Assembly (NCBI GenBank): GCA_903856295.1
Contig: CAIOBP010000205.1
Span: 1-61,856 of the forward strand
Direction: 5' to 3'
DNA length: 61,856 bases
Source: an uncultured Rhodospirillales bacterium
GTDB lineage: Bacteria > Pseudomonadota > Alphaproteobacteria > Azospirillales > Azospirillaceae
The notes under the pieces are model-generated. The model saw nothing but the letters and a program-made list of their open reading frames with translations. It ran no database searches and was not told the DNA's origin. Position numbers and translations under genes: made by a program. Shown one piece after another: positions 1-61,856 of the stretch (position 1 is its first letter; the number at the start of each line of letters is the position of its first letter).

Positions 1-29
1 ACTTCAAGCTCGTTTTGATCAAATAGAAC

Positions 30-45
30 CTGTTCATTTGAACAG
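30..45. repeat. short perfect inverted repeat
   Basis: The arms CTGTTCA and TGAACAG are separated by two bases in an AT-rich stretch, and GAAC/GTTC half-sites overlap them. It could be an operator or the remains of a promoter region belonging to a gene left of the window. Apart from this, bases 1-163 show nothing that can be assigned. Confidence 0.25.
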
Positions 46-163
46 ATAACATTATATCCCCAATCGCATACGGCGAGAGTGCCTCGGTGAGGGCGTAACA
101 ATACAGTATGCCAAAAGGCAGCTTGCGCCTTTTCCATACGCAACGGCGATTGCGGGTCCGGCA

Positions 164-1354
164 CTCACAATCCATCAGTTTTTGGCAGTAGGCTGTTGAC
201 GGCTGGAATCTATGTGTGATTCAAGGAGTCCGCTCTGATTTTGGCGGACGAGGGATATGGACGGCCTGCTCAAGGTGGCGGAGGGTGTCGCGTTTGAATT
301 GAAGCGGCTCCTTCCCGGCCAACGAAAAACGCAGCGCGAGGGGCTGGCGTTGTTGGTGGCGACGATGCTTGATGTTCGGAGCGCCAATCTGATGGATTTG
401 GCGGCGGGTTTGCCCCGCGCGGTAGCACGGATCGACATGCGCTATCAGTGGATATCGCGGGTTTTGATGAACGCGCTGATCGACCCGGATGTGGTGATGG
501 CCCCGTTTGCACGCGAGGTGTTGAGCCGGCTGGCCGCCGATGGCGATCCCCTGGTGCTGATCATGGACCAATCCAAACTCAACGACCGCCATCAGGTTCT
601 GATGCTGGCTGTTCGTTTCGGCGACCGGGCCTTGCCGCTGCTATGGCGGGTCGAGGAGACCGAAGGTGCCATCGGCTTTGCGGTTCAGAAGGAATTGCTC
701 GATGCCTCGGTCTCTCTGCTGCCGGCGGATGCCACGGTCTGCCTGATGGGCGACCGCTTCTACGGCACCGCTGATCTGATCGGCTGGTGTCAGGACCGGG
801 ACTGGGACTACCGCCTGAGGTTGAAAGGGAACTTGGTCGTGCGAGACGGAGCCGACCGCATGACCACCGGGCAAGCCGCCGACGCTGGCCTTTTCGCCCT
901 GGAGAACGTCCAACTCACGGCCCGCAAAGCCACCACCAACATCGGCATCATCCGGGACCCCAATCACACCGAACCATGGATCATTGCCATGCCGGCAGAG
1001 CCAGGATATCTGAAAACCTTGGACTATTCGGCCCGTTGGGGCATCGAACCCATGTTTTCCGATTTCAAGTCGCGCGGCTTCGGCGTCGAGAACACCCAAA
1101 TCCAACATCCCGACAGGCTCGCCCGACTGCTCTTGGTCATGGCCCTGGCCCTCTATACCGCCGTCTCGACCGGACGGTGGGACGCCAAAGTCAACCCGAC
1201 ACCTGCTGAAAAAAAGACCTGAAGCATCAGCCAAAGAAGCTCGCACGGTCAAAAACATCCTTCTTCACCAGAGGATTGCGATACATCGCCCGCCTCATCC
1301 CGGCCATCCTGCCTCTCCCACCACTTTGGTCAGCAGAAACTGATGGATGGTGAG
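164..1354 (+). mobile_element. IS4-family insertion sequence
   Basis: The element is bounded by imperfect terminal inverted repeats at 164-184 and 1334-1354. They match at 19 of 21 positions and share the core ATCCATCAGTTT. They enclose a single DDE transposase gene, giving an element of about 1.19 kb. I could not find a target-site duplication just outside the repeats, so the exact ends could be a few bases further out or the flanks may have rearranged after insertion. The element sits in a cluster of other mobile-element debris. Confidence 0.8.
257..1222 (+). CDS. IS4-family DDE transposase
   Basis: A transposase of 321 residues that would cut and join the ends of its own element. The catalytic triad is visible: Asp104 in DQSKLND, Asp166 in MGDRFYG, and Glu264 in YSARWGIEPMFSDFK. 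The last segment matches the Y-(2)-R-(3)-E-(6)-K signature of the IS4 family. The start at 257 is the first possible codon after an in-frame stop at 236. The frame is open from end to end, so the enzyme may be functional. The gene fills most of the space between the two terminal repeats. Confidence 0.88.
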   Translation: MDGLLKVAEGVAFELKRLLPGQRKTQREGLALLVATMLDVRSANLMDLAAGLPRAVARIDMRYQWISRVLMNALIDPDVVMAPFAREVLSRLAADGDPLVLIMDQSKLNDRHQVLMLAVRFGDRALPLLWRVEETEGAIGFAVQKELLDASVSLLPADATVCLMGDRFYGTADLIGWCQDRDWDYRLRLKGNLVVRDGADRMTTGQAADAGLFALENVQLTARKATTNIGIIRDPNHTEPWIIAMPAEPGYLKTLDYSARWGIEPMFSDFKSRGFGVENTQIQHPDRLARLLLVMALALYTAVSTGRWDAKVNPTPAEKKT

Positions 1355-1370
1355 CCTTTGTATGGTTTCT

Positions 1371-1517
1371 CTATAAGATATGGCGGCGTTTATAGTGCGC
1401 GGGTATGCCGCCTCGCATCTCAGTGACTTTATCTTTGATGTCCTTCGCTTGGGCAGTTCCGCCCAATAATTTCAGAGCGTGAAGAATTTCGTCAATTTCG
1501 ATTGCGCCAGTCTTCAT
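1371..1517 (-). pseudogene. possible winged-helix N-terminal fragment of a lost gene
   Basis: A short reading frame of 48 residues begins MKTGAIEIDEILHALKLL, continues with GGTAQAKDIKDKVTEMRGG, and stops at 1371, just beyond the right end of the IS4-family element. The pattern 'two helices, LGG.A...DI...V.EMRGG.P..Y' resembles the winged-helix region at the N-terminus of some restriction-type or HNH endonucleases. That resemblance is an impression from the pattern, not a database match. It is either a tiny intact gene or, more likely given its surroundings, a stump of a larger gene. The rest of 1223-1581 shows no other supportable gene. Confidence 0.3.
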
Positions 1518-1785
1518 TTGCTGCCCCAACTCTACGCACAGCCAAATACCCTGCTGGGGTTTGGCTGGCTGGGAAAATGCTTCACCGAAAACAGAGGTAT
1601 TTTACGGCCCGAAAATCAGCGCCGCCAGCAAATTCGCCCTCCCAACCAGACGCCCGGTACAATCGCGAGTTTCCCGGTTCCGCTCGTCGTAATACACCTT
1701 CAACCGCCCCGTAAAATCTCACCCTTCCTGTCGCCCGGACGAACGCTCGATCCAGCCGACAAGCCTCCCCAAATAACCTCGAATG

Positions 1786-2130
1786 TCCCGCCGTCGGACT
1801 TGCCTCTCGGCCCATCAGTTCCCGCGTCGCCATCACCAAATGGTGGTTCACGGTCTGCCAAACCCCGCTATCCCGCCAATCATAGAAGTAGCCCTGCACC
1901 GTCGTGTAGGTCGGAAAATCCTTGGGCAGCAAACGCCATTGGCCCCCCGTCGTCGCGATGTACAGAATGCCGTCCACAACCGAACGCAAGCCTCGTTTTC
2001 GTGGACGCCCAAGGCGGTTCGGTTTCGGGAGATGCGGCGCGATATTTTTCCATTCCGCGTCCGTCTGGTCGCTTGAATACCGTTGCTCGTCTCGCCGATA
2101 CTTCGCACGGGTGATTTCAGTCCAAACCAT
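1786..2130 (-). pseudogene. truncated IS5-family transposase
   Basis: From the ATG at 2130 the frame reads MVWTEITRAKYRRDEQ and continues with WKNIAPHLPKPNRLGRPRKR, GGQWRLLPKDFPTYTTVQ and VMATRELMGREASPTAG. This is the N-terminal DUF4096-type region of IS5-family (IS427/IS1031 group) transposases. The recognisable sequence ends abruptly at about 1786, just before the place where the first catalytic Asp (usual context VIDSQSVK) should follow. The frame then runs on into unrelated sequence to 1582. The catalytic domain is missing, so the copy is dead. It lies directly after a broken integrase gene on the same strand, consistent with insertion followed by deletion. Confidence 0.75.
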
Positions 2131-2207
2131 GTTGTGTCCTCGTCGTAGCTCACAACCACGAATGAACCACAACCAACTGAAATCACTAAAACCTTTTCGG
2201 TCGGCCT

Positions 2208-2370
2208 CTCAAGCGCCTGCCGCTTCTCCTCCAGATACCCATGCTGGTTGTAGACCGCCGCCACGCCGCTGATGGTGCCAGTGGAATGGTTCAGACCTTC
2301 TCGACGACGTGCGGATGGAAGACGAGCCGCTGCCCGGAATGATTCGCTGCCCTTGTCGAGGCTTGGCATC
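2208..2370 (-). pseudogene. C-terminal fragment of a tyrosine recombinase (integrase)
   Basis: Read on the minus strand, one frame gives VFHPHVVEKV and, after a one-base shift near 2295, the next gives LNHSTGTISGVAAVYNQHG followed by YLEEKRQALE. Together this is the familiar C-terminal end of phage-type integrases: an H..VEKVLNH segment, then the catalytic-Tyr region ending in Y..H.Y..EKR.ALE. The frameshift and the lack of an N-terminal catalytic domain show it is a relic. It suggests that a prophage or genomic island once ended here. The IS5-family fragment begins shortly after it. Confidence 0.6.
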
Positions 2371-2428
2371 AGAACCTCATGGCGTCATAATCACCCGAAC
2401 TTTGCAGGGCGCTTAGCGGGGGAAGATC

Positions 2429-2959
2429 GTGACCGAGGCGGTGCTGGTGCTGTATTTCGCGGTCTTGTTTAGCACGTTGCTGTTCAAGAGTCGCGTCATT
2501 CATAGTCAGTGGTTGTTTTTGTTGCGCGCGTTCTTTCCGAATTGGAAGTTTTTCGACGTCGTTGGGCATGTGCCGCAGCTCATGGCCCGTTCGGCGCAAG
2601 GTGATGCCCCGGAGCAACTGGTCTGGACCGACTGGTTGCTCATCTATCCGCGTCGCACGCGTCGATGGTGGCATCTCTTTCACAATGCCGATACCAACCT
2701 CGGACTTGGCCAGCAAAATCTGGTCAATCACTTTTGGAGCGATTTGGATGACCTGCCCGACGGCGACGATGCTCGACACCTCGTCACGTACACCCTGATG
2801 GAACGCTTGGCGCAAACCCACCTGCAAGCGCATCACGGCCCCTACAGCCATTGGCAGTTTGAACTGCGCATGGTGCTCGATGGCCCGCAAGGTGTGTGCG
2901 ACACCTATACCATGTTGCAATCGCCGATCATGCTGCAATCACCGGTGATCTCATGGTGA
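2429..2959 (+). CDS. uncharacterised protein paired with an HTTM-like membrane protein
   Basis: A protein of 176 residues starting at a GTG that has a good ribosome-binding site (GGGGGA) about six bases upstream. It has one hydrophobic N-terminal segment (residues 4-20) and then a soluble part rich in Trp and His, with motifs such as FFPNWKFFDVVGHVPQL and RRWWHLFHNADTNLG. I do not recognise a named family. It overlaps the next gene by 7 bases, so the two are almost certainly translated together. Base composition is lower in G+C than the chromosomal backbone and it borders mobile-element remnants, which points to horizontal acquisition. Confidence 0.65.
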   Translation: MTEAVLVLYFAVLFSTLLFKSRVIHSQWLFLLRAFFPNWKFFDVVGHVPQLMARSAQGDAPEQLVWTDWLLIYPRRTRRWWHLFHNADTNLGLGQQNLVNHFWSDLDDLPDGDDARHLVTYTLMERLAQTHLQAHHGPYSHWQFELRMVLDGPQGVCDTYTMLQSPIMLQSPVISW

Positions 2960-3789
2960 GCGAACTGCCGCTGTGGCTGGCCTTGCGGCTGACCGAATGT
3001 TTGTTTGGCTGGAGCCTGGGCATCCAGACCTTGGAATACCTGTGCATGAAGCAAGCCACAAGCCCGCAAGGTTTGTGGGCCTGGTCGGTGCAGCGGCGAG
3101 ACATTCCGCAAGCCTGGGTGCGACGAGCGCTCGATATCTTATTTGCTTCCGACGTGCATCAACTGCATCTGTTGCTGCGGTTGCAGGCGGCGCTGGTGTT
3201 GATTTTCTATGGCGGTAGCTTCGCGCTGTTGCTCTTTTTGTTTCTGGGCAACTTGTTGATTCTGATTCGGTGGCGCGGCGCGTTCAATGGCGGCAGCGAT
3301 TTCCTGACCCTGGTCGTGCTCACGGGACTATTGATCGCGTATGCCATCGGCACCTGGGTGAACACGGATCTCGGCGTTCGGGCGGGCCTGTGGTACATCT
3401 GCATTCAGTCCATCACCTCGTATTTCATGTCGGGCTGGGTCAAGATATTGCGCCCGGAGTGGCGCAGCGGCCAAGCGATGACGATATTTCTCAACGGCGC
3501 CATTTACGGACCATTGCCAGACCATCATGTGTTAAGGCGTCCCTATCTGGCCTTCCTGGGCTCTTGGGCCTTCATCGTGTGGGAATGCGCGTTTCCATTT
3601 GCACTGGTCAATCCGGCGCATGCCTTGGGGTTTTGCATGGTCGCCGCCGGCTTTCATTTCCTGGTGTTCTGGTTCTTTGGCTTGAACCGATTCTTCTGGG
3701 CCTGGATGTGCTCGTTTCCGGCCATTATCTGGTGTGCGGGGCAGCACTTTGGCCCGAACCTGGGCGGCCTGTTCTCTGTGATCCCGTGA
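2953..3789 (+). CDS. HTTM-domain-like polytopic membrane protein
   Basis: A membrane protein of 278 residues beginning MVSELPLWLALRLTECLFG, with about six to seven hydrophobic segments. The phrases QLHLLLRLQAALVLIFYGG, WYICIQSITSYFMSGWVKI and NGAIYGPLPDHHVLRRP resemble the HTTM family, which is related to the membrane part of vitamin-K-dependent gamma-carboxylases. Its substrate cannot be read from the sequence. The start at 2953 was chosen because it overlaps the stop of the upstream gene and lies at the edge of the first hydrophobic helix; an upstream in-frame ATG at 2896 would only add non-conserved residues. It is followed at once by a strong hairpin. Confidence 0.65.
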   Translation: MVSELPLWLALRLTECLFGWSLGIQTLEYLCMKQATSPQGLWAWSVQRRDIPQAWVRRALDILFASDVHQLHLLLRLQAALVLIFYGGSFALLLFLFLGNLLILIRWRGAFNGGSDFLTLVVLTGLLIAYAIGTWVNTDLGVRAGLWYICIQSITSYFMSGWVKILRPEWRSGQAMTIFLNGAIYGPLPDHHVLRRPYLAFLGSWAFIVWECAFPFALVNPAHALGFCMVAAGFHFLVFWFFGLNRFFWAWMCSFPAIIWCAGQHFGPNLGGLFSVIP

Positions 3790-3820
3790 TCCAGGGTTCC
3801 CGCTGACGGGAACCCTGGAT
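3789..3820. terminator. hairpin between convergent genes
   Basis: A perfect 14-bp stem (arm ATCCAGGGTTCCCG) closes a 4-base loop. It lies between the stop of the HTTM-like gene on the plus strand and the stop of the glycosyltransferase gene on the minus strand. There is no long T-run, so it may act on both strands as a bidirectional stop or mRNA stabiliser. It also marks the boundary between the low-GC island and the backbone. Confidence 0.6.
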
Positions 3821-3824
3821 GGGC

Positions 3825-4607
3825 TCACTCCCGCTCCAGCCGCGCCTTGAGGTGGGAGAGCAGGGGATAGAGACCGGCCATCAGGGCGATCAGGAAGCCC
3901 CACTGGCCCTCGCGGTAGCCATGGCGGCGGACGTAGCATTTGTAGAACCGGCTGAACACCCGGCGAATGTTGCGCCCGAGCCCCTCGTCGATGCCCGCAT
4001 CCCGGAGATCGCGGGCGCGGGCGGTGCTGTAGCCGTCGAGCCGGCGGATCATGTCGGAGATGTTGCGGTCGACATAGTGCAGAAACGGCGTGACCAGCAC
4101 CGGCCCCCTGGAGCCCTGGTACGTCACCTCGGGGTGAACGCGCTGACCGCCCCAGCGCTTGACGTGACGGCGGGTCAGGCGGTCGACCTGACTGGTGCCG
4201 AAATGGGCGCCCCAGCCATGGCGCACCAGGGTGTCGCCGATGATGTTGTCGACCCGCAGCGGATGGCGGTCGAAGCGGGAGGTGGCGATGGTGTGCAGGA
4301 TTTCGGCGGCCAGCCCCTCGGGAATGTGCTCGTCGGCGTCGACCTCGAGCATCCAGTCGCCGGTGGCGGCGTCGAGCGCGGCGTTGCGGCGGTCGCCCTC
4401 GAGGGGAAAGGCGCCCTCGATGATCCGGCCGGCGCCGACGCGCGCGATGGCGGCCTCGACGATCGCCTTCGAGCCATCGGTGCAGCGGTCGAGCACCACC
4501 ACCAGCTCGTCGGCGAAGCCCAGGCGCTCGAGGCAGGAGGGCAGCCGCGCCTCCTCGTTGTGCACACACATCAGCACCGACAGTCTCGGGGCGAAGCTTG
4601 CGGACAT
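3825..4607 (-). CDS. family 2 glycosyltransferase, LPS-core type
   Basis: A GT-A fold glycosyltransferase of 260 residues that probably adds a sugar during lipopolysaccharide core or other surface-glycan synthesis at the inner face of the membrane. It shows the family order: nucleotide-binding start LSVLMCVHNEEARL, the DELVVVLDRCTDGS strand, and the metal-binding DxD motif in LEVDADEHIPEG. The overall pattern is closest to WaaE/KdtX-type enzymes. The start at 4607 (MSASFAPRLS) is chosen because GAGGAAAG lies just upstream; the frame is open further up to 4667. It is divergent from trpF. Confidence 0.8.
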   Translation of the reverse strand: MSASFAPRLSVLMCVHNEEARLPSCLERLGFADELVVVLDRCTDGSKAIVEAAIARVGAGRIIEGAFPLEGDRRNAALDAATGDWMLEVDADEHIPEGLAAEILHTIATSRFDRHPLRVDNIIGDTLVRHGWGAHFGTSQVDRLTRRHVKRWGGQRVHPEVTYQGSRGPVLVTPFLHYVDRNISDMIRRLDGYSTARARDLRDAGIDEGLGRNIRRVFSRFYKCYVRRHGYREGQWGFLIALMAGLYPLLSHLKARLERE

Positions 4608-4735
4608 GGCGGCTCTTTCCTCGCGGGTCGGGGTCCGGGTATGGTGACTCAAGCGGTTGGGGGGCAACCCGATCTGACGTCGCCCCAGCTATAGCGCGCC
4701 CCGGGGGCGTCCGCAAAGAGGGGAGTCCGTTCGCC

Positions 4736-5380
4736 ATGCCGGTTCAGGCCAAGATCTGCGGCGTCAGCACGCCCGAGGCGCTGGAGGCGGCGCTCAAGGG
4801 CGGCGCCCGCTTCGTCGGCTTCGTGTTCTATCCGCGCTCGCCGCGCTACCTGCCGCCGCCGCTGGCCGCCGAACTGGCGCGCATGCTGCCGACCGGGGTG
4901 CGGGCGGTCGGGCTGTTCGTCTCGCCCACCGACGCCGTGCTCGATGATGTCGCCGGGCAGGTGCCGCTCGACTACCTCCAGCTTCACGACGACGAACCGC
5001 CGGAGCGGCTGAAGCACATCCGCGCCCGCTTCGCCCTGCCGGTGATCAAGGCCTTCCGCCTGGGCGCCGCCGCCGACCTTGAGAGGGTCTCCGCTTACAC
5101 CGCCATCGCCGACATGCTGCTGTTCGACGCCAAGCCGCCCGCCGATCCGGCCAGCCTGCCCGGCGGCAACGGCGTGCCCTTCGACTGGCGCCTGCTGGCC
5201 GGACGGAGCTGGCCGCGACCGTGGATGCTCTCGGGCGGGCTGACGCCGGAAAACCTCGCCGAGGCGGTGAAGACCACCGGCGCCCGCATCGTCGACGTCT
5301 CGTCCGGGGTCGAGGACCGGCTTGGCCACAAGGACCCGGAGCGCATTCGCGCCTTTCTCGCCACAGCCGCGTCATTGTGA
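4736..5380 (+). CDS. trpF: phosphoribosylanthranilate isomerase
   Basis: The third step of tryptophan synthesis: an Amadori rearrangement of phosphoribosylanthranilate in the cytoplasm. The protein is 214 residues, normal for this (beta/alpha)8 barrel. It begins MPVQAKICGVSTPEAL, which carries the catalytic Cys in KICG, and ends with the phosphate-binding and catalytic region GARIVDVSSGVED. The start at 4736 fits the family; the frame is open upstream to 4598 but that part does not look conserved. In many alphaproteobacteria trpF precedes trpB and trpA. Here it is followed by uppP instead, so the rest of the trp genes must be elsewhere. Confidence 0.92.
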   Translation: MPVQAKICGVSTPEALEAALKGGARFVGFVFYPRSPRYLPPPLAAELARMLPTGVRAVGLFVSPTDAVLDDVAGQVPLDYLQLHDDEPPERLKHIRARFALPVIKAFRLGAAADLERVSAYTAIADMLLFDAKPPADPASLPGGNGVPFDWRLLAGRSWPRPWMLSGGLTPENLAEAVKTTGARIVDVSSGVEDRLGHKDPERIRAFLATAASL

Positions 5381-5457
5381 GACGGCGGGGGGTTTCGGGA
5401 GCCGCCCGCGTTTGCTAGGGTGCCCACGTTTTTTCCAGCCGGGGGGTTTTTGCTGTC

Positions 5458-6294
5458 ATGACAACGTTTCAGGCGCTCGTCATCGCCTTCATCCAGGGCG
5501 TGACCGAGTTGTTTCCCGTGAGCAGCCTCGGCCACGCGGTTTTGATGCCGCCGGTGTTCGGCTGGAACATCGATCAGCATTCCCCGCATTTCCTGCCCTT
5601 CCTGGTCGTGCTCCATCTCGGAACCGCGGTGGCGCTGCTCGTCTATTTCTGGCGCGACTGGATCGACCTGCTGCTGGCGGTGCTGGGGCGCGGCGATCCC
5701 GCGCGGCGCGAGGCCGATCTCCGGCTGTTGCTGCTGCTGGTGATCGCGACCATTCCGGCGGTGGTCCTGGGCTTCGCCTTCAACAAAGCGCTGAAGGAGC
5801 TGTTCGCGGCGCCGATCCTGGCCGGGGTGTTCCTGACCATCAACGGCGTGCTGCTGCTGGCCGGCGAGCGGCTGCGGCGCACGGCCGGCGACGCCAAGAT
5901 CGGCGAGATGGGGCTGCTCGACGCCCTGCTGATCGGCGGCTGGCAGTGCACCGCGCTCTTTCCCGGCATTTCACGCTCGGGCTCGACCATGGTCGGCGGC
6001 CTGCTGTGCGGCCTGGGCTATGAGGAGTCGGCGCGCTTCTCGTTCCTGATGGCCACGCCGATCATCATCGGCGCCTCGGTGCTGGAAATTCCCAAGATGC
6101 TCCATCACCCCGACGCCGGCGGCATCACCGGGCTGTCGATCATCGCCGGCATCCTGGCCGGCATCACCGCCTATGCCAGCATCGCCTTCCTGATGCGCTA
6201 CTTCAAGACCCACGAAATCAAGGCGCTGGCCCCGTTCGGCATCTACTGCCTGATCGCGGGCGGCGCCTCGGTGGTCTGGTTCGGCATGCGCTGA
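5458..6294 (+). CDS. uppP: undecaprenyl-diphosphatase
   Basis: Integral membrane phosphatase that converts undecaprenyl diphosphate to the monophosphate, recycling the lipid carrier used for peptidoglycan and surface glycans. It has 278 residues with about eight hydrophobic segments. Both signature regions are present: QGVTELFPVSSLGHA near the N-terminus, with the conserved acidic residue, and the phosphate loop FPGISRSGSTMVGG near residues 165-180. A G-run (GGGGGG) lies upstream of the ATG. Its 3' end overlaps the 3' end of the DUF2125 gene on the opposite strand by 52 bases. Confidence 0.93.
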   Translation: MTTFQALVIAFIQGVTELFPVSSLGHAVLMPPVFGWNIDQHSPHFLPFLVVLHLGTAVALLVYFWRDWIDLLLAVLGRGDPARREADLRLLLLLVIATIPAVVLGFAFNKALKELFAAPILAGVFLTINGVLLLAGERLRRTAGDAKIGEMGLLDALLIGGWQCTALFPGISRSGSTMVGGLLCGLGYEESARFSFLMATPIIIGASVLEIPKMLHHPDAGGITGLSIIAGILAGITAYASIAFLMRYFKTHEIKALAPFGIYCLIAGGASVVWFGMR

Positions 6295-7343
6295 TCGCCG
6301 AGCCACACCACCACCGGCAGCGGCGTCAGCCGGAACGGCCCGATATGAACGAAGTGGTCATGCAGTGAAACCGGCAGCTTGACCACCGCCTTGTCCTTGG
6401 TCTCGCGGGGCAGCGTCAGGTCCTTGCTGTCCCGGCGGTGCGCGAAACCGGTCAGCACCGCCTGAAAGGTCTGGGCGTCCTTGGGGCGGATCCAGCCGGT
6501 GGCGGCCAGCGCCTCCAGAGCCGGAACGAAGCCGGTGACCTCGGTGGTCAGGCTGCCGGTGGGCTGAAGTTCGCGGTCCAGCTCCAGCGCCCCGGTGGTT
6601 TCCACGCTCAGCGCCCCCCAGCTCAGGCTGGCGCCATCGATCAGCAGACTGCCGCCCGAGCGGCTCCAGGCGGCCAGCGCCACCGGCGCGGGGGCGGGCA
6701 GCCTGCCTTGCAGCCGCACGCCCAGCGCCAGCCGCTCGATCCGCGGGCCGAGCGGCTCGACGGCGGCCGCCAGATGCACCCCCTCGGCGCTGGCGGTCAG
6801 GGTCAGCCCGGTTTCGCCGCCATTGACCGGTTGTTTCGCCGGCAGCTTGGCCGAAATCTCGAAATGGTCGATGGCGGCCCCGGCGGGCAGCAGCGTCACC
6901 CCGGACAGCGCCAGCCGCGCCGCGGTCAGGCCGGATGCGCCGCCGAGGGTGAGATCGCCCTCGCCATCCAGGGCGGTCGCGGTCGTCGCCTCCATCCCGG
7001 CGGGCAGACGGATGTGCTGGGTGCCGATCAGCCGCACTTTCACCGCCGGCAGCCACCAGAGCGGCGCGTCGGCGATCAGGCGGGGGCTCCGCCAGCCGCT
7101 GCCGTCGAAGCGCGACACCGCCACGTCGCTGAACTCGGCGCGGACGCTGAAGGGGAAGCCGCTCAGCTCCAGGCCGCCGAAGCTCACCGAGCCGCCGCGC
7201 TGCCGCTCGGCGGCGCTCAGGCCGTCGATGGACTGCTGCAACAGGGTTCCGGCCAGCAGCCACCAGCCATACCAGCCCGCCAGCGCCAGCAGGAGGACGG
7301 CGGTTGACATCAGCGGGGTGCGCAGTCGGCGGAGCTTGATCAT
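6243..7343 (-). CDS. DUF2125 family envelope protein
   Basis: A protein of 366 residues with one N-terminal membrane anchor or signal segment (LMSTAVLLLALAGWYGWW) and a long beta-rich periplasmic part that looks like repeated strands. It fits the alphaproteobacterial DUF2125 family, whose role is unknown; an AsmA-like or lipid-transport role is only a guess. The start MIKLRRLRTP at 7343 puts the hydrophobic stretch in the usual position; the frame is open further upstream to 7577. It is convergent with uppP, and the last 52 bases are shared on opposite strands. Confidence 0.75.
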   Translation of the reverse strand: MIKLRRLRTPLMSTAVLLLALAGWYGWWLLAGTLLQQSIDGLSAAERQRGGSVSFGGLELSGFPFSVRAEFSDVAVSRFDGSGWRSPRLIADAPLWWLPAVKVRLIGTQHIRLPAGMEATTATALDGEGDLTLGGASGLTAARLALSGVTLLPAGAAIDHFEISAKLPAKQPVNGGETGLTLTASAEGVHLAAAVEPLGPRIERLALGVRLQGRLPAPAPVALAAWSRSGGSLLIDGASLSWGALSVETTGALELDRELQPTGSLTTEVTGFVPALEALAATGWIRPKDAQTFQAVLTGFAHRRDSKDLTLPRETKDKAVVKLPVSLHDHFVHIGPFRLTPLPVVVWLGDQRMPNQTTEAPPAIRQ

Positions 7344-7436
7344 CGTCGGCAATCCTTGAGGGTCCCGCTCCGACCGTAGCGCGCGAGGAGCGGGAATGCT
7401 AGGAGTGCGAGATCTGCCATCGCGCCGGTTTTCCCC

Positions 7437-8003
7437 ATGTCCGGAATTTCTCCGACCACCTTGCTGCAAGAGCTGTCGCCGGCGGAGGATTTGTGGGTTT
7501 TCGCCTACGGATCGCTGATGTGGGATCCGGGCTTTCCCTTCACCGAACAGCGACTCGGAGTGCTGCGCGGCTATCATCGCCGCTTTTGCATCTATTCGCT
7601 GCGCTATCGCGGCACGCCCGAGGCGCCGGGGCTGGTGTTCGGCCTCGACCGGGGCGGCGCCTGCCGGGGCATGCTGTTCCGGGTGGCGCGGGCCGAGGCG
7701 CCGCCGGTTCTCGAGTCCCTATGGCGGCGCGAAATGGTCACGGCGGTTTACAAGCCCAAGCTGCTGCCGGTGCGCGCCGATGGCGGCGAAACCCTCCGCG
7801 CCTGCGCCTTCGTGGTCGATCGCGCCCACCCGCAATATTGCAAGGGCCTCGATCTTGCCGCCTCGGCGGCGCTGATCCGCCGCAGCGCCGGCGAGCGCGG
7901 CCCCAACATCGACTATCTGGCCAACACGGTAGAGCATTTGGAAACCCTGGGCATCGTCGACCGAGGGCTGCGCCAGTTGCTGGCGGCGGTGCGCGACGGC
8001 TGA
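7437..8003 (+). CDS. ChaC-like gamma-glutamylcyclotransferase
   Basis: Predicted to cleave glutathione to 5-oxoproline and Cys-Gly in the cytoplasm. The protein is 188 residues. The substrate-binding loop is seen in VFAYGSLMWDPGFPF, followed by GYHRRFCIYSLRYRGTPE and a C-terminal GPNIDYLANTVEHLETLGI, all characteristic of the ChaC family. It starts at 7437 and is divergent from the DUF2125 gene. Other glutathione-linked genes (gloB and two GST-fold proteins) lie elsewhere in the window, but not in the same operon. Confidence 0.88.
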   Translation: MSGISPTTLLQELSPAEDLWVFAYGSLMWDPGFPFTEQRLGVLRGYHRRFCIYSLRYRGTPEAPGLVFGLDRGGACRGMLFRVARAEAPPVLESLWRREMVTAVYKPKLLPVRADGGETLRACAFVVDRAHPQYCKGLDLAASAALIRRSAGERGPNIDYLANTVEHLETLGIVDRGLRQLLAAVRDG

Positions 8004-8025
8004 CGGCGACGGTGCGCGCCGCTCT

Positions 8026-8976
8026 CTACCGACTCATCACCTGAATCACCGTCGGCCCCAGAATCACCACGAACAGCACCGGCAGGAAGAACACGATCAT
8101 CGGCACCGTCAGAGTCGCGGGCAGCGAGGCGGCCTTCTTCTCGGCCATGGCCAGCCGGTGCTCGCGGTTTTCCTGGGCGGCGGTGCGCAGGGCCGCGGTC
8201 AGCGGCGTGCCGTAGCGGTCGGCCTGAATCAGGGTGGTGGCCACCGCCTTGACCGCCGGCAGGCCGGTGCGGGCGGTGAGATTTTCCAGTGCCACCCGGC
8301 GGTCGGGCAGATAGGCCAGCTCGGCGGTGGTCAGTTCCAGCTCCTCGGCCAGTTCGGGATAGCTGTCGCCGATTTCGCGCGCCACCCGGCCGAACGCCGC
8401 TTCCATGGAAAGGCCGGACTCGACGCAGATCAACAGCAGATCCAGCGCGTCGGGAAAGCCCAGGGTGAAGGCGCTCTGCCGCTTCTGAATCGCGTTCTGC
8501 ATCAGGATGTTGGGCAGATAGACCCCGATCACCATGGCCAGAAACACCGCGCCCGGCCGCAGCTCGGGCCGGATCGGCGGCTGCGCCGCGCCATAGAGGT
8601 TGAGCAGCGCGAACAGCAGGAACAGAATCGGCGTGCCGGCGCGGGCGGCGGCGAACTTGGCCACGGCATTGGGATCGCGCCAGTTGGCCTGGAGCAGCTT
8701 GGCCTTCAGCTCGTCGCCGGCGAAGAGCTGGCGCAGCTTCAGCCGGTCGGTGATGGTGCTGAGCAGGGTCGGCTTGGCCAGGCGCAGCCGGGAGCGCGGC
8801 CCGGACTCCTGATGACGGACGCGCAACTCCTCGCGCCGCCGCGTCACCGAGCGCAGCCGGGCCTGCATCGGGTCGGGCTGGACATAGGGCAGCACGAAAG
8901 CCAGCACCGAGACGAAAACCCCGGCCACCGACAGCAGGATGATCAGCAGCGAGGGGTCGAAGCGGGAAAAATCCAT
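8026..8976 (-). CDS. tadC: Tad pilus inner-membrane platform protein TadC
   Basis: One of the two polytopic platform proteins of the Tad (type IVc) pilus assembly machine. It has 316 residues, an N-terminal hydrophobic helix (LLIILLSVAGVFVSVLAF), a GspF/T2SSF domain with FPDALDLLLICVESGLSMEAA, and C-terminal membrane helices ending LPVLFVVILGPTVIQV. It follows tadB by 15 bases in the same direction, forming an operon tadA-tadB-tadC. Paralogy with TadB makes the B/C assignment rest on gene order and length. Confidence 0.88.
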   Translation of the reverse strand: MDFSRFDPSLLIILLSVAGVFVSVLAFVLPYVQPDPMQARLRSVTRRREELRVRHQESGPRSRLRLAKPTLLSTITDRLKLRQLFAGDELKAKLLQANWRDPNAVAKFAAARAGTPILFLLFALLNLYGAAQPPIRPELRPGAVFLAMVIGVYLPNILMQNAIQKRQSAFTLGFPDALDLLLICVESGLSMEAAFGRVAREIGDSYPELAEELELTTAELAYLPDRRVALENLTARTGLPAVKAVATTLIQADRYGTPLTAALRTAAQENREHRLAMAEKKAASLPATLTVPMIVFFLPVLFVVILGPTVIQVMSR

Positions 8977-8991
8977 GACCGCGATCCTCGC

Positions 8992-9969
8992 CTAGATCTT
9001 GAAATTGATCATGCGCTGCATGACCAGCACGCCGAGCACCATCCAGCTCGCCCCCCCGGCGAGCATGATGTTGCCGGTGCTGGTGGAGAACAGCAGGTTC
9101 ATGTAGTTGGGATTGAGGATCCAGATCGCGCCGCCGACCAGGAACGGCAGCGCGCCGATGATCATCGCCGAGGATTTCGCCTCCGACGACATGGCGGTGA
9201 TCTTGTCCCGCAGCCGCTTGCGCGATCTCAGCACGTTGGAGAGGTTTTCCAGCGTCGCCGCGAGATTGCCGCCGGTCTGCTGCTGAATGGTCAGCACCAC
9301 CGCGAAAAACTGGTATTCGGGGGTCGGCATCCGCTCCAGGCCGCGCTCCAGCGCCTGATCGGTGCTGACGCCCAGGCGCTGGGCCTCGACCAGCATGCGG
9401 AACTCGAACCCCACCGGGTCCGGCACCTCGCGGCCAACGATGCGCAGGCATTCGCCCACCGGCAGGCCGGTGCGGGCGCCGCGCACCAGAATGTCGAGAG
9501 CATCGGCGAACAGCGAAGTGAAGCGGCGCTGGCGCCGGTTGATCATGAAGGTCAGCACCTTGCGCGGCAGCGCCACCCCGCCGGCGACGGTTCCGGCCAG
9601 GCAGGCGATCTTCGACAACCCCATCGACAGCAGCCAGCCCCCGGTGACCAGCGCCGCCAGGGCGCTGAAGCCGAAATAGCCGGCAACGCTGACCGACAGG
9701 CCCGACTGCTCGATCAGCGACTTCAGGGTGTCGCGGCGGCGGGCGCGCTGCTGCTCCATCTCCTTGATCTTGTTTTGAATCATCCGCTGACGGTTGCGGG
9801 CGTGAACATCGCCGCCGCCGCTGGCGTCGCGCCCCCCCGGCCCCAGCGCCTCCAGCCGCCGCCGGAGCAGCGCCGCCTCGGAGAAGCGCGCCTGATGGAG
9901 GGAAATCAGCGGCAGCGCCACCCCCAGCAGCAGCAGCACCGCGACGCCGCCGAAGACGAAAATATCCAT
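8992..9969 (-). CDS. tadB: Tad pilus inner-membrane platform protein TadB
   Basis: A GspF-type platform protein of 325 residues. It starts with a membrane helix (MDIFVFGGVAVLLLLGVAL), has two more hydrophobic segments near residues 85-125, then the T2SSF domain FADALDILVRGARTGLPVG and QQTGGNLAATLENLSNVLR, and a terminal helix pair. It is expected to work with TadC and the TadA ATPase to polymerise the pilin. It is spaced 21 bases after tadA and 15 bases before tadC, consistent with one transcript. Confidence 0.88.
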   Translation of the reverse strand: MDIFVFGGVAVLLLLGVALPLISLHQARFSEAALLRRRLEALGPGGRDASGGGDVHARNRQRMIQNKIKEMEQQRARRRDTLKSLIEQSGLSVSVAGYFGFSALAALVTGGWLLSMGLSKIACLAGTVAGGVALPRKVLTFMINRRQRRFTSLFADALDILVRGARTGLPVGECLRIVGREVPDPVGFEFRMLVEAQRLGVSTDQALERGLERMPTPEYQFFAVVLTIQQQTGGNLAATLENLSNVLRSRKRLRDKITAMSSEAKSSAMIIGALPFLVGGAIWILNPNYMNLLFSTSTGNIMLAGGASWMVLGVLVMQRMINFKI

Positions 9970-9990
9970 GGCTTCGCCCCTCCCCTTTCC

Positions 9991-11475
9991 CTAGACCGCC
10001 TTTTCGATCGCGGCCATCAGCTCGCGCTCAAGACCGTAGTAGCGCGCCTTGTCGTAAAAGCGCGGGCGGATGCCGGTGGAGCGGTGGCGGCCGAGCACCT
10101 TGCCCGCCGAATCCTCACCGAGATACTCGTAGACGAACAGGTCCTGCATGACGATGACGTCGCCTTCCATGCCCATCACCTCGGTGACGTGGGTGATCTT
10201 GCGGGTGCCGTCGCGCAGGCGCTGGGCCTGAATGATCAGGTCGAGAGCCGAGGAGATCTGCTCGCGCACCGCCCGCGCCGGCAGGCTGAAGCCACCCATG
10301 GCGATCATGTTTTCCAGCCGCGACGACGCCTCGCGCGGGGTGTTGGCGTGGAGCGTGCCCATCGAGCCGTCATGGCCGGTGTTCATGGCCTGCAGCAGGT
10401 CGAACGCCTCGGGACCGCGCACCTCGCCGACGATGATCCGCTCCGGCCGCATGCGCAGGCAGTTGCGCACCAGATCGCGCATGGTGATCTCGCCTGCGCC
10501 TTCGAGGTTCTTCGGCCGGGTTTCGAGCCGGACGACATGGGGCTGCTGGAGCTGAAGCTCGGCGGCGTCCTCGCAGGTGACCACGCGCTCACCACTCTCG
10601 ATGAACTGGGTCAGGCAATTGAGCAGCGTCGTTTTGCCGCTGCCGGTGCCGCCGGAAATCAGGATGTTGCAGCGGCTGGCTCCGGCGATCCGCATCACGG
10701 CGGCGCATTCCGGGGTGACGCTGTTGAACGACACCAGCTTGTCGAGGGTAAGCTTTTCCTTCTTGAACTTGCGGATGGTCAGGCTCGGGCCGTCCAGCGA
10801 CAGCGGCGGCGCGATGACGTTGACGCGCGAGCCGTCGATCAGGCGGGCGTCGCAGATCGGGCTGGTCTCGTCGACCCGGCGACCGACGGCGCTGACGATA
10901 CGCTGGCAGATATTCATGAGCTGGGCGTTGTCGCGGAAGCGCACCGACGTCAGCTCGATCTTGCCATTGACTTCGATGTAAACCTTGTCGGCACCGTTGA
11001 CCATGATGTCGGCGATGTCGTCGCGGCACAACAGCGGCTCCAGCGGGCCGAGACCGAGGACATCGTCGCATATCTCGCGGATCAGCGCCTCTTCCTTGCT
11101 CGGACTGAGCAGCACCCCCTTGACGTGGATGATCTCGCGGCAGATGTCGGACAGCTCGTCCCGCTTGGCGCCCGTGTCCATCCGCCCCAGTTCGGTGAGA
11201 TCGACGGCGCTGAGCAGCGCGTCGAACACCGCGGTCTTCATCTTGTAATGGGCTTCGTCCTGGGGCACGGCCTCGGCGGGAGCGGCATTGACCGGCGGCG
11301 GCGCGGCGGGTTTGGGCTTGGGCTTGGGCGGCGGCGACGCTTCGGCCTTCGCCGGGGCGGGTTGCTCGAAATTTTCCACCACCGGAGCGGGCGAAAGCGG
11401 ACTCTCCGCCGCCTTGGCCGCCTCGGTCAGCACGGCCGGAGGCGGCTTCGGCGCATCGGCACGCTTGCCAAACAT
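9991..11475 (-). CDS. cpaF: Tad pilus assembly ATPase TadA/CpaF
   Basis: Secretion-type hexameric ATPase that powers Tad pilus assembly. It has 494 residues: a Pro/Ala-rich N-terminal linker (about 1-75), an N-terminal all-alpha domain, then the RecA-like core with Walker [14 protein letters not shown] (Lys281), the Asp box and the His box of the family ([17 protein letters not shown]). The start [10 protein letters not shown] at 11475 has AGGGAGGA about seven bases upstream, which decides it over the longer open frame. The genes for pilin, secretin and CpaE-like ATPase that usually precede it are not in the window; a divergent membrane-protein gene is there instead. Confidence 0.92.
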
Positions 11476-11681
11476 GCTTGCTGTCCTCCCTGTCGGCGTG
11501 TCCCGGCCTGTCGGCGGCTCCCGGCATCGGGATTTCGCGGTCACGCCCGGCGCTCAGTGTGGGGTTCGCGGCCGGTCGGGTCAAGCCCCGCCATTGCGGC
11601 GCCCCGCCCGCCCTGCTACACGCTGAAGCCAGCCGCCCGTCAGCGGCCACACCCCGTCGGCGCCACAAAAGGATCAGCCCC

Positions 11682-12260
11682 GTGATACGCCCCCTCTACG
11701 ATTGGACCATGCGTCAGGCCGAGCGCAAAAACGCGGTTTGGGTGCTGGCGGCGGTTTCGTTCATCGAAAGCTCGGTGTTTCCGATTCCGCCGGACATCCT
11801 GCTGATCCCGATCGTGCTGGCCAACCGCCAGCGGGCCTTCGTGATCGCGGCGATCTGCACCGTCGCCTCGGTGCTGGGCGGCTGGCTCGGCTATGCCATC
11901 GGCTATTTTCTGTTCGAGAGCGTCGGCCGGCAGGTGCTGACCTTCTATCACGTGATGGACGCCTATTTGCACCTTCAGGCGCTCTTTCAGGAGTGGGGGG
12001 TGTGGGTGATCGTCATCAAGGGCATGACGCCGATTCCCTTCAAGCTGCTGACCATCGCGTCCGGCGCCTTTCATTTTTCCCTGCTGTGGTTCACCATCGC
12101 GTCGGTGATCTCGCGCTCGGTGCGCTTCTTCCTGGTGGCGGCGCTGCTCTGGAAGTATGGCGAGCCGGTGCGGACCTTCATCGAGAAGCGGCTGACCCTG
12201 CTGACCACCGCCTTCGTGGTGCTGCTGATCGGCGGCGTTCTCGCCATCAAACTGCTGTGA
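11682..12260 (+). CDS. DedA/YqaA-family membrane protein
   Basis: A polytopic membrane protein of 192 residues from the DedA superfamily (YqaA branch), probably involved in lipid scrambling or membrane homeostasis. Family marks are FIESSVFPIPPDILLIP near the N-terminus and GMTPIPFKLLTIASGAF with the conserved Pro/Lys. The GTG at 11682 gives the conserved beginning IRPLYDWTM and has AAGGAT a suitable distance upstream; an ATG at 11709 would remove these residues. It overlaps dsbB by 4 bases, so the two are co-translated. Confidence 0.85.
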   Translation: MIRPLYDWTMRQAERKNAVWVLAAVSFIESSVFPIPPDILLIPIVLANRQRAFVIAAICTVASVLGGWLGYAIGYFLFESVGRQVLTFYHVMDAYLHLQALFQEWGVWVIVIKGMTPIPFKLLTIASGAFHFSLLWFTIASVISRSVRFFLVAALLWKYGEPVRTFIEKRLTLLTTAFVVLLIGGVLAIKLL

Positions 12261-12796
12261 CGGGGCAGACCTTGGACGAGCTTCACCCCCCCACCCTCTG
12301 GGAGCGGGCGACTTCGGGCTGGCGGGCGCCGGCCCTGCTCGCGGCCGGCGGCATTCTGGTGATCAACGCCGCGCTGTTTCTCCAATTCGGCCTCGGCGTT
12401 CAGCCCTGCGTGCTGTGCGTCTACCAGCGCATTCCGTATCTGGTGGTCGCGACGCTGGGGACCACCGCCCTGGTGTTCGGCCGCCGCCGCAGGGTGCGGG
12501 TGGCGCTGCTGGCCCTGAGCGCCCTGGCCCTGCTGATCGGATGCGCCATCGCGGTCTTTCACCTCGGAATCGAAAATCACTGGTGGGCGGGCACCGCCGG
12601 CTGCGGCGTTCCGCCGCCCGCCGCCACGGTCGAGGAACTGCGGGCGCGGCTGCTCACCGGGCCGGTGGTGCGCTGCGACGAGGTCTCGTGGTCGCTGTTC
12701 GGCATTTCGCTCGCCGGCTACAACATTCCCCTGACCCTGGCCATGGCGACCTTCGCCATCTCCGCCGCCCGGAAAGCCGCGCGAGCGCGGAGCTGA
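12257..12796 (+). CDS. dsbB: disulfide bond formation protein B
   Basis: Inner-membrane quinone reductase that reoxidises DsbA. It has 179 residues and four hydrophobic helices. The first periplasmic Cys pair is in QPCVLCVYQR, and the second pair is formed by Cys in GTAGCGVPPP and GPVVRCDEVSW. The start is taken as the GTG at 12257, whose last two bases begin the stop codon of the upstream gene; a TTG at 12272 is an alternative. It ends 21 bases before the convergent HNH gene. No dsbA is in the window. Confidence 0.88.
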   Translation: MTGQTLDELHPPTLWERATSGWRAPALLAAGGILVINAALFLQFGLGVQPCVLCVYQRIPYLVVATLGTTALVFGRRRRVRVALLALSALALLIGCAIAVFHLGIENHWWAGTAGCGVPPPAATVEELRARLLTGPVVRCDEVSWSLFGISLAGYNIPLTLAMATFAISAARKAARARS

Positions 12797-12817
12797 GGTC
12801 CCGGTTTCGACGTCCCC

Positions 12818-13405
12818 TCAGCCCTGTTCCAGTTCGGTGTCCCAATATAAAAAATCCCGCCAGCTTTCGTGCAGAAAGTTTGGCGGGAACTGGCGGCCGT
12901 TCTCCTGAAGCTCGAACGCCGAAGGCCGGAACGGCGGACTGAGCGGGATCATGCCGCATTGCCGGGGCAAGCGGTCGCCCTTGATGAGGTTGCACACCGA
13001 ACAGCTGGTCACGACATTTTCCCAACTGGTTCGCCCGCCCTTGCTGCGGGGGACCACATGGTCGAAGGTCAGCTCCGGAGTCGGAAACGACTCGCCGCAA
13101 TACTGGCAGGTGAAGCTGTCGCGCAGAAACACGTTGAAGCGCGTGAAGGCGGGGGTACGGCTGGCCGGAATGTACTCTTTCAGCGAGATGACGCTGGGCA
13201 GCCTGATACCGACGCGCGGCGTGCGCACGATTCGGTCATAATGGGAAACGATGTTCACCCGGCCCAGCACCACCGCCTTGATAGCGTCCTGCCACGACCA
13301 GAGCGACAAAGGGAAATAGCTGAGCGGACGGAAATCCGCGTTCAGCACCAGGGCCGGACAATGGTCGGGTGGAGGAACCAACGGCCACTCCCTCGTCATA
13401 TCCAT
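12818..13405 (-). CDS. HNH endonuclease
   Basis: A protein of 195 residues of the small HNH family widespread in alphaproteobacterial chromosomes. The zinc-binding Cys pair is in FTCQYCGESF, the catalytic His region is LTFDHVVPRSKGGRTSWEN, and the second Cys pair is in TSCSVCNLIKGDR. Its N-terminal part (ALVLNADFRPLSYFPLSLWS) is also typical of this family. The biological role is not established; it is not obviously part of a restriction system or phage here. It is convergent with dsbB and divergent from glgC. Confidence 0.85.
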   Translation of the reverse strand: MDMTREWPLVPPPDHCPALVLNADFRPLSYFPLSLWSWQDAIKAVVLGRVNIVSHYDRIVRTPRVGIRLPSVISLKEYIPASRTPAFTRFNVFLRDSFTCQYCGESFPTPELTFDHVVPRSKGGRTSWENVVTSCSVCNLIKGDRLPRQCGMIPLSPPFRPSAFELQENGRQFPPNFLHESWRDFLYWDTELEQG

Positions 13406-13652
13406 CCCGGATGGCCACCCTCAGGCCACCGGACGCGGGCGATTGATAGCCGATTCGCCCGCAAAACTCAATCCGTTGCGTACCGCAGCGCGGAAAACAT
13501 CATCAAGCGGTCACAAAACGGCCGGACGCCGGCGGACCGAACCGGGGACCGGCCGGCCAAACTTAGTGCGCGCCCCTATGGTGCGGTGCCGCAAAACATG
13601 TCATTATCGGGTCGGCTGAGTGGCCTGCTCGAACAATCAAAGGCTTTCTTCG

Positions 13653-14912
13653 ATGCTTGATAAACGGGACCTGCCAACCTCGCCGCGGCGGGCGATCGCC
13701 CTGGTGCTGGCGGGCGGACGGGGCAGCCGCCTGAAGCAGCTCACCGATCGCCGGGCCAAGCCGGCGGTTCACTTCGGGGGCAAGTACAGGATCATCGACT
13801 TCGCGCTGTCGAACTGCATCAACTCCGGCTTCCGGCGCATCAGCGTCATCACCCAATACAAGTCCCACAGCCTGCTGCGCCACCTTCAGCGCGGCTGGGG
13901 CTACCTGCGCGGCGAAATGGGCGAGTTTTGCGACTTTCTGCCGGCGCAGCAGCGCATCGACGAAACCTCGTGGTATCAGGGCACCGCCGACGCGGTGTAT
14001 CAGAATCTCGACATTCTGCGCGCCCAGCGGCCCGAATACGTTCTGATTTTGGCTGGCGATCACATCTATAAGATGGATTACGCCGCCATGCTGCTCGAGC
14101 ACATCTATCACAGCGCCGACCTGACCGTGCCCTGCGTCGAGGTCGACCGCAGCGAGGCCTCGGGGTTCGGCGTCATGCACACCAACGAGCGGGGGCAGAT
14201 CGTCAGCTTCCTCGAGAAGCCCGCCGACCCGCCGCCGATCCCGGGCAAGCCCGACAAGTCGCTGGTGTCGATGGGCATTTACGTCTTCAACGCCGAGTTC
14301 CTGTTCAATCAGCTGGAGCGCGATGCCGCCGACCCGCTGTCCTCGCGGGACTTCGGCAAGGACATCATCCCCTATCTGGTGCCGCGGGCGCGGGTGATGG
14401 CCCATCGCTTCGCCGAGTCCTGCATCATGAACGAGGGCAGCTCCGAGCCCTATTGGCGGGACGTCGGCACCGTCGACGCCTATTGGGAAGCCAATCTCGA
14501 CCTGATCAGCGTCACGCCGAGCCTCAACATCTACGACCAGTCCTGGCCGATCTTCACCTATCAGGAACAGTTGCCGCCGGCCAAATTCGTCTTCGACCGC
14601 GACGACCGCCGGGGCACCGCCGTCGACAGTCTGGTCACCAGCGGCTGCATCGTCTCCGGCTCGACGGTGCGGCAGTCGCTGTTGTTCTACAATGTCCGGG
14701 TCAATTCGTTTTCCACCATCGAGCAGGCGGTGGTGCTGCCCGAATGCACCATCGGCCGCAATGTCCGGCTCAACAAGGTGGTGGTCGATCGCGGCTGCAA
14801 AATTCCCGATGGTCTGGTGGTGGGCGAGGACCCGGAGGAGGATGCCAAGCGCTTCTACCGCACGCCGAACGGCGTCACGCTGATCTGCCAGCCCGATCTC
14901 GACAAGCTTTAA
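13653..14912 (+). CDS. glgC: glucose-1-phosphate adenylyltransferase
   Basis: Makes ADP-glucose, the committed step of glycogen synthesis, in the cytoplasm. It has 419 residues. The nucleotidyltransferase loop [16 protein letters not shown] and the substrate segment [19 protein letters not shown] are intact, and the C-terminal left-handed beta-helix is present ([15 protein letters not shown]). The ATG at 13653 ([10 protein letters not shown]) is preferred over a GTG at 13620 because it matches the family start and has AAAGG upstream. It is followed after 18 bases by glgA, forming a glycogen operon. glgB and glgP are not seen. Confidence 0.95.
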
Positions 14913-14930
14913 CCCCGACCCGAGCCGTTC

Positions 14931-16376
14931 ATGCGCGTTCTTTTCGTTACCTCCGAATGCTACCCGCTGGTCAAGACCGGGGGGCTGGCGGATGTCAGCG
15001 CCGCCCTGCCTCCGGCCCTCAACGGGCTCGGCGCCGATGCCAGGGTGCTGCTGCCCGGCTATCCCGCCGTGCTCGACGGGCTCGAGGGCAAAAGCACGGT
15101 GCGGACGCTGTCGGGGCTGCCCGGAGGCATCGGCGCCCGGCTGGTGGCGGGACGGCTGCCCGACGGCACCCCCGCCTATGCCATCGAGTCGGCGGAACTG
15201 TTCGCCCGGCCGGGCAACCCCTATCTCGCGCCCTCTGGAGAGAGCTGGGCCGACAATCATCTGCGCTTCGCGGCGCTGGGCTGGGTCGCCGCCGAGTTTG
15301 CCCGTCCGGCCGACGACAGCCAGTGGCGGCCCGAGATCATTCACGGCAACGACTGGCAGGCCGGGCTGATGCCGGCCTATGTCGCCTTTACCGGCAGCCA
15401 GCGGCCGGCGACGGTGATGACCATTCACAACATCGCCTATCAGGGCCAGTTTCCCGCCGCTTACCTCGCGGCGCTGCACCTGCCGGCCCACAGCTATCAC
15501 ATGCACGGGGTCGAGTATTATGGCGGCATCGGCTTTCTCAAGGCCGGGCTGTATTACGCCGACCGCCTGACCACGGTCAGCCCGAGCTATGCCCGGGAAA
15601 TCCAGTCCACCGAGCATGGCTGCGGCCTCGAAGGCCTGCTCGCCAGCCGGACCGACCATCTTTCCGGCATCCTCAACGGCGTCGATTACGAAATCTGGGA
15701 CCCGGCCATCGATCCCCATCTGGTCGAGCCCTACGACCACACCTGCCTCGAGGCCAAAGCCGCCAGCAAAGCCGCGCTTCAGGCCGAATTCGGGTTGGAG
15801 GTCAATCCGGCGGCGCCGCTGTTCGCCATGGTCTCGCGGCTCAACTGGCACAAGGGCGCCGATCTGCTGCCCGAGGTGCTGCCGGCGCTGTTCGCGCGCG
15901 GCGGGCAGGTGGTGCTGCTCGGGACCGGCGACAGCGGGCTGGAAAACAGCCTTTCCGCCCTCGCCGCCGCCCATCCGCGGTCGGCCGGCGTTCATATCGG
16001 CTATGACGAGGCCCAGGCCCATCGCATTCAGGCCGGCGCCGATGTCCTGCTGGTGCCCTCGCGCGCCGAGCCCTGCGGCCTGACCCAGCTCTACGCCATG
16101 CGCTACGGCACCCTGCCCCTGGTGCGCCGGACCGGCGGACTCGAGGACAGCGTGATCGACGCCACCCCGGCAGCCCTGACCGATGGCTGCGCCACCGGCT
16201 TCGCCTTCGACGAGGCGACCGCCCTCGGGCTGGGCTGGGCGATCCGCCGCGCCACCGACCTCTACCGCGCCCCCGAACGCTGGCGCGCCATGCAGCTGCG
16301 GGCGATGACCCGCGACTTCGGCTGGGCCGGCTCGGCCCGGGAGTACCTCGAGCTATACCGCGGGTTGGTGCGCTGA
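14931..16376 (+). CDS. glgA: glycogen synthase
   Basis: ADP-glucose-dependent GT5 enzyme that elongates alpha-1,4-glucan chains. It has 481 residues, the usual length. The N-terminal ADP-glucose-binding motif is in YPLVKTGGLADVSAALP, and the C-terminal GT-B domain carries VPSRAEPCGLTQLYAMRYG with the conserved Glu, and RRTGGLEDSV. It is co-transcribed with glgC. Its stop is followed by a cluster of strong palindromes that probably end transcription. Confidence 0.95.
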   Translation: MRVLFVTSECYPLVKTGGLADVSAALPPALNGLGADARVLLPGYPAVLDGLEGKSTVRTLSGLPGGIGARLVAGRLPDGTPAYAIESAELFARPGNPYLAPSGESWADNHLRFAALGWVAAEFARPADDSQWRPEIIHGNDWQAGLMPAYVAFTGSQRPATVMTIHNIAYQGQFPAAYLAALHLPAHSYHMHGVEYYGGIGFLKAGLYYADRLTTVSPSYAREIQSTEHGCGLEGLLASRTDHLSGILNGVDYEIWDPAIDPHLVEPYDHTCLEAKAASKAALQAEFGLEVNPAAPLFAMVSRLNWHKGADLLPEVLPALFARGGQVVLLGTGDSGLENSLSALAAAHPRSAGVHIGYDEAQAHRIQAGADVLLVPSRAEPCGLTQLYAMRYGTLPLVRRTGGLEDSVIDATPAALTDGCATGFAFDEATALGLGWAIRRATDLYRAPERWRAMQLRAMTRDFGWAGSAREYLELYRGLVR

Positions 16377-16384
16377 GCGTGAAA

Positions 16385-16440
16385 GCGAGGGGCCTTGCCC
16401 CTCGCGCTCCCTGCCTGGGGCCGAGGGCCCCAGACCCCGA
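16385..16440. repeat. double-hairpin intergenic repeat, copy A
   Basis: Two adjacent palindromes follow the glgA stop: GAGGGGCCTTGCCCCTC (16387-16403, extended by GC on each side) and CTGGGGCCGAGGGCCCCAG (16415-16433), then AGACCCCG. The same arrangement, hairpin core for core, is found inverted at the right end of the window (61802-61843). It probably acts as a terminator or mRNA-end element and looks like a dispersed repeat. Confidence 0.65.
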
Positions 16441-16443
16441 GAC

Positions 16444-16513
16444 CCTTTTCAAGAGAAGAGCCCCCGCCTGAGTGGTTTGAACCGCTCGATCTGGGCTCTT
16501 CTCTTGAAAAAGG
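16444..16513. repeat. nested long inverted repeat
   Basis: The outer arms (16444-16463 and 16493-16513, core CAAGAGAAGAGCCC and its complement) pair over 20 bases with one extra A. Inside them a second hairpin can form, GAGTGGTT with AACCGCTC, through one G-T pair. The element lies between two double-hairpin repeats, in the gap between glgA and the convergent cupin gene. It could be a bidirectional terminator or a small non-autonomous mobile sequence; no protein is encoded. Confidence 0.6.
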
Positions 16514-16522
16514 TAATGGGTT

Positions 16523-16573
16523 CCAAGGGTCTGCGACCCTTGGCGGGGGTGCAGGGGGGCGGCGCCCCCTTGC
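16523..16573. repeat. double-hairpin intergenic repeat, copy B
   Basis: A hairpin CCAAGGGT-CTGCG-ACCCTTGG (16523-16543) is followed by GCGGGGGTGCA and a second GC-only hairpin around GGGGGCGGCGCCCCC (16552-16573). On the minus strand the order is hairpin, ACCCCCGCC, hairpin, AACCC. This is the same plan as copy C at 43146-43188, where ACCCGCC links the two hairpins and AAACC follows. Confidence 0.6.
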
Positions 16574-16574
16574 C

Positions 16575-16997
16575 TTACCGCCCCGGCGCCCAGCCCGGCG
16601 CGGCCAGTTCGAAGCCGGCGAAGTCGAAGGCGGGCGAGACGGTGCAACCGACCAGGGTCCAGTCGCCGAGGGAGCGGGCGGCTTGCCAAGCTCCGGCGGG
16701 TATTACGGCCTGGGGACGCTGACCGGCGCTGAGATCGGGGCCGAGCGCGAGGGTCGATTCGGTCGTTCCGTCCGCGGAAAGACCGAGGGCGAGCGGAGCC
16801 CCGGCGTACCAGTGCCAGATTTCCACCGCGTCGACCCGGTGCCAGTGCGAGCGTTCCCCGGCCGCAAGCAGGAAGTAGATCGCGGTGCAGGCGCCCCGGC
16901 CGCCATTGTCGCCGTGGTGGCGATAGCTCTCGACGTACCAGCCGCCCTCGGGATGGCGCTGCATCCCGAGCTTGGCGATGATTTCGCTGGCGGTCAT
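16575..16997 (-). CDS. cupin protein of the DUF985 family
   Basis: A small single-domain beta-barrel protein of 140 residues. It starts MTASEIIAKLGMQRHPEGGW and has the DUF985 signature TAIYFLLAAGERSHWHRVD plus EIWHWYAGAPL, with His residues that may bind a metal. The ligand and reaction are unknown. Its start overlaps the stop of the upstream GST gene by 4 bases, so it belongs to an operon gloB-GST-cupin. Confidence 0.82.
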   Translation of the reverse strand: MTASEIIAKLGMQRHPEGGWYVESYRHHGDNGGRGACTAIYFLLAAGERSHWHRVDAVEIWHWYAGAPLALGLSADGTTESTLALGPDLSAGQRPQAVIPAGAWQAARSLGDWTLVGCTVSPAFDFAGFELAAPGWAPGR

Positions 16998-17596
16998 GGC
17001 GCGGGCGGCTTGGTGGTCTGGAAGCTCGGCCGCTTGGCCGCCTCATCGAACCACGCCGCCAGCCCGGGCCGGCCGGCGCGCCAGTTGTCGCCGGCAAAGC
17101 GGAGGTCGAGATAGCCGAGCGCGGTGGCCACGGCCAAGCCGCCGATTGTTACGCTACCGGAAAAGTCTCCGGCCCAGCTTTCCAGGGCATCGCAGGCCCG
17201 AACCATCGCCGTGGTCTGGCGGGCGATCCAGGCTTCGGAGCGCAGGGTTTCCGGACGCATGGTCTCGAGCCGGCGCGCCACCGCGGCATCACAGAGGCCA
17301 TCGGCCAGGGCCTGAAGGCGCAGGGCCCGCCAGCGAGCGGGGCCGGCGGGTGGAAACAGCGAGCCGCCGCCGAGATGGTCGAGATATTCGCAGATCACCG
17401 GGCTGTCGAACAACGCCGTGCCGTCGTCGAGCACCAGGGTCGGCACCTTGCACAGCGGATTGTCGTCGGGCAGGCCCTCGGTGGCGCTCCAGGCGTCGGT
17501 GACCTCGAGGGTGGTCTGGTCGAGCAGGCCGACCTCGATGGCGGTCATGCGCACCTTGCGGGCGTAGGGCGAGGCGTGACTGAAGTAAAGCTTCAT
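16994..17596 (-). CDS. glutathione S-transferase family protein
   Basis: A GST of 200 residues. The N-terminal thioredoxin-like domain begins MKLYFSHASPYARKVRM, has the cis-Pro segment NPLCKVPTLVLDDG and the glutathione-contacting FDSPVICEYLD. The C-terminal helical domain includes TIGGLAVATALGYLDLRF. The substrate is unknown. AAGGAG precedes the start. It lies directly after gloB, a glutathione-dependent hydrolase, so a shared role in electrophile detoxification is a reasonable inference. Confidence 0.88.
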   Translation of the reverse strand: MKLYFSHASPYARKVRMTAIEVGLLDQTTLEVTDAWSATEGLPDDNPLCKVPTLVLDDGTALFDSPVICEYLDHLGGGSLFPPAGPARWRALRLQALADGLCDAAVARRLETMRPETLRSEAWIARQTTAMVRACDALESWAGDFSGSVTIGGLAVATALGYLDLRFAGDNWRAGRPGLAAWFDEAAKRPSFQTTKPPAP

Positions 17597-17617
17597 GGCT
17601 CCAAAACTCCTTCCGGT

Positions 17618-18379
17618 TCAGAAATAATCCTTGCGGCGGCGGACTTCCGCGAAGATTTCGGCGGCGGCGGCGCCGGTCATGTCCAGCGCCGCCGCCACCC
17701 TTGGCTGATCGGCGCGCAGAAAGGGGTTGGTCGCGCACTCCTGCGCCAGCGTGCTCGGCAGGGTCGGTTGCCCCTGATCGCGCAGGTGCCGCACCGCCTC
17801 GGCACGGGCGCGCAGATCGGGATTTTCCGGCTCGATGCTCAGGGCGAAGCGCGCATTCGACAGGGTATATTCGTGTGCGCAATAAATTTGGGTGTGCTCG
17901 GGCAGGGCGCGCAGCTTGCACAGCGAGGCCCACATTTCGGCGGCGCTGCCCTCGAACAGCCGGCCGCAGCCGAGGGAAAACAGCGTGTCGCCGCAAAACA
18001 GCGCCCCGGTCGCCGGCAAATGAAAGGCGATATGGCCGCTGGTGTGGCCGGGCGTTTCGATCACCGATATCATTTCGGAGCCGAATTTATAGCTCGAGCC
18101 CTCCCCGACCGCGATGTCGATGCCGGGAATCCGCCCCCGGTCGCCGTGAAAAGCGACCACCGGGCAGCCATAGCGGCTTTTCAGCGCGGCATTGCCGCCG
18201 ATATGGTCGCCGTGATGATGGGTGTTGAGAATGGCGTCGAGCCGCCAGCCGCGCGCGGTCAGCGCCTCGGTCACTGGCGCCGCTTCGGCCGGGTCGACCA
18301 CCAGCACGGCGCCGCTCGCCGGGTCGCGCGCCAGATAAATGTAATTGTCGCTGAGCGCGGGCAGGATGACGATGTCCAT
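17618..18379 (-). CDS. gloB: hydroxyacylglutathione hydrolase (glyoxalase II)
   Basis: Hydrolyses S-lactoylglutathione to lactate and glutathione, the second step of methylglyoxal detoxification. It has 253 residues, the normal length. The metallo-beta-lactamase metal site is LNTHHHGDHIGGN, with further ligands in ETPGHTSGHIAF, FCGDTLFSLGCGRLFEG and YCAHEYTLSNARF. The C-terminal HAGH domain is also present. The start at 18379 (MDIVILPALSDNY) has GAGGGAG upstream; the longer open frame to 18481 runs into the divergent gene's promoter. Confidence 0.94.
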   Translation of the reverse strand: MDIVILPALSDNYIYLARDPASGAVLVVDPAEAAPVTEALTARGWRLDAILNTHHHGDHIGGNAALKSRYGCPVVAFHGDRGRIPGIDIAVGEGSSYKFGSEMISVIETPGHTSGHIAFHLPATGALFCGDTLFSLGCGRLFEGSAAEMWASLCKLRALPEHTQIYCAHEYTLSNARFALSIEPENPDLRARAEAVRHLRDQGQPTLPSTLAQECATNPFLRADQPRVAAALDMTGAAAAEIFAEVRRRKDYF

Positions 18380-18480
18380 GGCGGCGGGCTCCCTCTCGGC
18401 TGTCCTTTGGTCATGAACCAGCGGCGGCGCTTTTTCAAGCCTTCCAGTATCGGCTTGCTTTTCCCGCGCGCTCTGGTCCA

Positions 18481-19230
18481 ATGCCGGCCATGCATACCGA
18501 TATCGTCGATCTGCGCGAATTCTACCAGAGCAGCCTCGGACAGGTCGCCCGGCGGGTGATCCGCCGCCGCCTGCGCGAGATGTGGCCGAGCGGCGCCGGA
18601 CAGCGCATGGTCGGCATCGGTTACGCCACGCCCTACCTGCGGCCCTATCTCGCCGAGGCCGAGCGGGTGGTGGCGCTGATGCCGGCCGGGCTGGGCGTCA
18701 CCTATTGGCCCGCCGAGGGGCCGGGGCTGACGGCGCTGATCGAGGAAACCGAATTGCCGCTGGCCGATCTCTCGGTCGACCGGGTGCTGCTGGTCCACGG
18801 GTTGGAAGGCGCCGAGCAGGTGCGGCCGATGCTGCGGGAAATCTGGCGGGTGCTGGCCGGCGGCGGCCGCCTGCTGGCGGTGGTGCCCAATCGCCGGGGC
18901 ATGTGGGCGCGCGCCGAGGGCACGCCGTTCGGCCAGGGCCACCCCTACTCGGTCGGTCAGGTCAAGCAGGTGCTGCGCGACACGCTGTTCGTGCCCGAGC
19001 GCACCTCCCACGCGCTGTTCGTGCCGCCGGTCAACTCGCGCCTCAGCCTGGCCTGGGCGCCAGCCTGGGAGGAAATCGGCATCCGCTGGTTCCGCGCCAT
19101 CGCCGGCGTCACCATGATCGAGGCCAGCAAACAGCTGTTCGCCGGCATCCCGCGCAGAGCCGAACAGCACGCCCCCCGCAGGCTGATCATTCCCTTGCCG
19201 GGTGGAGCGCCGCAGATGCGGCGGGAGTAG
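18481..19230 (+). CDS. SAM-dependent methyltransferase
   Basis: A class I methyltransferase-like protein of 249 residues. The methyltransf_11 pattern is seen: a motif-I-like region VGIGYATPYLRPYLAEAERV, LPLADLSVDRVLLVHGLEGA, and LREIWRVLAGGGRLLAVVPN. The glycine-rich motif is weaker than usual. This gene is often found divergent from gloB in alphaproteobacteria, which is also the arrangement here; the intergenic space is about 100 bases. The substrate is unknown. Confidence 0.8.
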   Translation: MPAMHTDIVDLREFYQSSLGQVARRVIRRRLREMWPSGAGQRMVGIGYATPYLRPYLAEAERVVALMPAGLGVTYWPAEGPGLTALIEETELPLADLSVDRVLLVHGLEGAEQVRPMLREIWRVLAGGGRLLAVVPNRRGMWARAEGTPFGQGHPYSVGQVKQVLRDTLFVPERTSHALFVPPVNSRLSLAWAPAWEEIGIRWFRAIAGVTMIEASKQLFAGIPRRAEQHAPRRLIIPLPGGAPQMRRE

Positions 19231-19248
19231 GAGCTTAAGTCAAACATA

Positions 19249-19278
19249 TTGCCAGGGTTGCAAAACATTTGATAAATA
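19249..19278 (+). promoter_or_regulatory. possible promoter for the chemosensory operon
   Basis: In an AT-rich intergenic stretch, TTGCCA and TAAATA are separated by 18 bases, a plausible sigma-70-type pair. The start codon of the first operon gene is about 160 bases downstream. This is a pattern match only. Confidence 0.3.
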
Positions 19279-19436
19279 TTGGTAAGTGTTGTGTGAATTG
19301 TTCACAGCGGCGATGATTGCAACTTTCGGCGCCTTCACTTACATTGGCCCTGTAAACGGTGGGGTCGCAAGCGCCTGATCGGCTCCATCGCTCCCAACGA
19401 TGTGTCGTGACCCGAAGGCTCGGAGGCGCGTGGACG

Positions 19437-19871
19437 ATGGCGATGCTGAAAGTGCTGGTGGTCGAGGATCTGGCCGTCGTCCGCAGCCTGATTCGCCAGC
19501 AATTCGCGGTGCTCGGGATCACGGGGGTAACCGAGGCGTCCGATGGCGCCGAGGCGCTGAAACTGCTCCTGCGGGAGCCGGACATCGACCTCATCCTCTG
19601 CGACTGGCACATGACGCCGATGGACGGCCTGGATTTCTGCGCCCGGGTTCAGGCCACACCTTATCTGGGCGGGCGCAAGATACCGGTGGTGTTCATCACC
19701 GGCGACCAAAAGCTGGCCGACGCCCGGAGACGGCACCGGACGCTTGACTCGGCGCGGGATCTGGGCATCGTCGACATTCTGCTCAAGCCCTTCGGAACCG
19801 AGGAGCTGCGGGCGGTGCTGGCGCATTGCAGAGCCGCGCATCTGCTCCCGAGGGTCGAGATACCAACTTGA
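19437..19871 (+). CDS. single-domain response regulator, first gene of the chemosensory operon
   Basis: A CheY-like receiver of 144 residues with no output domain. The acidic pocket is in VLVVEDLAVVRSL, the phosphoacceptor is Asp56 in LILCDWHMTPMDGLDF, and the conserved Lys is in DILLKPFGTEEL. The loop around KLADARRRHRTLDSARD is longer than in classical CheY. Start at 19437; a second ATG is two codons later. It stands 160 bases ahead of the first cheW gene and is probably the diffusible partner of the CheA or hybrid kinase downstream. Confidence 0.88.
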   Translation: MAMLKVLVVEDLAVVRSLIRQQFAVLGITGVTEASDGAEALKLLLREPDIDLILCDWHMTPMDGLDFCARVQATPYLGGRKIPVVFITGDQKLADARRRHRTLDSARDLGIVDILLKPFGTEELRAVLAHCRAAHLLPRVEIPT

Positions 19872-20031
19872 TAGAGCCGGCATACTAGAGCCGGGACGCA
19901 TGGAACCGGGACGCCGACGCGGGTCGGGCAAGATGCCGCCGGGGCGACGCGGTTGAATCCGGGGCTGCCGACCTCCAAAAACCCGGCGGCCGGACACTGA
20001 AAGACCGGGCGCTGAAAGATAAGACGACACG

Positions 20032-20547
20032 ATGCCAAAGGTGCTGATTTTCGACGTGGCCGACACGGCGCTGGCGCTTCCGGTCGACGTGATTCGGGAA
20101 ATCCTGCCGCTGCCGCTGCTGTCGCGGCCACCCCAGATGCCGTCGTTGATCGAGGGGGTCTTCAATCTGCGCGGCCAAGCGGCGTCGGTGCTACGGCTCG
20201 ACCGGCTGCTCGGTCTCGCCGGAGCGGGAACGGCGGGAGACGCGAGCGCGGGAGTCTATGCGCCGCTGCTGCTGCTCAAGCCCGGAGCGATGGGAACCGG
20301 AGCCGGGCCGCTGGCCCTGCTGGTGGACCGGGTGCGCGGCATCCAGAGCGTGGCCGAAGCGGCCCTGCTGCCGGTGTCCGCGCTCGACAGCCTGAACGGC
20401 TGCGTCGCGGCGGAACTCGCCGGCACCGAACCGCCGGCCCATTTGCTGTCGCTCGACCGCCTGCTGCTGGAGCGGGAACGCCGCTGCATCCTCGAGCATC
20501 AGGCGCGGGCGGAACGGCGTTTGGCCGAACTTGGGGAGGCGCCATGA
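20032..20547 (+). CDS. cheW: CheW-like adaptor protein (first)
   Basis: A CheW-domain protein of 171 residues that should link the receptor to the CheA kinase. The fold is recognised by MPKVLIFDVADTALALPVD, the segment PSLIEGVFNLRGQAASVLRLD, and LALLVDRVRGIQSV. After the domain it has an unusual Arg/Glu-rich helical tail (ERERRCILEHQARAERRL). It overlaps cheR by 4 bases. The position before a CheR with C-terminal repeats matches WspB in Wsp-type operons. Confidence 0.86.
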   Translation: MPKVLIFDVADTALALPVDVIREILPLPLLSRPPQMPSLIEGVFNLRGQAASVLRLDRLLGLAGAGTAGDASAGVYAPLLLLKPGAMGTGAGPLALLVDRVRGIQSVAEAALLPVSALDSLNGCVAAELAGTEPPAHLLSLDRLLLERERRCILEHQARAERRLAELGEAP

Positions 20548-21983
20548 ACGCGGCGCCAGTTCCGGCCGGGTCGGCGTTGCGGGATACCGGCTTCGGCAGA
20601 CTCAAGAGCCACATCATCGGCCTGACCGGGCTGGCCTATTACGACGACAAGGACGACGCGCTGGCGGAGCGCGTGGCCCGCAGACTGACCGCGAGCGGGC
20701 GCACCGATTGCTCCGCCTACCTCGATCTGCTGCTGTCGGAGCCCGAGGGGCGGCGCGAGCTGGACGCGCTGGTCACCGAGCTGACCATCGGCGAAACCTT
20801 CTTTTTCCGCTATCCCGAGCAATTCGACGCCCTGCGCGAAACCATTCTGCCCGACTGCATCGCGCGCAACCGGGAGGAGCGGCGGCTGCGCATCTGGTCG
20901 GCCGGATGCTCGACCGGGGCCGAACCCTATTCCATCGCCGTGCTGGTGCATGAACTGCTGGGCGCACACCTGCCGGACTGGCAAGTCACCATTCTCGCCA
21001 CCGACATCAACCGCGAGTTTCTGGCCCGCGCCCGCACCGGCCGCTTCGGGGATTGGGCGTTGCGCTCGGTGAGCGAGAGCCGGCGCGCAGCGCTGTTCGC
21101 CGAGGATGGCGGGCAGTGGCTGTTGCGCACTCCGTTCCGTTCCATGGTCAGCTTCGCCTATCACAATCTGATGTCCCTGGCCGAGGGCTGGACGCCGCCC
21201 GACGGCTTCGGCGGCGGCGGGTTCGACATCATCCTCTGCCGCAACGTCCTGATTTATTTCGATCGCGAGACCATCCAGGCGATGCTGCCGCGCCTCGCCG
21301 ACGGGCTGAACGCCGAGGGCTGGCTGCTGGTCGGCCCCTCGGAACCCAACGAGGATTTCAGCCGGGTGTTCGCCACCCTCAACGCCCCCGGCACCACCCT
21401 GTATCGCAAGGCGGCATCCGCTCCGGCGCTCCCGCTCTGGAGTCCCGAGGGGACGCCCGCCGTGGTCCCGCCGCCTCGGTCGTCCCGCCCGGCGCGGCCG
21501 GCGCCCCCGGTCCGGCCGCCGCCGAAACGCCCGCCATCACCACCGGCACCGGCACCGCTGGCACCGCCGGTCGGGCGCCCCCGGCCGTCGCTGTCCGAAA
21601 TCATCGATCTCGCGGACCGCGGCCGTTGGGACGAAGCCCGGCGGGTCTGCGACAGCTGCCTCGCCGCCGATGCCATGAATCCGGTGGCGCACTACCTGTC
21701 CGCGCTGGTCCACGACCATGGCGGCACCGGCTCCGCCGAGGCCGAGCAATGCTGCCGCAAGGCGATCTACCTCGACCGCAATTTCGCCCTGGCCCATTAC
21801 CAGCTCGGCGCCATCCTGGCCGGACGCGGCGAGCCGCTCGGCGCCCGCAAGGCCCTGCTCAATGTCCTCCGGATTCTGGAAGCCATGCCCGACGATGCCG
21901 CCCTGCCCGCCGGTGACGGCTTGACGGCGGGGGGACTGCGCGCGATGGTCAGGCTTCGTCTTGAAGGAAGGGGGCGCTCGTGA
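20544..21983 (+). CDS. cheR: chemoreceptor methyltransferase CheR with C-terminal TPR-like region
   Basis: Methylates glutamates on the chemoreceptor using SAM. It has 479 residues. The N-terminal all-alpha domain holds LTIGETFFFRYPEQFD. The SAM domain holds IWSAGCSTGAEPYSIA, the Asp of ILATDINREFL and FDIILCRNVLIYFDR. A Pro-rich linker (about 292-345) leads to a helical repeat region with ALVHDHGGTGSAEAEQCC and AIYLDRNFALAHYQLGAIL, which are TPR-like. Such CheR-TPR fusions are typical of WspC and FrzF-type pathways rather than flagellar ones. It overlaps both neighbours by 4 bases. Confidence 0.93.
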   Translation: MNAAPVPAGSALRDTGFGRLKSHIIGLTGLAYYDDKDDALAERVARRLTASGRTDCSAYLDLLLSEPEGRRELDALVTELTIGETFFFRYPEQFDALRETILPDCIARNREERRLRIWSAGCSTGAEPYSIAVLVHELLGAHLPDWQVTILATDINREFLARARTGRFGDWALRSVSESRRAALFAEDGGQWLLRTPFRSMVSFAYHNLMSLAEGWTPPDGFGGGGFDIILCRNVLIYFDRETIQAMLPRLADGLNAEGWLLVGPSEPNEDFSRVFATLNAPGTTLYRKAASAPALPLWSPEGTPAVVPPPRSSRPARPAPPVRPPPKRPPSPPAPAPLAPPVGRPRPSLSEIIDLADRGRWDEARRVCDSCLAADAMNPVAHYLSALVHDHGGTGSAEAEQCCRKAIYLDRNFALAHYQLGAILAGRGEPLGARKALLNVLRILEAMPDDAALPAGDGLTAGGLRAMVRLRLEGRGRS

Positions 21984-22555
21984 CCCGGCGCGCCATCGAT
22001 TGGGCCGATGTTCACCGCCGTCTGGAAAAAAGCCAGGCGGCCCTGTCCGATGCCGCCGAGCAGAGTCCCGAGCGCATCCGGCTGATTCTGGCCGAGCGGA
22101 CGCGGCGCATGGCGGAAACCGCCGGGGACCAGACCGCCGAACGGGCAGAGGCGCTGCTGGTCTGCCGGATCGGCGCCGAACGCTACGCCCTGCCCCTCGA
22201 CGCGGTCGCCGAGGTCGCGACGCTCGGCGCGCTGACCCTGCCGCCACGCGCGCCGCCCGCGCTCCTGGGCGCCATGAATTTGCGCGGAGTCGTGCACCGG
22301 GTCTTCGATCTCGGCCGGCTGATGGCCCTGGAGGGCACCGGCGGGCCGGGCGGACATGCCGTGATCCTGCGCCGTCAGGATTTTCCCACCGGCTTGCGGG
22401 TCGATCAGGCCGAGGGCATCGTCTCGATTGCCGCCGGCCGACTGGCCGACGGCGAGACCGCGCACCAGAATCGTTTCACCAGCAACGTGGTCGATGGCCT
22501 TCTGATCCTCGATCTGGACAAGATCGTGGCGCAGATCGCCGGGCAGAGGACATAA
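21980..22555 (+). CDS. cheW: CheW-like adaptor protein (second)
   Basis: A protein of 191 residues. An N-terminal helical extension (DWADVHRRLEKSQAAL, then RIRLILAERTRRMA) precedes a CheW domain with ALLVCRIGAERYALPLD and LLGAMNLRGVVHRVFDL. The same kind of extension is seen in WspD. Having two CheW proteins, one each side of CheR, suggests an array with specialised adaptors. It overlaps cheR by 4 bases and ends 4 bases before the MCP gene. Confidence 0.87.
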   Translation: MTRRAIDWADVHRRLEKSQAALSDAAEQSPERIRLILAERTRRMAETAGDQTAERAEALLVCRIGAERYALPLDAVAEVATLGALTLPPRAPPALLGAMNLRGVVHRVFDLGRLMALEGTGGPGGHAVILRRQDFPTGLRVDQAEGIVSIAAGRLADGETAHQNRFTSNVVDGLLILDLDKIVAQIAGQRT

Positions 22556-22559
22556 CGTC

Positions 22560-24236
22560 ATGACCCTGAATATCGGACAAAGAATCCTCGTCGTCTTCGG
22601 ACTGCTGCTGCTGCTGCTGGGCGGAGCAGGTCTTTACCAGTTGCAGGAGCTGCGCGATCTGGAAGAGATCAACACCACGGTGGTCTCTCACGACATCAGG
22701 ACGATGAACGAGATCCAGGAGATGCACGCCGGCCAGGACGATATTCGCGACTGGCGCAATCTGGTGATGATCGACCGGCTGCTGATCAAGGCGGGGGTGC
22801 CGCGCCCGGACCCTGCCGGATTCGAAGAGAAGTGCCGCCAGCAGCATAAGAATGTCCACGAGACCATTTCGACGATGATCGCCGAGATCGAGGGCTATTC
22901 CCGCCAGGCGAAATCGGCGGAACGGAACACCGCGTTTGGCCGGATGCTGATTCATCTCCACAAGATCGATGAGCGGCTCAAGCTGGTCAGCGCCAAGACG
23001 GAAGACTTATTCAAGATCGCCGGCGCCGGTGAGCTGATCAAAATTTCCGATGAGAACAGTAAAATCATTGCGGTGAGCGACGAGATCGATACCGAGATCG
23101 ATGAACTCCGCAAGGTGACCGACGGCCTGATCACCGCCGGGCAGGTCCGGACCTCGGAAGCCTACGCCCATATCCGGCAAACCTTTTTGGTCGTCTTCGC
23201 CGGTTTGCTGGCCGTCAGTCTGGTTCTGGGCTATGCGCTTCAGCGCTCGATCGTCGTCCCGCTGCGCACCTTCATGGGCTTCGTCGAGGCCGTCGGGCGC
23301 GGCGAACTGGGCGGCAGGACCGCGGTCGACCGCAACGACGAGCTGGGCCAGCTCGGCCGCACCCTCAATCTGATGGTCACGGGCCTGCGCGAGGTCGCCA
23401 CCCAGACCCGGGCCGCGACCGAAAACCTCAACGCCGCGACCGCCGAGATTCGCGCCTCGACCCAGCAGCAGGCGGCGGGTGTCGAGGAGCAGCTGGCGGC
23501 GGTCCAGGAAACTTCGGCGACCCTCGACGAGATCACCCAGTCCGGCGTCCAGATGGCCCGGCGCGCCAAAGAGGTCGCGACCTCGGCCGAGGCGGCGGTG
23601 CAGGCCAGCCACGCCGGCCTTCATGCCGCCGAGGACGCCACCAAGGCGATGGACGCGATTCGCGATCAGGCGGAGTCGGTGGCCGAGAACATCGTCATGC
23701 TCAGCGAGAAGACCCAGGCCATCGGTGAGATCATCATCACGGTCAACGACATCGCCGAACGCTCGCATCTGCTGGCGCTCAACGCCGCGATCGAGGCTGC
23801 CTCGGCCGGCGAACATGGCCGCAGCTTCGCGGTGGTCGCCGCCGAGATCAAGAATCTGGCCGATCAGGCCAAGGACGCGACCTCCCAGGTCCGGACCATT
23901 CTCAGCGAGATTCAGCGTGGCATCAACTCCTCGGTGATGCTGACCGAGGAAGCGGTCAAACGCGTCACTTACGGCAAGGAGCAGACCGACACCACCCAGC
24001 GGACGATTCACGAGATGTCCGACAACATCCAGATCAGCGTCCAGACCTTCCAGCAGATCGTCGCCGCGACCAACCAGCACCAGATCGGCCTCGAGCAGAC
24101 CATGCAGGCGCTGCAGAACATTCGGCAGGCCAGCAAGCAAACCACCGACAGCACCCGGCAACTCGACGGGGCCGCCGCCAACCTCAGCGCCCTGGGCCAG
24201 CAGCTGGCGCGGGCGGTGAGCCTGTACCGGCTATGA
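22560..24236 (+). CDS. methyl-accepting chemotaxis protein
   Basis: The receptor of this operon, 558 residues. It has an N-terminal membrane helix (ILVVFGLLLLLLGGAGL), a helical sensing region of about 175 residues with many charged residues (four-helix-bundle type), a second membrane helix (FLVVFAGLLAVSLVLGYAL), a HAMP domain, and a long cytoplasmic coiled coil. The signalling tip is SHLLALNAAIEAASAGEHG followed by RSFAVVAAEIKNLA. Ligand unknown. There is no C-terminal CheR-binding pentapeptide; the protein ends in SLYRL. It overlaps cheA by 4 bases. Confidence 0.94.
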   Translation: MTLNIGQRILVVFGLLLLLLGGAGLYQLQELRDLEEINTTVVSHDIRTMNEIQEMHAGQDDIRDWRNLVMIDRLLIKAGVPRPDPAGFEEKCRQQHKNVHETISTMIAEIEGYSRQAKSAERNTAFGRMLIHLHKIDERLKLVSAKTEDLFKIAGAGELIKISDENSKIIAVSDEIDTEIDELRKVTDGLITAGQVRTSEAYAHIRQTFLVVFAGLLAVSLVLGYALQRSIVVPLRTFMGFVEAVGRGELGGRTAVDRNDELGQLGRTLNLMVTGLREVATQTRAATENLNAATAEIRASTQQQAAGVEEQLAAVQETSATLDEITQSGVQMARRAKEVATSAEAAVQASHAGLHAAEDATKAMDAIRDQAESVAENIVMLSEKTQAIGEIIITVNDIAERSHLLALNAAIEAASAGEHGRSFAVVAAEIKNLADQAKDATSQVRTILSEIQRGINSSVMLTEEAVKRVTYGKEQTDTTQRTIHEMSDNIQISVQTFQQIVAATNQHQIGLEQTMQALQNIRQASKQTTDSTRQLDGAAANLSALGQQLARAVSLYRL

Positions 24237-26515
24237 AGGACATCCGCCAGCGCCTGCTGGCCGCATTCGACATCGAATACCGCGAGCATCTGGCAACGAT
24301 CCGCCAGTTGCTGCCGACGGCCGACGACGACGCGGCGGCGATCGGCGAAGGGCGGCTGACCGAGATCATCCGCCGGGCGCACAGCCTCAAGGGCGCGGCC
24401 CGGGCCGTCGATCTGCGCGCGGTCGAAATGCTGGCCCACCGGCTCGAATCGCTGCTGGTGCTGGTCCAGAAGGGCGGCGCCGCCCTCGATGGCGTCAGCC
24501 TGCCGGTCATCCTTCAGACCCTCGATCAGGTCGAGGATCTGGTCGCCGCCTCGGCCAACCCCGAAGCCTCGGCACTCGTCCCCGATCTCGCGCCGCTCGA
24601 CCGTCTGCTTGGCGAGGAGCCCTCTCAGCCCCCCCCTCCCCCTCCGGAGCCAAGGCCGGACCCGGCGCCGCCGAAGCCGGACAAGCCCGTCGCGCCTCCG
24701 GGCGACGCGATGGCCGCCGAGGCGGACGAACCGGCCCCGGCGGCGCCCGCCCTCCCCGAGACTCTGCGGGGCGAGGAGATGATGCGGGTCGACGCCGCCA
24801 GCCTCGACCGGCTGTTGCTGTCGAGTGGCCGGCTGGGTGCGGAAATCTCCCGGCACGCCGGCAGAAGCGGCGATGTCCGGCAGGTGCATCGCGACCTGAC
24901 CGAGGCTCTTCACGACTGGGAGCGCTTCCGCAAGGTCTTCGGCCGGCAATTGCGCGCCCTCGCCGCCACTCCGGCCTATGGTCGGATCGCCACCCAGATC
25001 GAGGCCATGGAAACCCGGATCGCGACGGTGGCCCGGGTCGTCAACCGGGTGGTGAAATCCTCGGAGCGCGGGTCCTGGACGCTGCTGCAACTGGCCGAGC
25101 ATCTTCAGAACGATGTCCAGCGGGTCCGCACCGTGCCGGCCGAACATGTCTTCGGCGGCTTCCGCAAGATGGTGCGCGACATTGCCCGCGAGCACGACAA
25201 GCAGATCGCCGTCCGGATCAGCGGGCTGGAGGTCGAGGTCGACCGGCTGATCCTTCAGCAGCTCAAGGACCCGGTGATGCACGTGCTGCGCAACGCGGTC
25301 AGCCACGGCAGCGAGCCCCCCGCCGAGCGGGTCGCCGCCGGCAAACCGGCCGAGGCGCGGGTCGGCCTCGAGCTGAGCGCGGCCGGCGGCCGGCTGACGG
25401 TGACGGTCAGCGACGACGGGCGCGGCCTGAATTATCGCCGCATCGCCCAGGTCGCCCTCGAGTCCGGCCTGATGAGCCCGACGGAGGCGGCGGAAGCGCC
25501 CGCCGAAACCCTGTCGCGCCTGCTGCTGCGTCCCGGCTTTTCCACCGCGGAAACCGTCGACACCCTGTCCGGGCGGGGCGTCGGCCTTTCGGTGCTGCAC
25601 GCGGCGGTCAGCCGGTTGCGCGGCGTCATCGATATCCGCCCCGCGCCCGGCTCCGGCACGGTGGTCGAAATCATCACGCCGCTGACCGTGTCGCGCCAGC
25701 ATCTGCTGCTGGTCACCTGCGCTGGCCAGACCTACGGCATTCCCAGTTTCACCGTCGAGCGCCTGCATCAGGTCAAGGCCGAGCATGTGATCACGGTCGA
25801 GGGGCGGACGGTGATCATCCTCGACGGCAAGACGGTGCCGCTGACCTCGCTGCATCGGGCGCTCGGCACCGGCGCGACACCGGAGCTGATCCCCGGCGCC
25901 GCCCTGCCGGTGATGGTGCTGCGTCTGGCCGAGCGGCGCCTGGCCCTGATCGTCGATGCCCTGCTCCAGGTGCGCGACTGCCTGATCAGCGACCCCATGA
26001 AGGGGGCCGACCGCTCGGTGATGGGCACCATCCTGCTCGATGGCGGCGAGGTCGCCTTCGTGCTCGACCCGGCGGTGCTGTTCGAGACTCAGCCATCCGG
26101 CGGCGCCGACGGCCCGGCCGCGGCGGCGGTGCGGAACGTCGCGCCGCCCGCGATCCGCACCATTCTGGTGGTCGACGATTCCGTGACCACGCGCACCCTT
26201 GAGAAGAGCATCCTCGAAGCCCAGGGCTTCCGCGTCCGCCTCGCGGTGGACGGCGTCGACGCCCTGGCCGAACTGCGCCAGAATCCGGTGGATCTGGTGA
26301 TCAGCGATGTCGAGATGCCGCGCATGAACGGGCTGATGCTGCTGGAAACCATCAAGCAGGACGGCACGCTGCAAAAAATCCCGGTCATCCTGGTGACCTC
26401 CCACGACAACCCGGTGGATGTGCAGCGCGGGCTCGATCTGGGCGCCGACGCCTACATCGTCAAGCAACGATTTGACCAGCACGACCTATTGGACGCGATC
26501 GAGCAATTGTTATGA
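24233..26515 (+). CDS. cheA: chemotaxis histidine kinase CheA with C-terminal receiver
   Basis: Hybrid CheA of 760 residues. An Hpt domain carries the phosphorylated His50 in IRRAHSLKGAARAV. A Pro-rich linker (about 125-165) leads to the dimerisation region, the ATPase domain (DPVMHVLRNAVSHGSEPP and VTVSDDGRGLNYR), a CheW-like domain (about 490-620), and a receiver whose phosphoacceptor is Asp692 in LVISDVEMPRMNG. The fused receiver is a mark of Wsp/Frz/Che3-type alternative pathways. The N-box has AVSHG where classical CheA has AIDHG. It overlaps both neighbours by 4 bases. Confidence 0.95.
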   Translation: MKDIRQRLLAAFDIEYREHLATIRQLLPTADDDAAAIGEGRLTEIIRRAHSLKGAARAVDLRAVEMLAHRLESLLVLVQKGGAALDGVSLPVILQTLDQVEDLVAASANPEASALVPDLAPLDRLLGEEPSQPPPPPPEPRPDPAPPKPDKPVAPPGDAMAAEADEPAPAAPALPETLRGEEMMRVDAASLDRLLLSSGRLGAEISRHAGRSGDVRQVHRDLTEALHDWERFRKVFGRQLRALAATPAYGRIATQIEAMETRIATVARVVNRVVKSSERGSWTLLQLAEHLQNDVQRVRTVPAEHVFGGFRKMVRDIAREHDKQIAVRISGLEVEVDRLILQQLKDPVMHVLRNAVSHGSEPPAERVAAGKPAEARVGLELSAAGGRLTVTVSDDGRGLNYRRIAQVALESGLMSPTEAAEAPAETLSRLLLRPGFSTAETVDTLSGRGVGLSVLHAAVSRLRGVIDIRPAPGSGTVVEIITPLTVSRQHLLLVTCAGQTYGIPSFTVERLHQVKAEHVITVEGRTVIILDGKTVPLTSLHRALGTGATPELIPGAALPVMVLRLAERRLALIVDALLQVRDCLISDPMKGADRSVMGTILLDGGEVAFVLDPAVLFETQPSGGADGPAAAAVRNVAPPAIRTILVVDDSVTTRTLEKSILEAQGFRVRLAVDGVDALAELRQNPVDLVISDVEMPRMNGLMLLETIKQDGTLQKIPVILVTSHDNPVDVQRGLDLGADAYIVKQRFDQHDLLDAIEQLL

Positions 26516-27603
26516 GATCTGGCAAAAAGAAAATCCGGGTGCTGATCGTCGAGGATTCGCTCGTGGTCCGGACCGCGCTCGAATACATCATCGAACGCCA
26601 CCCGCGTCTCATGCTGGCCGGCAGCGCGACCAGCGGCGAACAGGCGCTGTCGATGCTGGAGCAGGTGGCGCCGGATGTCATCTCGATGGATATCCGCTTG
26701 CCGGGCATGGATGGCTTCGAGGCCACCCGGCGTGTCATGAGCGAGCGGCCGACGCCGATCGTGGTGATTTCCTCGGCGATCGAGGACGGCTCGCTGAACA
26801 TCTCGATGAACGCGCTGCGCGCCGGCGCCCTGAGCGTGGTCGAAAAACCCGTCGGCACCAGCCACGAGGACTACGAGCGCATCGCCAACCACATCTGCAC
26901 CCAGCTCGTGATCATGAGCGAGGTCCGGGTCGTCCGCCAGCGCTTCCAGACCCCGGCGATGGCGCGGGCGATCCCGGCTCAGGCCGGCGTTCCGGTGCCG
27001 GCACCGCCCCCAACCGGGGCGAACGGTCCATACCAGCTGCTGGGGCTGGTGGCGTCGACCGGCGGCCCGAACGCCCTGGTCAAGGTGCTGAGCGCACTGC
27101 CCGCCGATTTTCCCCTGCCCATCTGCGTGGTGCAGCATATCGGCGACGATTTCGTCGCCGGCTTCGCGTCGTGGCTGGACGGCGTGCTCCGGCTGCCGGT
27201 GAGTCTGGCCAAGGATGGCGAGGTGCCCCGGCCCGGACATATCTATGTCGCGCCCGCCCAGCACCATCTCCGGGTCGGCGCCAACCTGTTTCATCTGGGC
27301 CGGGACGCCCAGATCAGCCACCAGCGGCCCTCGGGAACGGTGCTGTTTTCCAGCATGGCCGCGAACTTCGGCCCGCGCGCGATCGGGGTGCTGCTCACCG
27401 GCATGGGCGATGACGGCGCCGCCGGTCTGCTGGCCATGCGCCAGGCCGGCGGCTTCACCATCGCCGAGGACGCCTCGACCGCGGTGGTGTATGGCATGCC
27501 GGCGGTGGCCGTGAATTCCGGCGCGGTGATGGCCGAGCTGCCGCTCGACGCGATCGGCGCCAAGGTGCTGCAATTGATCGACAGCCCGGTGAGGACGACA
27601 TGA
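26512..27603 (+). CDS. cheB: chemotaxis response regulator and methylesterase CheB
   Basis: Removes methyl groups from receptor glutamates when phosphorylated by CheA, giving adaptation. It has 363 residues: a receiver with Asp60 in VISMDIRLPGMDGFE, a Pro/Ala linker (about 150-170), and the esterase domain with the catalytic Ser182 in LVASTGGPNAL, His in CVVQHIGDDF and Asp in LTGMGDDGAAGL. All catalytic residues are intact. It overlaps cheA and the hybrid kinase gene by 4 bases each. Confidence 0.95.
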   Translation: MRSGKKKIRVLIVEDSLVVRTALEYIIERHPRLMLAGSATSGEQALSMLEQVAPDVISMDIRLPGMDGFEATRRVMSERPTPIVVISSAIEDGSLNISMNALRAGALSVVEKPVGTSHEDYERIANHICTQLVIMSEVRVVRQRFQTPAMARAIPAQAGVPVPAPPPTGANGPYQLLGLVASTGGPNALVKVLSALPADFPLPICVVQHIGDDFVAGFASWLDGVLRLPVSLAKDGEVPRPGHIYVAPAQHHLRVGANLFHLGRDAQISHQRPSGTVLFSSMAANFGPRAIGVLLTGMGDDGAAGLLAMRQAGGFTIAEDASTAVVYGMPAVAVNSGAVMAELPLDAIGAKVLQLIDSPVRTT

Positions 27604-30563
27604 CGGAGTCCCCCCCCCATCTGATGATCGTCGAGGATTCGCGGACCCAGGCGCTGCAATTGCTGTTTCTGCTCGAGGAGCAGGGCTGGTCCGCCGAGTG
27701 CTGCTATTCCGCCGAGGACGCGCTCGACCGCATCCGGGACCGCCTGCCCGACCTGATCGTGGTCGATTACCGCCTGCCGCGCATGAATGGCGACGAGTTC
27801 GCCCGCCAGATCAGAATGACCCTGCGGACCCGCGAGATTCCGCTGCTGATGCTGACCGACGCCGTGGGCTCCGAGACCGAACGGATGGGGCTGGAAAGCG
27901 GCGCCGACGCCTACGTGTCGAAATCCGCCGACACCGATGTGCTGCTGATGCGCATCAATACCCTGCTGCGCAAGCCCCCGCACCGGGGCAGCCTCGCCGG
28001 CTTCGAGTCCTCGCCCAAACGGTCGCGGGTGCTGATCGTCGACGACAGCCCGACCTATCTCGAATATTTGCGCGAACATCTGGAGCAGGATGGCTACGAC
28101 GTCACCGCCGTCAATAAAAGCTCCGAAGTTCTGAAACTGGTCGAGCAGGAGGCCTTCGACTGTCTGGTGGTCGACCTGATCATGCCCGACATGAGCGGAA
28201 CCGAACTCTGTCTCAAGCTCGACGCCCTCCGGCGCAAGCGCGACCGCTTGTTCCAGATCGTCATGCTCACCAGCCGGGAAACCAAGGACGACATGATGCG
28301 CGGCCTTGAGGCCGGCGCGGACGACTTCGTCGGCAAGTCGGGCGACATCGAAATCATCCGGGCACGCATCCGGGCCCTGCTGCGCCGCAAATCGCTGCAC
28401 GACGAAAACCGGCGCATCATGGACGAGTTTCTCAGCAAGGAGCTGGAACTCGCCCAGACCCGGCGGGACGTCGAGATCGCCGAGGCCCGGGCCGCCCTGG
28501 TCGGGGAGCTGCATCGCGCCAACCGGGAGCTGGAGTCGGCCAACGCCACCCTGCGAAAAACCGAGTGCGAACTGACCGAGGCCAAGGAACTGGCCGAAAA
28601 GGCCAACCGCGCCAAATCGGACTTCCTGGCCCACATGAGCCACGAGATCCGCACCCCGATCAACGGCATCATCGGCATGAACGCGCTGATGCTGGCCACC
28701 AAGCTCGACCCCGACCAGCGGGAATGCGCCGAGGCGATCCGCGATTCCGCCAGTGTGCTGCGGACCATTCTCAACGATATTCTCGACATTTCGAAGCTGG
28801 AGGCTGGACAGGTCAATCTGGAAACCATTCCGTTCCGGGTCGACCGGGTGCTGGAGTCGGTGGTTCAGCTGATGGCCTCCAGGAGTCAGGAAAAGGGCAT
28901 CGAAATCGTGCCCTATGTCGCGCCGCGGCTGCGCCAGTCCTTTCTCGGCGACCCGACGCGCTTGCGGCAGGTCTTCCTCAATCTGGTCGAGAACGCCATC
29001 AAGTTCACCAGCAGCGGCGGCGTCGTCATCGAGGTCGAGGCCGAACCGGGGGACGACGGGCAGGTCGACATGCGCTGCCGGGTCGTCGATACCGGCATCG
29101 GCATGACCGAGGCGACCGCCAGCCGCCTTTTTGAAAAATTCACCCAGGCCGACAGCTCGATCAATCGCCGGTTCGGCGGCACCGGCCTCGGGCTGGCCAT
29201 CTGCCGGCAGCTCATCGAGCTGATGGGCGGGCGGATCGGCGCCACCGGGACCCCCGGACAGGGGAGCACCTTCTGGTTCAAGGTGCCGCTGAAACCGGCC
29301 GACACCAATGGCCCGGGCGCACTGCCCAAGACCACGCTGGCCGGCAAGCGCGCCTTGATCATCGATTGTTTCCCGGTCGGCCGCGAGATCATCGCCCGCC
29401 AACTGCGGGAGTTGGGCCTGTTCGTGTCGGCCCTGGCCCATCCGCTGCCCGATCTGGAGCGGGCCGTGACGGCCGGAGCGCCCTTCGACCTGGTCCTGAT
29501 CGATCAGACCGTGCCCAACGAAGAGCGCTCCGTCATGGCGACGCAACTGCGTTTCCTGACCCCGACCGCCAACGCCAGGCTGCTGCTGCTGCTGCCCTTG
29601 GGGGCGCTGCGCGATCCGGTGCGGATGGCGGCGGGATTCGATGGCGTCGTCGTCAAGCCGGCGTCGTGCCAGGCGCTGCATGAAGCGCTGGCCAAGGCGC
29701 TGGGGCTGGAACCGGGACCGGACTCGGAGCCGGCCACCGAACCGGTCCCCGACGTGCCGGCGAGCATCGCCCCCGATCAGCCGGAACCGGCCGGAACCGG
29801 CAAGCGCGTTCTGCTCGCCGAGGACAATGTCATCAACCAGCGGGTCGCCGTGCTGATGCTGACCAAGCACGGCTATGACGTCGATATCGCCAACAACGGC
29901 AGGGAAGCCGTCGAACGGGTGGTGTCGGACGACTATCACATGGTGCTGATGGACGTGCAGATGCCCGACATGGACGGTCTGGAGGCGACCCGGCGGATTC
30001 GCGCGCTGGGCGGGGAAAAGGCGCGGATTCCGATCGTCGCCATGACCGCGAACGCCTTCACGGGCATCGAGGGCGAATATGCCGCCGCGGGCATGAACGA
30101 TTACATCGCCAAACCCATCGATCCGCCGGTTTTCCTGGCCAAGGTCGCGGCCTGGACCCAGGTCGCGACCGGGCGGACGCAGGCGGCCGCCCAGCCCGCC
30201 CAATTCGACGACGGCATCCTGTGCGGCATGCAGGCCAATCTCTCGCCTGAGAAATTCAGGGAGATGATGGAGGAATTCATCGGCGATTCGACCGGCCGGA
30301 TCGAGCGCATGCGCGCCGCCGCCGCCGCCGGCGATCTCAGCGCCCTGGCCCAGGATGCCCATGATCTGATCACCACCTCGGGCTATTTCGGCCGCTCCAG
30401 GCTGCCCGAACTCGGCCGGGCGGTTCACACCGCCTGCAAGGCCGGAGCGCTCGACGAGGCGAGGCTGCGCTTCGCCGAGGTCGAAGAGGTCGCGGATACT
30501 GTCTTGAGCGCGGTCAGGGCGCGGGTTTTTTCCGGGGATGCCGTTGGTCCGCAGGAGGGGTGA
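27600..30563 (+). CDS. multi-domain hybrid histidine kinase (REC-REC-HK-REC-REC-Hpt), CheS3-like
   Basis: A soluble kinase of 987 residues with no membrane segment. Two receivers come first (Asp56 in VVDYRLPRMNG; Asp192 in LVVDLIMPDMSG). A coiled coil (about 275-335) leads to a HisKA domain with His348 in FLAHMSHEIRTPING, then a HATPase domain (NLVENAIKFTSSGG, VDTGIGM, FGGTGLGLAI). A third, degenerate receiver-like domain retains Asp635 and a Lys. A fourth canonical receiver has Asp785 (VLMDVQMPDMDG), and an Hpt domain has His921 (AHDLITTSG). Being last in the che run with 4-base overlap, it is probably the output kinase of the CheA pathway. Confidence 0.92.
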   Translation: MTESPPHLMIVEDSRTQALQLLFLLEEQGWSAECCYSAEDALDRIRDRLPDLIVVDYRLPRMNGDEFARQIRMTLRTREIPLLMLTDAVGSETERMGLESGADAYVSKSADTDVLLMRINTLLRKPPHRGSLAGFESSPKRSRVLIVDDSPTYLEYLREHLEQDGYDVTAVNKSSEVLKLVEQEAFDCLVVDLIMPDMSGTELCLKLDALRRKRDRLFQIVMLTSRETKDDMMRGLEAGADDFVGKSGDIEIIRARIRALLRRKSLHDENRRIMDEFLSKELELAQTRRDVEIAEARAALVGELHRANRELESANATLRKTECELTEAKELAEKANRAKSDFLAHMSHEIRTPINGIIGMNALMLATKLDPDQRECAEAIRDSASVLRTILNDILDISKLEAGQVNLETIPFRVDRVLESVVQLMASRSQEKGIEIVPYVAPRLRQSFLGDPTRLRQVFLNLVENAIKFTSSGGVVIEVEAEPGDDGQVDMRCRVVDTGIGMTEATASRLFEKFTQADSSINRRFGGTGLGLAICRQLIELMGGRIGATGTPGQGSTFWFKVPLKPADTNGPGALPKTTLAGKRALIIDCFPVGREIIARQLRELGLFVSALAHPLPDLERAVTAGAPFDLVLIDQTVPNEERSVMATQLRFLTPTANARLLLLLPLGALRDPVRMAAGFDGVVVKPASCQALHEALAKALGLEPGPDSEPATEPVPDVPASIAPDQPEPAGTGKRVLLAEDNVINQRVAVLMLTKHGYDVDIANNGREAVERVVSDDYHMVLMDVQMPDMDGLEATRRIRALGGEKARIPIVAMTANAFTGIEGEYAAAGMNDYIAKPIDPPVFLAKVAAWTQVATGRTQAAAQPAQFDDGILCGMQANLSPEKFREMMEEFIGDSTGRIERMRAAAAAGDLSALAQDAHDLITTSGYFGRSRLPELGRAVHTACKAGALDEARLRFAEVEEVADTVLSAVRARVFSGDAVGPQEG

Positions 30564-30566
30564 GCC

Positions 30567-31277
30567 ATGATCACGCTGTGCCAGTTTGCGCCGGTGCCGG
30601 GTTGGGAGGTCAACGCCAGTCCGTTCTGCCTGAAGGTCGAAACCTATCTGCGCTGCGCCGGCCTGCCCTTTCGCGCCGAGGCGACGCTGCCGATGAAGGC
30701 GCCCAAGGGGAAGCTGCCCTTCATCATCGATGAGGACGGCCGCCGGATTCCCGACAGCGGACAGATCGTCGCCCACCTTGAAGCCACCCGCGGCGCGCTC
30801 CTGGACGGCGGCCTGTCCCAAGAGCAGCGCGCCCGCGGCCATCTGATTCGCCGGACCTGCGAGGAGAGCCTGTATTTCGTCCTGCTCTACAGCCGCTGGT
30901 TCGACGAAGATGGCTGGCGACTCGTCAAGCCGGCCTATTTCCACGATCTTCCGGCGCCGCTCCGTTTGATTTTACCGGACTTGATCCGCCGGAGACTGCG
31001 GCGGGACGCGCTCGGGCAGGGCTTGTTGCGCCACAGCCGCGATGAAATCTACGCTCTCGGCTGTGCGGACCTTGATGCCCTGGCGGCGGCCCTGGGCGAC
31101 CGCGCCTTCTTCGTGGCCGACCGGCCGTCGTCGGCGGATGTCTGCGCGTATGCCTTTCTGGCCAACATCCTGAAAGCCCCCCTGCGCAATCCCTTGAGGG
31201 ACCGCGCGAAGAGTCATGAGCGGCTGGCGTCTTTCGTCTCGCACATCGACCAGCATCTGAAGCAGATGCAAGAATAG
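30567..31277 (+). CDS. GST-fold protein of the metaxin/Tom37-like type
   Basis: A protein of 236 residues with an N-terminal thioredoxin-like domain (NASPFCLKVETYLRCAG, then KGKLPFIIDEDGRRIPDSGQ) and a C-terminal helical domain with FFVADRPSSADVCAYAFLAN. This fits the GST_N_4 / FAXC group more than classical GSTs. Its function is unknown. It starts only 3 bases after the hybrid-kinase stop and so may be on the che transcript, though nothing in the protein suggests signalling. AGGAGG lies just upstream of the ATG. Confidence 0.82.
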   Translation: MITLCQFAPVPGWEVNASPFCLKVETYLRCAGLPFRAEATLPMKAPKGKLPFIIDEDGRRIPDSGQIVAHLEATRGALLDGGLSQEQRARGHLIRRTCEESLYFVLLYSRWFDEDGWRLVKPAYFHDLPAPLRLILPDLIRRRLRRDALGQGLLRHSRDEIYALGCADLDALAAALGDRAFFVADRPSSADVCAYAFLANILKAPLRNPLRDRAKSHERLASFVSHIDQHLKQMQE

Positions 31278-31553
31278 TTTTAAGCTCCACAAGAAATATC
31301 TACGATCGCACCAAACGATCCCGCGCGCGCCGGACTCATCACGCGTCGGGTTTGCGAGCCGGGCGCGGCGGCGTTTCCAGCCCCCAGCGCGCCGAAAGCG
31401 GCGCTATAGAGCGCCTCATACGTAGTATTACGGACAGCACCCCCGGCGGCGCCGGGATACAGACGCGCAACACCATGAACAGACATGGCTTTTCAACGCT
31501 GTCCTCAAGATGGCAGTCACTGTCCGCGCCCGCCCTGATGGGGTGCGCTTGAC
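31278..31553. other. intergenic stretch without a recognisable gene
   Basis: The 354-base gap between the GST-fold gene and atpI holds no supportable reading frame. A GC-rich palindrome-prone part lies in its middle, and the only clear signal is the promoter at its downstream end. Confidence 0.5.
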
Positions 31554-31583
31554 TTGACATATTTGCGAGGCAGGTCGTAGACT
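31554..31583 (+). promoter_or_regulatory. probable sigma-70-type promoter of the ATP synthase operon
   Basis: A perfect -35 consensus TTGACA is followed after 18 bases by TAGACT, a good -10. The predicted transcript would begin about 40 bases before the TTG start codon of atpI. Confidence 0.55.
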
Positions 31584-31631
31584 GGATTGGTGTTGAGGCT
31601 ACGTTTCGCTTTCCAGTGAAGGAACAGGATT

Positions 31632-32048
31632 TTGGCTTCCATTGACGCCCCACCCGGCCTTAAGGAATTGGAGGAACGGGTTCTGCGGGCGAAGCAACTC
31701 TCCTTGCAGGGGGGCTGGAATGCTCCGCCGCCGCCTGCAGAAGATGCTCACAACAAGGGAATGCTGTCCCTCGCCCTTCGTCTCGGCACGGAGATATTGG
31801 CTGCTTTGATCGTCGGCACCTTCGGTGGCGTTATGCTCGACAGCTGGCTGGGCACGAAGCCCGGCTTTCTGATCGTCGGGCTGATCGTCGGCATCGGCGG
31901 CGGCGTGGCCAACATATATCGCGCTGTGGGTGGTTATGGCTACGCCATCGGCTACCGGGACGCGCAGGAAGACTCAGACCACCGGCAAAACGCGACAGCC
32001 GTGCCGCCAGCCGGTCCCAACGCTTCGGAGCACAAAGGCGAAGCCTAG
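31632..32048 (+). CDS. atpI: ATP synthase protein I
   Basis: Small membrane protein that helps assemble the c-ring of ATP synthase. It has 138 residues with two membrane helices (LALRLGTEILAALIVGTFGG and PGFLIVGLIVGIGGGVANIY), as in alphaproteobacterial AtpI. The start is a TTG at 31632 giving MASIDAPPGLKELEERV, which matches the family; GGAACAGGA is just upstream. It is the first gene of the short F0 operon, 25 bases before atpB. Confidence 0.9.
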   Translation: MASIDAPPGLKELEERVLRAKQLSLQGGWNAPPPPAEDAHNKGMLSLALRLGTEILAALIVGTFGGVMLDSWLGTKPGFLIVGLIVGIGGGVANIYRAVGGYGYAIGYRDAQEDSDHRQNATAVPPAGPNASEHKGEA

Positions 32049-32073
32049 TGTCGAAGCAGAATAACAAGCGAGG

Positions 32074-32823
32074 ATGACCGTGGATCCGCTTCATCAGTTC
32101 AGCATCAAGCCAATTTTTACTGTCGTCATTGGCGGTACGGACGTATCGTTCAGCAATTCGTCCTTGTCGATGATGGCGGTTGTTCTCATTGTCTTTTCTC
32201 TCATGACCTTCAGCGTGAAGAGTAAGAGCTTGGTGCCCGGGCGCTGGCAGTCCCTGGCCGAGATTTTTTACGAATTCATCTCGCGCATGGTCAGGGACAA
32301 TGCCGGGCACGATGCCAAGCCGTTCTTTCCCTTCGTGATCACGCTGTTCATGTTCATTCTCTGCGGCAATCTGCTGGGCATGGTTCCGGGCGCGTTCACC
32401 TTCACCAGCCACATCGTCGTGACCTTCTCGATGGCGATCTTCGTCTTCTCGATGGTGACGCTGCTGGCCATCGTGAAGCACGGCATCAAGTTCCTCACCT
32501 TTTTCATGCCTCATGGCGTGCCGCTGTGGATGGCGCCCTTGCTGGTTCCGATCGAGATCGTCTCGTACCTGTCCCGCCCGATCAGCCTCTCGGTTCGTTT
32601 GTTCGCCAACATGATGGCGGGCCACACGATGCTGAAGGTGTTCGCCGGCTTCACCATCATGATGATGGGCTCGGGGACGGCGCTGGGATACGCGGCCGGG
32701 GTGGTTCCGGTGGTCATCAACGTCGCGCTGATCGGTTTCGAGATCGGTGTCGCGCTGCTGCAAGCCTACGTTTTCACGATCCTGACCTGCCTCTACATCA
32801 AGGACGCCCTTGAACTGCACTAG
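32074..32823 (+). CDS. atpB: ATP synthase F0 subunit a
   Basis: Forms the proton half-channels of ATP synthase. It has 249 residues and about six membrane helices. The essential Arg175 is in SRPISLSVRLFANMMAGH, and the last helix has FEIGVALLQAYVFTILTCLY. It looks fully functional. The gene for the c subunit (atpE) should follow it, but only 89 bases separate its stop from the next gene, far too few. Confidence 0.96.
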   Translation: MTVDPLHQFSIKPIFTVVIGGTDVSFSNSSLSMMAVVLIVFSLMTFSVKSKSLVPGRWQSLAEIFYEFISRMVRDNAGHDAKPFFPFVITLFMFILCGNLLGMVPGAFTFTSHIVVTFSMAIFVFSMVTLLAIVKHGIKFLTFFMPHGVPLWMAPLLVPIEIVSYLSRPISLSVRLFANMMAGHTMLKVFAGFTIMMMGSGTALGYAAGVVPVVINVALIGFEIGVALLQAYVFTILTCLYIKDALELH

Positions 32824-32912
32824 GCGCCGGGCAGACTCAAAATCCATGGACTGAAATACGGGCGCGCCAGCTTCGGAGCACAGTTTCGGCGGCGCGCGTG
32901 GGAGACGACGAA

Positions 32913-33545
32913 ATGAATATCATATTCGGGGTGGCGGACTATCTTTCACGGAGCCGCCTGATCAGGACGCTGGCGCTGGTGGCGCTGGTGTTGGCGGTGA
33001 CGACCGTTGGCGCGCTGGCCAGCGGCGGTGGCGAGCATGGCGGCAACGCCGGGTTGCCGCAGCTCAACCCCAGCACCATGATGACGCAGATTTTCTGGCT
33101 GATCGTCAGCTTTCTGGTGCTCTACTTCATGCTGTTCGGCGTCGCGCTGCCCCGGATCGAGGAAGTGCTGAACACCCGTGAGAGCCGAATCTCCTGGGAC
33201 ATCACCAAGGCCGACGAGATCCGCAACGAGTCGAACGCCGTTCTCGCCTCGACCGAGCGCATGCTCTCCCGCACCCAGGCCCAGGCCAGGGAGATCATCT
33301 CCCGGACCAGCAGTCAGGGGCAGGCCTCCGGCAAGTTGCTGATGGACCGGTTCGACCGCGAACTGACCCGCAGCACCCGCGAGGCCGAAGGCCGAATTCT
33401 CGCCGCCAAGAACGCGGCGCTCGGTGAACTGGACAAGACGGCGACCGACCTTGCGCTTCAAGTCGCCTCGCGCCTCGCGGCGGTCGAGATCGACCGCCCC
33501 CAAGTCGCCGAAGCGGTCAAGGTCGCGATCAAGCAACGGAACTGA
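32913..33545 (+). CDS. ATP synthase F0 subunit b'-like protein
   Basis: A peripheral-stalk subunit of 210 residues. It starts with a hydrophobic N-terminal segment (TLALVALVLAVTTVGALAS) that may be a signal or second anchor, then GLPQLNPSTMMTQIFWLIVS and a membrane helix, PRIEEVLNTRESRI, and a long charged coiled coil. The NP..MMTQIFWL region and LPRI..VL.TR are marks of the b' form found next to atpE in Rhodospirillales. The ATG at 32913 with GGAG upstream is preferred to a GTG at 32898. No partner b gene follows; a terminator does. Confidence 0.85.
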   Translation: MNIIFGVADYLSRSRLIRTLALVALVLAVTTVGALASGGGEHGGNAGLPQLNPSTMMTQIFWLIVSFLVLYFMLFGVALPRIEEVLNTRESRISWDITKADEIRNESNAVLASTERMLSRTQAQAREIISRTSSQGQASGKLLMDRFDRELTRSTREAEGRILAAKNAALGELDKTATDLALQVASRLAAVEIDRPQVAEAVKVAIKQRN

Positions 33546-33575
33546 CACCAAGTTCCGACACGGTAGAGGTTTCGG

Positions 33576-33609
33576 CGAGCGCGGCCTGGGGGTCGCGCTC
33601 GTTTTTTTT
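33576..33609 (+). terminator. rho-independent terminator of the F0 operon
   Basis: An 8-bp GC-rich perfect stem (CGAGCGCG with CGCGCTCG) is followed immediately by eight T residues. It lies 30 bases after the b'-like gene stop and closes the atpI-atpB-b' transcript. Beyond it, up to 33829, only a short direct repeat of a CCAG.AGTTGCCGGG unit is visible. Confidence 0.88.
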
Positions 33610-33829
33610 GTTCCGGGTCCGTCAAATCAGCCCCCCCTTCATATACATCGCGCGCGCCGGCACCGGCCGGGACTGCGGTCGCGGACCACGACACGGGGCC
33701 AGAAGTTGCCGGGGGCCAGGAGTTGCCGGGCGGCATTTTGCCTCATTCGCCAAGACCGGCCGGAAGCACCATTGCCGGACGGCTCACCCGCCAGTATCTT
33801 CGGCCACCCTCTTGCGGAAGGCGAAGACG

Positions 33830-34231
33830 ATGAGACGTTTGCTTATCCTGCTTGGCGCGCCGGCTGCCATTCTGTTTGCCACGACCGCGCCCGCCTTGGC
33901 CGACTGTCCGTTCGAGGAGGTCGCCGGGTGCGAGGCCTCGAGCTACCTGCTGCCGGACAGCGGCAGCCGTCGCCTGACCCAGCAAGAACAGGACCTGATC
34001 AGCGAGACCGACGGCGGCGACGATTCGCCCGGCGCCGCGCAGCGCCGCCTCGACCGATTGCGCTTGATGCGCAACGAGATTTATGCCCGCCACGGCTATA
34101 TCTTTCAGGACCGAAAGCTTCAGGCCTATTTCGACACCAAGAACTGGTATCACCGCGTCAGCCGCGATGTGAAACTGAATAATACCGAGCAATACAATGT
34201 CGATGCTCTGAAGCGGATCGAGACCCGGTAG
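33830..34231 (+). CDS. secreted YARHG-domain protein
   Basis: A small exported protein of 133 residues. It has a classical signal peptide (MRRLLILLGAPAAILFATT, cleavage after ALA), two Cys soon after, and the YARHG domain as RLMRNEIYARHGYIFQDR followed by FDTKNWYHRVSRDVKLN. YARHG proteins are extracellular or periplasmic; the domain's function is not known. The start at 33830 places the signal peptide correctly; earlier in-frame codons do not. Confidence 0.82.
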   Translation: MRRLLILLGAPAAILFATTAPALADCPFEEVAGCEASSYLLPDSGSRRLTQQEQDLISETDGGDDSPGAAQRRLDRLRLMRNEIYARHGYIFQDRKLQAYFDTKNWYHRVSRDVKLNNTEQYNVDALKRIETR

Positions 34232-34292
34232 AAGAGCCCCCACCAAGCCGGGCCGGATCGCGGGTCCCTCTTTAACCTGACGCGGGGCAGCC

Positions 34293-34931
34293 ATGAAATC
34301 GGCCGGATCGGCTCTGGAACATTTCGTCGCGGTATCGCTGGATCGAGGCCACTCGCGCGCCGAAATCGAGGCCGCACTGACCGCCGCCGGCTGGCCGATG
34401 GCTCAAATCCGCAGCTCGCTGGCCGCATATGCCGACCTGCCCTTTCCGGTGCCGGTGCCCAAACCGAAGCCATCGCTGTCGTCCCGCGAGGCGTTTCTGT
34501 ATCTGGTCTTGTTCAGCACACTGTATTTCGGCGCGCTGAACCTCGGCAGCACCCTGTTTTCCTTGATTAATTGGAGTCTGCCCGCCCCCCTGGACCCGGC
34601 ATACTATCCCTGGAGATGGGATGAACTGCGCTGGTCGACCTCGGTGGTGATCGTCACCCTGCCGGTGTTCCTTCTCCTGAGCCGCTACGTGGCGATCCAG
34701 GTTGCCAGGAACCCGAGTCTGCGGTTGTCCCCCGTCCGGCGGTGGCTGACCTATCTGACCTTGTTTCTGGCCTCGGTGGCCCTGCTCGGTGATGTCACGA
34801 CACTGGTCTACGAAGTCCTGGGCGGCGACCTGACCATCCGCTTCGTGCTGAAAACGCTGGTGGTGGCGGTCATCGCCAGCATGGCCTTCAGCCACTATCT
34901 TCAGGACCTGCGCCGGGGGGAAGACCTATGA
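34293..34931 (+). CDS. DUF5671-type membrane protein
   Basis: A protein of 212 residues. A short N-terminal helical domain that looks UBA/SHOCT-like (ALEHFVAVSLDRGHSRAEIE) is followed by four membrane helices (for example FLYLVLFSTLYFGALNLG and STSVVIVTLPVFLLLSRYVA). This layout matches the DUF5671 family, of unknown function. It overlaps the next gene by 4 bases, and the two are a recurring pair, so their products probably act together in the membrane. Confidence 0.72.
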   Translation: MKSAGSALEHFVAVSLDRGHSRAEIEAALTAAGWPMAQIRSSLAAYADLPFPVPVPKPKPSLSSREAFLYLVLFSTLYFGALNLGSTLFSLINWSLPAPLDPAYYPWRWDELRWSTSVVIVTLPVFLLLSRYVAIQVARNPSLRLSPVRRWLTYLTLFLASVALLGDVTTLVYEVLGGDLTIRFVLKTLVVAVIASMAFSHYLQDLRRGEDL

Positions 34932-35362
34932 CCACGGAGCGGCCGGACTCGTCGGCCTTGTGGGCCCTTGCGGTCACGCTGCTGGCGGTGGCTGCGGTCG
35001 CGGCGTCGCTTTGGGTCCACCCCCCCTCGGCGTATCGAACGGATCAGCTGGATCAGCGCCGAGGCTGGGATTTGCAGCACTTATCGACCCAGATCGGAGC
35101 TTATTGGCGATCCCATCGCGAGTTGCCGCCAACGCTCGATGTTCTGGTCGGGGATCAGAGGATCAATCCCCGGACGTTGCGAGACCCCGAGACCGGCGCG
35201 CCCCATCGCTACCGCATTCTGAGCAAAACCTCGTATCTGCTGTGCGCCGCGATCGCGCATCCCGACCAAATTCGTGAACAGCATAACTTGGCACTGGTAA
35301 ACGATGAGGGTGACCAATCACTGGCGTGCTACAGATATATCGTCGCCCAGAACGGGCAATAA
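34928..35362 (+). CDS. uncharacterised membrane-anchored protein, partner of the DUF5671 gene
   Basis: A protein of 144 residues with one N-terminal membrane helix (LWALAVTLLAVAAVAASLWV) and a periplasmic domain containing DLQHLSTQIGAYWRSHRELP, PETGAPHRYRILSKTSYLL and two Cys. The layout, an N-terminal helix and then 'D..R..DL..L...I..Y......LP..LD.L', resembles minor-pilin-like or T2SS-pseudopilin-like proteins, but I do not recognise a named family. Translational coupling to the upstream gene supports a joint role. Confidence 0.65.
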   Translation: MTTERPDSSALWALAVTLLAVAAVAASLWVHPPSAYRTDQLDQRRGWDLQHLSTQIGAYWRSHRELPPTLDVLVGDQRINPRTLRDPETGAPHRYRILSKTSYLLCAAIAHPDQIREQHNLALVNDEGDQSLACYRYIVAQNGQ

Positions 35363-35391
35363 CCTGGCACGTTGCGATCACCAGAGACAAA

Positions 35392-36606
35392 ATGGCCGCG
35401 GAATCTCCAGTCATGTCACAGCACGGCGCGCCGCCGGGGCAAGAAGCGCCCAAATGCGGTTTGGACTCTGGCACCCCCCGCCCCCCGCCGCACGATGAAA
35501 ATCACCACCTGATCCGAGTCTGGGATCTTGGGCTCAGACTGTTTCACTGGTCGTTGGTTGCAATCGTCGCCTTCATGATCATCAGCGGCTTCTTTCTCTA
35601 TAAGACGTCGCTGGCTCTTCACGCGGCCGCTGGCTATGCCGTTATGGCATTGCTGACGTTTCGCGTGGTTTGGGGCGTTTTTGGCTCGGAGTTCAGCCGC
35701 TTCCGCAGCTTTCTGTTTCCCGTCGGCCACAGCGCCGCCTATCTGCGCGACCTCGTGCGCGGGCGACAGGACCACCATCTTGGCCACACCCCCTTGGCGG
35801 CACTGATGGTCTTCGCCCTGCTGGCGACCCTGACGGCGCTGTCGGTCAGCGGTGTGGTGGCGTTGGGCGGGGAGGAGCAGGAAGGCCCGCTTGGCCGCTT
35901 GGCCGGGATGGCGGCCGGGGACGAGGCCGCCATCCTTCATGCGCTGCTGGCATGGGGGCTGGTCGGGCTGGTCGCTGCCCACCTCATGGGCGTCGCCGTG
36001 TCCAGCCGGCTTGGCGAGCCCCGGTTGGTCCGCGCCATGCTCGACGGGCTGAAGCCGGCGTCGCGGGGCGCCGCCCCTCCAGCGTTGCGGCCGGGACAAC
36101 CGGGGCGGGCGCTTGCGGCACTGCTGCTGTGCGCCGCCGCCGTGGCCGCGTTTCTGCTGTGGAGCGGGCGTTTGCCGCCGGTGCCGGCGCCCCCGGCGCT
36201 CGACCCGTCCTACCGCGGCGAATGCGGCGCCTGTCATTGCGCCTATTACCCGTCGCTGCTTCCGGCCGCCTCCTGGCACACGATGATGGCCGGACTGACC
36301 GACCATTTTGGCGAAGACGCGCGACTCGATCCGCCGCAAGCCGCCGCGATCGAAGCCTGGCTGCTCGCCCACGCCGCCGACGCCGCCGAGTCCGGCTCGG
36401 CTCGGCGTTTTCTCGAGGTGAACCCGGCCAAGCCGCTTCAGATCACCGCCGCTCCGCCCTGGCTCGAGCGCCATGGCCGGGTCGAAGCCGGGGTCTTCAA
36501 GCGGGTCAAGGGCGGGGCGGGAAATTGTACAGCTTGTCACGGTGATGCCGAGCGTGGACGATTCAGTTACCGAAAAATCCAGCTTCCAAGTGAGCATGCT
36601 CAATGA
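35392..36606 (+). CDS. cytochrome b561 fused to a DHC-like c-type cytochrome domain
   Basis: A membrane electron carrier of about 404 residues. The N-terminal part is a four-helix b561 with the haem-ligating His residues in WDLGLRLFHWSLVAIVAF, SLALHAAAGYAVMALLTFR and LHALLAWGLVGLVAAHLMG. After a further helix (AALLLCAAAVAAFLLWS) comes a periplasmic domain with two haem-c sites, CGACH and CTACH, and the phrase SLLPAASWHTMMAGLTDHFG that is also found in DHC. It would pass electrons from quinol to the soluble cytochromes encoded next. ATG at 35392 or 35413 is possible. Confidence 0.88.
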   Translation: MAAESPVMSQHGAPPGQEAPKCGLDSGTPRPPPHDENHHLIRVWDLGLRLFHWSLVAIVAFMIISGFFLYKTSLALHAAAGYAVMALLTFRVVWGVFGSEFSRFRSFLFPVGHSAAYLRDLVRGRQDHHLGHTPLAALMVFALLATLTALSVSGVVALGGEEQEGPLGRLAGMAAGDEAAILHALLAWGLVGLVAAHLMGVAVSSRLGEPRLVRAMLDGLKPASRGAAPPALRPGQPGRALAALLLCAAAVAAFLLWSGRLPPVPAPPALDPSYRGECGACHCAYYPSLLPAASWHTMMAGLTDHFGEDARLDPPQAAAIEAWLLAHAADAAESGSARRFLEVNPAKPLQITAAPPWLERHGRVEAGVFKRVKGGAGNCTACHGDAERGRFSYRKIQLPSEHAQ

Positions 36607-37043
36607 CACGACCAACCACCCCAGTGGCAGCGGGCCTCGCCGTGCTCGCCGTGTTCCTGTCGTTTTCCAGCCGCGCCGCCGACGCCCCCTCGGACGCCCG
36701 GGGAGCCCTGCTCGCCGCGCTGGCGGTCGAGGCGAAGGCCGCCGACCCGGCCTTCAGCGGATTTTCAGCGGAGCGCGGCGCGGCCTTTTTCGCCAACAAA
36801 TTCGCGACCGGCAAACCCGACACCCCGTCCTGCACGAGCTGCCATTCGACGGATCCGCGTCAGCCCGGCCAGACCCGCGCCGGAAAAGCGATCGCGGCGA
36901 TGGCGGTTTCCGTGACCGCCAATCGGTTTTCGGACCCGGAGAAGGTCGCCAAGTGGTTCGAGCGCAATTGCAACGGCGTGATCGGCCGGACGTGCTCGGC
37001 AGGTGAAAAAGGGGACTTTTTGACGTTCATGAGCAGTCGCTAG
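36603..37043 (+). CDS. SHP-type (DUF1924) monohaem cytochrome c
   Basis: A periplasmic cytochrome of 146 residues with a signal peptide (VAAGLAVLAVFLSFSSRAA) and one haem site CTSCH in TPSCTSCHSTDPRQPGQ. The rest (FSAERGAAFFANKFATGKP, ANRFSDPEKVAKWFERNCN) is typical of sphaeroides haem protein, a cytochrome whose haem can bind oxygen or nitric oxide in family members studied. It overlaps the b561 gene by 4 bases and lies just before the DHC gene, the known SHP-DHC-b561 arrangement. Confidence 0.86.
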   Translation: MTRPTTPVAAGLAVLAVFLSFSSRAADAPSDARGALLAALAVEAKAADPAFSGFSAERGAAFFANKFATGKPDTPSCTSCHSTDPRQPGQTRAGKAIAAMAVSVTANRFSDPEKVAKWFERNCNGVIGRTCSAGEKGDFLTFMSSR

Positions 37044-37115
37044 GCGATGACCGGAAGGCATCGCCTCCACGCCCCGTGACTTAGACTCGGCACCATAAGA
37101 AATGAGATTTCCACC

Positions 37116-37568
37116 ATGAGACGTATGACAGGTTCGATGGTCCTGGTTTTGGCCTTGTCTGTGGTTTGTCCGACAATGGCCGCAGCCGCGGACGAAGCGA
37201 AGACGCAATCGATTAGAGCCCTGGTAATCAAGGAGTGCGGCTCCTGCCACCTTCCCTACAAGCCCAAGTTTCTGCCCGGCGGCGCCTGGGAGAAGATCAT
37301 GGCAAGTCTTAAGGACCATTATGGCGATGTGGTTTCCCTGCCCCCGGATGTCGCGGGAGCCATCTCGAAATTCTATGTGAGTGGTGGCAGTTGGGAGTCC
37401 TGGAAAGTCGCGCCGGGCCAGACCCTACCGCGCATCACCACGCAACCCTGGTGGAAGCGCGCGATGGGCGACCTGGATTTCAAGAAGCCCCGCATTCGCA
37501 GCCGGTCGAATTGCGGCGCCTGCCACACCAATGCCGATGCATATCTGGCGGTGCCCAAAGACGAATGA
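37116..37568 (+). CDS. dihaem cytochrome c (DHC)
   Basis: A periplasmic dihaem cytochrome of 150 residues with a signal peptide (SMVLVLALSVVCPTMAAAA). The haem sites are CGSCH in IKECGSCHLPYKPKFLP and CGACH near the C-terminus. In family studies DHC donates electrons to SHP. Its N-terminal half is similar to the periplasmic part of the b561 fusion two genes upstream, which suggests that part arose by fusion of a DHC copy. A perfect hairpin follows the stop. Confidence 0.88.
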   Translation: MRRMTGSMVLVLALSVVCPTMAAAADEAKTQSIRALVIKECGSCHLPYKPKFLPGGAWEKIMASLKDHYGDVVSLPPDVAGAISKFYVSGGSWESWKVAPGQTLPRITTQPWWKRAMGDLDFKKPRIRSRSNCGACHTNADAYLAVPKDE

Positions 37569-37579
37569 CACCGACCAAG

Positions 37580-37610
37580 CCGATGATCTGGCCCCTGGTC
37601 AGATCATCGG
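37580..37610. terminator. hairpin between DHC and phytochelatin-synthase-like genes
   Basis: A perfect 11-bp stem (CCGATGATCTG and its complement) closes a nine-base loop between two convergent genes. There is no T-run; it may serve both strands. Confidence 0.5.
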
Positions 37611-37632
37611 CGAGGTCTGGAGTGGAAGCAGG

Positions 37633-38469
37633 TCAGTTTCCTTCCTGCTTCAAGACGTCCCGGGCGGCCTGAATCTTGTCAGCCTTGATCTCGGCGGCGC
37701 TCTTCTTGGTGATGACGACGAATCCACGGTAGAGCTTGGTGGTGGCGTCGATCTGATCCTCGGTGTTCAGGGATGACCACAAATCCTCCAGCGTCACCCA
37801 CACCGGCTGGCCGGAACCGTCCTTCAAGCCACCTTCGGTGATGCCGTTCTTGTACCGCGCCGTGTCCATGATGAGCACGCGGTCGGTCTTGGGATCGTAA
37901 GTGGCGAGGGGCGAGTGGTGGCCGGATCCGGCCTGATTGAGCTTCCCGCGCAGATAATTGATGATCACCCGCGAGTTGGGATCAGACAAGGCGGCGGTGA
38001 TGATCGTCTTGAATCCGTCGAAGCCCAGCTCGGGCGTCGCATGATGGGTCGTCGCCTTGACGAATTTATTGGTCGAAATCGCGGCGCCCAATTGATCAAG
38101 CGTCAGCCCCTCCATATTTATTTTATTCGGCGCCTTCACCGACAGGAAGCTTTTGCTGAAAATCGTATGCTGATTGATCGACAGGAACGGGAACCAGTCA
38201 TCGACATAGTTTTCCCCAGGAATTCCCAGCGAATTCAGGGAAATCACCGTGCTGGCGACGCCGCAATAGGCCTGCGTCCGCTGAGATTCGTAGGACTCGA
38301 AGATATGAGCCACAGAACTCCAAATCTCCGGCCGCTCCGTGGCGCTTTCCAAAATCGCCTTTGACCGGAAGTCGTCAAAGGGAATCAGGTCTGAGGCGCG
38401 CGCGGGGCCTGTAATTATCCCAATAATCAGCGCGGATGCCAGGAGTGTTACCTTTTGAGCGCGCATCAC
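37633..38469 (-). CDS. secreted phytochelatin-synthase-like cysteine peptidase
   Basis: An exported papain-like protein of 278 residues. It has a signal peptide (KVTLLASALIIGIITGPARA) and the catalytic triad order of the phytochelatin synthase family: Cys in QAYCGVASTVISLNSL, His in GSGHHSPLATYDP, and Asp in RVLIMDTARYK. Bacterial members usually act as glutathione hydrolases or gamma-glutamylcysteine transferases. Location outside the cytoplasm is inferred from the signal. It is a one-gene unit, lower in G+C than its neighbours. Confidence 0.85.
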   Translation of the reverse strand: MMRAQKVTLLASALIIGIITGPARASDLIPFDDFRSKAILESATERPEIWSSVAHIFESYESQRTQAYCGVASTVISLNSLGIPGENYVDDWFPFLSINQHTIFSKSFLSVKAPNKINMEGLTLDQLGAAISTNKFVKATTHHATPELGFDGFKTIITAALSDPNSRVIINYLRGKLNQAGSGHHSPLATYDPKTDRVLIMDTARYKNGITEGGLKDGSGQPVWVTLEDLWSSLNTEDQIDATTKLYRGFVVITKKSAAEIKADKIQAARDVLKQEGN

Positions 38470-38607
38470 ACCTTACTCCTAAACGTTCTATCACTTGCAT
38501 AGCCTATCATGGCCCGGATGGGGTGTCCAGACGACCGCAATCGCGATCGGCGGCCGCGCCGCCCGCGCGGCGCCCCATCAGCGAAAAACAGTATAAAGCC
38601 GCGTGGC

Positions 38608-38937
38608 TTACTTTTTCGGAGGACGCCAGCCCGCCGCCAGCGCCTCGGCTTCGGAACAGAACCAGCGCTCGCCTTTACTCTGATCGAGCTTTGTCTTCGA
38701 ATACCACGGATCACCGGGAAGATGATAAACTCGCTCGCCCTTTTCGCTGATATTTCCCTTGATGACACAAGCGGACGGCACGCTGGCGGTGCTTTGAGCA
38801 CCAGACGGGCTTCGAGAGCCACCCGGGAACATTACAAGATAAATTATGACCCCGATAACAGCAATGAGCAGGACGGCTCCCGGAATGACGAACCTTCTCA
38901 TAATATACGGCCTGAGATACTCGTTCATGTCACCCAC
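38608..38937 (-). CDS. membrane-anchored small protein with one 'GNI..KGER.YH.PG' domain
   Basis: A protein of 109 residues. One membrane helix (FVIPGAVLLIAVIGVIIYLV) is followed by a linker and a 50-residue domain: ACVIKGNISEKGERVYHLPG, then YSKTKLDQSKGERWFCSEAE and AAGWRPPKK. This domain occurs at the ends of many secreted proteins and ExoI-like nucleases (often called the sunset domain). The two Cys are expected to form a disulfide. It is paralogous to each half of the protein encoded at 40070-40489. No enzymatic residues are apparent. Confidence 0.75.
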   Translation of the reverse strand: MGDMNEYLRPYIMRRFVIPGAVLLIAVIGVIIYLVMFPGGSRSPSGAQSTASVPSACVIKGNISEKGERVYHLPGDPWYSKTKLDQSKGERWFCSEAEALAAGWRPPKK

Positions 38938-39093
38938 CGAGTGTTAAACACCAGCACCGCGGCTTGCGCACCATGAGCGAGCTTTAGCCGGATGCCGCTG
39001 CGATTGATGCCAACTTTAGCTATCAAACCAGATTCTCTTCACTCATAGTGCCAACGCGCGAATTGACTGTCAAGAGCTCTATCGGGTTTGCCC

Positions 39094-39122
39094 TTGACAC
39101 GATTTCGCACCCTCGACACAAT
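39094..39122 (+). promoter_or_regulatory. possible promoter of the coiled-coil gene
   Basis: TTGACA is followed after 17 bases by CACAAT, about 80 bases before the start codon. The surrounding 38938-39201 is otherwise non-coding as far as I can see. Confidence 0.35.
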
Positions 39123-39201
39123 GTTGAGTGTAGATGACCAGCAGGCTGGACAAACCCTGATTAACCGCCAGTTTTTATCAACTGCTGAACAGGAGGTGCG
39201 C

Positions 39202-39972
39202 ATGTTCTCATTCTTGAAAGCGATAGCCGGCGTTAAGGGTGAGCAGTTGGGTCAGGATATCGTCGAGGCGCTCGTTGCGCTCGACCCCGAATCCGCCAGC
39301 CAGGCTCAACTCGAGGAAATGGAAAAGGATCTCGACAGAGCCGGAGCCGTTATTCAAAAACTGCGCACCGACTATGACCGGGAGCTTCGCGAATACGACG
39401 CGATCAAGAAGCGTTACGATCAGTTGCTGGCCGCCGCCGAGATCATGCAGCGCAAGATCGAGGCCCCCGCCACCGCCGACAAGGCGGGGATCGAGGCCAG
39501 CCTGGCCAAGCTGCTTGAGCAGCTTGAGCAACTCCAGCCTGACGTTGGCGCCGAACAGAAGGATGTGGACGAGGTCAAGGCCTTGATCGAGCAGGCCCAG
39601 GCCGCCTACCGGGAAAAGGCCGAGGCCCTGACCAAGGCCAAGCAGGGTCTGGAGCGGGCCAAACGCGACATGCAGCGGGCCACCCAGGAACAGGAACGGG
39701 CCGCCGAGAAGGCCCAGCGCGCGGCCGAGGTCTCCGGGCTGCGCTCCGGCTCGGTCAGCGGCCTGACCGTGGCCACCGACGCCATGCAGCGCCGCGCCGA
39801 TGAGGCTCGGGCCATCGCCGAAACGGCGAAGCTCAAAGCCGAAACCCTGACTTCGCTCGCCAACCCGAACACGACAGATGCCAACATCGCCGCGGCTCTG
39901 AAAGAGGCTCAGGGCGGCGGCGGCCAATCGGGCATCAGCATTTCAGAGCGGCTGGCCAAACTGAAGAAATAG
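39202..39972 (+). CDS. coiled-coil protein, PspA-like in shape
   Basis: A protein of 256 residues that is almost entirely helical and rich in Glu, Lys, Ala and Gln. A short head (MFSFLKAIAGVKGEQLGQDI) leads to long coiled coils, for example LEEMEKDLDRAGAVIQKLR and GLERAKRDMQRATQEQERAA. It ends in a Gly-rich linker and an amphipathic tail (ISERLAKLKK). PspA/IM30 proteins have a similar build, but I cannot confirm homology. The start at 39202 is decided by a perfect AGGAGGT upstream; the frame is open earlier to 39088. It lies between two paralogous small-domain genes. Confidence 0.72.
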   Translation: MFSFLKAIAGVKGEQLGQDIVEALVALDPESASQAQLEEMEKDLDRAGAVIQKLRTDYDRELREYDAIKKRYDQLLAAAEIMQRKIEAPATADKAGIEASLAKLLEQLEQLQPDVGAEQKDVDEVKALIEQAQAAYREKAEALTKAKQGLERAKRDMQRATQEQERAAEKAQRAAEVSGLRSGSVSGLTVATDAMQRRADEARAIAETAKLKAETLTSLANPNTTDANIAAALKEAQGGGGQSGISISERLAKLKK

Positions 39973-40027
39973 CCCGGATACCGTGCTGCCGTGCTTGGGA
40001 TGCCGGGCTTGGGATGAGCGTGGTTAC

Positions 40028-40065
40028 AGGGCGCCCCCCGATTCGACCGGATCGGGGGGCGCTCT
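40028..40065. terminator. bidirectional terminator-like hairpin
   Basis: A 15-bp stem rich in GC (arm AGGGCGCCCCCCGAT, one G-T pair) with an 8-base loop lies between the coiled-coil gene and the convergent gene at 40070. T-rich bases follow on the plus side and an A-rich stretch precedes the opposite stop. Confidence 0.65.
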
Positions 40066-40069
40066 GGCC

Positions 40070-40489
40070 TTATTTCTTCGGCCCGCGCCAGCCCGCCGCC
40101 AGGGCTTCCGTCTCGGAGCAGAACCAGCGCTCGCCCTTGCCGGGGTCGACTTTTGTCCGCTCATAGAGGGCGTCGCCTGGGCTGTAATAGATCCGCTCGT
40201 CCTTTTCGCCAACATTCCCCTTGATCGCACACGCCGCGCTCGGAGAGCGCCAGCCGGCCGCCCGGGCTTCCTTTTCCGAACAGAACCAGCGCTCGCCCCG
40301 GCTCGGGTCCAGTTTGGTCTTCGCATACCATTGGTCGCCGGGCAGATGATAAATGCGCTCGCCCTTCTCGTTTATGTTGCCCTTGACCGTACAGGCGGCG
40401 TTCGCCGGCGCAGCCGAATCCGGGGCGGCGGAGGCCGAAAAAGCCGCCAGTATGATAAGGGCCGAAAGAGCACGGGGCAGGGAAGTCAT
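40070..40489 (-). CDS. secreted protein with two tandem 'GNI..KGER.YH.PG' domains
   Basis: A protein of 139 residues with a signal peptide (SLPRALSALIILAAFSASA) and two copies of the same 50-residue domain. Copy one reads ACTVKGNINEKGERIYHLPG; copy two reads ACAIKGNVGEKDERIYYSPG. Each ends in GERWFCSE and AAGWR, with one Cys at each end of each copy. It is the tandem version of the single-domain protein at 38608. The start at 40489 has GGAGG upstream and sets the signal peptide; the frame is open up to 40618. Confidence 0.75.
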   Translation of the reverse strand: MTSLPRALSALIILAAFSASAAPDSAAPANAACTVKGNINEKGERIYHLPGDQWYAKTKLDPSRGERWFCSEKEARAAGWRSPSAACAIKGNVGEKDERIYYSPGDALYERTKVDPGKGERWFCSETEALAAGWRGPKK

Positions 40490-40728
40490 TGCGATGCCTC
40501 CAACAAAGTGATGCCAACCAGCGGCCCGGTCGATGGGACCGGCGTTTAACTCTGCCGGAATGCTACCTGATTTCCTCACCCGCCACCACGTGTCACGCGG
40601 CGCGGGCCGAAACGGCATGGCGCACGGGAAACCGCCTGCCTATAATCGGCTGGCGCCTGATCTGCGCGCCAAGACGTTTGACCCCGTGCCCCTCTCTCTT
40701 GTCGGCTTGACTCGAAGGACCTCCCGCC

Positions 40729-41811
40729 ATGGCCCCGCCGGCTCTTCGTCCCGGACTTCTTGACATCGCGCCCTATGTCGGTGGCGAGACCCACGCGCCG
40801 GGGGCCGAACGGCTGATCCGGCTGGCCTCCAACGAGGGCGCGTTCGGCCCCAGCCCGAAAGCCGTGGCCGCCTATCGGGCGGCGGCGGACGAGATGCACC
40901 GCTATCCCGACGGCGGCAGCCGGACGCTGGTCGAAGCGCTGGCCCGGCATCACGGCGTCGATCCCAAGCTGATCGTCTGCGGCAACGGCTCCGACGAAAT
41001 TCTGCACCTGCTGGCTCTCGCCTACGCCGGGCCGGGCGACGAGGTGCTGTACAGCGCTCACGGCTTTCTGGTTTACCCGATCGCCGCCCGCAGCGTCGGC
41101 GCGGTGCCGGTGGCGGTGCCCGAGCGCGCCCTGACCGCCGATGTCGACGCCCTGCTGGCGGCGGTGACGCCGCGCACCCGCATACTCTACCTCGCCAATC
41201 CCAACAACCCGACCGGCTCCTACCTCTCCGAGTCGGAATTGCGCCGGCTCCATGCCGGCCTGCCCGACTCCGTGCTGCTGGTGATCGACGCCGCCTATGC
41301 CGAGTTCGCCGACGCCGCCGACTACAGCGCCGGCCAGGAGATGGCCACCGGCTTCGCCAATGTCGTGATGACCCGGACCTTCTCCAAGGTCTACGCCCTC
41401 GGCGGACTGCGGCTGGGCTGGGCGGTGTGCCCGCCGGCCATCGCCGACGCCCTGCACCGGATTCGCGGCCCCTTCAACATCAACAGCGCCGCCCAGGCCG
41501 CCGGAGTCGCCGCCCTCGACGATACCGTGTTCGTCGGCGCGGCGGTGCGCCACAATCATCAGGCCCGGCAGTGGTTCGCCGACCGCCTCGGCGCGCTGGG
41601 CCTTGTCGTTCATCCCAGCCAGGCCAACTTCGTCCTGGTGTCGTTCGCCGGCTGGGGCGATCCCGAGTCGGTGCGTCAGTTTCTCAAGGCGCGCGGCATT
41701 CTGGTACGCCAGATGAGCGCTTACGGCCTGCCCGCATGCCTGCGCATCACCATCGGCCGCTCCGACGAGCTGAGCGCGGTGCTGGATGCGCTGACGGCCT
41801 ACCCAAGGTGA
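40729..41811 (+). CDS. hisC: histidinol-phosphate aminotransferase
   Basis: PLP enzyme of 360 residues, fold type I. It probably makes histidinol phosphate and, given the next gene, may also transaminate aromatic keto acids. Signatures: GNGSDEILHLLALAYAGPGD, LANPNNPTGSYLS, the Asp of VIDAAYAEF, and the PLP Lys in TRTFSKVYALGGLRLGWA. The start MAPPALRPGLLDIAPYVGG matches the family. It overlaps tyrC by one base, the common HisC-TyrC pair of alphaproteobacteria. Confidence 0.93.
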   Translation: MAPPALRPGLLDIAPYVGGETHAPGAERLIRLASNEGAFGPSPKAVAAYRAAADEMHRYPDGGSRTLVEALARHHGVDPKLIVCGNGSDEILHLLALAYAGPGDEVLYSAHGFLVYPIAARSVGAVPVAVPERALTADVDALLAAVTPRTRILYLANPNNPTGSYLSESELRRLHAGLPDSVLLVIDAAYAEFADAADYSAGQEMATGFANVVMTRTFSKVYALGGLRLGWAVCPPAIADALHRIRGPFNINSAAQAAGVAALDDTVFVGAAVRHNHQARQWFADRLGALGLVVHPSQANFVLVSFAGWGDPESVRQFLKARGILVRQMSAYGLPACLRITIGRSDELSAVLDALTAYPR

Positions 41812-42704
41812 TGCCCCCCATGACCGAGCCCCTTTTCGAACGCGTGGCCCTGATCGGCATCGGCCTGATCGGCTCGTCGCTGGCGCTGGCGATCCGTCAC
41901 CACCGGCTGGCCCGCCGGGTGGTCTGTGCCGACCGCGACCCCGAGCATGTCCGGCTGGCCCTGGACCTCGGGCTGGTCGATGAGGCCAGCACCGACCTCG
42001 CGGCCATGCTGGCCGGCGCGGATCTGGTGGTGCTGTGCACGCCGGTCGGCAGCTTCGGGACCTTGGCCGGCGACATCGCGCCGCTGCTGGCCCCGGGCGC
42101 CACGGTTTCCGACGTTGGTTCGGTCAAGGAGCTGGTGCTGCGCGAGGTGGCGCCGAAGCTGCCGGCGGGGGTGCATCTGGTCCCCGCCCATCCCATCGCC
42201 GGCACCGAACATTCCGGCCCCAAGGCCGGGCAGGTCGAGCTGTTCCAGGGTCGCTGGTGCATCCTGACCCCGCCCGAGGGCACCGACCCGCAGGCCGTAA
42301 GCAAGGTCCGCGCCCTGTGGGAAGGGGTGGGCTCGATGGTCGAGATCATGGAAGCCTCCCACCACGACCGGGTGCTGGCCATCACCTCGCACCTGCCGCA
42401 TCTGATCGCCTACACCATCGTCGACACCGCGGTCGGGCTCGAGGATTCCACCCAGTCGGAGGTGATCAAGTTCTCGGCCAGCGGCTTTCGCGACTTCACC
42501 CGCATCGCCGCCTCGGACCCGGTGATGTGGCGCGACATCTTCCTCAACAATCGCGAGGCGGTGCTCGACATCCTTCAGCGCTTCACCGAGGACCTGACCC
42601 GCCTGCAACGGGCGATCCGGCGCGGCGAAGGCGACACCCTGCAAGAGCTGTTCACCCGGACGCGCCGCATCCGCCGCAGCATCATCGACGCCAAGCAGGC
42701 TTAG
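41811..42704 (+). CDS. tyrC: prephenate/arogenate dehydrogenase (TyrC)
   Basis: NAD(P)-dependent dehydrogenase of tyrosine synthesis, 297 residues. The Rossmann motif is ALIGIGLIGSSLALA; SDVGSVKELVL and PAHPIAGTEHSGPKAG are the substrate-binding signatures. No ACT or chorismate mutase domain is attached. It starts within the hisC stop codon (TGATG), so the two are translationally coupled. Whether it prefers prephenate or arogenate cannot be told from this. Confidence 0.93.
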   Translation: MPPMTEPLFERVALIGIGLIGSSLALAIRHHRLARRVVCADRDPEHVRLALDLGLVDEASTDLAAMLAGADLVVLCTPVGSFGTLAGDIAPLLAPGATVSDVGSVKELVLREVAPKLPAGVHLVPAHPIAGTEHSGPKAGQVELFQGRWCILTPPEGTDPQAVSKVRALWEGVGSMVEIMEASHHDRVLAITSHLPHLIAYTIVDTAVGLEDSTQSEVIKFSASGFRDFTRIAASDPVMWRDIFLNNREAVLDILQRFTEDLTRLQRAIRRGEGDTLQELFTRTRRIRRSIIDAKQA

Positions 42705-42762
42705 CAGAGAAACTGGCGGGGGCTCCACTTGACCAGGGCGCCCCCAAGCGACGAGGAAAACA

Positions 42763-43122
42763 ATGGATAATGGATTGAAGTGCCCACAGTGCAATTCTGA
42801 ACACGTTTATCAGGATGGCAGCTTGTGGATTTGCCCGGAATGCGCGCACGAATGGAACCCCCAGGCCGCCCCAGGCGATGCCGGTTCCGAAGCTGCGCAG
42901 GAACAGGGTGTCCGGGACGCCAACGGCAACGCGCTCGCCGATGGCGACTCGGTGACCGTGATCAAAGACTTGAAGGTCAAGGGCTCGTCATTGGTTGTCA
43001 AAGGCGGGACCAAGGTGAAGAACATCCGCCTGGTGGATGGAGCCGACGGCCACAACATTTCCTGCAAGATCGACGGCATCGGCGCGATGAATTTGAAGTC
43101 GGAGTTTGTCAAGAAAGCGTAG
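42763..43122 (+). CDS. PhnA-like zinc-ribbon protein
   Basis: A protein of 119 residues. An N-terminal zinc ribbon with two CxxC pairs ([10 protein letters not shown] and [10 protein letters not shown]) is joined by an acidic linker to the PhnA C-terminal domain ([33 protein letters not shown]). The name 'alkylphosphonate utilisation' attached to this family is historical; the role here is unknown. The stop is followed by a double-hairpin repeat. Confidence 0.88.
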
Positions 43123-43145
43123 GGCGAGTGGGGGGGGCTAAGCAT

Positions 43146-43188
43146 CCAGGGCTCTGCCCTGGACCCGCCAAAGGCCGGCGGCCTTTGG
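43146..43188. repeat. double-hairpin intergenic repeat, copy C
   Basis: CCAGGGCTCTGCCCTGG (43146-43162) is linked by ACCCG to CCAAAGGCCGGCGGCCTTTGG (43168-43188), then AAACC. It sits in the 73-base gap between two convergent genes and would stop transcripts from both sides. It has the same layout as copy B near 16.5 kb. Confidence 0.65.
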
Positions 43189-43195
43189 AAACCGG

Positions 43196-44785
43196 TTATT
43201 CTTCGTGGTCGCTGTTCTCCAGCGTTACGAATTCATCGAAATTGGCGATGAACAGGTCGACCAGCGCCGGGTCGAACTGCCGGCCGCGCTCGCCCTGAAT
43301 GTATTCCAGCACCTGATCCGACGGCCAGCGCCGCTTGTAGGGCCGGTCGTTGGACACGGCGTCGAACACATCGACCAGACCGACGATCCGGCCGAGCATG
43401 TTGATCTCTTCGCCCCGGAGACCATGGGGGTAGCCCGAGCCGTCCCAGCGCTCGTGATGCTGAAGGCAAACCTGGGCGGCGGTGTTGAGCAGCCGCCGCT
43501 TCGAGCCCTTGAGGATGTTGTAGCCGATGGTGGTGTGCGCCTTGACGCAGGCATATTCCTCGGTGGTCAGCCGCCCCGGTTTGTTGAGCAGGGCGTCGGG
43601 AATGCCGACCTTGCCGAGATCGTGCATCGGCGCCACCAACCGCAGCACTTCCAGGTCCGGATCCGACAGCCCGAGCTTCAGGCCGAGCAGATGCGCGCTC
43701 TTGCCGACCCGGGCGGTGTGACGGCTGGTATCGACCGAGCGGGTTTCCACGACATCGGACAGGGTCTGGACGATCTCGGTGCTGGTTTCCGAAAGCTCGC
43801 GGTTGAGGCAGGCATTGTCGAAGGCGAAGCCAAGAGTGGCGGCGAACACCCGCAGCAGCCGAACGTCGATTTCCTCGAAGGGCTGGGGCGACTCGATATA
43901 AACCAGTTGCTCGGTACCGGTGGCGGTGTGGAACACGCCGACGAACTCGCGCTCGGCGACCACGCAGGTCCGCTCGCGGCCGATCTCGGCCAGCCGGGTG
44001 CGCAACCGGGCCGGCAACACGGACTCAGAACGCACGCCCAGCAGCTCGGAGAACTCGCCCAGCCCGGCGAGAAACTCCAACCCCTCGGGACAGCGGCTGG
44101 CGGCGAAACCCGAGACCATCACCGGCAGCGAGCCGTCGCCGGGCAAACCGCCCTGGCCATGGCTGAGCAGCACCGCGATCTGGGCCAGCGCTCCGGTGGC
44201 GAAGCGAGGCATCGACTGATGCTCGAACAGCGTGCCCGAGGCGCCGATGATCCGCTCCAGCCCCCGGCGGTTGAGTTCGAGATTGCGGATATCGCGATAG
44301 GCCCGCAGCGCCGACATCATCACCGTGTAAAGCTTCTGGGCGGTCAGCTCGGTCTTTTCGCGGTAATCGTTGATGTCGAATTCCTCGACCACCTGCCGTT
44401 CCGGCGCGTAACCGGGCTGGCCGGTGCGCAGGATGATCCGGACATTGGCGTTGCCCAGCTCCTGGCGGATGTACCGCACCACCTCGAGCCCGGCATGATC
44501 GGACTCCATCACGACATCAAGCAGCAGCACCGCGATTTCGGGATGATCGCGCATCTGGGTCCGGGTTTCGGCGGCGGTCCAGGCGCTGAGGAATTCCAGG
44601 GGACGGCCGGCGAAGGCGAACTCCTTCAGCAGCATCTTGGTCACGGCATGAACCTCGGGCTCGTCGTCGGCGATCAGCACCCGCCAGGGCCTGAGACCGA
44701 CGACCGGCGCCGTCACCGCGGATTTACCCCGGCTGGGAAACAGCAACGGCTTGCCCTTGGGAGAACTCTCAGGCTGCTCCGCCAT
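43196..44785 (-). CDS. response regulator with DUF3369 and HD-GYP phosphodiesterase domains
   Basis: A protein of 529 residues predicted to break down cyclic di-GMP when phosphorylated. The receiver (about 33-155) has WRVLIADDEPEVHAVT and the phosphoacceptor Asp in VLLLDVVMESDHAG. A DUF3369 (GAF-like) domain follows (about 175-330). The HD-GYP domain is intact: APMHDLGKVGIPDALLNKPG, the further His residues, and HHERWDGSGYPHGLRG. AGGGGGAGG precedes the ATG at 44785. It overlaps the upstream kinase gene by 17 bases, so the two form a two-component pair. Confidence 0.92.
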   Translation of the reverse strand: MAEQPESSPKGKPLLFPSRGKSAVTAPVVGLRPWRVLIADDEPEVHAVTKMLLKEFAFAGRPLEFLSAWTAAETRTQMRDHPEIAVLLLDVVMESDHAGLEVVRYIRQELGNANVRIILRTGQPGYAPERQVVEEFDINDYREKTELTAQKLYTVMMSALRAYRDIRNLELNRRGLERIIGASGTLFEHQSMPRFATGALAQIAVLLSHGQGGLPGDGSLPVMVSGFAASRCPEGLEFLAGLGEFSELLGVRSESVLPARLRTRLAEIGRERTCVVAEREFVGVFHTATGTEQLVYIESPQPFEEIDVRLLRVFAATLGFAFDNACLNRELSETSTEIVQTLSDVVETRSVDTSRHTARVGKSAHLLGLKLGLSDPDLEVLRLVAPMHDLGKVGIPDALLNKPGRLTTEEYACVKAHTTIGYNILKGSKRRLLNTAAQVCLQHHERWDGSGYPHGLRGEEINMLGRIVGLVDVFDAVSNDRPYKRRWPSDQVLEYIQGERGRQFDPALVDLFIANFDEFVTLENSDHEE

Positions 44786-47516
44786 GACGCGCCTCCCCCT
44801 CTCCGGCGGCGGACGGTTTCCCCGGGGTGTTGGCGGTCCGCGCACCGAAGGGCAGACGGATGGTCACCGTCATGCCCCTGCCGGGCGCGGAATCGCAACG
44901 GATGTGTCCGCCCAGTGTCTGCGTGACCAGATTGTACACCACATGCATACCGAGACCGCTGCCCCCTTGTCCCATCCGCGTCGTGAAGAAGGGTTCGAAT
45001 ATCTTTTCAAGCTGGTCGGGGGCCATGCCCCTGCCGTTGTCGGCATAAATCATTACCAGAACCGCGTTGTCCACCTTGACATGCACATCAATTAGGCCGT
45101 CGTCGCGGCCGTCAAAGCCGTGGACCAGGGAGTTTTCCACCAGATTCGTTAAGATTTGCGATAGCACTCCGGGGTCGCCGGTGAAAACCAGCTCCTCGGG
45201 ACAATCGACGGCGATGGCGTGGCGGGTCTTCTTGAGCTTCGGCCGCAGGCTGGTCAGAACCTCCTCGATATAGCCGCGAACGTTGAACGGCCGCCGCTGT
45301 TCGGCCGACTGGTCGACCGCCACCAGCTTGAAACTGCGGACCAGCGCGGCGGCGCGCCGCAGGTTGGAGAGCAGCGAGGCGCAGGATTCGCGGGCGCTTT
45401 CCAAATACTCCTCGAAATCCTCGTGCGTGACGGTGCCGGCCTGATAGCCCTGCTGAAGCTTCAGGGTCTTCTGGTCGAGGAACGAGGCGACGCTGACCCC
45501 GAGCCCGACCGGGGTGTTGACCTCATGGGCGACCCCGGCGACCAGCCGCCCCAGCGCCGCCATTTTCTCGGAGCGCATCAGTTCGGCCTGGGCGGCCTGC
45601 CGGTCCGAAATATCGACCACGGTGCCGACGAAGCGCACCGCCCGGCCCTGGGCATCGCGCATCGCCTCGCCGGTGTCCTCGATCCAGCAATAGGCACCGT
45701 CCTTGCCCTTGAGGCGGTACTGGGCGCGGAACGCGGCGGTGATGCCGGCGAGATGGCGCCGGGCGCGCACCCGCAATTCCGCCCGGTCGTCGGGGTGAAC
45801 CAGATCGTTGAAGGCGGCGTCGGTCATGGCCAGATCGCCGGGGGCGTAGCCAAGCCGGGCCGGCAGCTCGGGCGACCACCAGCGGCTGCGGGCGACCAGA
45901 TCGATGTCCCAAACACTGGCGTGGGTGGCGGCCAGCGCCAGCTTGAGGCGCTCCTCGCTCTGGCGCAGCGCGTCCTCGCCCTGGCGGCGGTCGGAGATGT
46001 CGAGATAGGTCAGCAGGTAGCCGGCCTCGGAGCGGCCGTAGCTGCGCACCTCGAGAATCCGGCCGTCATCGAGACGCAATTCATAGCCCTGGATGGTCGG
46101 CTGGACGATCCGCGTCAGCCGCTCGGCGACCAGCTGGCTGGTTTCGCCCGGCCCGTAGCGGCCGAGTTCGGCCAGATGGCGGATCAGGTGGGGCAGGTAG
46201 CGCCGCTCCTCGACCTCGGCCTCGCTCAACCCCCACAGCTCGAGCAGGCGGCGGTTGTAGAGGATTAGGCGCAGATCCTCGCCGAACATCATCAGGCCGT
46301 TGGGCATGGCCTCGATGGCGGCGCGCAGCTGGGCCGACTTTCTGGCGGCCTCGGCCTCGGCGGCCTTGCGCTCGGTGATGTCGGAGCCGATGCCGCGATA
46401 GCCCCGGAAAATGCCGTTGTCGTAAAAGGACGGCTTGCCCGACAGCAGGATATGCCGGGCGGCGCCGTTGCAGTCGTGGATGGTGATCTCAAGGCCGCGA
46501 AAGGCCTCGCGGCCGGTCATCACCCGGAAGTGCGCCTGCCAGATTTCCCGCGCCGCCGCGATCTGGCGCGGCCCCGCCACGTCCCACTGGGTGCGGCCGA
46601 GCACCGAAGCCGGCTCCAGCCCGGTGATTTCGAAGAAGCGCTCCGAGATATAGGTGAATTCGAAGCTGGAATTGGTCTCCCAGAACCAGTCGGAGGCGGA
46701 CTCGGCGATGTCCTGGAACCGGCGCTGGTTGGACTGGAGCACCATCACGGTGATCCACAGCGCCAGGGTCAGCCCGACCCCGAGCACCAGCACCACGATC
46801 TGCTGACCGCTGCGGGTGGCGGCGTCGAAGGCGGCCCCCGAGGCGGTGCGCACCACCCAGGTGCGTCCGGCGACGGTCAGGGCTTTGTCGTGGGTGAAGG
46901 AGGGTTCGGCGGTCAGTTCCAGCCCCTCGGGCGCCGCTTCGCCGGCCTGACGCGGCGCCTGGGCGGGCAGGGCGGCCAGCGGCGACCCGCCATCGAGCAG
47001 CGCGACCGACAGCGGCAGCGGCAAGCGCGCCTGGGCGGCGGCGACCAGCGCCGGCAGGTTGACGGTGGCGGTGACCCAGCCCTTGAGCCCGACGTGCCGG
47101 ACGGCGAGCGCGGGAGAATCGGCCGCGCGGAATACCGGCAGCACCAGCGCCGCCTCGGGGCCGCCCGCCGCCAGAACCGCCCCGCCCTGATCACGAGCCC
47201 GTTCGGCCGCCGCGCGCCAGTCCGGCCCGGCGCCCTCCGGCACCTCGCCCGCCGCGCCGGCGGCGACGAACCGCACCCGGCCGGTGCCGCCGCCATCATG
47301 GCCGGCCGCACTCAGCCGAACGATCTCGGTGGCGACGCCTTCGGCCAGCCCGGCGGCGAGGCTTTCGCTTTCCAGAAGAAACAAATCATGGGCGCGGCTT
47401 TCCTCGCCCCGCCAAGCCAGCGACCACGCCACCAGGCTCAAAGCCATCGCCGCGACGAACACCAGGCTGGGAATCACTGCCAGTATCGATGCGGCCACTT
47501 TGCCCGGTAGCGCCAT
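44769..47516 (-). CDS. membrane-bound multi-PAS sensor histidine kinase
   Basis: A kinase of 915 residues. Two membrane helices (ILAVIPSLVFVAAMALSL and IVVLVLGVGLTLALWITVMV) enclose a periplasmic sensor domain of about 220 residues. Then come three PAS domains: FQDIAESASDWFWETN, LRAAIEAMPNGLMMFGED, and LKLALAATHASVWDIDLVA with PAC segments. The kinase core has the H-box MAALGRLVAGVAHEVNTPVG and the ATPase motifs NLVENSLVHG, YADNGRGM and GGSGLGMHVV. The ATG at 47516 is preferred to a TTG at 47579. Its partner is the HD-GYP regulator just downstream. Confidence 0.88.
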   Translation of the reverse strand: MALPGKVAASILAVIPSLVFVAAMALSLVAWSLAWRGEESRAHDLFLLESESLAAGLAEGVATEIVRLSAAGHDGGGTGRVRFVAAGAAGEVPEGAGPDWRAAAERARDQGGAVLAAGGPEAALVLPVFRAADSPALAVRHVGLKGWVTATVNLPALVAAAQARLPLPLSVALLDGGSPLAALPAQAPRQAGEAAPEGLELTAEPSFTHDKALTVAGRTWVVRTASGAAFDAATRSGQQIVVLVLGVGLTLALWITVMVLQSNQRRFQDIAESASDWFWETNSSFEFTYISERFFEITGLEPASVLGRTQWDVAGPRQIAAAREIWQAHFRVMTGREAFRGLEITIHDCNGAARHILLSGKPSFYDNGIFRGYRGIGSDITERKAAEAEAARKSAQLRAAIEAMPNGLMMFGEDLRLILYNRRLLELWGLSEAEVEERRYLPHLIRHLAELGRYGPGETSQLVAERLTRIVQPTIQGYELRLDDGRILEVRSYGRSEAGYLLTYLDISDRRQGEDALRQSEERLKLALAATHASVWDIDLVARSRWWSPELPARLGYAPGDLAMTDAAFNDLVHPDDRAELRVRARRHLAGITAAFRAQYRLKGKDGAYCWIEDTGEAMRDAQGRAVRFVGTVVDISDRQAAQAELMRSEKMAALGRLVAGVAHEVNTPVGLGVSVASFLDQKTLKLQQGYQAGTVTHEDFEEYLESARESCASLLSNLRRAAALVRSFKLVAVDQSAEQRRPFNVRGYIEEVLTSLRPKLKKTRHAIAVDCPEELVFTGDPGVLSQILTNLVENSLVHGFDGRDDGLIDVHVKVDNAVLVMIYADNGRGMAPDQLEKIFEPFFTTRMGQGGSGLGMHVVYNLVTQTLGGHIRCDSAPGRGMTVTIRLPFGARTANTPGKPSAAGEGEARHGGAA

Positions 47517-47743
47517 CAACCCCGTCCCAAGCCCGAGAGACCCGCCGCCCCGGTTCGAACCAGCGGACGCGCGGCGCAAATGTCAGGCTAACATTTCGCC
47601 ATCCGGGATTGAACAAAAACACCCATTGATGCACTGCAAAAAGCAAAGCGCGACAAACGCTCAGTCATTCTGCGGCGAGGGGGGCCGGGGCTCCAAGATC
47701 AAACCGCCTCGCCAGTCATCGCCGTGCTCGACACGCCCCCCTC

Positions 47744-48742
47744 TCACGGCCGCAGCAGGCCGATCAGGTCGTGAACCTCGGCGAGGTTTTTCGCGGCGAT
47801 TTCGCCGGCCCGTTCGGCGCCGCGCCGCATGATGCGATCGAGTTCGCCGATGTCGCCGAGCAGGCGGTTCATTTCGGCGTTGATCGGGGCCAGCCGGGCC
47901 ACCGCCACCTCGACCAGCGCCACCTTGAAGGCCGAGAACTGCTGGCCGGCGAAGCGGCTCAGGGTTTCGGCCCGGCTCTCGCCGGCCAGCGCGGCGTAGA
48001 TGGTCACCAGATTGTCGGCCTCGGGCCGGGTTTCCAGTTCGACCAGGGCGCCGGGCAGCGGCTCGGGATCGGTCTTGGCCTTGCGGATCTTGAGGGCGAT
48101 GGTGTCGGGATCGTCGGTCATGTTGATCCGCGAATAATCGGACTCGTCGGACTTGCTCATCTTCTTGGAGCCGTCGCGCAACGACATCACCCGCGTCGCC
48201 TCGCCGAGAATCAGCGGTTCGGGCAGCGGGAAGGTCTCCTTGCCATAGGCGCGGTTGAAGGCGCCGGCAATGTCGCGGGCCAACTCCAGATGCTGCTTCT
48301 GATCCTCGCCCACCGGCACGTGAGTCGCCTTGTAGAGCAGAATGTCGGCGGCCATCAGCACCGGATAGCCATACAGCCCGAGCCCGGCATTGTCGCGGTG
48401 CTTGCCCGCCTTCTCCTTGAACTGGGTCATGCGGTTGAGCCAGCCGAGCGGCGTGTGGCACGAGAGAATCCAGCCCAGCTCCGAATGGCCGCTGACGCCG
48501 CTCTGGGCGAACAGCACGCAGCGCTCGGGGTCGACTCCGGCGGCGATGTAGGCGGCGATGATCTCGCGGGTGCTGCGGCGCAGCTTCTCCGGGTCCTGGG
48601 GCACGGTGATGGCGTGGAGATCGACGGCGCAAAAGATGCACTCGTACTGATCCTGCAAGGCCACCCAGTTGCGCAGCGCGCCGAGATAGTTGCCGAGATG
48701 CAATTGGCTGGTCGGCTGCATGCCGGAGAAAATACGGTTCAC
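47744..48742 (-). CDS. trpS: tryptophanyl-tRNA synthetase
   Basis: Class I aminoacyl-tRNA synthetase of 332 residues, normal length for the bacterial enzyme. It starts [20 protein letters not shown], which contains the HIGH-type motif (here HLGN), and has the KMSKS loop intact in [22 protein letters not shown]-type tRNA/ATP contacts are present in [18 protein letters not shown]. It is divergent from meaB. Confidence 0.96.
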
Positions 48743-48914
48743 GGCGGAAAATCCTCACTGTCGGATGGGCGCGCCGCTTTATCGCCCCGGGCGCGGCACG
48801 GGTCAAGCAACGCCGTTGCCGGACGGGGGTGAGCGGCGCGCCCCGCCGCAGTCCGCTCTTGACGCCATCGCCATGCCGGTGATTTGTGGAGCCGTGCTTG
48901 AGGGAGGATATCCG

Positions 48915-49838
48915 GTGACGGCAGCCCTGGCGGCTTTGGCGGCCGCGCTCGATCGTGGAGAGAAGGCGGCGCTGGCCGGAGCGCTGGCCCGGCTGGAGCG
49001 CGACCCCGACGGCGCGGCAACTCTGGCGCTGCTCGATGCCGCGTGGCAGGCGCCGCAAGCCGAGGTGATCGGGCTGACCGGCCCGCCCGGCGTCGGCAAA
49101 TCGACCCTGACCGGGGCGCTGATCGCCGAATACCGGCGGCGCGGCCGGCGGGTGGCGGTGATCGCGGTCGACCCGTCCTCCCGGCGCAGCGGCGGCGCCT
49201 TGCTCGGCGACCGGGTGCGTCTGGCCACCGACCCCGAAGACACCGGCATCTTCGTGCGCTCGATGGCGGCGCGCGACCGGCTGGGCGGCCTGGCCGGCCT
49301 GACCATCGCCGCCATGGTGCTGATGCGCGCGCTTTACGATATTGTGTTGATCGAGACCGTGGGAGTCGGGCAGTCGGAAACCGAGATATCCGCCGCCGCC
49401 GACACCGTGGTCTTTTGCGTTCAGCCCGGCTCGGGCGATTCCCTGCAATTCATGAAGGCCGGGATCGTCGAGATTCCCCACATCGTGGTCGTGACCAAGG
49501 CCGACATGGGCGCCGTGGCCTCCCGCGCGCTCACCGACGTTGCCGGCGCCCTCGGCATGGCCGAGGATGAAAGCGGTTGGCGGGTGCCGGTGCTGGCGCT
49601 GTCGGCGCTCAACCGCGACGGGGTGACGGCGCTGGTCGATACCCTGGCCATCCGCGCCAGTTTTCTCGGCGACAAGGGCCGGCTCGCCGCCCAGCGCCAC
49701 GCCCAGGCCGGCGAATGGCTGATCGGTGCCGTGCGCGAACGCTTCGGCCGCGAGGGCCTGAAGCGCGCCGGCCACCTGCGTCTGCCGCCCGGAGAACCAC
49801 CGTTCGGACGACTGCACGACATCATGCGCGCGCTATAG
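48915..49838 (+). CDS. meaB: MeaB/ArgK-family G3E GTPase
   Basis: GTPase that protects and loads methylmalonyl-CoA mutase or related B12 enzymes. It has 307 residues from the chosen GTG. Walker A is GLTGPPGVGKSTLTGAL; IAVDPSSRRSGGALLGDR, LIETVGVGQSETE and VVTKADM are the other G motifs. The GTG at 48915 has AGGGAGGA six bases upstream, much better than the ATG at 48873. No mutase gene is nearby in the window. Confidence 0.9.
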   Translation: MTAALAALAAALDRGEKAALAGALARLERDPDGAATLALLDAAWQAPQAEVIGLTGPPGVGKSTLTGALIAEYRRRGRRVAVIAVDPSSRRSGGALLGDRVRLATDPEDTGIFVRSMAARDRLGGLAGLTIAAMVLMRALYDIVLIETVGVGQSETEISAAADTVVFCVQPGSGDSLQFMKAGIVEIPHIVVVTKADMGAVASRALTDVAGALGMAEDESGWRVPVLALSALNRDGVTALVDTLAIRASFLGDKGRLAAQRHAQAGEWLIGAVRERFGREGLKRAGHLRLPPGEPPFGRLHDIMRAL

Positions 49839-49857
49839 CGCGCACGTCAGATCCGCT

Positions 49858-50673
49858 CTAGCCGGCGAGTTCGCGCGCGCGCCGGGTCGCGGCGGCAACG
49901 GCGCGGTCGAGCAGCGGCTGGAGACCGTCGTCGGCCATCAGCACCTTCAGCGCCGCCTCGGTGGTGCCGCCGGGACTGGTGACGTTGCGGCGCAGGGTGG
50001 CGGCGGGCTCGATCGAGCGGTGGGCCAGCTCCCCCGAACCGGCGACGGTGGCGCGGGCGAGGCGCATGGCCAGCTCTTCGGACAATCCCGCCTTGACCCC
50101 GGCGGCGGCCAGCGCCTCGATCAGCAGGAAGACATAGGCCGGGCCACTGCCGGAAACGGCGGTGACCGGATCGATCAGCGCCTCATCCTCGACCCACGCG
50201 ACATCGCCGACCGCGCGCAGCAGCATCTCGCAGGCCTCGCGCTGCTCGCCGGTGACGGCGGTGTTGGCGCAGGCGACGGTGATGCCGCGCCCGACCGCGG
50301 CCGGAGTGTTGGGCATGGCGCGGACGACGGCGGCGGCCGGCGCCAATTGCTGCTCGAACCAGCCGATCGGCTTGCCGGCGGCGATGCTGAGAAACACGGT
50401 GCCCGGCCCGACGAAGCGCCGGTACTCGGGCACCACCCCGCCCAGCACCTGGGGCTTGACCGCGAACACCACGACATCGGGATAGAGCCGCGACGGCAGG
50501 GCGTCGGCCCCGGCGCAGCGCAGCAACCGTTCATGACCAGCGGTGGCGCCAAGATCGTGGGGTTCTACCACCACCACCCGCGCCACCGACGCCGCGCCGA
50601 GCCAGCCCTCGAGCAGGGCGCCGCCCATCTTGCCGCAGCCGACCAGGAGCAGAGTGCGCGACACCGGGCTCAT
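49858..50673 (-). CDS. proC: pyrroline-5-carboxylate reductase
   Basis: Last step of proline synthesis, NAD(P)H-dependent. It has 271 residues. The Rossmann motif is LLLVGCGKMGGALLEGW, the middle has RAMPNTPAAVGRG, and the C-terminal substrate-binding signature is VTAVSGSGPAYVF with VTSPGGTTEAAL. The start at 50673 (MSPVSRT) overlaps the upstream ybjN-like gene by 4 bases. Confidence 0.95.
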   Translation of the reverse strand: MSPVSRTLLLVGCGKMGGALLEGWLGAASVARVVVVEPHDLGATAGHERLLRCAGADALPSRLYPDVVVFAVKPQVLGGVVPEYRRFVGPGTVFLSIAAGKPIGWFEQQLAPAAAVVRAMPNTPAAVGRGITVACANTAVTGEQREACEMLLRAVGDVAWVEDEALIDPVTAVSGSGPAYVFLLIEALAAAGVKAGLSEELAMRLARATVAGSGELAHRSIEPAATLRRNVTSPGGTTEAALKVLMADDGLQPLLDRAVAAATRRARELAG

Positions 50674-51173
50674 GCCTCGCCGACGGTGTCGAGCAGAGCC
50701 GCCGAAACCGCCTCGGCCGGGGTCTTGCCGCCCCAGATTACGAACTGGAACGCCGGATAAAACCGTTCGCACTCGGACAGCGCGATCTCGACCAGATCCT
50801 CGAGTTGCTCGACGCTGGCGCCGTTGGGGCCGCGCAGCAGCGTCGTCTGGCGGAACATCGGCGTCTGCTCCTCGGCGCAGACGTCGAAATGCCCGAGCCA
50901 CATCCGGGTATTGACCTCGGCCAGCAGCTCGTGAACCACGGCGCGGCGGTGAGACTGCACCTTCATGTCGAACTGGCAGGAGAACTGCATGGCGCTAAGG
51001 TCTTGCTGCCACACGAAATAGAGCCGGTAATCGCACCAGCGGCCGCCGATCTCCACCACCATCTCGTCGTCGCTGGCGCGGTCGAACGGCCATTCGTTGG
51101 CGGCGACGATTTCCTCGACGATATCGAGCGGATTGTGTGTCGCCTTCGCGGTTTCCTGCGCCGCTATCGACAT
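50670..51173 (-). CDS. YbjN-domain protein
   Basis: A protein of 167 residues of the YbjN family, seen in DIVEEIVAANEWPFDRASDD, WCDYRLYFVWQQDLSAMQF and ELLAEVNTRMWLGHFDV. The fold is similar to type III secretion chaperones; its cellular role is not established. In alphaproteobacteria it is regularly found with proC and ubiK, as here. The ATG at 51173 is seven bases after GGGGAG; another ATG six bases earlier is too close to it. Confidence 0.85.
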   Translation of the reverse strand: MSIAAQETAKATHNPLDIVEEIVAANEWPFDRASDDEMVVEIGGRWCDYRLYFVWQQDLSAMQFSCQFDMKVQSHRRAVVHELLAEVNTRMWLGHFDVCAEEQTPMFRQTTLLRGPNGASVEQLEDLVEIALSECERFYPAFQFVIWGGKTPAEAVSAALLDTVGEA

Positions 51174-51188
51174 GCGCATGCTCCCCAA

Positions 51189-51214
51189 ACCGATATGTTA
51201 AGGACCGATATGTT
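51189..51214. repeat. short direct repeat upstream of the ybjN-like gene
   Basis: ACCGATATGTT occurs twice, at 51189-51199 and 51204-51214, with start-to-start spacing of 15 bases. It sits 16-41 bases ahead of the start codon and might be a binding site, or chance. Confidence 0.25.
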
Positions 51215-51320
51215 GTGGCCAACGCTCGCGCGATCACGCCCGGAAGGACGGTGCCAGATGGCCCCGGACCGCGCAACAGGATTTAGCGAATTGCCGCAAA
51301 ACCTTAGCAAGCTCAGCATA

Positions 51321-51593
51321 TTAGGCGCTTTTGGCCGCGGACGGCGCCGCCGCGAGCCGCGCCTCGAGCGCCGCCACCCGTTCGGTCAACGCTTCCTGCT
51401 CGAGCCGGGCCTTGACCGCGATTTCCCTCATCGCCTCGAATTCCTCGCGGCCGACCACATCCATCTGGCCGAGAACGCGTTCGAATTGCTGGCGGATTTG
51501 TGCCTCGACCTCGCCGCGCAGCCCGCTGAGCGCACCCAGCGCCCCCCCGGCCACTTTCGCCAAATCGTCGAGAAGCCTGTTTTCAACCTGCAT
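51321..51593 (-). CDS. ubiK: ubiquinone biosynthesis accessory factor UbiK / BMFP-domain protein
   Basis: A small coiled-coil protein of 90 residues, formerly DUF526. It begins MQVENRLLDDLAKVAGGALG and has QIRQQFERVLGQMDVVGREE, then the trimeric coiled coil LTERVAALEARLAAA. In enterobacteria it helps the aerobic ubiquinone-synthesis complex. The start at 51593 matches the family. It is read in the same direction as the ybjN-like gene, 147 bases ahead. Confidence 0.85.
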   Translation of the reverse strand: MQVENRLLDDLAKVAGGALGALSGLRGEVEAQIRQQFERVLGQMDVVGREEFEAMREIAVKARLEQEALTERVAALEARLAAAPSAAKSA

Positions 51594-51706
51594 CGGCCCA
51601 GCATCCTCATATCGCCCGCGCGAGTATGGCGGCATCACGCCGCTGTTGCAACGACCATGTCCCCGGAGGCCGGTGGCGGCTGGATTGCGCGAGGCTCAAA
51701 CAGGGT

Positions 51707-53761
51707 CTACCGCCCCTCGCGCCGCCACGCCATGGCCAGGGCGCCCAGGGTCAGGAGCAGCAGCAACGGCGCCGGCAGCAGCGGCGTTTCGTGACTGCCG
51801 GTGACCGTGGTGGCGCCGTTGGCGGTCAGGCCGAGCCAGCCCGGACCGCGACTGTCCCGGCCGGGCGCCGGACGGCGGATGTCCGGCGGCGCGCCATCGG
51901 CCAGCCAGTGCACGGCGCCGCCGGTGGAGGCGGTGACCGGCGCCAGCCGTTCGGGGGTGGTGCGCAGATCGGCGAATTCCGGGCCGCCGCCGCCTTCGAC
52001 CAGCACCACCGCCTGCCGCTCGCCATCGCTCAGCCGGTAGAGGCCGGGGGCACCGGCCGGAGCTTCGGCGCGGGCGATGCCGTCCGGGTCTTCGCGCAGG
52101 CTCAGGGTCTGGCTTTCGCCCGAGGGGCCGGTCAGGGTCACCGGCCGGTCCGAGGGCCGGAGGCTGCGCCGTTCGATCTTCAGGCGATCGCCCCCGGCGC
52201 GGCCGCGCAATTCGTCCTCCTCCAGCTCGGGCTCCTTCATCAACCAATGGGCGAGCCGGCGCAGCAGCTCGGCCTGGGGACCGCCACCCTCGAAGCCGCG
52301 CGACCACAGCCAGATCTGATCCGAAGCCAGCTGGGCGACCCGGCCCTGGCCGACCCGGTCGAGGATCAGCAACGGCCGCCCCCCGGCGCCGGTCATCACC
52401 ACCGCGCCATGACCGACCGCGAGATCGGCCTGCCGCAGCCAGCGCCCCCAGGCCGGGGCGCCGGGAGCCGCCAGCCCGCCGGTGACCGGATGCCGCCGGC
52501 CGAGATCGGTCACAGCCGGCGAAAAGGGCTGTTCCAGCGCCGGACCGGTCGGGCGTCCGGGCAGCACCTCGCCCAGCGGCGAGCCGGGCACGCCCAGCGG
52601 ATCGCCGAGCCCGGCCCCGCCCACTTCAAGCAGCGCCCCGCCCTTGCGCACGAACTCGGCGATCGACTCGAGATAATAGGGTGGCAGCACGCCGCGCTGG
52701 CGGTAGCGGTCGAAGATGATCAGGTCGAACTCGCGCAGCTTGACTTCGAACAGCTCGCGAATCGGAAACGGAATCAACGACAACTCGCGGATCGGCGTGC
52801 CATCCTGCTTGTCGGGCGGACGCAAAATGGTGAAATGGACCAGATCCACCGCCGGGTCGGATTTCAGCACATTGCGCCAGATGCGCTCGCCGGGATAGGG
52901 CTCGCCCGAGACCAGCAGCACCTTGAGCCGGTCGCGCACGGCGCTGATCGCCACCCCGGCGCGGTTGTTGACCAGGGAGAGTTCGCGCGGCGCCGGCTCG
53001 ACCGCCAGCTCGAGCACGGTCTGGCCGCCATGGGAGGGGGTGATCCGCACCGGCACCTCCTCGCCCACCGGCACCGTCACCACCCGCTCCGGCCCGCCAT
53101 CCTCGCGGATGGTGACGCGGGCTTCGGGGGTCTGGGGCCGCGGCAGGTCGGCGACCCGGAAGGTCACGGTGGCCGGCTTGCCGACCAGCCCGTAGGAGGG
53201 CGCGGACACGATCTCGAGCCGCCGGTCGGCCTCGTCATGGTCGCCGGTCAGCAGCGTGTGCACCGGCCCGAAGGCCCGCGCCGAGGGGGGATCGGCCGGA
53301 ACGTCGTGAACCTGACCATCGGTGAGCAAGATCGCCCCGGCCCGCTGGCGCGGCGGCACATCGGCGAAGGCCTTCTCAAGGGCCGCGAACAGCCGGGTCT
53401 CGCCGCCATGCCCGCCCTCGGAGCGCACCACCCGCACCTCAAGATCGGCAAAAGCCTCCAGCCGCCGCCGCAACCCGGCCAGCGCCTGTTCGGCCCGGGG
53501 AGCGCGCTGGCCCAGGGACTGGCTCGGCGACTGGTCGAGCACGATCACCGCCGTATCCTTCACCGGCTCGCGGCGTTCGCTGACCCACGCGGGGTTGAGC
53601 AACCCGGCCGCCAGCACCGCCAGCGCCGCCAGCCGCCAGCCGGCGCCGCCGGCCCGGCGGACCAGCCCATAGCCGGCCACCAGCGCCGCCAGACCGAGCG
53701 CCGCCGTCAGCAGCGGCCAAGGCAGCAGAGGCGCGAACGAGAGTGCGTGTCCGCCGATCAT
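51707..53761 (-). CDS. large membrane protein with glutamine-amidotransferase-like fold (BatA/DUF4159 partner)
   Basis: A protein of 684 residues. Two N-terminal helices (PLLPWPLLTAALGLAALVAG and LAALAVLAAGLLNPAW) are followed by a large extracytoplasmic part that has a VWA-like segment (DTAVIVLDQSPSQSLGQRA, GAILLTDGQVHDVP), beta-sandwich domains, and a class I glutamine-amidotransferase-like region (LIIFDRYRQRGVLPPYYLES, VRKGGALLEVGGAGL). It ends with a helix (LLLLLTLGALAMAWRRE). It overlaps the DUF4159 gene by 4 bases. Function unknown; a MoxR-type partner is expected elsewhere. Confidence 0.8.
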   Translation of the reverse strand: MIGGHALSFAPLLPWPLLTAALGLAALVAGYGLVRRAGGAGWRLAALAVLAAGLLNPAWVSERREPVKDTAVIVLDQSPSQSLGQRAPRAEQALAGLRRRLEAFADLEVRVVRSEGGHGGETRLFAALEKAFADVPPRQRAGAILLTDGQVHDVPADPPSARAFGPVHTLLTGDHDEADRRLEIVSAPSYGLVGKPATVTFRVADLPRPQTPEARVTIREDGGPERVVTVPVGEEVPVRITPSHGGQTVLELAVEPAPRELSLVNNRAGVAISAVRDRLKVLLVSGEPYPGERIWRNVLKSDPAVDLVHFTILRPPDKQDGTPIRELSLIPFPIRELFEVKLREFDLIIFDRYRQRGVLPPYYLESIAEFVRKGGALLEVGGAGLGDPLGVPGSPLGEVLPGRPTGPALEQPFSPAVTDLGRRHPVTGGLAAPGAPAWGRWLRQADLAVGHGAVVMTGAGGRPLLILDRVGQGRVAQLASDQIWLWSRGFEGGGPQAELLRRLAHWLMKEPELEEDELRGRAGGDRLKIERRSLRPSDRPVTLTGPSGESQTLSLREDPDGIARAEAPAGAPGLYRLSDGERQAVVLVEGGGGPEFADLRTTPERLAPVTASTGGAVHWLADGAPPDIRRPAPGRDSRGPGWLGLTANGATTVTGSHETPLLPAPLLLLLTLGALAMAWRREGR

Positions 53762-56481
53762 CGCCCCAGCCTTTCCAAAATCGCCGGCACATGGACCTGA
53801 TCGGCCTTGTAATTGCCGGTCAGCGCGTAAATCACCAAATTGACGCCAAAACGATACGCCATCTCGCGCTGACGCTCACCGCCGGGCATGGCGTGGAGCG
53901 GCAGTCCCTGCCGGTCGGTCGCCCAGGCTCCGGCCCAGTCGTTGCCGCCGAGAATCACCGGGGACACGCCGTCGAGCCGCGCCTCGCGGCCGGCTTCGAC
54001 CCAGATTTCACCGCTGCCGGCGCGGCCGGGAAACTCGCCGAGCAGATAGAACGAGCGGGTCAGCACGTGGCTGGATGGCACCGGGGTCAGCGCCGGCAGC
54101 TCCAAACCGTCGGTGAGCGCGCGCAGGGATTCGGGGTCCGGGCCGTCGAACAGAATAATGCCGCCCTGGCGCAGATACCCGGCCACCCGCCGCGCCGCGC
54201 CAGTGGAGAGCGGCGCCGCCCCGGCCGGCACCGGCCAGTAGAGCAGGGGAAACACCGCCAGCTCGTCGCGCTCGGCCGACACCGCCGCCACCCCGCCGAT
54301 ATCGACGGCGGTGCGCCGGATCAGCACCTGGGCCAGCCCTTCCAGCCCGGCGCGGCTGGTGTCGTCAAGCGCCGCGTCGCCCGAAACCACATAGGCGAGC
54401 CAAGTCCGCGCCGCCGCCTCGGCGGTGACATCCGGCCCGGCGGCCTGGGCCGGAGCGCAGGCCAGCGACAGCGCCAAAGCCAGCGCGCCGGTCAGCCGGC
54501 CAAGCAAACCACCCAGACGGAGCCGGCCAAGCAAGCCGCGCAGGCGGGGCCGGCCGAGCAAGCCACGCAGGCGGAGCCGGCCGAGCAAGCCACGCAGGCG
54601 CAGGCCGATCAGCATGTCGGCGAGCAGCAACACCAGCACGGCGAGCAGCAGCGCCGGTTCGAGATCGGTTTCGCCGGCACCGTCGGTGTAGGCGCCGACG
54701 CTCACGCCGGGGGAGGGCACCAGCGGTTTCAGGCTGGCGCCGGGGATGCCGAGATTGAGAGCGCGGCGCAATTCCGGGCCGCCATAGAAGCCCGGCGGCT
54801 GGCTGGGACCGGCAACCGCGTCCTTGAAGCCGGCGGCGGCGACCGGCCGCGCCGTGACCGGCGGCTCGCCGAGCCGGCCCTGCCCGTCGAGGGTCTCCAG
54901 CGGCCGCAACGCGCCGTCCTTTCCCTCGCCGCTCACGCCGGCACTGAGCGCGACCAACCGGCGCAGCAGATCGATGTACAACCCCGAAAGCGCGAGGTTC
55001 GACCATTCCGGCCCGGCGGTGGTGTGAATCAGCACGATGCTGCCCTGGCCCCGGCGCTCGCCCGAGACCAGCGGCGTGCCGTCGGCCAGCCGCGCCCAGC
55101 CGCGGGCTGCGGTTTCGGGGCCGGGCTCGGCCAGCACCTGCCGGCTCACCGTCACCTCGGGCGGCACCGCCAGTCCGGCGAACGGCCCGCCGGCATCGAA
55201 CGGCGCCAGCGCCGCCGGTTTTTCCCAGGTCAGCGCCCCGCCCATCACCCGGCCGCCGGGCCGCAGCCGCACCGGCAGCAAAGTGTCGGGCGCCAGGGCC
55301 AGTTTCGGCCCGGCGAAGCGCAGCAGCAGGCCACCCTTTTCCACCCACTCGCCCAGCGCCGCGATTTCCGGCCCGTCGAGCGCCCCGACATCGGCCAGCA
55401 CCAGCACCGCCTGCTCGCCGGCCAGCAACTCGGCGAGGGTGCCCCGGCGGACCTCGGCGAAAGGCGCCAGCGCCTGCTCGAGATAATGAAGATCGCTGAG
55501 CAGGGGCTGGGCCGCGGTCTCGCCCCGGCCGCTGACCAGCCCGACCGGCCGCCGCCGCCAGCGCTCGTCGAGCAGCACGGTCGCCCCGGCACCGGGCTCG
55601 CCCTCGATGACCGCGCGCACCGCCTGATTGCGCAACTCGACCGGCAGCTCGAACAACGCCCGCGCGGTGAGCGCGCCGGGGGCGAAGCGCGCGGCCTCCC
55701 GCGCCAGCACCCGGCCATCGCCGGCCAGCAGCCGAAGCGTCGCCCGCTGTTCCCCGGCGCCGGCGGCCCGCACCAGCGGGATGGCCAGAGCGGCGCTGTC
55801 GGTCGCCGGAGGCAACGCCAGCAGCGGCGAGCGAACGGGGAGAACCAGGTCAAGGGAGCCATCGGAGCGCCGGAACCAATCGGTCAGCGCCGCCGAACCG
55901 CCATCGGCCAGCCCGTCGCCGAGCCAGACGCCGTCATGGGCGCCGGGCAGGGCCAAAGCCTGAAGCGCCGACAGCGCCGCCCGCCGGTCGCCCGCCCAGG
56001 GCTTGGGCTCCAGCCCCTGAAGCAGACGCCGCGCCTCGGCGGCGGCCACCGGCCCGGCAACCAGCGGCGGCGCGGCGGTGGTCGCGAGCACCAGCGGCCG
56101 GTTTTCCCGCTCGGCGCGGGTCAGCAGCGCCGCGAGCAACCCCAGGCGCTGGGACCAGCCGGGCGCGGCCGCCCAGCCATCGTCGATCACCAGCACCAGC
56201 GGTCCGGTGCCGGGCAGCGCCGCCACCGGACGCCAGAGCGGTCCGGCCAGCGCCACGATCACCAGCGCGGCGATCAACAGGCGCAGCACCAGCAGCCAGA
56301 GCGGCGTGCGGGCGGGGGTTTCCTCTGACACCGCGAGATCCCGCAGCAGCATCAGCGCCGGAAAGCGCACCAGCCTGGGCGCGGGCGGGGTCAGACGCAC
56401 CAGCCACCACACCGCCGGCAACAGCAGGGCACCGCCGAGAATCCAGGGTGAGGCGAAGGCGAGCGGACCCAAGGTCAGCAT
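53758..56481 (-). CDS. BatA N-terminal domain and DUF4159 membrane protein
   Basis: A protein of 907 residues. The first 80 residues are the aerotolerance-regulator N-terminal domain (FASPWILGGALLLPAVWWLV, RFPALMLLRDL, WLLVLRLLIAALVIVALAGP). A long extracytoplasmic region follows, then one membrane helix (ALLLAVLVLLLADMLIGL), an Arg/Leu-rich repeat segment (about 627-662), another hydrophobic helix, and the C-terminal DUF4159 domain (LAYVVSGDAALDDTSRAGLE, GYLRQGGIILFDG). MoxR ATPase and DUF58 genes normally precede it; here tsaE stands there on the other strand. Confidence 0.85.
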   Translation of the reverse strand: MLTLGPLAFASPWILGGALLLPAVWWLVRLTPPAPRLVRFPALMLLRDLAVSEETPARTPLWLLVLRLLIAALVIVALAGPLWRPVAALPGTGPLVLVIDDGWAAAPGWSQRLGLLAALLTRAERENRPLVLATTAAPPLVAGPVAAAEARRLLQGLEPKPWAGDRRAALSALQALALPGAHDGVWLGDGLADGGSAALTDWFRRSDGSLDLVLPVRSPLLALPPATDSAALAIPLVRAAGAGEQRATLRLLAGDGRVLAREAARFAPGALTARALFELPVELRNQAVRAVIEGEPGAGATVLLDERWRRRPVGLVSGRGETAAQPLLSDLHYLEQALAPFAEVRRGTLAELLAGEQAVLVLADVGALDGPEIAALGEWVEKGGLLLRFAGPKLALAPDTLLPVRLRPGGRVMGGALTWEKPAALAPFDAGGPFAGLAVPPEVTVSRQVLAEPGPETAARGWARLADGTPLVSGERRGQGSIVLIHTTAGPEWSNLALSGLYIDLLRRLVALSAGVSGEGKDGALRPLETLDGQGRLGEPPVTARPVAAAGFKDAVAGPSQPPGFYGGPELRRALNLGIPGASLKPLVPSPGVSVGAYTDGAGETDLEPALLLAVLVLLLADMLIGLRLRGLLGRLRLRGLLGRPRLRGLLGRLRLGGLLGRLTGALALALSLACAPAQAAGPDVTAEAAARTWLAYVVSGDAALDDTSRAGLEGLAQVLIRRTAVDIGGVAAVSAERDELAVFPLLYWPVPAGAAPLSTGAARRVAGYLRQGGIILFDGPDPESLRALTDGLELPALTPVPSSHVLTRSFYLLGEFPGRAGSGEIWVEAGREARLDGVSPVILGGNDWAGAWATDRQGLPLHAMPGGERQREMAYRFGVNLVIYALTGNYKADQVHVPAILERLGR
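54494..54601. repeat. in-frame 27-bp tandem repeat, four copies
   Basis: Four consecutive 27-base units with the core GCCGGCC.AGCAAGCCACGC lie within the DUF4159 gene. They encode four 9-residue units of the type LRLRGLLGR on the minus strand. The copies differ by one to five bases. The encoded segment is a basic loop between two membrane helices. Confidence 0.9.
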
Positions 56482-56582
56482 GGCGAAAAACCGAGTGGCG
56501 GCGGGACACTCTCTATTAACCCAGCCAGCGGAGAGGGCCAACCTCTTGTTCCCGGCGGCGGGATCGACGACACTCCCCGGCG

Positions 56583-57074
56583 ATGTCCACGCCGCCCGCC
56601 CCTTCGTCCGATCCGGTCCGCCGCATCGCCCTCCCCGACCAGGAGGCGACGGAGCGGCTCGCCGCCGCCCTGGCGCCGCTGCTGCGGCCGGGCGATGTAC
56701 TGGCGCTGGGCGGCGATCTCGGGGCCGGCAAGACCACCCTGGCGCGGGCGCTGATCCGCACCCTGACCGCCGCCCCCGAAGAGGAGGTGCCGAGCCCGAC
56801 CTTCACCCTGGTCCAGAGCTACGACGCTCCGGCGGGGCCGGTCTGGCACTTCGATCTCTACCGCCTCTCCGGCCCCGAGGAGATGCTCGAACTCGGCTGG
56901 GACGAGGCGCTGGCCACCGCCATCGTGCTGGTGGAATGGCCGGACCGGCTGGGGCGCCTGCTGCCGGCGGGCCGACTCGACCTGACCCTCACCGCCACCG
57001 GCCCCGAGTCCCGCGAGGCCGCGCTCGGCGGCGGCGCCGGCTGGGCGGCGCGCCTCGACGAGCTTGCCCGATGA
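56583..57074 (+). CDS. tsaE: tRNA threonylcarbamoyladenosine biosynthesis ATPase
   Basis: ATPase needed for the t6A37 modification of tRNAs. It has 163 residues. Walker A is LGGDLGAGKTTLARALI; PSPTFTLVQSYDAPAG, WHFDLYRL and IVLVEWPDRLG are all family signatures. It is the first gene of a run of four on the plus strand and overlaps the next by 4 bases. Confidence 0.94.
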   Translation: MSTPPAPSSDPVRRIALPDQEATERLAAALAPLLRPGDVLALGGDLGAGKTTLARALIRTLTAAPEEEVPSPTFTLVQSYDAPAGPVWHFDLYRLSGPEEMLELGWDEALATAIVLVEWPDRLGRLLPAGRLDLTLTATGPESREAALGGGAGWAARLDELAR

Positions 57075-58066
57075 CCCTGCCCCCCTGCGACGATCCCGCG
57101 CGGCTTGCCGCCTTCCTGGCCCCGCTCGGACTGGCCGGAGCACCGCGCCGGCCGCTGACCGGCGACGCCTCGAGCCGGCGCTATCAGCGACTCGAGCTCG
57201 AGGGCCGGCCGCCGCTGATCCTGATGCAGGCGCCCGACCCGGCCCGCGAGTTGCTGCCCTTCGCCGACATCGCCGGCCGGCTGGCGCCGCTCGGGCTGTC
57301 GGTGCCGGAGATCGTGGCCATGGACACCGCCTCGGGCCTGCTGCTGCTCGAGGATTTCGGCGACCGCACCTTCACCGCCGCCCTCGACCGGGGCGACGAT
57401 CCGGCGCCGCTCTACCGCCTCGCCACCGAGCTGCTGATCACCCTGCATCGCAGCGCCGTCGATCTCGCCGGGCTGCCGGTGTTCGACGGCGCCGCCTTCC
57501 TCGCCCAGGTGCTGCTGCTGCCCGAGATGGTGTTTCCCGCCGGCCCGGCCTGCCGGCAGGAGTTCGAGTCGGCATGGCAGGCGGTGATGCCGCTGGCCCT
57601 GGCCGGGCCAAGCTCGCTGCTGCTGCGCGACTACCACGCCGGCAACCTGATGCATCTGCCCGAGCGGCCGGGGGTGCGCGCCTGCGGCCTGCTGGATTTT
57701 CAGGATGCCGGCGCCGGCCCGGCGGCCTACGACCTGATTTCGCTGATCGAGGACGCGCGGCGCGATCTGCCCGCCGGGCTGGGCGAGGCGCTCGTCTCCC
57801 AGTATTTCAATGCCTTCCCAGAACTCGACCGCCCGGCGTTCCGCACCGCCGCCCATGTGCTGGCGGCGATCCGCCATACGCGGGTGATCGCGGTGTTCCT
57901 GCGCCTCGCCCGCACCGGCAAACCGGGCTATCTTCAGCATCTGCCGCGCCTGTGGCGCTATCTCGACCACCATCTCACGCGGCCGGAACTGGCGCCGGTC
58001 GCCGGATGGTTCGCCCGCCACCTGCCGCCGGACCGCCGCGACACACTCATAACGGAGCCGAAATGA
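57071..58066 (+). CDS. amgK: N-acetylmuramate/N-acetylglucosamine kinase (AmgK-like)
   Basis: Aminoglycoside-phosphotransferase-fold kinase of 331 residues, predicted to make MurNAc 1-phosphate in cell-wall recycling. Motifs: PLTGDASSRRYQRLELEG, LLLLEDFGDRTFTAAL, the catalytic loop SLLLRDYHAGNLMHL and metal-binding GLLDFQDAGAGP. It lies between tsaE and murU with 4-base overlaps at both ends, the usual arrangement in alphaproteobacteria and pseudomonads, which supports the substrate call. Confidence 0.9.
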   Translation: MTLPPCDDPARLAAFLAPLGLAGAPRRPLTGDASSRRYQRLELEGRPPLILMQAPDPARELLPFADIAGRLAPLGLSVPEIVAMDTASGLLLLEDFGDRTFTAALDRGDDPAPLYRLATELLITLHRSAVDLAGLPVFDGAAFLAQVLLLPEMVFPAGPACRQEFESAWQAVMPLALAGPSSLLLRDYHAGNLMHLPERPGVRACGLLDFQDAGAGPAAYDLISLIEDARRDLPAGLGEALVSQYFNAFPELDRPAFRTAAHVLAAIRHTRVIAVFLRLARTGKPGYLQHLPRLWRYLDHHLTRPELAPVAGWFARHLPPDRRDTLITEPK

Positions 58067-58827
58067 TGACCGGAAGCCCCGTTCCCACCCATGCCATGGT
58101 GCTGGCCGCCGGGCTTGGCCTGCGCATGCGGCCGCTGACCCTGACCTGCCCGAAACCGCTGCTGACAGTGGCCGGCATCACCCTGCTCGACCACGCCCTC
58201 GACCGGCTGGCGGCGGCCGGGGTCGGGACCGCCGTCGTCAATTATTGTTATCTTGGCGAAATGATTGCGGCGCACCTTGCGGGCCGCCCGGAGCCCCGCC
58301 TCATCCTCTCGCCCGAACCCGAGCCGCTGGAAACCGGCGGTGGCATCAAGCGCGCCCTGCCCCATCTCGGCGATGCGCCCTTTGTTTCGGCCAATGCCGA
58401 CATTCTGTGGCTCGACGGCGCGGTGCCGGCGGTGCGGCGGCTGGCCGAGGCCTGGGAGTCCGCGCAGATGGACGCGCTGCTGCTGATGATGCCGGTGGAG
58501 CGCGCCCACGGCTATCACGGCAAGGGCGATTTCGAGCTGGCGGCGGATGGCCGGCTGGTTCGCCCGGCCAAGGGCGCCAGCGCGCCGCTGGTGTTCTCCG
58601 GGGTGCAGATCATCTCGCCGCGCCTGTTCGACAACACCCCCGAAGGGCCGTTCTCGACCAATCTGGTCTGGGACCACGCCCTGCCGGCCGGGCGGCTGCG
58701 CGGCCTCGTCCATGATGGCGAATGGTTCCACGTCGGCACCCCCGAGGCGCTCCAGGCCACCAATGATTGGTTCGACAGCCATGGCGAAGGTTTACACGAT
58801 TCCGGCCGGCTTCTCGTTCGTCGATGA
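58063..58827 (+). CDS. murU: N-acetylmuramate-1-phosphate uridylyltransferase (MurU-like)
   Basis: Sugar-1-phosphate nucleotidyltransferase of 254 residues, predicted to form UDP-MurNAc from MurNAc 1-phosphate made by AmgK, so bypassing de novo synthesis. The N-terminal loop is AMVLAAGLGLRMRPLTLTCP with KPLLTVAGITLLDHAL, and ETGGGIKRALPHLG and FVSANADILWLDG carry further substrate contacts. Two ATG codons stand together at 58063. It overlaps addB by 47 bases. Confidence 0.92.
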   Translation: MMTGSPVPTHAMVLAAGLGLRMRPLTLTCPKPLLTVAGITLLDHALDRLAAAGVGTAVVNYCYLGEMIAAHLAGRPEPRLILSPEPEPLETGGGIKRALPHLGDAPFVSANADILWLDGAVPAVRRLAEAWESAQMDALLLMMPVERAHGYHGKGDFELAADGRLVRPAKGASAPLVFSGVQIISPRLFDNTPEGPFSTNLVWDHALPAGRLRGLVHDGEWFHVGTPEALQATNDWFDSHGEGLHDSGRLLVRR

Positions 58828-61795
58828 GCTTGCTTCGGGCATCCTGGATCGTTTCGGAACCGACCCGATAGCCCTGGCCGGAGTGACGGTGCTGCTGCCG
58901 ACCCGGCGCGCCTGCCGCTCCCTGCGCGAGGCCTTTCTGCGCCAAACCCACGGCCAGCCCCTGCTCTTGCCGGCGATGGCGCCGCTGGGCGATCTCGACG
59001 CCGAGGAGCTGGGGCTGTCGCTGGAGGAGCTTCCCGCCCTGGCCGGCACCCTCGATCTGCCGCCGGCGGTCAACGATCTGCGGCGGCGCCTGCTGCTGAC
59101 CCGGATCATTCTCCGCGCCCCCGATCTCGCCGCCACCGCGCCCCAGGCGGTGCGGCTGGCCGCCGATCTCACCCACCTGCTCGATCAGGTCGAGACCGAG
59201 GGGCTGAGCTTCGAGCGCCTCGCCGGGCTGGTGCCCGCGGATTACGCCAACCACTGGCAGGTGACTCTGGGCTTCCTCTCGATCCTCACCGAGCTGTGGC
59301 CGGCGATTCTGGAGGAGGAGGGCGCGATCGACGCCGCCGCCCGCCGCAACCGGGTGCTGGAGGCCCAGGCCGCCGCCTGGACGGCCCTGCCGCCTTCCGG
59401 TCCGGTGATCGCCGCCGGCTCGACCGGCTCGATTCCGGCCACCGGGGCGCTGCTGGCGGTGATCGCCGGGCTGCCCCAGGGCATGCTGGTGCTGCCCGCC
59501 CTCGACACCAGCACCGATGCGCTGGGCTGGGAGGCGATTCGCGCCGATGAAACCCACCCCCAGCACACGCTCGCCCGCCTGCTGGAGCGCCTGTCGATGG
59601 ACCGTGCCGAGGTCGCGCCTTGGCGTCCGGGCCTGCGCCCCGAGCGCGCCGCCCGCGCCCGCCTGCTCGCCGAGGTGCTGCGTCCGGCCGCGACCACCGA
59701 AGAATGGCGCGCCCTCGGCGGCTTCGACGACTCGGCGCTCGCCGGCCTGACCCGCATCGACTGCCCGACCGCCCAGGACGAGGCCGAGCTGGTGGCGCTG
59801 CTGCTGCGCCACGCCCTGGAAACCCCGGAACGCCGGGCGGCGCTGGTCACACCCGACCGCACCCTGGCCCGCCGGGTAGCCACCGCCCTCACGCGCTGGG
59901 GCATTCTGGTCAACGACTCGGGTGGGCAGCCGCTGGCCGACACCGCCGCCGGCAGCTTTCTCAATCTGTGCGCCGGAGCGCTGGAAAGCCGCTTCGATCC
60001 GGTGGCGCTGCTGGCGCTGTACAAGCACCCCTTGTCCGCCGCCGGAAGCTCGCCCTACGGCTGCCGGGCCTTTGCCCGCGCCCTGGAACGGGCGGTGCTG
60101 CGCGGCCCGCGCCCGGCGCCGGGGCTGGAGGGGCTGCGGGCGGCGCTGGCCCTGCTGCCCGAGCAGGCCGGTCGCGAGGAGCTGGTTGCCGGACTCGAGC
60201 GGCTGGCCGAAGCCGCCGCCTGCTTTCCGGAAGCGCGGGAGGGCGCTGGCGTGCCGGAGGCGCGGAAGGGCGCTGGCGTGCCGGAGGCGCGTGAAGGCGC
60301 TGGCGTGCCGTTCGCCGAGTTGCTGCGCGGGCACATCGCCTTTGCCGAAGCGATGGCGCGCACCGGGGACACGCCGGGCGCCGAGCGCCTATGGCGGCAT
60401 GATGACGGCGAAACGGCAGCGGCGCTGGTCAACGATCTGCTGATCGCCGCCCGCGACTTCCCCGAGGTGCCGGTGCGCGACTATCCCGGCCTGTTCGAGG
60501 CGCTGATGAAGGGACGGGTGGTGCGGCCGCGCTTCGGCCGGCATCCCCGGCTGGCGATTCTCGGCCCCCTCGAGGCCCGGCTTCAGCATGTCGACCTGAT
60601 GGTGCTGTCGGGGCTCAACGAGGGCTCGTGGCCGGCGGAACCGGCCGCCGACCCGTGGCTGTCGCGGCCGATGCGCAAGGCGTTCGGGCTGCCGGCGCCC
60701 GAACGCCAGATCGGGCTTTCGGCCCATGATTTCGCCCAGGCCGCCACCGCCCCCGAGGTGGTGCTGACCCGCGCCGAGCGGGTGGAGGGCGCGCCGACCG
60801 TGCCCTCGCGCTGGCTCTCCCGCCTCGACACCGTGCTCAAGGCGCTGGGGCTGGAGCACAAAATCGACCAGGAGGCCGTGCAGTGGCTGGCCTGGACCCG
60901 CGCCCTCGACGAACCCGCCGCCGTCGCTCCGGTGGCGCCGCCCGAGCCCCGGCCACCGCTGGCCGCCCGGCCGCGCAAGCTGTCGGTGACCGAAATCGAG
61001 ACCTGGATGCGCGACCCCTACGCCATCTATGCCCGCCACGTGCTGAAGCTGCGCCCGCTCGACCCGATCGCCGCCGACCCCGGAGCCGCCGAACGCGGCC
61101 AGTTCATCCATCAGGCGCTCGACGGCTTCGTCCGGGAGTGGCCGCTCGCCCTACCCGCCGACGCGGTGGAGCGGTTGCTCGAACACGGCCGCGCCGCCTT
61201 TGGCGATCTGCTGGCCCGGCCGGAAGTCTGGGCCTTCTGGTGGCCGCGCTTCGAGCGCGTCGCCCGCTGGTTTGTCGCCACCGAACGCGGCCGCCGCCCG
61301 ACCATCCGCTACGAGGCCAGCGAGGTGTCGGGGCGGATCGAGTTCGACGGCCGCGCCGGGCCGTTCATCCTCACCGCCAAGGCCGACCGCATCGACCGCC
61401 TGCCCGACGGCCGGCTGGTGATCATCGATTACAAGACCGGCACCGTGCCCAGCGCCACCGACATCGCGCTCGGCTTCTCGCCGCAATTGCCGCTGGAGGC
61501 GGCTTTGGCCGAGTCCGGCGGCTTCGACGGCATCGCGGCCGCGAAAGTCGCGGCTCTGGCCTTCTGGCGCCTCTCCGGCGGCGAGCCGGCCGGCGAGGAA
61601 AAACCGGTGAAGGGTGACGCCATGGATTTGGCCCGCCAAGCCCATGGCGGCCTGGAAGCGCTGATCTGGGCCTTCGACGACCCCGAAACCCCGTACCGCG
61701 CCTGTCCGCGGCCCCGTCACGCCCCGCGCTTCGCCGACTACGCCCAACTCGCCCGCGTCCAGGAATGGTCCGCCGACGGCGGCCCCGCCGAGTAA
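58781..61795 (+). CDS. addB: double-strand break repair protein AddB (alphaproteobacterial type)
   Basis: Subunit of the AddAB helicase-nuclease, 1004 residues. The N-terminal inactivated helicase domain has VTVLLPTRRACRSLREAFLR; the middle has LMVLSGLNEGSWPAEPAADP and PSRWLSRLDTVLKALG. The C-terminal PD-(D/E)xK nuclease domain has ERGQFIHQALDGFV and LVIIDYKTGTVPSATD. The start at 58781 (MAKVYTIPAGFSF) lies inside the end of murU; the frame is open earlier to 58547. A 9-residue triplicated insert sits at residues 484-510. addA should follow right of the window. Confidence 0.94.
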   Translation: MAKVYTIPAGFSFVDELASGILDRFGTDPIALAGVTVLLPTRRACRSLREAFLRQTHGQPLLLPAMAPLGDLDAEELGLSLEELPALAGTLDLPPAVNDLRRRLLLTRIILRAPDLAATAPQAVRLAADLTHLLDQVETEGLSFERLAGLVPADYANHWQVTLGFLSILTELWPAILEEEGAIDAAARRNRVLEAQAAAWTALPPSGPVIAAGSTGSIPATGALLAVIAGLPQGMLVLPALDTSTDALGWEAIRADETHPQHTLARLLERLSMDRAEVAPWRPGLRPERAARARLLAEVLRPAATTEEWRALGGFDDSALAGLTRIDCPTAQDEAELVALLLRHALETPERRAALVTPDRTLARRVATALTRWGILVNDSGGQPLADTAAGSFLNLCAGALESRFDPVALLALYKHPLSAAGSSPYGCRAFARALERAVLRGPRPAPGLEGLRAALALLPEQAGREELVAGLERLAEAAACFPEAREGAGVPEARKGAGVPEAREGAGVPFAELLRGHIAFAEAMARTGDTPGAERLWRHDDGETAAALVNDLLIAARDFPEVPVRDYPGLFEALMKGRVVRPRFGRHPRLAILGPLEARLQHVDLMVLSGLNEGSWPAEPAADPWLSRPMRKAFGLPAPERQIGLSAHDFAQAATAPEVVLTRAERVEGAPTVPSRWLSRLDTVLKALGLEHKIDQEAVQWLAWTRALDEPAAVAPVAPPEPRPPLAARPRKLSVTEIETWMRDPYAIYARHVLKLRPLDPIAADPGAAERGQFIHQALDGFVREWPLALPADAVERLLEHGRAAFGDLLARPEVWAFWWPRFERVARWFVATERGRRPTIRYEASEVSGRIEFDGRAGPFILTAKADRIDRLPDGRLVIIDYKTGTVPSATDIALGFSPQLPLEAALAESGGFDGIAAAKVAALAFWRLSGGEPAGEEKPVKGDAMDLARQAHGGLEALIWAFDDPETPYRACPRPRHAPRFADYAQLARVQEWSADGGPAE
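60230..60310. repeat. in-frame 27-bp tandem repeat, three copies
   Basis: Three adjacent 27-base units with the core GGGCGCTGGCGTGCCGGAGG lie within addB. They encode EAREGAGVP, EARKGAGVP and EAREGAGVP (residues 484-510). The copies differ by only a few bases, so the expansion is recent. Confidence 0.9.
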
Positions 61796-61801
61796 CGGGG
61801 T

Positions 61802-61843
61802 CTGGGGCCCGCGGCCCCAGTGGGGTCCAGGGGCAAAGCCCCT
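61802..61843. repeat. double-hairpin intergenic repeat, copy D
   Basis: CTGGGGCCCGCGGCCCCAG (61802-61820) and AGGGGCAAAGCCCCT (61829-61843) follow the addB stop. On the minus strand the order and cores equal copy A near 16.4 kb. Downstream sequence runs off the window. Confidence 0.65.
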
Positions 61844-61856
61844 TGGTCGCCGAAGG

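Follow-up and report, generated by a model that had tools for sequence, protein, structure and literature searches.

The F0 sector of the ATP synthase of this uncultured bacterium is encoded at two places. The genes for AtpI, subunit a (atpB) and subunit b′ lie together in the window, by which we mean the whole stretch of DNA analysed (61,856 nucleotides, contig C205), and a c gene (c1) and the b gene lie on a second contig, C30, beside minCDE. We propose that the I-a-b′ cluster of the window has been relocated and that its products form, together with c1 and b of C30, one ordinary proton F0; to this account as a whole we give a probability of roughly 0.8. The genome is a 255-contig draft of 4.02 Mb, with a completeness of 98.97% and a contamination of 0.6%.

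The atpI-atpB-b′ cluster of the window

Three genes follow each other on the forward strand. The gene atpI (31632-32048), encoding a 138-residue member of the F0 assembly protein family with a TTG start (PF09527, 8e-14), precedes atpB (32074-32823), which encodes a subunit a of 249 residues that we call type 1 (PF00119, 7.7e-68); after a c-free linker of 89 bases (32824-32912) comes the gene for a type 1 b′ subunit of 210 residues with a signal-like N-terminus (32913-33545; PF00430, 5.1e-20). For b′ the ORF tool picks a GTG at 32898, and the ATG at 32913 was used. The three reading frames are intact and all their Pfam scores lie above the cut-off. The c, b and b′ proteins, above the Pfam cut-offs, fall below those of the NCBIfam equivalog models, the best b′ model giving 97.6 bits for the window protein against a cut-off of 186. 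Downstream of b′ an intrinsic terminator (33574-33609, forward strand) consists of a 13-pair stem (33574-33603) and a T run with eight T, so that the series of genes and terminator described in the initial annotation is confirmed; the scan gave three sites against 1.8 expected, the other two with 5 pairs each. Upstream of atpI there is a sigma-70-like promoter sequence, TTGACA-18-TAGACT (31554-31583, forward strand), which agrees with the consensus at 10 of 12 positions. This was the one site found against 0.6 expected in shuffles, and is only suggestive of a real promoter.

Neither a c nor a b gene adjoins the cluster, and in the whole-genome search all five c genes and the b gene were located on other contigs. 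The linker between a and b′ had been judged too short for atpE, and a search for c within it gave a match score of 20, no better than shuffles (maximum 31). The absence of b after b′, also reported initially, holds as well, the terminator being followed by a gene encoding a YARHG protein. A comparison of b with the stretch after b′ reached a score of 54 (maximum 50 in 200 simple shuffles) through a gappy match that enters the YARHG gene; we take it as an effect of composition, but it may be a worn remnant of b. The hydrophobic N-terminus of b′, which had been called an unusual extension, is the usual state: in 73 of the 75 measurable b′ proteins a common anchor is preceded by 25 residues or more. 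This anchor could be located in 77 of 136 loci, and taking the farthest start within 60 residues biases the lengths upward.

The four other genomes of the genus (G001-G004; the present genome is G000) contain a divergent set of a, c, b and gamma genes, absent here, which is taken as a putative N-ATPase. On that ground the window genes could be imagined as part of an N-ATPase or alternate F1F0-ATPase, an identity already refuted by the model scores: the window subunit a reaches 341.8 bits with the ordinary F0 model NF004482 (cut-off 225) against 85.9 with altF1_A (cut-off 302.1), and the divergent a proteins of the genus mates are 26-28% identical to it.

The minCDE-linked site and its relatives

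The order on C30 is prfA, tRNA-Met, b, b′ stump, c and PhoH, with minC-minD-minE on the other strand. Between c and b lies a stretch that reads in frame over 34 codons (ATDLARR...AIKECG-stop), the stop of which overlaps the start of b (TAATG) and which holds an AAGGAG box, the ribosome-binding site, before b. It is identical to residues 177-208 of the window b′ at 20 of 32 positions; none of 1000 shuffles was as good, and the same result (0 of 1000) was obtained against b′ of G003. Judged by these matches, the stretch is the stump of a b′ C-terminus.

G003 (record CAIZDL010000074.1, Umea3_bin-0647) represents the sister species. Its contig C74 carries c-I-a-b′-b on one strand adjoining minC-minD, and there too a is followed by b′ without an intervening c. 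Since G003 is intact at the minCDE-linked site, C30 can be read as a G003-type operon minus I, a and most of b′, and the window as the missing part; thus I-a-b′ is the part that would have left, c and b having stayed. The initial annotation had suggested that atpE and atpF might have moved elsewhere: they are indeed on another contig, but they appear to have remained at the old site.

Each of the five members of the genus has its b gene next to minCDE genes, and all of them retain, ahead of b, the AAGGAG box and the overlapping stop and start. In G001, G002 and G004 this site has b without a, b′ or c, and G002 retains atpI there (PF09527). Before b in these three genomes the last codons of b′ were read visually; a formal search of the frames for the stump gave nothing above shuffles (21, 9 and 14 of 300 as good), and the stretch could be retained for the ribosome-binding site alone. 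A promoter common to the window, C30 and G003 was sought by shuffle-tested matching, with weak support: the promoter-like stretch of C30 matches weakly that upstream of atpI in G003 (1 of 500 shuffles as good), and the region upstream of the window cluster matches neither of them well (84 and 23 of 500). A search of G003 for a clean empty landing site found the homologues of the window flanks on separate contigs beside other genes.

In order to place this gene order we surveyed 79 genomes, comprising the present one, the four of the same genus, 42 more of the family and 32 of the class. F-type a was matched 80 times, in 75 genomes; immediately downstream of 67 of these matches comes c, with 47-184 bases between match ends. 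The remaining 13 belong to G000 (two), G002 (two), G003, G001, G004, G011 (two), G013 (two), G052 and G071. In G052, an alphaproteobacterial genome, a and c are on separate contigs (C197 and C39) and the 719 bases after a are c-free; in G071 the a gene is at a contig end, and no c was found. The adjacency of a and c, part of the order regarded initially as usual, is accordingly usual in the family, with c directly after every F-type a in 40 of 47 family genomes. The seven exceptions fall in three genera (the five members of the present genus, G011 and G013), and each of the seven has one or more F0 sets in which c precedes a. On these gene orders, the lack of c between a and b′ characterises a wider clade. 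The initial annotation had counted relatives sharing the a-b′ adjacency as evidence against a rare arrangement, and in part they are, since the adjacency recurs in G003 and c lies upstream of a in F0 sets of the clade.

We propose the following course of events. The ancestor of the genus would have had an F0 operon c-I-a-b′-b beside minCDE, with c already ahead of I. In the present genome I-a-b′ would have arrived at the window site, with its own promoter-like site and terminator, and the old site would have lost I, a and the greater part of b′ by deletion, leaving c, the b′ stump with its ribosome-binding site for b, and b itself, whose translation is probably coupled to the stump. Jointly, the two transcription units would supply every part of a type 1 F0 (c, a, b′ and b). 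Codons of b′ survive in both places, which makes copying with later complementary losses likelier than a simple cut and paste; it would represent the simplest course.

The fragmentation of the assembly into 255 contigs invites the explanation that c and b were simply dropped from the window contig and that C30 is a chimera or a strain variant. We regard this as very improbable, since the missing genes lie in a coherent, scarred locus: C30 has the same syntenic neighbours as in the four genus mates, the b′ stump is in frame and overlaps b, c1 and b are single-copy, and contamination is low; furthermore, the operon is seen at other stages of its disassembly in the four genus mates.

A second F0 set and a single F1

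The whole-genome search for atpE, atpF and a second atpB, named in the initial annotation as a check, returned five c matches above the cut-off (C30, three on C186, and C118), a single b and a second a on C186. Three b-type proteins score above the cut-off, namely b of C30, b′ of the window and b′2 of C186, and exactly one of them is b. Against this stock of five c, two a, two b′ and one b stands one F1, with only one gamma found in the genome. C3 carries alpha, for which the model score exceeds its cut-off, and also beta and epsilon, assigned there through a PF00006 match and their sequence. The other two PF00006 matches, FliI (C249) and Rho (C144), were rejected as a second F1.

C186 carries, in this order, c2, I2, a2, b′2, a 4HB-MCP-type protein, c3, a 208-aa ORF and c4. 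The 4HB-MCP-type sensor protein (L010 11580-12350) and the ORF (L010 10557-11183, no Pfam match) thus lie among the c genes of the second set. The group c2-I2-a2-b′2 is located at one common site in G001, G002 and G004, and no b was found beside it in any of the four genomes (G000, G001, G002 and G004). Identity between type 1 and type 2 is 57% for a, 36% for b′ and 46% for c1 and c2. The initial annotation had offered a second, partial F0 set as an alternative for the window; such a set exists, but it is that of C186, and the window genes belong to the old set. In the tree of subunit a the type 1 proteins (window, G003 C74 and G002 C255; 3 rows) form one clade with supports of 100/99 to 100/100, and the type 2 proteins (C186, G001, G002 and G004; 4 rows) another with 100/100, so that both types would predate the split of these species. 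In AU tests neither a clade uniting types 1 and 2 (p 0.216) nor one made of all 11 rows from the three genera (p 0.422) was rejected; a grouping of type 2 with the second G011 and G013 sets, chosen post hoc from the tree, was disfavoured (p 0.028). The c tree is mostly weak, with 10 of 32 inner branches well supported among 37 rows.

The same ancestor would also have had the diverged second set without a b of its own, which the present genome retains on C186. G001 and G004 have type 2 a and c only, apart from the divergent N-ATPase-like set, and one could suppose by analogy that the cell runs on the C186 set and that the window cluster is a dispensable, dying duplicate, the more so as b′ and I are just 70% and 60% identical to those of G003 (I over 134 codons). 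We consider this improbable, though slightly less so than an assembly artefact. Subunit a is 89% identical to that of G003 and its SVRLFAN motif keeps the Arg that we take to be the essential one of this subunit; the window genes are free of internal stops, with dN/dS of 0.09-0.24 against G003 (window values are 0.09 and 0.15 for a, 0.17 for b′ and 0.24 for I); c1 and b are also kept, and the promoter-like site and the terminator are present. Overall, dN/dS was 0 to 0.35 in 37 of 40 pairwise comparisons and undefined in three through dS saturation, all values being rough because many dS exceed 1.

All five c proteins keep the helix-2 Glu and none has the Na+-type Ser/Thr after it, positions which we take as the ion-type motif. 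In the loop c1, c2 and c4 have RNP or RQP, and c3 (L010 11318-11587) and c5 (L011 9762-10034) have NNP and CNP, without the conserved Arg, which presumably matters for F1 binding. The c4 protein is 88-93% identical in three genus members (L010 9717-9989, L092 7274-7543 and L088 4808-5074; dN/dS 0.04-0.09), and its neighbours differ: it is an orphan in G003, follows a1-b′1 on C255 of G002 and lies on C186 here. The present genome, in which ordinary c genes are most numerous, lacks the N-ATPase-like set of its four genus mates.

The type 2 set, if used, would depend on the single b and the single F1. The genomes G001 and G004, in which the old site is reduced to b and only the second set is retained, suggest that type 2 does use the common b and F1. 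It is possible, if doubtful, that in the present organism one F1 and one b are common to both sets and that the c ring, a and b′ come from either type 1 (window and C30) or type 2 (C186) in exchange. If this were true, the two motors would perhaps differ in ring size and thus in proton cost per ATP, the separation of I-a-b′ from c-b would let a and b′ be set separately from the many-copy c, and c3, c4 and c5 may be further ring parts. Two F-type a genes were found in five of the 79 genomes (G000, G002, G011, G013 and G045), each with one ordinary gamma, the match in G013 being partial and G045 being an 860-contig draft. G011 (L097, L096) and G013 (L099, L100), of other genera, have two c-I-a-b′-b sets and one gamma match each, with a partial b match in the second set. 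The complete genome G006 has a second, divergent a beside c (C1:381775-382344) and one gamma match only.

Comparison with known systems

The genus offers a series from intact (G003) through split (G000) to I plus b (G002) and b alone (G001 and G004) at the old site, each stage having a different stock of F0 parts and one ordinary F1. Such a series would show which subunits can be swapped and which one, b, must stay, and it makes testable whether one F1 can work on two F0 motors with different gearing. The window and C30 together hold what an ordinary F-type F0 comprises, an F0F1-family a with its Arg and c, b and b′ within the genome. The alphaproteobacterial I-a-c-b′-b operon consists of the same gene families, and F1 is separate here too (C3); the differences are that c lies ahead of I in this clade and that I-a-b′ and c-b are apart here, with no c between a and b′ and with a terminator and the YARHG gene in the place of b. 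Acetobacterium woodii has a hetero-oligomeric c ring and resembles the present case, known here from gene content, in having several c genes in one bacterium.

The splitting and duplication of F0 as such are already known. The ATP synthase locus has been split or duplicated at many points (Koumandou and Kossida 2014, PMC4154653); for alphaproteobacteria the available part of that paper names only the b/delta split, a/c and c/b splits being given for other groups. Two ATP operons in alphaproteobacteria are mentioned in PMC9317440. In titles and abstract openings of the open literature we found, for this group, no description of a single F1 served by two F0 sets with a common b. The C186 set is an ectopic second F0 in that it adds a, c and b′ and no F1, and in this it is like Desulfococcus oleovorans, for which PMC4154653 describes extra F0 genes without an extra F1. 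There, however, a full F0 is present in one species, with possible transfer of a and c, whereas the second set here has no b, seems to predate the genus and is the sole set other than the N-type in two relatives. Photobacterium profundum SS9, according to PMC10054830, has two complete ATPase operons used in a condition-dependent manner; it shares with the present genome, where the matter is known from the genes, two F0 versions per cell, but each F0 has its own F1 there and here there is one. In Podospora anserina paralogous c subunits, encoded by two genes, are combined with one F1, reportedly with changed rate and yield (PMC4956034). The likeness, on gene content, is that of differing c proteins on one F1; Podospora is a eukaryote with only c duplicated, whereas in the present genome the duplication extends to a, b′ and c.
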